The notes under the pieces were generated by a model. It was not told the DNA's origin and did no database searches. It saw only the letters and a list, made by a program, of their open reading frames with translations. From an uncultured Hyphomicrobiales bacterium (lineage in GTDB: Bacteria > Pseudomonadota > Alphaproteobacteria > Rhizobiales > Beijerinckiaceae): a stretch of 10,924 nucleotides of DNA. This document shows positions 1 through 10,924 of this stretch, piece after piece (the stretch's first letter is position 1; the number at the start of each line of letters is the position of its first letter). Location: the NCBI GenBank assembly GCA_903903935.1, contig CAIVAX010000141.1:1-10924 (forward strand), read 5' to 3'. The translations under genes were made by a program, and so were the position numbers.

Positions 1-1655
1 ACCACTTCTTTGGCTGTGTAGAGCAAAGCGCTGCCATGTGACATGAGCGAGCGCGATCCAATCGTGCCATCGCCAATCAGCTTGGGACCATCAGGATCGC
101 TGGCGCGCAGCGTAATCGTCTCAGCATCAAGGCCGAGGATGTCTGCCACCACTTCTGGAAAAGCAGTTTCATGGCCCTGACCTGAGCCGCCGGACAATGT
201 GTATAAGGTTGGATTGCCGGACGAGCCAAATTTGATCGCCACTTCTTCCTTGGGTGCGCCGCCACCACCAGCCGGTTCAATAAAGACGCAGCACGAAATG
301 CCGCGCAATTTGCCCCGTTTGGCAGCCTCTTGGCGCCTTGCCTCAAACCCAGCCCAATTGGAAAATTGCGCCGCTTTGTCGAGCAAGCCCACAGGATCGC
401 CCGTGTCATATTCAACGCCAATCGGGTTCTTATAGGGAAAGGCCTCGCGTGTGATCACATTACGCCGACGAATCTCGACCCGATCAAGACCCATTTCTGC
501 CGCCGCTTCATCGACAAGACGCTCGACCAGATAAGACACATTGGGGCGCGCCGCGCCGCGATAGGCTGTTGTGGGAGTCGTATTGGTCAAAGCCAACTTA
601 TGCAGGCCATGCACTGCAGGAATGGTGTAGAGATTGACGGCATGACCAGCAGGCGGCAGCGTATTGATGAAAGCGCCCGCGCCAGACAGATAAGCGCCGC
701 AATTGACGATCCAGCGATGACGAATGGCGAGAAATTTGCCCTGCGCATCCAGCGCCAATTCGCCCGACATACGCGCGCCGCGCCCATGATGATCGCTGAT
801 AATTGTCTCGCTGCGTGTACCCACCCATTTCACCGGGCGCCCCACATGCTTGGCCGCCAGCAAGATTGAGCAATATTCCGTCTAGGCCTCGCTGCGCACA
901 CCACAGCCACCGCCCACATCCAGCGCATGCACCCGTAATTTATCCGCCGGCACGCCTGTGCCGCCGCTCAAAGAGGCGACCATCAGCGACATGCCCTGCG
1001 TGGGGGCGTAAATATCAAACATGCCCGTTGCGGCATCATAAGTTGCGCTGCACGCCTTGGGCTCCATCGGAGCGCCTACAAGACGCGGCATATCCACGTC
1101 TATACGCGTGATATGCGCAGCTTTGGCAAAAGCCTCATCGGTTTTTTGCTGATCGCCATATTCATATTCAAAACAGAAATTGCCGGGCACATTGGCATAA
1201 AGTTCCGGCGCGCCAGGTGCGAGAGCCGCTTTGGCATCCACAACGGCAGGCAGATCCTCATAATCAACGTGGATGAGTTCGCTGGCCTGTTGCGCAATCT
1301 CCACTGTTTCAGCAATGACGAGAGCAACTTCTTGGCCAATGAAGCGCACGCGCTCTTCAGCCAAAACTTCGCGATGCGGAATTTTGATCATGGCGCCGCC
1401 CTTGCCGGGATAGCGCACCAATTGCGGTGTGGTACCAAAGCCTGCTGCTTTGGTATCAGCGCCGGTGAGGATGGCCAGAACACCGCTCAGCGCTTTGGCT
1501 TTACTGATATCAATTCCCTTGATCCGCGCATGGGCGCGATTAGCGCGCAGATAAGCGGCATAGGCCTGATTGGGAAAATTCCAATCAGAGGTAAATGTGC
1601 CTTGACCAGTGACCAGCCGGAAATCTTCGCGGCGTCCGTGAAATGTCGCGCTCAT
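1..1655 (-). pseudogene. Xanthine dehydrogenase family molybdopterin-binding (large) subunit, interrupted by an amber codon; 3' end outside the window
   Basis: This is the second of two large-subunit genes in the operon. The start is taken as ATG at 1655 rather than the TTG two codons upstream. Residues 5-257 carry the family's N-terminal domain (RREDFRLVTGQG near 8-19) and the start of the first molybdopterin region (DVGGGCGVR near 246-254). Codon 258 (882-884) is TAG. The same frame then stays open for 293 codons to the left edge and keeps clear family motifs: TEYCSILLAAK at 259-269, AYRGAARPN at 364-372 and GQGHE at 492-496. AYRGAAR rather than AYRCSFR excludes form I CO dehydrogenase. The intact neighbour at 3265-5640 aligns throughout and has Tyr where the amber lies. 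The catalytic Glu region is off-window. The gene starts 95 bases after the UbiD stop. A recent nonsense mutation is most likely; a sequencing error or suppression are the alternatives. Family assignment is firm, substrate unknown. Confidence 0.85.
882..884 (-). other. In-frame amber (TAG) codon inside the second large-subunit gene
   Basis: The plus strand reads CTA here, which is TAG in the gene. It follows the codons for GVRSEA and precedes TEYCS. In the intact paralogue the aligned stretch is GTRNATYPEF, so the amber stands at the Tyr position; TAT or TAC to TAG is a single-base change. Six of the seven complete genes in the window end in TGA and one in TAA, so TAG is not a used terminator among them. 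Confidence 0.9.
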
Positions 1656-1750
1656 CGTCAAACCTGCTTTGTGAAACCCAGACGCCGATAGTCGCCTAAT
1701 CTGCTGCGATCGACAAGGGGCAGGGCGCGATGAGAGTGCTTTCTTCAGCT

Positions 1751-3268
1751 TTATTTGAGGAAATAACGCCCCTGATCATCGCGCTCCAGACCCTGATCAC
1801 GCAGCTCATCGAGCTGGCGCACGATCTCGCGGCCATCTCTGCTTCCCAAAGCTGCCATCAGAGCCTCAAAGCGCTTGGGCCCGTCTTCCAGCGCAGCGCG
1901 TAAGGTGGGGAAACGCGCGCCTTCATAGGTCGGCGGGGTTGGTGTGGTCAGTTCCCATTTTGTTGCCTGCGCCATGGGCCATGTCAGATCATAACCAGCC
2001 TTGGCACCTGTGGGCGAGCCATGCAGCGAGGGATCGAGCGGAGACAGCCGCACGCCTGAGACAATGATCAGATCTTTGTCGGGCTGAAAACGTGTGCCGA
2101 GCGCCCATTCCATTTGCTCATTGGAGAAAATGTCAATGTCCGGATCCACCACAAAGGCATTCTTCACCCCAACACTGCCCAGCACTGTGTAGAGCGCGGT
2201 GCGCGCCTCGCCAGGATAACGCTGACGCAAAGAAATGCGCACGCTCATCGAGCCGCCAGACGCAACCGGCGCATAAACAGCAACAGGTTCGCGCACCACT
2301 GGCTTGAGCGCTTCCCACACATTGAGCTCAGCGCGCAAAGCCTCGAGATTGGATGTGTCGGTCATATCCATGCGATTGCCGCTAATGGTCGCGGTGAGAA
2401 ATAAAGCATCGCGACGATGGGTGATGGCCGTCACATGAAAGACGGGATTCATCTTCACCCCGCCATAATAGCCCAGATATTCTCCATAGGGCCCTTCTTT
2501 CTCGACATAGCCGCGCTCATCCAAATAGCCCTCGATGACCATTTCCGCATCCGCAGGCACGCGAATATCGCTGGTGAGACATTTGACCACTGGCAGGGGC
2601 GCAGCGCGCAAGCTTGAGACAAGACCAAGCTCATCCACCGGCACGCGCATGGTCGATGAGACCAGATCAATGGGATGACCGCCAACCACAAAGGCAATTG
2701 GTAGCCTCTCCTTGCGCGCACTCGCGGCCATATAAATCGCGCGCAAATCGCTGGGGGCATTCAGATCCACACCCGCTTCGCGCTTGCCGCGCAGCATTAA
2801 GCGACGATAGCCTGAATTGGTGAGTCCTGTAGCTGGATCAATAACAAAATCCACGGCCGCCATATAGGGCGCCCCATCTGCGGCATGTTGCAAATGAATG
2901 GGCAATTGCGTGAGATCGAGTGCATCGCCGGTGATCACCACTTGCTGAATGGGCGCTTCTTCGCGCGTCAGTTCCACAATCTCGGGCTTTAAGCGCAGAC
3001 GTCTTTGCATTTCCAGCGCCACTTGGCGCGGCTCGACACCAAAGGCCAGAGCCAAGCGGCTGCGCGCGGCGACCACATTGCCCACGAGCTCTTGTTTGTC
3101 TTTGCCGACATTGCGAAACCAAACGGCTTTGGGATTGCCCTGCATGATCGCAGCCAGATCAGCAAAGTCGCAGGGCTCATCATGAATATCCACTTCATCC
3201 ACAGCGCTGAGGCTTTCAATAAAACGGCGCAGACGAAATTGATCGAGATCAAGATTGGTTTTGCTCAT
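1751..3268 (-). CDS. UbiD family decarboxylase (prenylated-FMN dependent)
   Basis: A 505-residue protein, the usual length of this family, which reversibly decarboxylates aromatic, heteroaromatic or alpha,beta-unsaturated acids using prenylated FMN and a divalent metal. Family residues are visible: NSGYRR at 151-156 (Asn metal/phosphate ligand and the active-site Arg region), GGHP at 196-199, VIEG at 244-247 with metal-ligand Glu246, and EGPYGEYLGYY at 258-268, whose two Glu (258 and 263) match the catalytic acid pair. Start ATG overlaps the upstream large-subunit stop as ATGA, with AAGGAC about 8 bases before it, so translational coupling is likely. It is soluble, with no signal peptide. The prenyltransferase UbiX that makes its cofactor is not in the window. 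Its place between two molybdenum-hydroxylase subunits argues for a catabolic role rather than ubiquinone synthesis; HmfF-like furan dicarboxylate decarboxylase is one comparable case, but the substrate is not known. Confidence 0.92.
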   Translation of the reverse strand: MSKTNLDLDQFRLRRFIESLSAVDEVDIHDEPCDFADLAAIMQGNPKAVWFRNVGKDKQELVGNVVAARSRLALAFGVEPRQVALEMQRRLRLKPEIVELTREEAPIQQVVITGDALDLTQLPIHLQHAADGAPYMAAVDFVIDPATGLTNSGYRRLMLRGKREAGVDLNAPSDLRAIYMAASARKERLPIAFVVGGHPIDLVSSTMRVPVDELGLVSSLRAAPLPVVKCLTSDIRVPADAEMVIEGYLDERGYVEKEGPYGEYLGYYGGVKMNPVFHVTAITHRRDALFLTATISGNRMDMTDTSNLEALRAELNVWEALKPVVREPVAVYAPVASGGSMSVRISLRQRYPGEARTALYTVLGSVGVKNAFVVDPDIDIFSNEQMEWALGTRFQPDKDLIIVSGVRLSPLDPSLHGSPTGAKAGYDLTWPMAQATKWELTTPTPPTYEGARFPTLRAALEDGPKRFEALMAALGSRDGREIVRQLDELRDQGLERDDQGRYFLK

Positions 3269-5640
3269 GGCTTTGTCCTTAAGTGCGAGTGCGCCGATTG
3301 AGCGCGTTCAATGGCTGTCCAGATTCGATAGGGCGTTGCTGGCATGTCAAAATGCTCCACACCGAGGGGGCGCAGCGCATCCATAATGGCATTCATGCAC
3401 ACACCAAGCGCGGGCGTTGTGCCGCCCTCGCCGCCCGGGCGCAGGCCAAGGGGATGGCTGCTGGCCGGTGTTTCGCTCAGCTCAGTGATGAAAGAGGGAA
3501 AATCAGCTGCGCGCGGCATGGCATAATCCATGAAAGAGGCCGAGAGCATTTGCCCGCTGCTGCGATCATAAACACACTGCTCCAGCAAAGCCTGACCCGC
3601 ACCTTGTGCTATGCCGCCATGTGTCTGCCCATGCAGAATGAGAGGATTGACGGCAACGCCCACATCATCAATCGCAACATAGCGGATAATCGTCCAGTGT
3701 CCGGTTTGCGGATCAATCTCAATCTCGCAGACCTGTGCGCCATAGGGAAAGGCAAGGCCGGGCGTGATTTGATCGCTCATCGCCTGCAAGGGCCCGCGCA
3801 AATCCTCGGGCAGATCAGCATTGCTTTGGGCCTGCGCTGCAATGGTAAACAGATCCACACTGCGATCCGTGCCATTGATCGTAAAGCGACCCTCAGCAAA
3901 GTGCAGATCTTCACTTGCTGTCTCTAACAGGCGCGCGACAATCTGGCGGGCGCGCTCGAGTATGTCTGTGCTGGCTTGACGAATGACAAGGCTGGCAAAG
4001 CGCATGGAGCGACCCGAATGCGAGCCGCCACCGGCGATCACAAATTGCGTATCGCCATAGCGCACATCGACCCGCTCAAAGTCGACACCCAGCCAATCGC
4101 TCACCAACATGCTGAAGCTGGTTTCATGGCCTTGGCCGGAGGCCTGTGTGCCAATGATCAGCTCAATCCGCCCCTCTGGTGTGATGAGGAGTTCAGCGCG
4201 CTCACGCGGCGCACCGCTGGTTGTCTCGACATAATTGGCAACGCCAATGCCGCGCAATTTGCCCTGGGCAAGCGCCGCTTGTCGGCGTGCTTCAAAGCCT
4301 GCCCAATCGCCCAGCTCCAACGCACGCTCCATTGCCGCGCGATAATCGCCATTGTCATAAGTCACGCCGGCCGCATTGCGATAGGGCATGGCTGAGGCGG
4401 GAATGAGATTGCGACGGCGCAAGTCCACCCGATCAAAGCCACAGCGCAGCGCCGCCAGATCAATCAAGCGCTCCATCGCATACATGGCCTCTGGCCGACC
4501 GGCACTGCGATAGGGAATGGTCGAGGGCGTATTGCTCAATGCCGCACGGCCACGCAAATGCGCCTGATCAATCGCATAGACGCTGGTCATTAATTGCAGG
4601 CCTTTGTTGAGCGGAACAAAGGAGGCCGTATGAGCACCCAGATTGCTGATATTGGAGGTGCGCAGCGCCAGAAATTGCCCCTGCGCATCAAGCGCCAGCT
4701 CCATCTCGACATGCAGATCACGGCCCTGAAAATCCGTCAGAAAGGCCTCTGTTCGGGACGTCACTTGCCGCACAGTGGATTTGAGGCGCCGCGCGGCCCA
4801 CGCAATCAAAACAAATTCGGGATAGGTCGCATTGCGCGTTCCAAAATTGCCGCCCACATCACCGGGCGCAGATATGCGCACTTTGTCGATATGCATGGAA
4901 AGGGCGGCGGCAATCTCTGTGCGCATTTGCACCACGCCAATGCCATGCGAGGCATGCAAGATGAGGCTGTGCTGCGTCTCATCCCAAATGGCAGCAGCAG
5001 CACGCGGCTCTAGATGCACGCCGGTGACGCGCTGGATCTGCGTCACCAGTTTGACGCAATGCTTGGCCTTGGCGAACATCTGTTCTGTTGCAGCTGCATC
5101 GCCCAATTGCGCATCAAGGCATAAATTGCCCGGCACATGCGGCCAGATCTGCGGCGCATCAGGCTTCAGGGCATCAACAGCTTGCGAGACCGAGGGCAAA
5201 GCCTCATAATCAATTTGCACCAATTCAGCGCCAGCCTCAGCATGAGCGCTGCTTGTCGCAATCACAACAGCGACAATCTCGCCGGGATAACGCACGCGCT
5301 CACTGGCGAGCGGAAAATGCTGGGTGATGATGCGCTCCGAGCCATCGGCAAACAGCAGCGGCCTATCAGATCCAATCTTCGAGCCGCCGGTTGCATGGGT
5401 GATGAATTGCAGGCCATCGGCTTTGGCATCTTGCGCGCTGAGCACGGCAACAACGCCGGCTTGTGCAAGAGCCGCTGTTGAATCAAGGGCACGAATGTTT
5501 GCATGCGCATGGGGTGAGCGCACAAAGGCGGCATGCAGCGCGCCGGGCAAATCCAGATCATCGGCAAATTGGCCCTGACCTGTGACAAGCCGCCAATCTT
5601 CCTTGCGGGGCAAGGCCTGCCCAATTCTGGCGCGGGTCAT
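3265..5640 (-). CDS. Xanthine dehydrogenase family protein, molybdopterin-binding (large) subunit
   Basis: An intact 791-residue large subunit of a molybdenum hydroxylase, the enzyme class that hydroxylates aromatic or heteroaromatic carbons with water-derived oxygen. Visible in order: N-terminal domain with KEDWRLVTGQGQFADD near 13-28 and RSPHAHA near 41-47; molybdopterin motif PGDVGGNFG at 259-267; PYRSAGRPE at 376-384; GQGHE at 502-506; and GGEGG at 736-740, where Glu738 fits the catalytic base. PYRSAGR instead of AYRCSFR rules out form I CO dehydrogenase. ATG at 5640 is preferred to the TTG two codons upstream; no strong ribosome binding site precedes either. The 3' end overlaps ubiD by four bases. 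The 2Fe-2S and FAD partner subunits are absent from the window. The molybdopterin/cytosine-dinucleotide cofactor is known for the family. Substrate cannot be assigned. Confidence 0.92.
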   Translation of the reverse strand: MTRARIGQALPRKEDWRLVTGQGQFADDLDLPGALHAAFVRSPHAHANIRALDSTAALAQAGVVAVLSAQDAKADGLQFITHATGGSKIGSDRPLLFADGSERIITQHFPLASERVRYPGEIVAVVIATSSAHAEAGAELVQIDYEALPSVSQAVDALKPDAPQIWPHVPGNLCLDAQLGDAAATEQMFAKAKHCVKLVTQIQRVTGVHLEPRAAAAIWDETQHSLILHASHGIGVVQMRTEIAAALSMHIDKVRISAPGDVGGNFGTRNATYPEFVLIAWAARRLKSTVRQVTSRTEAFLTDFQGRDLHVEMELALDAQGQFLALRTSNISNLGAHTASFVPLNKGLQLMTSVYAIDQAHLRGRAALSNTPSTIPYRSAGRPEAMYAMERLIDLAALRCGFDRVDLRRRNLIPASAMPYRNAAGVTYDNGDYRAAMERALELGDWAGFEARRQAALAQGKLRGIGVANYVETTSGAPRERAELLITPEGRIELIIGTQASGQGHETSFSMLVSDWLGVDFERVDVRYGDTQFVIAGGGSHSGRSMRFASLVIRQASTDILERARQIVARLLETASEDLHFAEGRFTINGTDRSVDLFTIAAQAQSNADLPEDLRGPLQAMSDQITPGLAFPYGAQVCEIEIDPQTGHWTIIRYVAIDDVGVAVNPLILHGQTHGGIAQGAGQALLEQCVYDRSSGQMLSASFMDYAMPRAADFPSFITELSETPASSHPLGLRPGGEGGTTPALGVCMNAIMDALRPLGVEHFDMPATPYRIWTAIERAQSAHSHLRTKP

Positions 5641-5670
5641 GTGCAATCACATAGTGCAAACGATGGTGTT

Positions 5671-5703
5671 TCTGCGGGTTGAGATTTGCTCTCTTCCCGC
5701 AGA
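5671..5703 (-). repeat. Nested perfect inverted repeat between the decarboxylase-like gene and the large subunit
   Basis: Within the 76-base gap, arms TCTGCGGG (5671-5678) and CCCGCAGA (5696-5703) are perfect complements. Inside them, separated by two bases on each side, GAGA (5681-5684) and TCTC (5690-5693) pair again around a 5-base loop. The whole 33-base element is symmetric. No run of T follows the stem on the transcript strand, so it does not look like an intrinsic terminator. It may be an mRNA processing or stability hairpin, or a protein-binding palindrome. Confidence 0.7.
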
Positions 5704-5716
5704 TCTGGTGAAGGGA

Positions 5717-6706
5717 TCAAACAATGATCTCAGTCATCACGCCCTTGGGGAATAATTCATCGGGCGTGGCGTGACGATGGGCGATGCCTTGCTGATAGGT
5801 ATAGAGCAGCATTTGCTCCCATGTCGGGCGGTTTTCTTCAATGCCATAGGGGAAGGGATCGCCATCAAACATATCGCGCATGCGCCGGGCATAAGTTGGC
5901 AACCAAGCCAGCGGATAGCGTGACACAGCCGGATCGAGCAGGCGCTCCAAACTGCGGCGCTTGGATTCTTGGAAGGCATTGACGAGGCTGCGCGCAACCC
6001 AAGGGTTATCTTCCAAAATAGCCTTCTTCATCGCAATAATATGCATGATCGGCCAGACTTTGGTGCGAGCGAAATACTCCTCTTCCATGCCCAGATAATC
6101 GGGATAGAGACGCACCACATTGGGGTCGCCCTTCAGGAAGCACGTGGGTGGGCGGGCAATGATGGCGCAATCAATTTCGCCCGAGGCCAGCATTTCGCTC
6201 AAAGATTTGTCGGCTACGCGGGTAAGCTTCACACCTTCAGGCAGGCTGAGCTCGACTTTTTCAATGCGACCCGGATCATTGGCGCCAGCCTGATACCAAT
6301 GCACATCCTGCAATTTCACGCCGCATTCATTATGCATCCAGCCACGCATATAGACGGCTGCCGAATGGGCCCATTCGGGCGAGCCAATGCGCTTGCCCTT
6401 GAGATCTTGCACCGTCTTAATTCCCGAATTCTTGTTCACATAAAATGAACTGAAGCGAAACAGACGCGAGCAAATGATGGGCAGGCCGATAATGTCGGAA
6501 TTTTCGCGCGTCACCTGAGCGGAGAATTTCGCCAGTGACAATTCGCTCACATCCCATTCGCGATTGAAGGTCTGACGGGCAAAGATCTCATGATGGCCAT
6601 GAGTGAGCCAGACATGGTCAATGCCTTCGGCCTGAACAAGGCCAAAACGGAAATCGCGGAAATGATCATAATCAGTCGTGGCAATACTGAGTTTGAGACG
6701 GCTCAT
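5717..6706 (-). CDS. 4,5-dihydroxyphthalate decarboxylase-like protein (periplasmic-binding-protein fold)
   Basis: A 329-residue protein resembling 4,5-dihydroxyphthalate decarboxylase (Pht5 type), a family with the fold of solute-binding proteins and often misnamed as ABC transporter components. Supporting stretches are REWDVSELSLAKF at 49-61, the RLFRFSSFYVN segment at 81-91, DLKGKRIGSPEW at 101-112, WPIMHIIAMKK at 218-228 and DPFPYGIEENRPTWEQML at 283-300. There is no signal peptide or lipobox and no permease or ATPase gene nearby, which supports a cytoplasmic enzyme. ATG at 6706 is chosen over a TTG six codons upstream because AGGGGG (6713-6718) lies six bases before it. It heads the catabolic unit, 84 bases after copCD, with its own candidate promoter. 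True substrate unknown; the family contains many paralogues of untested function, so a binding-protein role is not fully excluded. Confidence 0.82.
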   Translation of the reverse strand: MSRLKLSIATTDYDHFRDFRFGLVQAEGIDHVWLTHGHHEIFARQTFNREWDVSELSLAKFSAQVTRENSDIIGLPIICSRLFRFSSFYVNKNSGIKTVQDLKGKRIGSPEWAHSAAVYMRGWMHNECGVKLQDVHWYQAGANDPGRIEKVELSLPEGVKLTRVADKSLSEMLASGEIDCAIIARPPTCFLKGDPNVVRLYPDYLGMEEEYFARTKVWPIMHIIAMKKAILEDNPWVARSLVNAFQESKRRSLERLLDPAVSRYPLAWLPTYARRMRDMFDGDPFPYGIEENRPTWEQMLLYTYQQGIAHRHATPDELFPKGVMTEIIV

Positions 6707-6748
6707 TGTCTTCCCCCTATGCAAGCGGAACGCTTCCCTGAGACAGAT

Positions 6749-6777
6749 GGATTAGTGGTCTCAGACCAAGGGGTCAA
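6749..6777 (-). promoter_or_regulatory. Candidate promoter of the catabolic operon
   Basis: Reading the minus strand, TTGACC (6772-6777) matches a -35 box well. After exactly 17 bases comes TAATCC (6749-6754), a weak -10. The predicted start near 6742 gives a leader of about 36 bases to the ATG at 6706. It lies in the gap after copCD, so the catabolic genes probably have their own transcription start. The weak -10 would fit a regulated promoter. Confidence 0.4.
6756..6768. promoter_or_regulatory. Operator-like palindrome inside the candidate promoter spacer
   Basis: TGGTCTCAGACCA is a perfect 6-base inverted repeat around one central base. It lies wholly between the candidate -35 and -10, a classic place for a repressor site. 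The TGGT...ACCA ends recall operators of GntR-family regulators, but the spacing differs from the FadR-type consensus, so the family is a guess. A further inverted copy of part of it, CTGAGAC at 6738-6744, lies 13 bases from GTCTCAG at 6758-6764. No regulator gene is seen in the window. Confidence 0.4.
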
Positions 6778-6790
6778 TAAGCTGGGATGG

Positions 6791-8452
6791 TCAATTCTGG
6801 ATTTTGATGTCATCCTCCAGAATGACTTTTGTAAAGTCATCAATCAGCAGATCGAGCCGGATATGCCAATCACCGGCCTGCGGCAGGACTATGATTCTGC
6901 TCTCCCAAGCGCCTTGGCTGGTGGGTTCCAAAGGGATTTCCATAGCTTCAATGCCAGTTTGAGGATGGGAGGCGTAAAGGGTGGCGCTCATTGGATTCAA
7001 AGGGGTAAAATCACCGGTCTGGAAAAATAGACGGGCTTTGACCCTTCCTTGACGCCCCGGAGAGATCGTAACATCCGCCATCGCTTGACTAGAATGAATA
7101 TGCATCTGGGCGGGCTCATTCTGTGCTTCCAGAACCACGCGCGCAGGCAGAGTAAAGCGCCAGAGCCCGACGAGCGCCAAAATCAGCACGGCTCCAAGGA
7201 TCTCGCCAAGAATGGATCGCCGTAAAGCCAGATAAGCCCATGGGATTTGTGTCTTAAGACGGGGGACGAGGAGCCAGCGATTAGCCGCTGCCAATGCCAG
7301 CAAAATCGTGACAAGTCCGACTTTAGCACACAAGATTCGGCCATAGTCTGTGTTCAGCAGGCTTGCGATCTCCCCCAATTGTACGCGAGATAAAATCAGC
7401 CCTGCAATCAGCGCGAATCCTACAATGGGCAGGGCAAGGTTTGAAAATCGGCTCAACCCTGTCTGGAGATGGTCATTGGCGTCCCGATGCTGCTCATAGA
7501 GAACAGGCAGAGCGCCAATCCATAAGGCCACACCCAGCAAATGCAGAAAAAGAGCCGGCCTTGTCACTGTTTGTGGCTGCGCCGTGCTGGCATGGCCGCT
7601 CAAAGTCAATGCATAACAGCCCATAGCAAGGCAGAGGAATAATCCACTTCGGCTCCAAAGTTTGGCCACGATATGTGAGGGACATGCAGTCAGAAGTCTG
7701 CCTATGAGCATTGCGAACCCAGCAAACACAAAAGTGAAGCGACTGCTTAACTGCCAGCCTGTCAACCAAGCGGGAGATTGGAACAAGCTGAGAATTCCCA
7801 AGCCAAGCGCATCGGCACCATTCAACCCAATGGACATTCCGCTAGAAACTAGCCCTACTTCTAGGAGGCGTTTTGCAAGCTGACGACTTGTGCTTGGATC
7901 CTGAGGGACCACGCTCAACCAAGAGTGACAAAAACCCCCGCCCAGCCCCCCCAGAAGTCCGCAATAGAAAATCCAGCGCATCAGCCAGATCAACATGGTC
8001 AAACGCGCGTCATCGCGAGCGGCATAGCTATCAATCTTGCGATTGGGACTGCCAATCGAAAACACCAATACGCCGCTGACAGGGTGGCCGTCGGCAGAGA
8101 CAATCCGATAATTCATCAAAATTGTGCCGTTCAGCAGGTCATGAGGTGGTGTAATTCTGACCTCGCGGTCCTGAGCTTCAACAGAGTCAGGTGCAAGGCT
8201 GGTGCCGTCCGACTGCACAAAACTAAAAGCCAGCGGTGCTATGCTTTCATTAAAGCGCAGATGAATGGTCTCAGGTGAGGTGCGAAGGACGGCGCCCTGG
8301 ATTGGGCTTGTTTCAAGCAGGCTGGCATGGGCTAGCGCAGGGGCTGACTTGGCAAACAAGATAAAAACAAGCGCGATCGCGCCCAAGCGTGACCCTGTTT
8401 GAAGTAGGGCCACGCAAGTTCTTTTTAGCAAGTGCATTTTGAAATGCGTCAC
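6791..8452 (-). CDS. CopC-CopD fusion, copper transport protein
   Basis: A 553-residue inner-membrane protein joining CopC and CopD. Residues 1-41 are a signal peptide with hydrophobic core near 24-34, probably cleaved after ALA so the mature chain begins HASLLETSP. His42 with Asp121 and His123 of the DGHP motif (121-124) match the CopC Cu(II) site. Residues about 150-435 hold some eight membrane segments of CopD, with GHAS (286-289) and HLLGVALWIGALP (304-316) as conserved His-bearing motifs. A further domain at 440-553 is probably periplasmic; it starts with MHIH (450-453) and may bind metal. CopCD proteins are linked to copper import or handling. The GTG start at 8452 overlaps the ycnI stop as GTGA, implying coupled translation; ATG five codons later (8437) is an alternative. 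It is the last gene of the copper unit. Confidence 0.92.
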   Translation of the reverse strand: MTHFKMHLLKRTCVALLQTGSRLGAIALVFILFAKSAPALAHASLLETSPIQGAVLRTSPETIHLRFNESIAPLAFSFVQSDGTSLAPDSVEAQDREVRITPPHDLLNGTILMNYRIVSADGHPVSGVLVFSIGSPNRKIDSYAARDDARLTMLIWLMRWIFYCGLLGGLGGGFCHSWLSVVPQDPSTSRQLAKRLLEVGLVSSGMSIGLNGADALGLGILSLFQSPAWLTGWQLSSRFTFVFAGFAMLIGRLLTACPSHIVAKLWSRSGLFLCLAMGCYALTLSGHASTAQPQTVTRPALFLHLLGVALWIGALPVLYEQHRDANDHLQTGLSRFSNLALPIVGFALIAGLILSRVQLGEIASLLNTDYGRILCAKVGLVTILLALAAANRWLLVPRLKTQIPWAYLALRRSILGEILGAVLILALVGLWRFTLPARVVLEAQNEPAQMHIHSSQAMADVTISPGRQGRVKARLFFQTGDFTPLNPMSATLYASHPQTGIEAMEIPLEPTSQGAWESRIIVLPQAGDWHIRLDLLIDDFTKVILEDDIKIQN

Positions 8453-8979
8453 CGATTTGGCGCTATGATTTTCAGGCCGGGGGCAGGCGATTTATAATCG
8501 TCAGCTGGTTTGCCAGCGGCCGGAATCTCGATCCAGCGGTTAAAGCCCGTCTCACATTCCTGCACGGTGGGGAAATAGAGTGTTGAGCCGGCCTCCAAAT
8601 CACCAGCCAATGTTCCTGTCATGATGAATTCGTCATAATGCGCATCAAGCAGGCGACCGGTCCAGATCACTTCGCGCACGCCCTCGCTGAGCTTGGCGTG
8701 CTCAGTTCCAAAGGTTTTTGCATAGGGGCCACGTACTGTTTCAAGCGTCCAACCTGCCTTGGGCATGGGCTTCACATTAATGTAACCCTCGGGAATGCGA
8801 ATGCGTACTTTGAGGGTCGGGCTTTCGCCGCAGCCATGGCCAATGCGCATAATGGCTTTGTAGCTGCTGTTCGGGCTGGCTTGCTTCACTTCAAGAGTAG
8901 CATGAGCCAGAGCTGATGAGGTGGTGAGTGTCAGCAGAGTAACAATAGCGCAGGCGCGCCTGATGAAAGGAGATGTCAT
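8449..8979 (-). CDS. ycnI: YcnI family (DUF1775) copper-binding protein
   Basis: A 176-residue exported protein. Residues 1-25 form a signal peptide ending SSALA, leaving His26 at the mature N terminus (HATLEVKQASPNSSY). In the characterised YcnI of Bacillus subtilis the N-terminal His forms a single-histidine brace for Cu(II) with a nearby conserved Trp; here Trp149 in NRWIEIP is the likely equivalent. IGHGC at 46-50, and Cys50 with Cys142, are conserved-looking, and the two Cys could form a disulfide. The protein is expected in the periplasm, possibly passing copper to CopCD, whose GTG start overlaps its stop codon. The ATG at 8979 is preceded only by a weak AGAGA-type site, so expression may depend on the gene before it, 108 bases upstream. 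No C-terminal membrane anchor is present, unlike many Gram-positive members. Confidence 0.9.
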   Translation of the reverse strand: MTSPFIRRACAIVTLLTLTTSSALAHATLEVKQASPNSSYKAIMRIGHGCGESPTLKVRIRIPEGYINVKPMPKAGWTLETVRGPYAKTFGTEHAKLSEGVREVIWTGRLLDAHYDEFIMTGTLAGDLEAGSTLYFPTVQECETGFNRWIEIPAAGKPADDYKSPAPGLKIIAPNR

Positions 8980-9087
8980 GTTCAGTCTCTAAAATTGGAT
9001 GTGACAGAAGCGATCAATCCACACACGCAACCCGTCTTGGGCATAAGCCAAGCAGGATCGAAGGGGTGATCGCGATCTTTGCTGAAG
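8980..9087 (-). promoter_or_regulatory. Gap between cruR-like leader and ycnI; possible site of conditional termination
   Basis: This 108-base gap has no intrinsic terminator and no clear promoter. On the transcript strand its first half has C-rich tracts (CACCCC, CGATCCTGC, TGCCC), as expected of a Rho loading region, though that is only suggestive. It also holds the 10-base palindrome GATCGCGATC (9068-9077) and a 20-codon ORF at 8982-9044. In the Bordetella CruR system Rho-dependent termination acts between the first and second genes. The same role here is inferred by analogy only. Confidence 0.3.
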
Positions 9088-9504
9088 TCAGACCATATTA
9101 GCTGGCGGCGCTCTGGGTGCGCCGGGTGCTGTTGTCAATCGCCAGAGCCGAGTGCTGGAAACGGGCCAATCCAGACATTGTATGTCGTCTGTGAGATCGG
9201 GACGGGTTCCATAGGCCCTGCCTGAGGCAGAGAGTTTTGGGGCAATAAAATCTGCCGATAGGGTCAGGCAGGCTTCATCGCAACACGAAATGTCATCTTG
9301 TGGCAGATCCGGTCTGGCGGGGGCCTGATGCCCCATCTTCCCTGTTTCCCCCGACTGAGTGAGGCAAAGTACGCCCATTGTCTCCAAGGGGGCGGCACTG
9401 GCGGGCAAAGGGGCGAGGAGAGCGCGAAGAAATACTAAATAAATCAGTACAATAGAAGTAAACAGGCGGAGCCATCTGGCGCATTCTGCTATGATAATCG
9501 GCAT
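9088..9504 (-). CDS. CruR/DUF2946-like copper-responsive leader protein with C-terminal RAPP arrest motif
   Basis: A 138-residue small protein heading the copper unit. Residues 12-32 are strongly hydrophobic and followed by PASAAP, so it is a signal peptide or membrane anchor. The rest is probably periplasmic, with Cys47, the cluster CCDEAC at 74-79, Cys110, and a C terminus ending RAPPANMV (RAPP at 131-134). CruR of Bordetella pertussis, a DUF2946 protein, senses copper while nascent through a Cys motif and arrests translation at a C-terminal RAPP, controlling downstream genes. The order here (leader, ycnI, copCD) and the RAPP fit. The Cys motif is CxxxC (with one extra Cys) rather than CxxC. 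ATG at 9504 is preferred: GGAG (9508-9511) precedes it closely and the candidate promoter lies just upstream; a TTG at 9606 would begin upstream of the predicted transcription start. Membership was judged by eye. Confidence 0.7.
   Translation of the reverse strand: MPIIIAECARWLRLFTSIVLIYLVFLRALLAPLPASAAPLETMGVLCLTQSGETGKMGHQAPARPDLPQDDISCCDEACLTLSADFIAPKLSASGRAYGTRPDLTDDIQCLDWPVSSTRLWRLTTAPGAPRAPPANMV
9103..9114 (-). promoter_or_regulatory. RAPP codons, putative translation-arrest site
   Basis: AGA GCG CCG CCA encodes Arg-Ala-Pro-Pro, four codons before the stop (after ANMV). RAPP is the known arrest motif of ApdA/ApdP-type arrest peptides and of the CruR leader. Its place at the extreme C terminus of a protein that heads a copper operon makes a stalling role plausible. 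The arrest itself is inferred. Confidence 0.55.
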
Positions 9505-9546
9505 TTGCTCCAACACCAGATGGCCAGAAAGGGTTAAGAGATCAGA

Positions 9547-9575
9547 CTTATAATCGCACAATATTGCCCGCGCAA
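9547..9575 (-). promoter_or_regulatory. Candidate promoter of the copper operon
   Basis: On the minus strand TTGCGC (9570-9575) and TATAAG (9547-9552) are separated by exactly 17 bases. The predicted start near 9540 leaves a 36-base leader before the ATG at 9504. It is divergent from the trcR promoter candidate, which lies within about 40 bases. No obvious copper-regulator box was recognised. Confidence 0.42.
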
Positions 9576-9587
9576 ATCGGTTTGTGA

Positions 9588-9616
9588 TTGCGTCTTGATC
9601 TCGCAAGTCTTATATT
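9588..9616 (+). promoter_or_regulatory. Candidate promoter of trcR
   Basis: TTGCGT (9588-9593) is followed after 17 bases by TATATT (9611-9616), which differs from the -10 consensus at one position. The predicted start near 9623 gives a leader of about 97 bases containing two hairpins before the ATG at 9720. Confidence 0.38.
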
Positions 9617-9647
9617 TTGAGCAGTTCCCGTCATTCTTGATGAGATT

Positions 9648-9679
9648 GAGGCTTTGCCTCGGCCGGGTGGCCACCCGGC
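9648..9679 (+). repeat. Two adjacent hairpins in the trcR leader
   Basis: GAGGC-TTT-GCCTC (9648-9660) is a 5-base stem with a 3-base loop. One base later GCCGGGTGGCCACCCGGC (9662-9679) is a perfect 18-base palindrome, able to form a 7-base stem with a GGCC loop. Neither is followed by a T-run, so they are not typical terminators on either strand. They may regulate trcR translation or stability, or serve as a protein-binding palindrome at DNA level. Confidence 0.65.
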
Positions 9680-9719
9680 AAGCCCGCCCTATTGCCTGTG
9701 AGCCGATTGGAGACCGAAG

Positions 9720-10436
9720 ATGAGCAATGCCCCGCTAATGCCCAAGGCAACCGCTGTCTGGCTGGTGGAAAACACATCCCTCACTTTCGATCAGATTGCT
9801 GAATTCTGCAAATTGCATCCCCTTGAGGTCAAGGGCATTGCCGATGGCGAAGTTGCAGCTGGCATTAAGGGCCATGATCCCGTCACCTCCAATCAGCTGA
9901 CCCGCGAAGAGATTGCCCGTGGCGAGGCTAATGAGTCCCATCGCCTTTCTTTGGCTGTGGCCAAAGTGCGCATGCCCGAAATCAAGAAAGCGGGCGGCCC
10001 GCGTTATACGCCTCTGTCCCGCCGTCAGGATCGCCCCAATGCCATTTTGTGGTTGTTGCGCAACCATCCTGAATTGAAAGACGCGCAGATCATGCGTCTG
10101 GTTGGCACAACTAAATCAACCATTGCCGCTATTCGTGATCGCACGCATTGGAATTCAGCCACGCTCTCGCCGCTTGATCCAGTTACTCTTGGCCTGTGCT
10201 CGCAGATCAATCTCGATCTTGAGGTCAATCGTGCCAATAAGGATCGTCCGCAGCGCGAGATCGATGGCGGCCAGACTCTCGTGTCGGCAGAAATCACGAC
10301 AGCGCCGCGCGCGCCCGTCACCCAGATGGATGTCTTTGGTACGACCACACCCGCCTCGCAGCCGCAGCCCAGCTCGGAAGATCTGGATCTTGATTCAGTC
10401 TTTGCCAAGCTGAAGGATCTGAAGATCAAGGATTGA
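9720..10436 (+). CDS. trcR: TrcR, DUF1013 family cell-cycle transcriptional regulator
   Basis: A 238-residue soluble protein of the DUF1013 family, named TrcR and annotated as a cell-cycle transcriptional regulator in alphaproteobacteria. Residues 11-45 (TAVWLVENTSLTFDQIAEFC...) and 107-143 (NAILWLLRNHPELKDAQIMR...) both look like helix-turn-helix units with the same pattern: A-x-WL, x-N/E, then a D-x-I core. Each is followed further on by a D-P-V triplet (53-55 and 153-155), suggesting an internal duplication. Residues about 175-225 are Pro/Ser/Thr/Gln-rich and probably disordered, before a short charged C-terminal helix (222-238). GGAG at 9709-9712 lies seven bases before the ATG. The gene is transcribed away from the copper operon and toward fadD. 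The function is known only from the family. Confidence 0.92.
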   Translation: MSNAPLMPKATAVWLVENTSLTFDQIAEFCKLHPLEVKGIADGEVAAGIKGHDPVTSNQLTREEIARGEANESHRLSLAVAKVRMPEIKKAGGPRYTPLSRRQDRPNAILWLLRNHPELKDAQIMRLVGTTKSTIAAIRDRTHWNSATLSPLDPVTLGLCSQINLDLEVNRANKDRPQREIDGGQTLVSAEITTAPRAPVTQMDVFGTTTPASQPQPSSEDLDLDSVFAKLKDLKIKD

Positions 10437-10485
10437 CGTCTGTCTGACTTCGCCTGCTTTTAAGTGCTGTAATCCTGCCTTTGAA

Positions 10486-10523
10486 GATTGCGTGAGGCGC
10501 CTTGTTTTGGCATGCTCGCAATC
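10486..10523 (+). repeat. Imperfect inverted repeat between trcR and fadD
   Basis: GATTGCG (10486-10492) pairs perfectly with CGCAATC (10517-10523). With one bulged base GAG/CTC extends the stem, and GCC/GGC (10499-10501 and 10509-10511) can pair inside around a T-rich loop. No T-run follows, so it is at best a weak or Rho-independent-like end of trcR. The rest of the 107-base gap shows nothing clear. Confidence 0.4.
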
Positions 10524-10543
10524 TAAAATGTCAGGGAGGCATT

Positions 10544-10924
10544 ATGTCGGGCGATCATTCTTGGTTTGCGCATTATCCAGCTGGTGTCCCGCTACAGATC
10601 AGCCCAGATCATTCGCCCACTGTCGTTCATATTTTTGAACAGGCATTAGCCACTTATGGCGCGCGCCCGGCTCTGGAGAGCTTTGGCAAGCAAATGACCT
10701 TTGCCGAGCTTGGGGCTGCAGCACATCAGATTGCCGCAGGTCTGCAGGGGATGAATTTGCAGCGTGGCGATCGCATTGCCATCATGATGCCCAATGTCAT
10801 GGTTTCTGAGCCCGTTCTATTTGGAATTTTGCTGTCGGGATTTGTCGTCGTAAATGTCAATCCGCAATATACGGCGCGCGAACTCGTTCATCAGCTCAAT
10901 GATAGCGGCGCAAAAATTTTATTC
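10544..10924 (+). CDS. fadD: Long-chain-fatty-acid--CoA ligase, N-terminal part (cut by window edge)
   Basis: 127 codons are visible from ATG at 10544, with a strong AGGGAGG ribosome site at 10533-10539. The N-terminal portion of an AMP-binding acyl-CoA synthetase is recognisable: the start MSGDHSWFAHYPAGVP, then TYGARPALESFGKQMTFAEL near 38-57, RGDRIAIMMPN at 74-84, and FGILLSGFVVVNVNPQYTARELVHQL from 93 on, which matches FadD-type ligases that activate fatty acids with ATP and CoA at the inner membrane. The ATP-binding and adenylate-forming motifs lie beyond the window. It follows trcR by 107 bases on the same strand. Acyl-CoA synthetase is near certain; the chain-length preference is inferred. 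Confidence 0.85.
   Translation, partial: MSGDHSWFAHYPAGVPLQISPDHSPTVVHIFEQALATYGARPALESFGKQMTFAELGAAAHQIAAGLQGMNLQRGDRIAIMMPNVMVSEPVLFGILLSGFVVVNVNPQYTARELVHQLNDSGAKILF

Follow-up and report, generated by a model that had tools for sequence, protein, structure and literature searches.

A probable copper-sensing arrest leader ahead of ycnI-copCD, and the pairing of such leaders with the ycnI Shine-Dalgarno sequence in short-spacer relatives

What does a short reading frame with a cysteine cluster and a RAPP end do directly ahead of copper genes, and how would it act on them? This question was raised by a contig of an uncultured Hyphomicrobiales bacterium, the analyzed 10,924-nucleotide stretch of which is called the window here. 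On its minus strand, a DUF2946/CruR/CutF-like leader ORF (9088..9504) encodes 138 residues, counted from the ATG at 9504, with starts further upstream being possible. Residues 1–37 (9394..9504) form an N-terminal signal or anchor segment, as judged from the sequence and a predicted helix; a putative copper site, CCDEAC, occupies residues 74–79 (9268..9285, minus strand), and a putative arrest motif, RAPP, occupies residues 131–134 (9103..9114, minus strand) and is followed by ANMV and the TGA stop codon. A 108-nt spacer (8980..9087, minus strand) separates the leader stop from the start of ycnI (8449..8979, minus strand), which encodes a DUF1775 copper-binding protein (Pfam E 1.9e-38) and overlaps by 4 nt the reading frame of a copC-copD fusion (6791..8452, minus strand; Pfam CopC 2.8e-18, CopD 2e-20), a putative copper importer. 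Spacing and common strand suggest that the two copper-related genes form an operon with the leader. The 138-residue protein with CCDEAC and with RAPP four residues from its end, and the copper chaperone and transporter after it, were thus correctly described in the first-pass annotation; its interval, 8449..9504, contains the leader and ycnI but not the transporter. NCBIfam searches assigned neither the leader nor YcnI to a family, an Rfam search gave no match, and a sigma-70 scan found no promoter. The sole terminator-like site lies within ycnI and is not beyond chance.

The affinity of the leader protein was examined by profile search and alignment. Against Pfam DUF2946 (PF11162), the window leader gave an E value of 0.022 and 15.9 bits, below the cut-off of 23.7, with the match covering positions 2–117 of the 117-position profile. 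The DUF2946/CruR relationship proposed in the first-pass annotation was therefore weak in the window itself, whereas five other ycnI leaders exceeded the cut-off (L044, L048, L053, L105, and L114, among the matches listed). Of the 62 leaders in the alignment, 28 gave an E value of 0.1 or lower, the best being 4.8e-8; the alignment comprised 59 of the 64 other leaders (L050, L052, L059, L073, and L114 omitted), the window leader, and its homologues P0002 and P0003, which share 48–49% identity with it; another relative, P0008, is labelled 'DUF2946 domain-containing protein' in UniRef. Cys47, Cys74, and Cys75 were conserved in at least 90% of the 62 sequences. The cysteine motif of the window leader is CC-x3-C, with CDEAC (residues 75–79) as its CxxxC, and its last cysteine lies 51 residues before RAPP, so it departs from the CruR pattern of a CXXC-type motif with a spacing of about 45 residues. 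Cys-to-RAPP spacing was 41–51 residues, most commonly 45–46, in 53 of 65 family leaders with a measured CxxxC or CxxC. Structure prediction gave a single helix at residues 4–30 (pLDDT 95–96 over residues 11–30) in a model that is largely low-confidence coil (mean pLDDT 63 overall). The leader would be an exported-type protein, either membrane anchored or cleaved; an AxA site, ASA (35–37), would permit cleavage.

Next, we asked how regularly such a leader accompanies ycnI. A leader was scored when R[AG]PP occurred in the last 15 residues of an ORF ending −320 to +80 nt from the inferred ycnI start. Such an adjacent leader was present in 65 of 78 same-family ycnI loci (64 of 77 without the window), and in 53 of 78 when a length of at least 60 residues and a C..C or C...C motif were additionally demanded. 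None of 1379 control ORFs from the 78 loci (at least 60 residues, on either strand, with ends away from the ycnI start) carried the tail, which places the RAPP tail before ycnI beyond chance and agrees with the conservation among orthologues on which the first-pass annotation had staked its reading. In 53 leaders measured, R[AG]PP lay 2–9 residues from the C terminus. The 13 loci without an adjacent leader were L042, L056, L060, L078, L083, L092, L095, L102, L103, L107, L108, L110, and L111; L108 is at a contig edge and L111 has a GAPP variant. In L056 and L060, a DUF2946 match above the cut-off lies about 1.5 kb upstream of ycnI, separated from it by ORFs recognized by eye as PCuAC-like and SCO-like. 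A genus search found a ycnI match in 45 of 51 genomes (55 matches in total, 19 of them in loci outside those read). A set of 28 loci was then read, made up of L115 and 27 from this search; L134 and L141 come from genomes already represented in the 78. An adjacent leader was present in 21 of the 28. In L117, L118, and L125 the leader precedes PCuAC; L137 retains only a GARAPPSV end, truncated at the contig edge; L140 lies 49 nt from a contig edge; and no leader was seen in L130 and L131. A CopC/CopD match was found in only 33 of the 100 loci that extend 900 nt downstream (a few genomes being counted twice), so ycnI-copCD is one among several operon types.

These data bear on whether the leader regulates at all. 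It might instead be a copper protein anchored in the membrane that acts structurally or as a chaperone, its RAPP end having no regulatory function; its N-terminal helix and cysteine cluster would allow this. We consider this very improbable, because a C-terminal R[AG]PP within 15 residues of the end marks 65 of 78 loci but none of the 1379 ORFs, the predicted structure is largely low-confidence coil, and, as described below, the mRNA of the RAPP stretch pairs with the Shine-Dalgarno (SD) sequence across the relatives as a set.

A possible route from leader to ycnI was found in the relatives, in which the spacer had a median of 47 nt over 62 family loci. Pairing was tested at 62 of the 65 leader loci, L047, L059, and L085 being dropped because they had no usable ycnI ATG. 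A locus's own leader tail paired with its ycnI SD at −17.7 kcal/mol, compared with −13.5 kcal/mol for the tails of other loci (Wilcoxon p 1.7e-9, n = 62). The own tail paired better in 17 of 21 genus groups (p 5e-5); the four with the opposite direction were g10, g12, g39, and the window, itself counted separately from its genus. At a control target, ycnI codons 2–10, the own-tail preference had a p of 0.30. When the comparison was made with same-genus tails, for which genus groups with at least three loci were used (44 of the 62), the own tail was better in 33 of 44 (p 3e-4). A ribosome holding the first Pro codon of the motif in its P site would cover, on average, 72% of the paired 5′ arm. 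Own-tail pairing was in the best 5% at 24 of the 62 tested loci, the remainder being individually unremarkable, and at 24 of 53 short-spacer relatives. Column-wise covariation was mixed: over 13 loci, 73.8% of cells were paired versus 69.4% after shuffling (0 of 500 shuffles as high); the covariation score was matched in 2 of 500, both-side-changed pairs in 22 of 500, and pair types in 233 of 500. The case for pairing therefore rests on the tail-swap tests. Thus, in the short-spacer relatives as a set, the leader 3′ end pairs specifically with the ycnI SD, and a stalled ribosome would unmask it; this RNA evidence points to SD unmasking rather than Rho. Plain translational coupling or polarity, in which the leader has no part in copper sensing and only holds ribosomes on the transcript as far as ycnI, would also suit the short spacers of these 62 loci. 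It leaves the cysteine cluster and arrest motif unexplained, however, and the window spacer is 108 nt long; we regard it as highly unlikely.

Does the window itself use this device? Its lineage (window, L115, L117, L118, and L125) has 102–137 nt after the leader, followed by PCuAC or YcnI; by eye, the leader-to-PCuAC distance was ~137 nt in L118 and ~106 nt in L125. In the window, no clear pairing of the last 48 nt of the leader with the ycnI SD was detected. The own tail ranked at 0.64–0.65, and the SD was unpaired at 0.64 with these 48 nt folded in, equal to the leader-masked value, so that a clear SD hairpin with the leader end was not supported. Longer tails lowered the unpaired value to 0.40 (60 nt), 0.44 (72 nt), 0.50 (90 nt), and 0.57 (150 nt), versus 0.63–0.64 when masked, the SD then pairing around −60 nt, upstream of where a RAPP-stalled ribosome would sit; these modeled folds leave room for some SD masking in the window. 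In L115, SD pairing was local only and leader-tail pairing was absent. Around the GAPRAP codons, a stem shows a matched difference at one wobble pair between the window and L115, a pair of sequences too small a sample to count as support. L115 is the nearest relative of the window among loci with DNA examined; L116 is identical to it in leader and spacer, and the leader of both has an in-frame stop.

A C-over-G stretch at 9041..9290 (minus strand; C−G = 0.096), a possible rut region, offers another route. Its value was reached or exceeded in 1.4% of 250-nt windows of that strand, the location having been picked after the profile had been seen. The excess is family-wide in leader and spacer and hence not specific to long-spacer loci. 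Based on the longer spacer, the lack of clear leader-SD pairing, and this stretch, anti-termination against Rho, as for CruR, appears more likely than SD unmasking in the window lineage by analogy, and Rho as the coupling step of the window is a possibility that we put forward with some doubt. It counts against this step that the Rho idea derives from base composition.

Comparison with known systems places the leader more closely. CruR of Bordetella pertussis (bp2923, a DUF2946 uORF before bfrG) likewise heads a copper operon and is an exported-type protein of ~140 residues with a cysteine pair followed by RAPP near the C terminus, a semi-conserved upstream cysteine, a C-over-G stretch, and a long spacer, 162 nt versus 108 nt in the window (PMC9426467). 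The window differs in having CxxxC (with CC) instead of CXXC, 51 instead of 45 residues from last Cys to RAPP, ycnI-copCD instead of a TonB receptor as target, and a Rho step that is possible, whereas that of CruR was demonstrated (PMC9426467). The first-pass annotation suggested that the targets and the CxxxC motif would make a new variant. Neither is new: Roy et al. (2022) reported DUF2946 genes at the head of operons that include YcnI and CopC (PMC9426467), an EMBO J 2025 paper found YcnI family proteins among the enriched targets of RAPP/RGPP leaders (PMC12992588), and CutF carries CxxxC as its motif (PMC9973294). The YcnI class of RAPP/RGPP arrest peptides shares the arrest motif and downstream gene family with the window; it is given in bulk across genomes with Streptomyces examples, and the available part of that paper describes no SD hairpin for the class (PMC12992588). 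SecM-type arrest peptides open a hairpin over the next SD upon stalling (PMC9973294), but they sense protein export and not copper.

CutF of Rhodobacter capsulatus, before cutO, resembles the window leader in its CxxxC and proline-rich C terminus, is a cis-acting leader of a copper operon, as we propose for the window, and has a stem-loop at the cutO SD comparable to the SD-pairing leader ends of the window's relatives; its proline-rich end differs, and copper raises cutO (PMC9973294, PMC8456105). If ycnI-copCD followed the same logic, copper would strengthen the stall or slow nascent-chain export, and expression would rise. The shared CxxxC, the unfolding by CutF of a stem-loop over the next gene's SD (PMC9973294), and the family relatives, whose tails pair with the SD and whose spacers have a median of 47 nt, fit this reading. 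We nevertheless consider it unlikely, since CutF's target is a detoxifying oxidase whereas YcnI/CopCD-type proteins look like uptake or delivery proteins (PMC13344008, PMC8424229), which are expected to be off in copper, and since the window has a CruR-type RAPP without clear leader-SD pairing, in which it also differs from CutF.

We therefore prefer the reading that the leader is a DUF2946 (CruR/CutF)-type copper-sensing arrest peptide controlling ycnI-copCD in cis, which is probably correct. Of its parts, cis control through a presumed arrest is very likely, and that copper turns ycnI-copCD expression off is a reasonably well-founded expectation. When copper is scarce, the ribosome would stall at RAPP, where arrest of CruR was toeprinted in vitro (PMC12992588), and ycnI-copCD would be expressed; copper presumably bound at the CCDEAC of the nascent chain, with Cys47 perhaps contributing, would release the stall, and expression would drop. 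An off-response would suit the role of YcnJ, a CopCD protein important for Bacillus subtilis growth under copper starvation (PMC13344008). Against this reading count the below-cut-off Pfam match of the window leader, its own tail being no better at SD pairing than the tails of other loci, the in-frame stop in the leader of L115/L116, and the opposite published sign of CutF. In short-spacer relatives, arrest would unmask the SD and open ycnI translation, as for CutF and SecM. Tentatively, one family of RAPP/RGPP copper-sensing leaders may thus use two output devices, SD unmasking with short spacers and Rho-type antitermination in the window lineage; in the former, the mRNA around the arrest codons would serve as an anti-SD arm over ycnI, maintained by matched changes.

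The type of copper-sensing leader switch and its ycnI target are already published, and the leader-ycnI-copCD order is listed in bulk in the literature, in the available text of which we found no gene-by-gene examination. What the present analysis adds is the leader 3′ end-SD pairing in short-spacer relatives, which suggests how a stall is coupled to the gene and provides a testable coupling step. The arrangement puts ycnI-copCD, an operon of the copper-uptake type, under what is likely a nascent-chain copper sensor; as spacers of two types occur, translational and transcriptional output may be compared inside one sensor family.

The sequence at 9504-9088 on the minus strand confirms how the first-pass annotation had described the first gene, as a protein of 138 residues with CCDEAC (residues 74-79) and RAPP (residues 131-134) four residues from its C-terminal end. 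This leader is followed on the minus strand by ycnI (8979-8449) and then copCD (8452-6791), and trcR (9720-10436) is divergent from it. The leader has a hydrophobic helix at the N terminus, past which the predicted structure is of low confidence, with coil and a short helix at residues 74-85 (mean pLDDT 63), as might be expected of a protein acting during its own synthesis. Its GAPRAP codons (9106-9123) form a small predicted stem that also occurs in L115, the ycnI locus of the nearest relative, with a matched difference at the wobble positions (GGC/GCG in the window versus GGA/GCT in L115), a comparison of just two sequences. Behind copCD, the minus strand (882-6724) encodes an NMT1-like binding protein, two molybdopterin-binding dehydrogenase ORFs, and a UbiD-like decarboxylase; L115 likewise has an NMT1-like ORF after copCD, closely similar to that of the window as judged by eye.

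A search of 199 same-family genomes found YcnI in 74, the window's included, and all 78 ycnI loci were taken as the locus set. A same-strand ORF ending near the ycnI start and carrying R[AG]PP within its last 15 residues occurred at 65 of the 78 loci, among them the window's, whereas such a tail occurred in 0 of 1379 other ORFs (at least 60 aa, both strands) of the same loci; RAPP/RGPP conservation in relatives is thereby supported. Because the leaders were chosen by this tail, its invariance in their alignment proves nothing; cysteines were not a selection criterion, and the C47, C74, and C75 columns were conserved in 90% or more of the 62 aligned leaders. RAPP and RGPP were about equally frequent (26 and 27) at the 53 loci also having C..C or C...C. 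CxxxC, previously read as the mark of a variant, was present in 47 of the 65 leaders (CxxC without CxxxC in 6, CC only in 11, and another pattern in 1), indicating that it is the ordinary form in these same-family leaders. In the assembly, a stop codon interrupts the reading frame of the L115 leader (4001-4372; also L116) after the first conserved Cys and before CCDEAC; P0003, a protein record that otherwise resembles it, is uninterrupted.

The proposed DUF2946/CruR similarity held in part: the window leader matches Pfam DUF2946 over its full length, and five relatives' leaders (L044, L048, L053, L105, and L114, among the matches listed) exceed the cut-off at their genome places, but the window's own copy scores below it. 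Matches at E ≤ 0.1 were obtained for 28 of 62 leaders (best 4.8e-8). Proteins reached by a leader profile search carry the genus names Enterovirga, Methylobacterium, Methylorubrum, and Microvirga, which suggest that the family is Beijerinckiaceae; the Enterovirga protein is labelled "DUF2946 domain-containing" in UniRef and "hypothetical" at NCBI. Among the matches listed, same-family genomes had as many as nine DUF2946 matches each (G017, G151, G161, G177, and others), some being divergent neighbouring pairs, e.g., at G042:C11 and G161:C1.

The spacer from leader stop to ycnI had a median of 47 nt (62 loci). When the last 48 nt of each leader plus up to 10 spacer bases were paired with the ycnI Shine-Dalgarno (SD) region, own tails paired better than those of other loci (mean -17.7 versus -13.5 kcal/mol; Wilcoxon p 1.7e-9), with 24 of 62 loci in the best 5%. 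This advantage was seen in 17 of 21 genus groups (20 genera and the window counted separately; p 5e-5) and against same-genus tails in 33 of 44 loci (p 3e-4), and was absent with ycnI codons 2-10 as the control target (p 0.30; 5 of 62 in the best 5%). Full folds pointed in the same direction (SD unpaired 0.38 with own versus 0.47 with swapped tails). With the first motif Pro in the P site, the ribosome footprint covered a mean of 72% of the paired 5' arm, and at least half of that arm in 53 of 62 loci; because the footprint is about half of the stretch offered, chance alone would give a coverage of roughly one half. On the proposed reading, a ribosome stalled at R[AG]PP would occupy one hairpin arm and free the ycnI start, resembling CutF and SecM, for which a stall opening a hairpin over the next gene's start is published (PMC9973294).

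The window's own tail was no better than other loci's tails at pairing with its SD. With 60- to 90-nt tails, the SD partly paired with bases some 60 nt ahead of the leader end, which a ribosome stalled at RAPP would not cover; in L115 the SD paired only locally in the fold. Pairing was weaker across the long-spacer loci taken together (best 5% in 2 of 9 versus 24 of 53, p 0.005). Spacers were 108 nt in the window, 102 nt in L115, and, measured to a PCuAC-like gene, 112 nt in L117 and, by eye, about 106 nt in L125 and about 137 nt in L118. These five loci cluster in the YcnI tree (support 81/46; 100/97 for the four without L125). From the second half of the window leader into the spacer runs a C-over-G stretch, picked after viewing the profile, whose value is reached or exceeded in 1.4% of 250-nt windows; such bias is common to leaders and spacers across the same-family loci. 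Since the stretch resembles that of CruR, where a putative rut site was mapped (PMC9426467), a Rho step is plausible in the window.

In the window and L115, the leader is followed by ycnI-copCD (the L115 genes identified by likeness to the window's). In L117, L118, and L125 the leaders resemble the window's (E 6e-10 to 1e-8) but read SCCDEGCL or CCDEGCL where it has SCCDEACL; next come a gene judged by eye to be PCuAC-like and, after it, ycnI, so within the window's lineage PCuAC was gained or lost at the place between leader and ycnI. Elsewhere, all five long ycnI ORFs scanned (L048, L057, L081, L084, and L101) were YcnI-PCuAC fusions, with SCO1 downstream in L048, and in L056 and L060 PCuAC-like and SCO-like ORFs separate ycnI from a DUF2946 match about 1.5 kb upstream of it. 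The genes after the leaders all belong to copper delivery or uptake. YcnJ, of CopCD type, is important for Bacillus subtilis growth under copper starvation (PMC13344008), and YcnI is homologous to PcuD, whose operon has been linked to copper acquisition (PMC8424229). Uptake genes would be expected to be off when copper is present, as for CruR. CutF, also CxxxC, has the opposite sign of copper response; on balance we lean toward the CruR-like sign, in which copper probably turns ycnI-copCD off.

ycnI and copCD are not the new targets they had been taken for: YcnI and CopC have been listed in operons with DUF2946 leaders (PMC9426467), the targets of RAPP/RGPP leaders are enriched for YcnI family proteins (PMC12992588), and a stem-loop covering the SD has been described for a CxxxC leader (PMC9973294). 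In the portions covered of PMC9426467, PMC12992588, PMC10987492, PMC9973294, and PMC8456105, no report was found of a hairpin between leader and SD in YcnI-class operons. The window's gene is thus a known kind of leader, and leader-SD pairing among its relatives provides a mechanistic lead.
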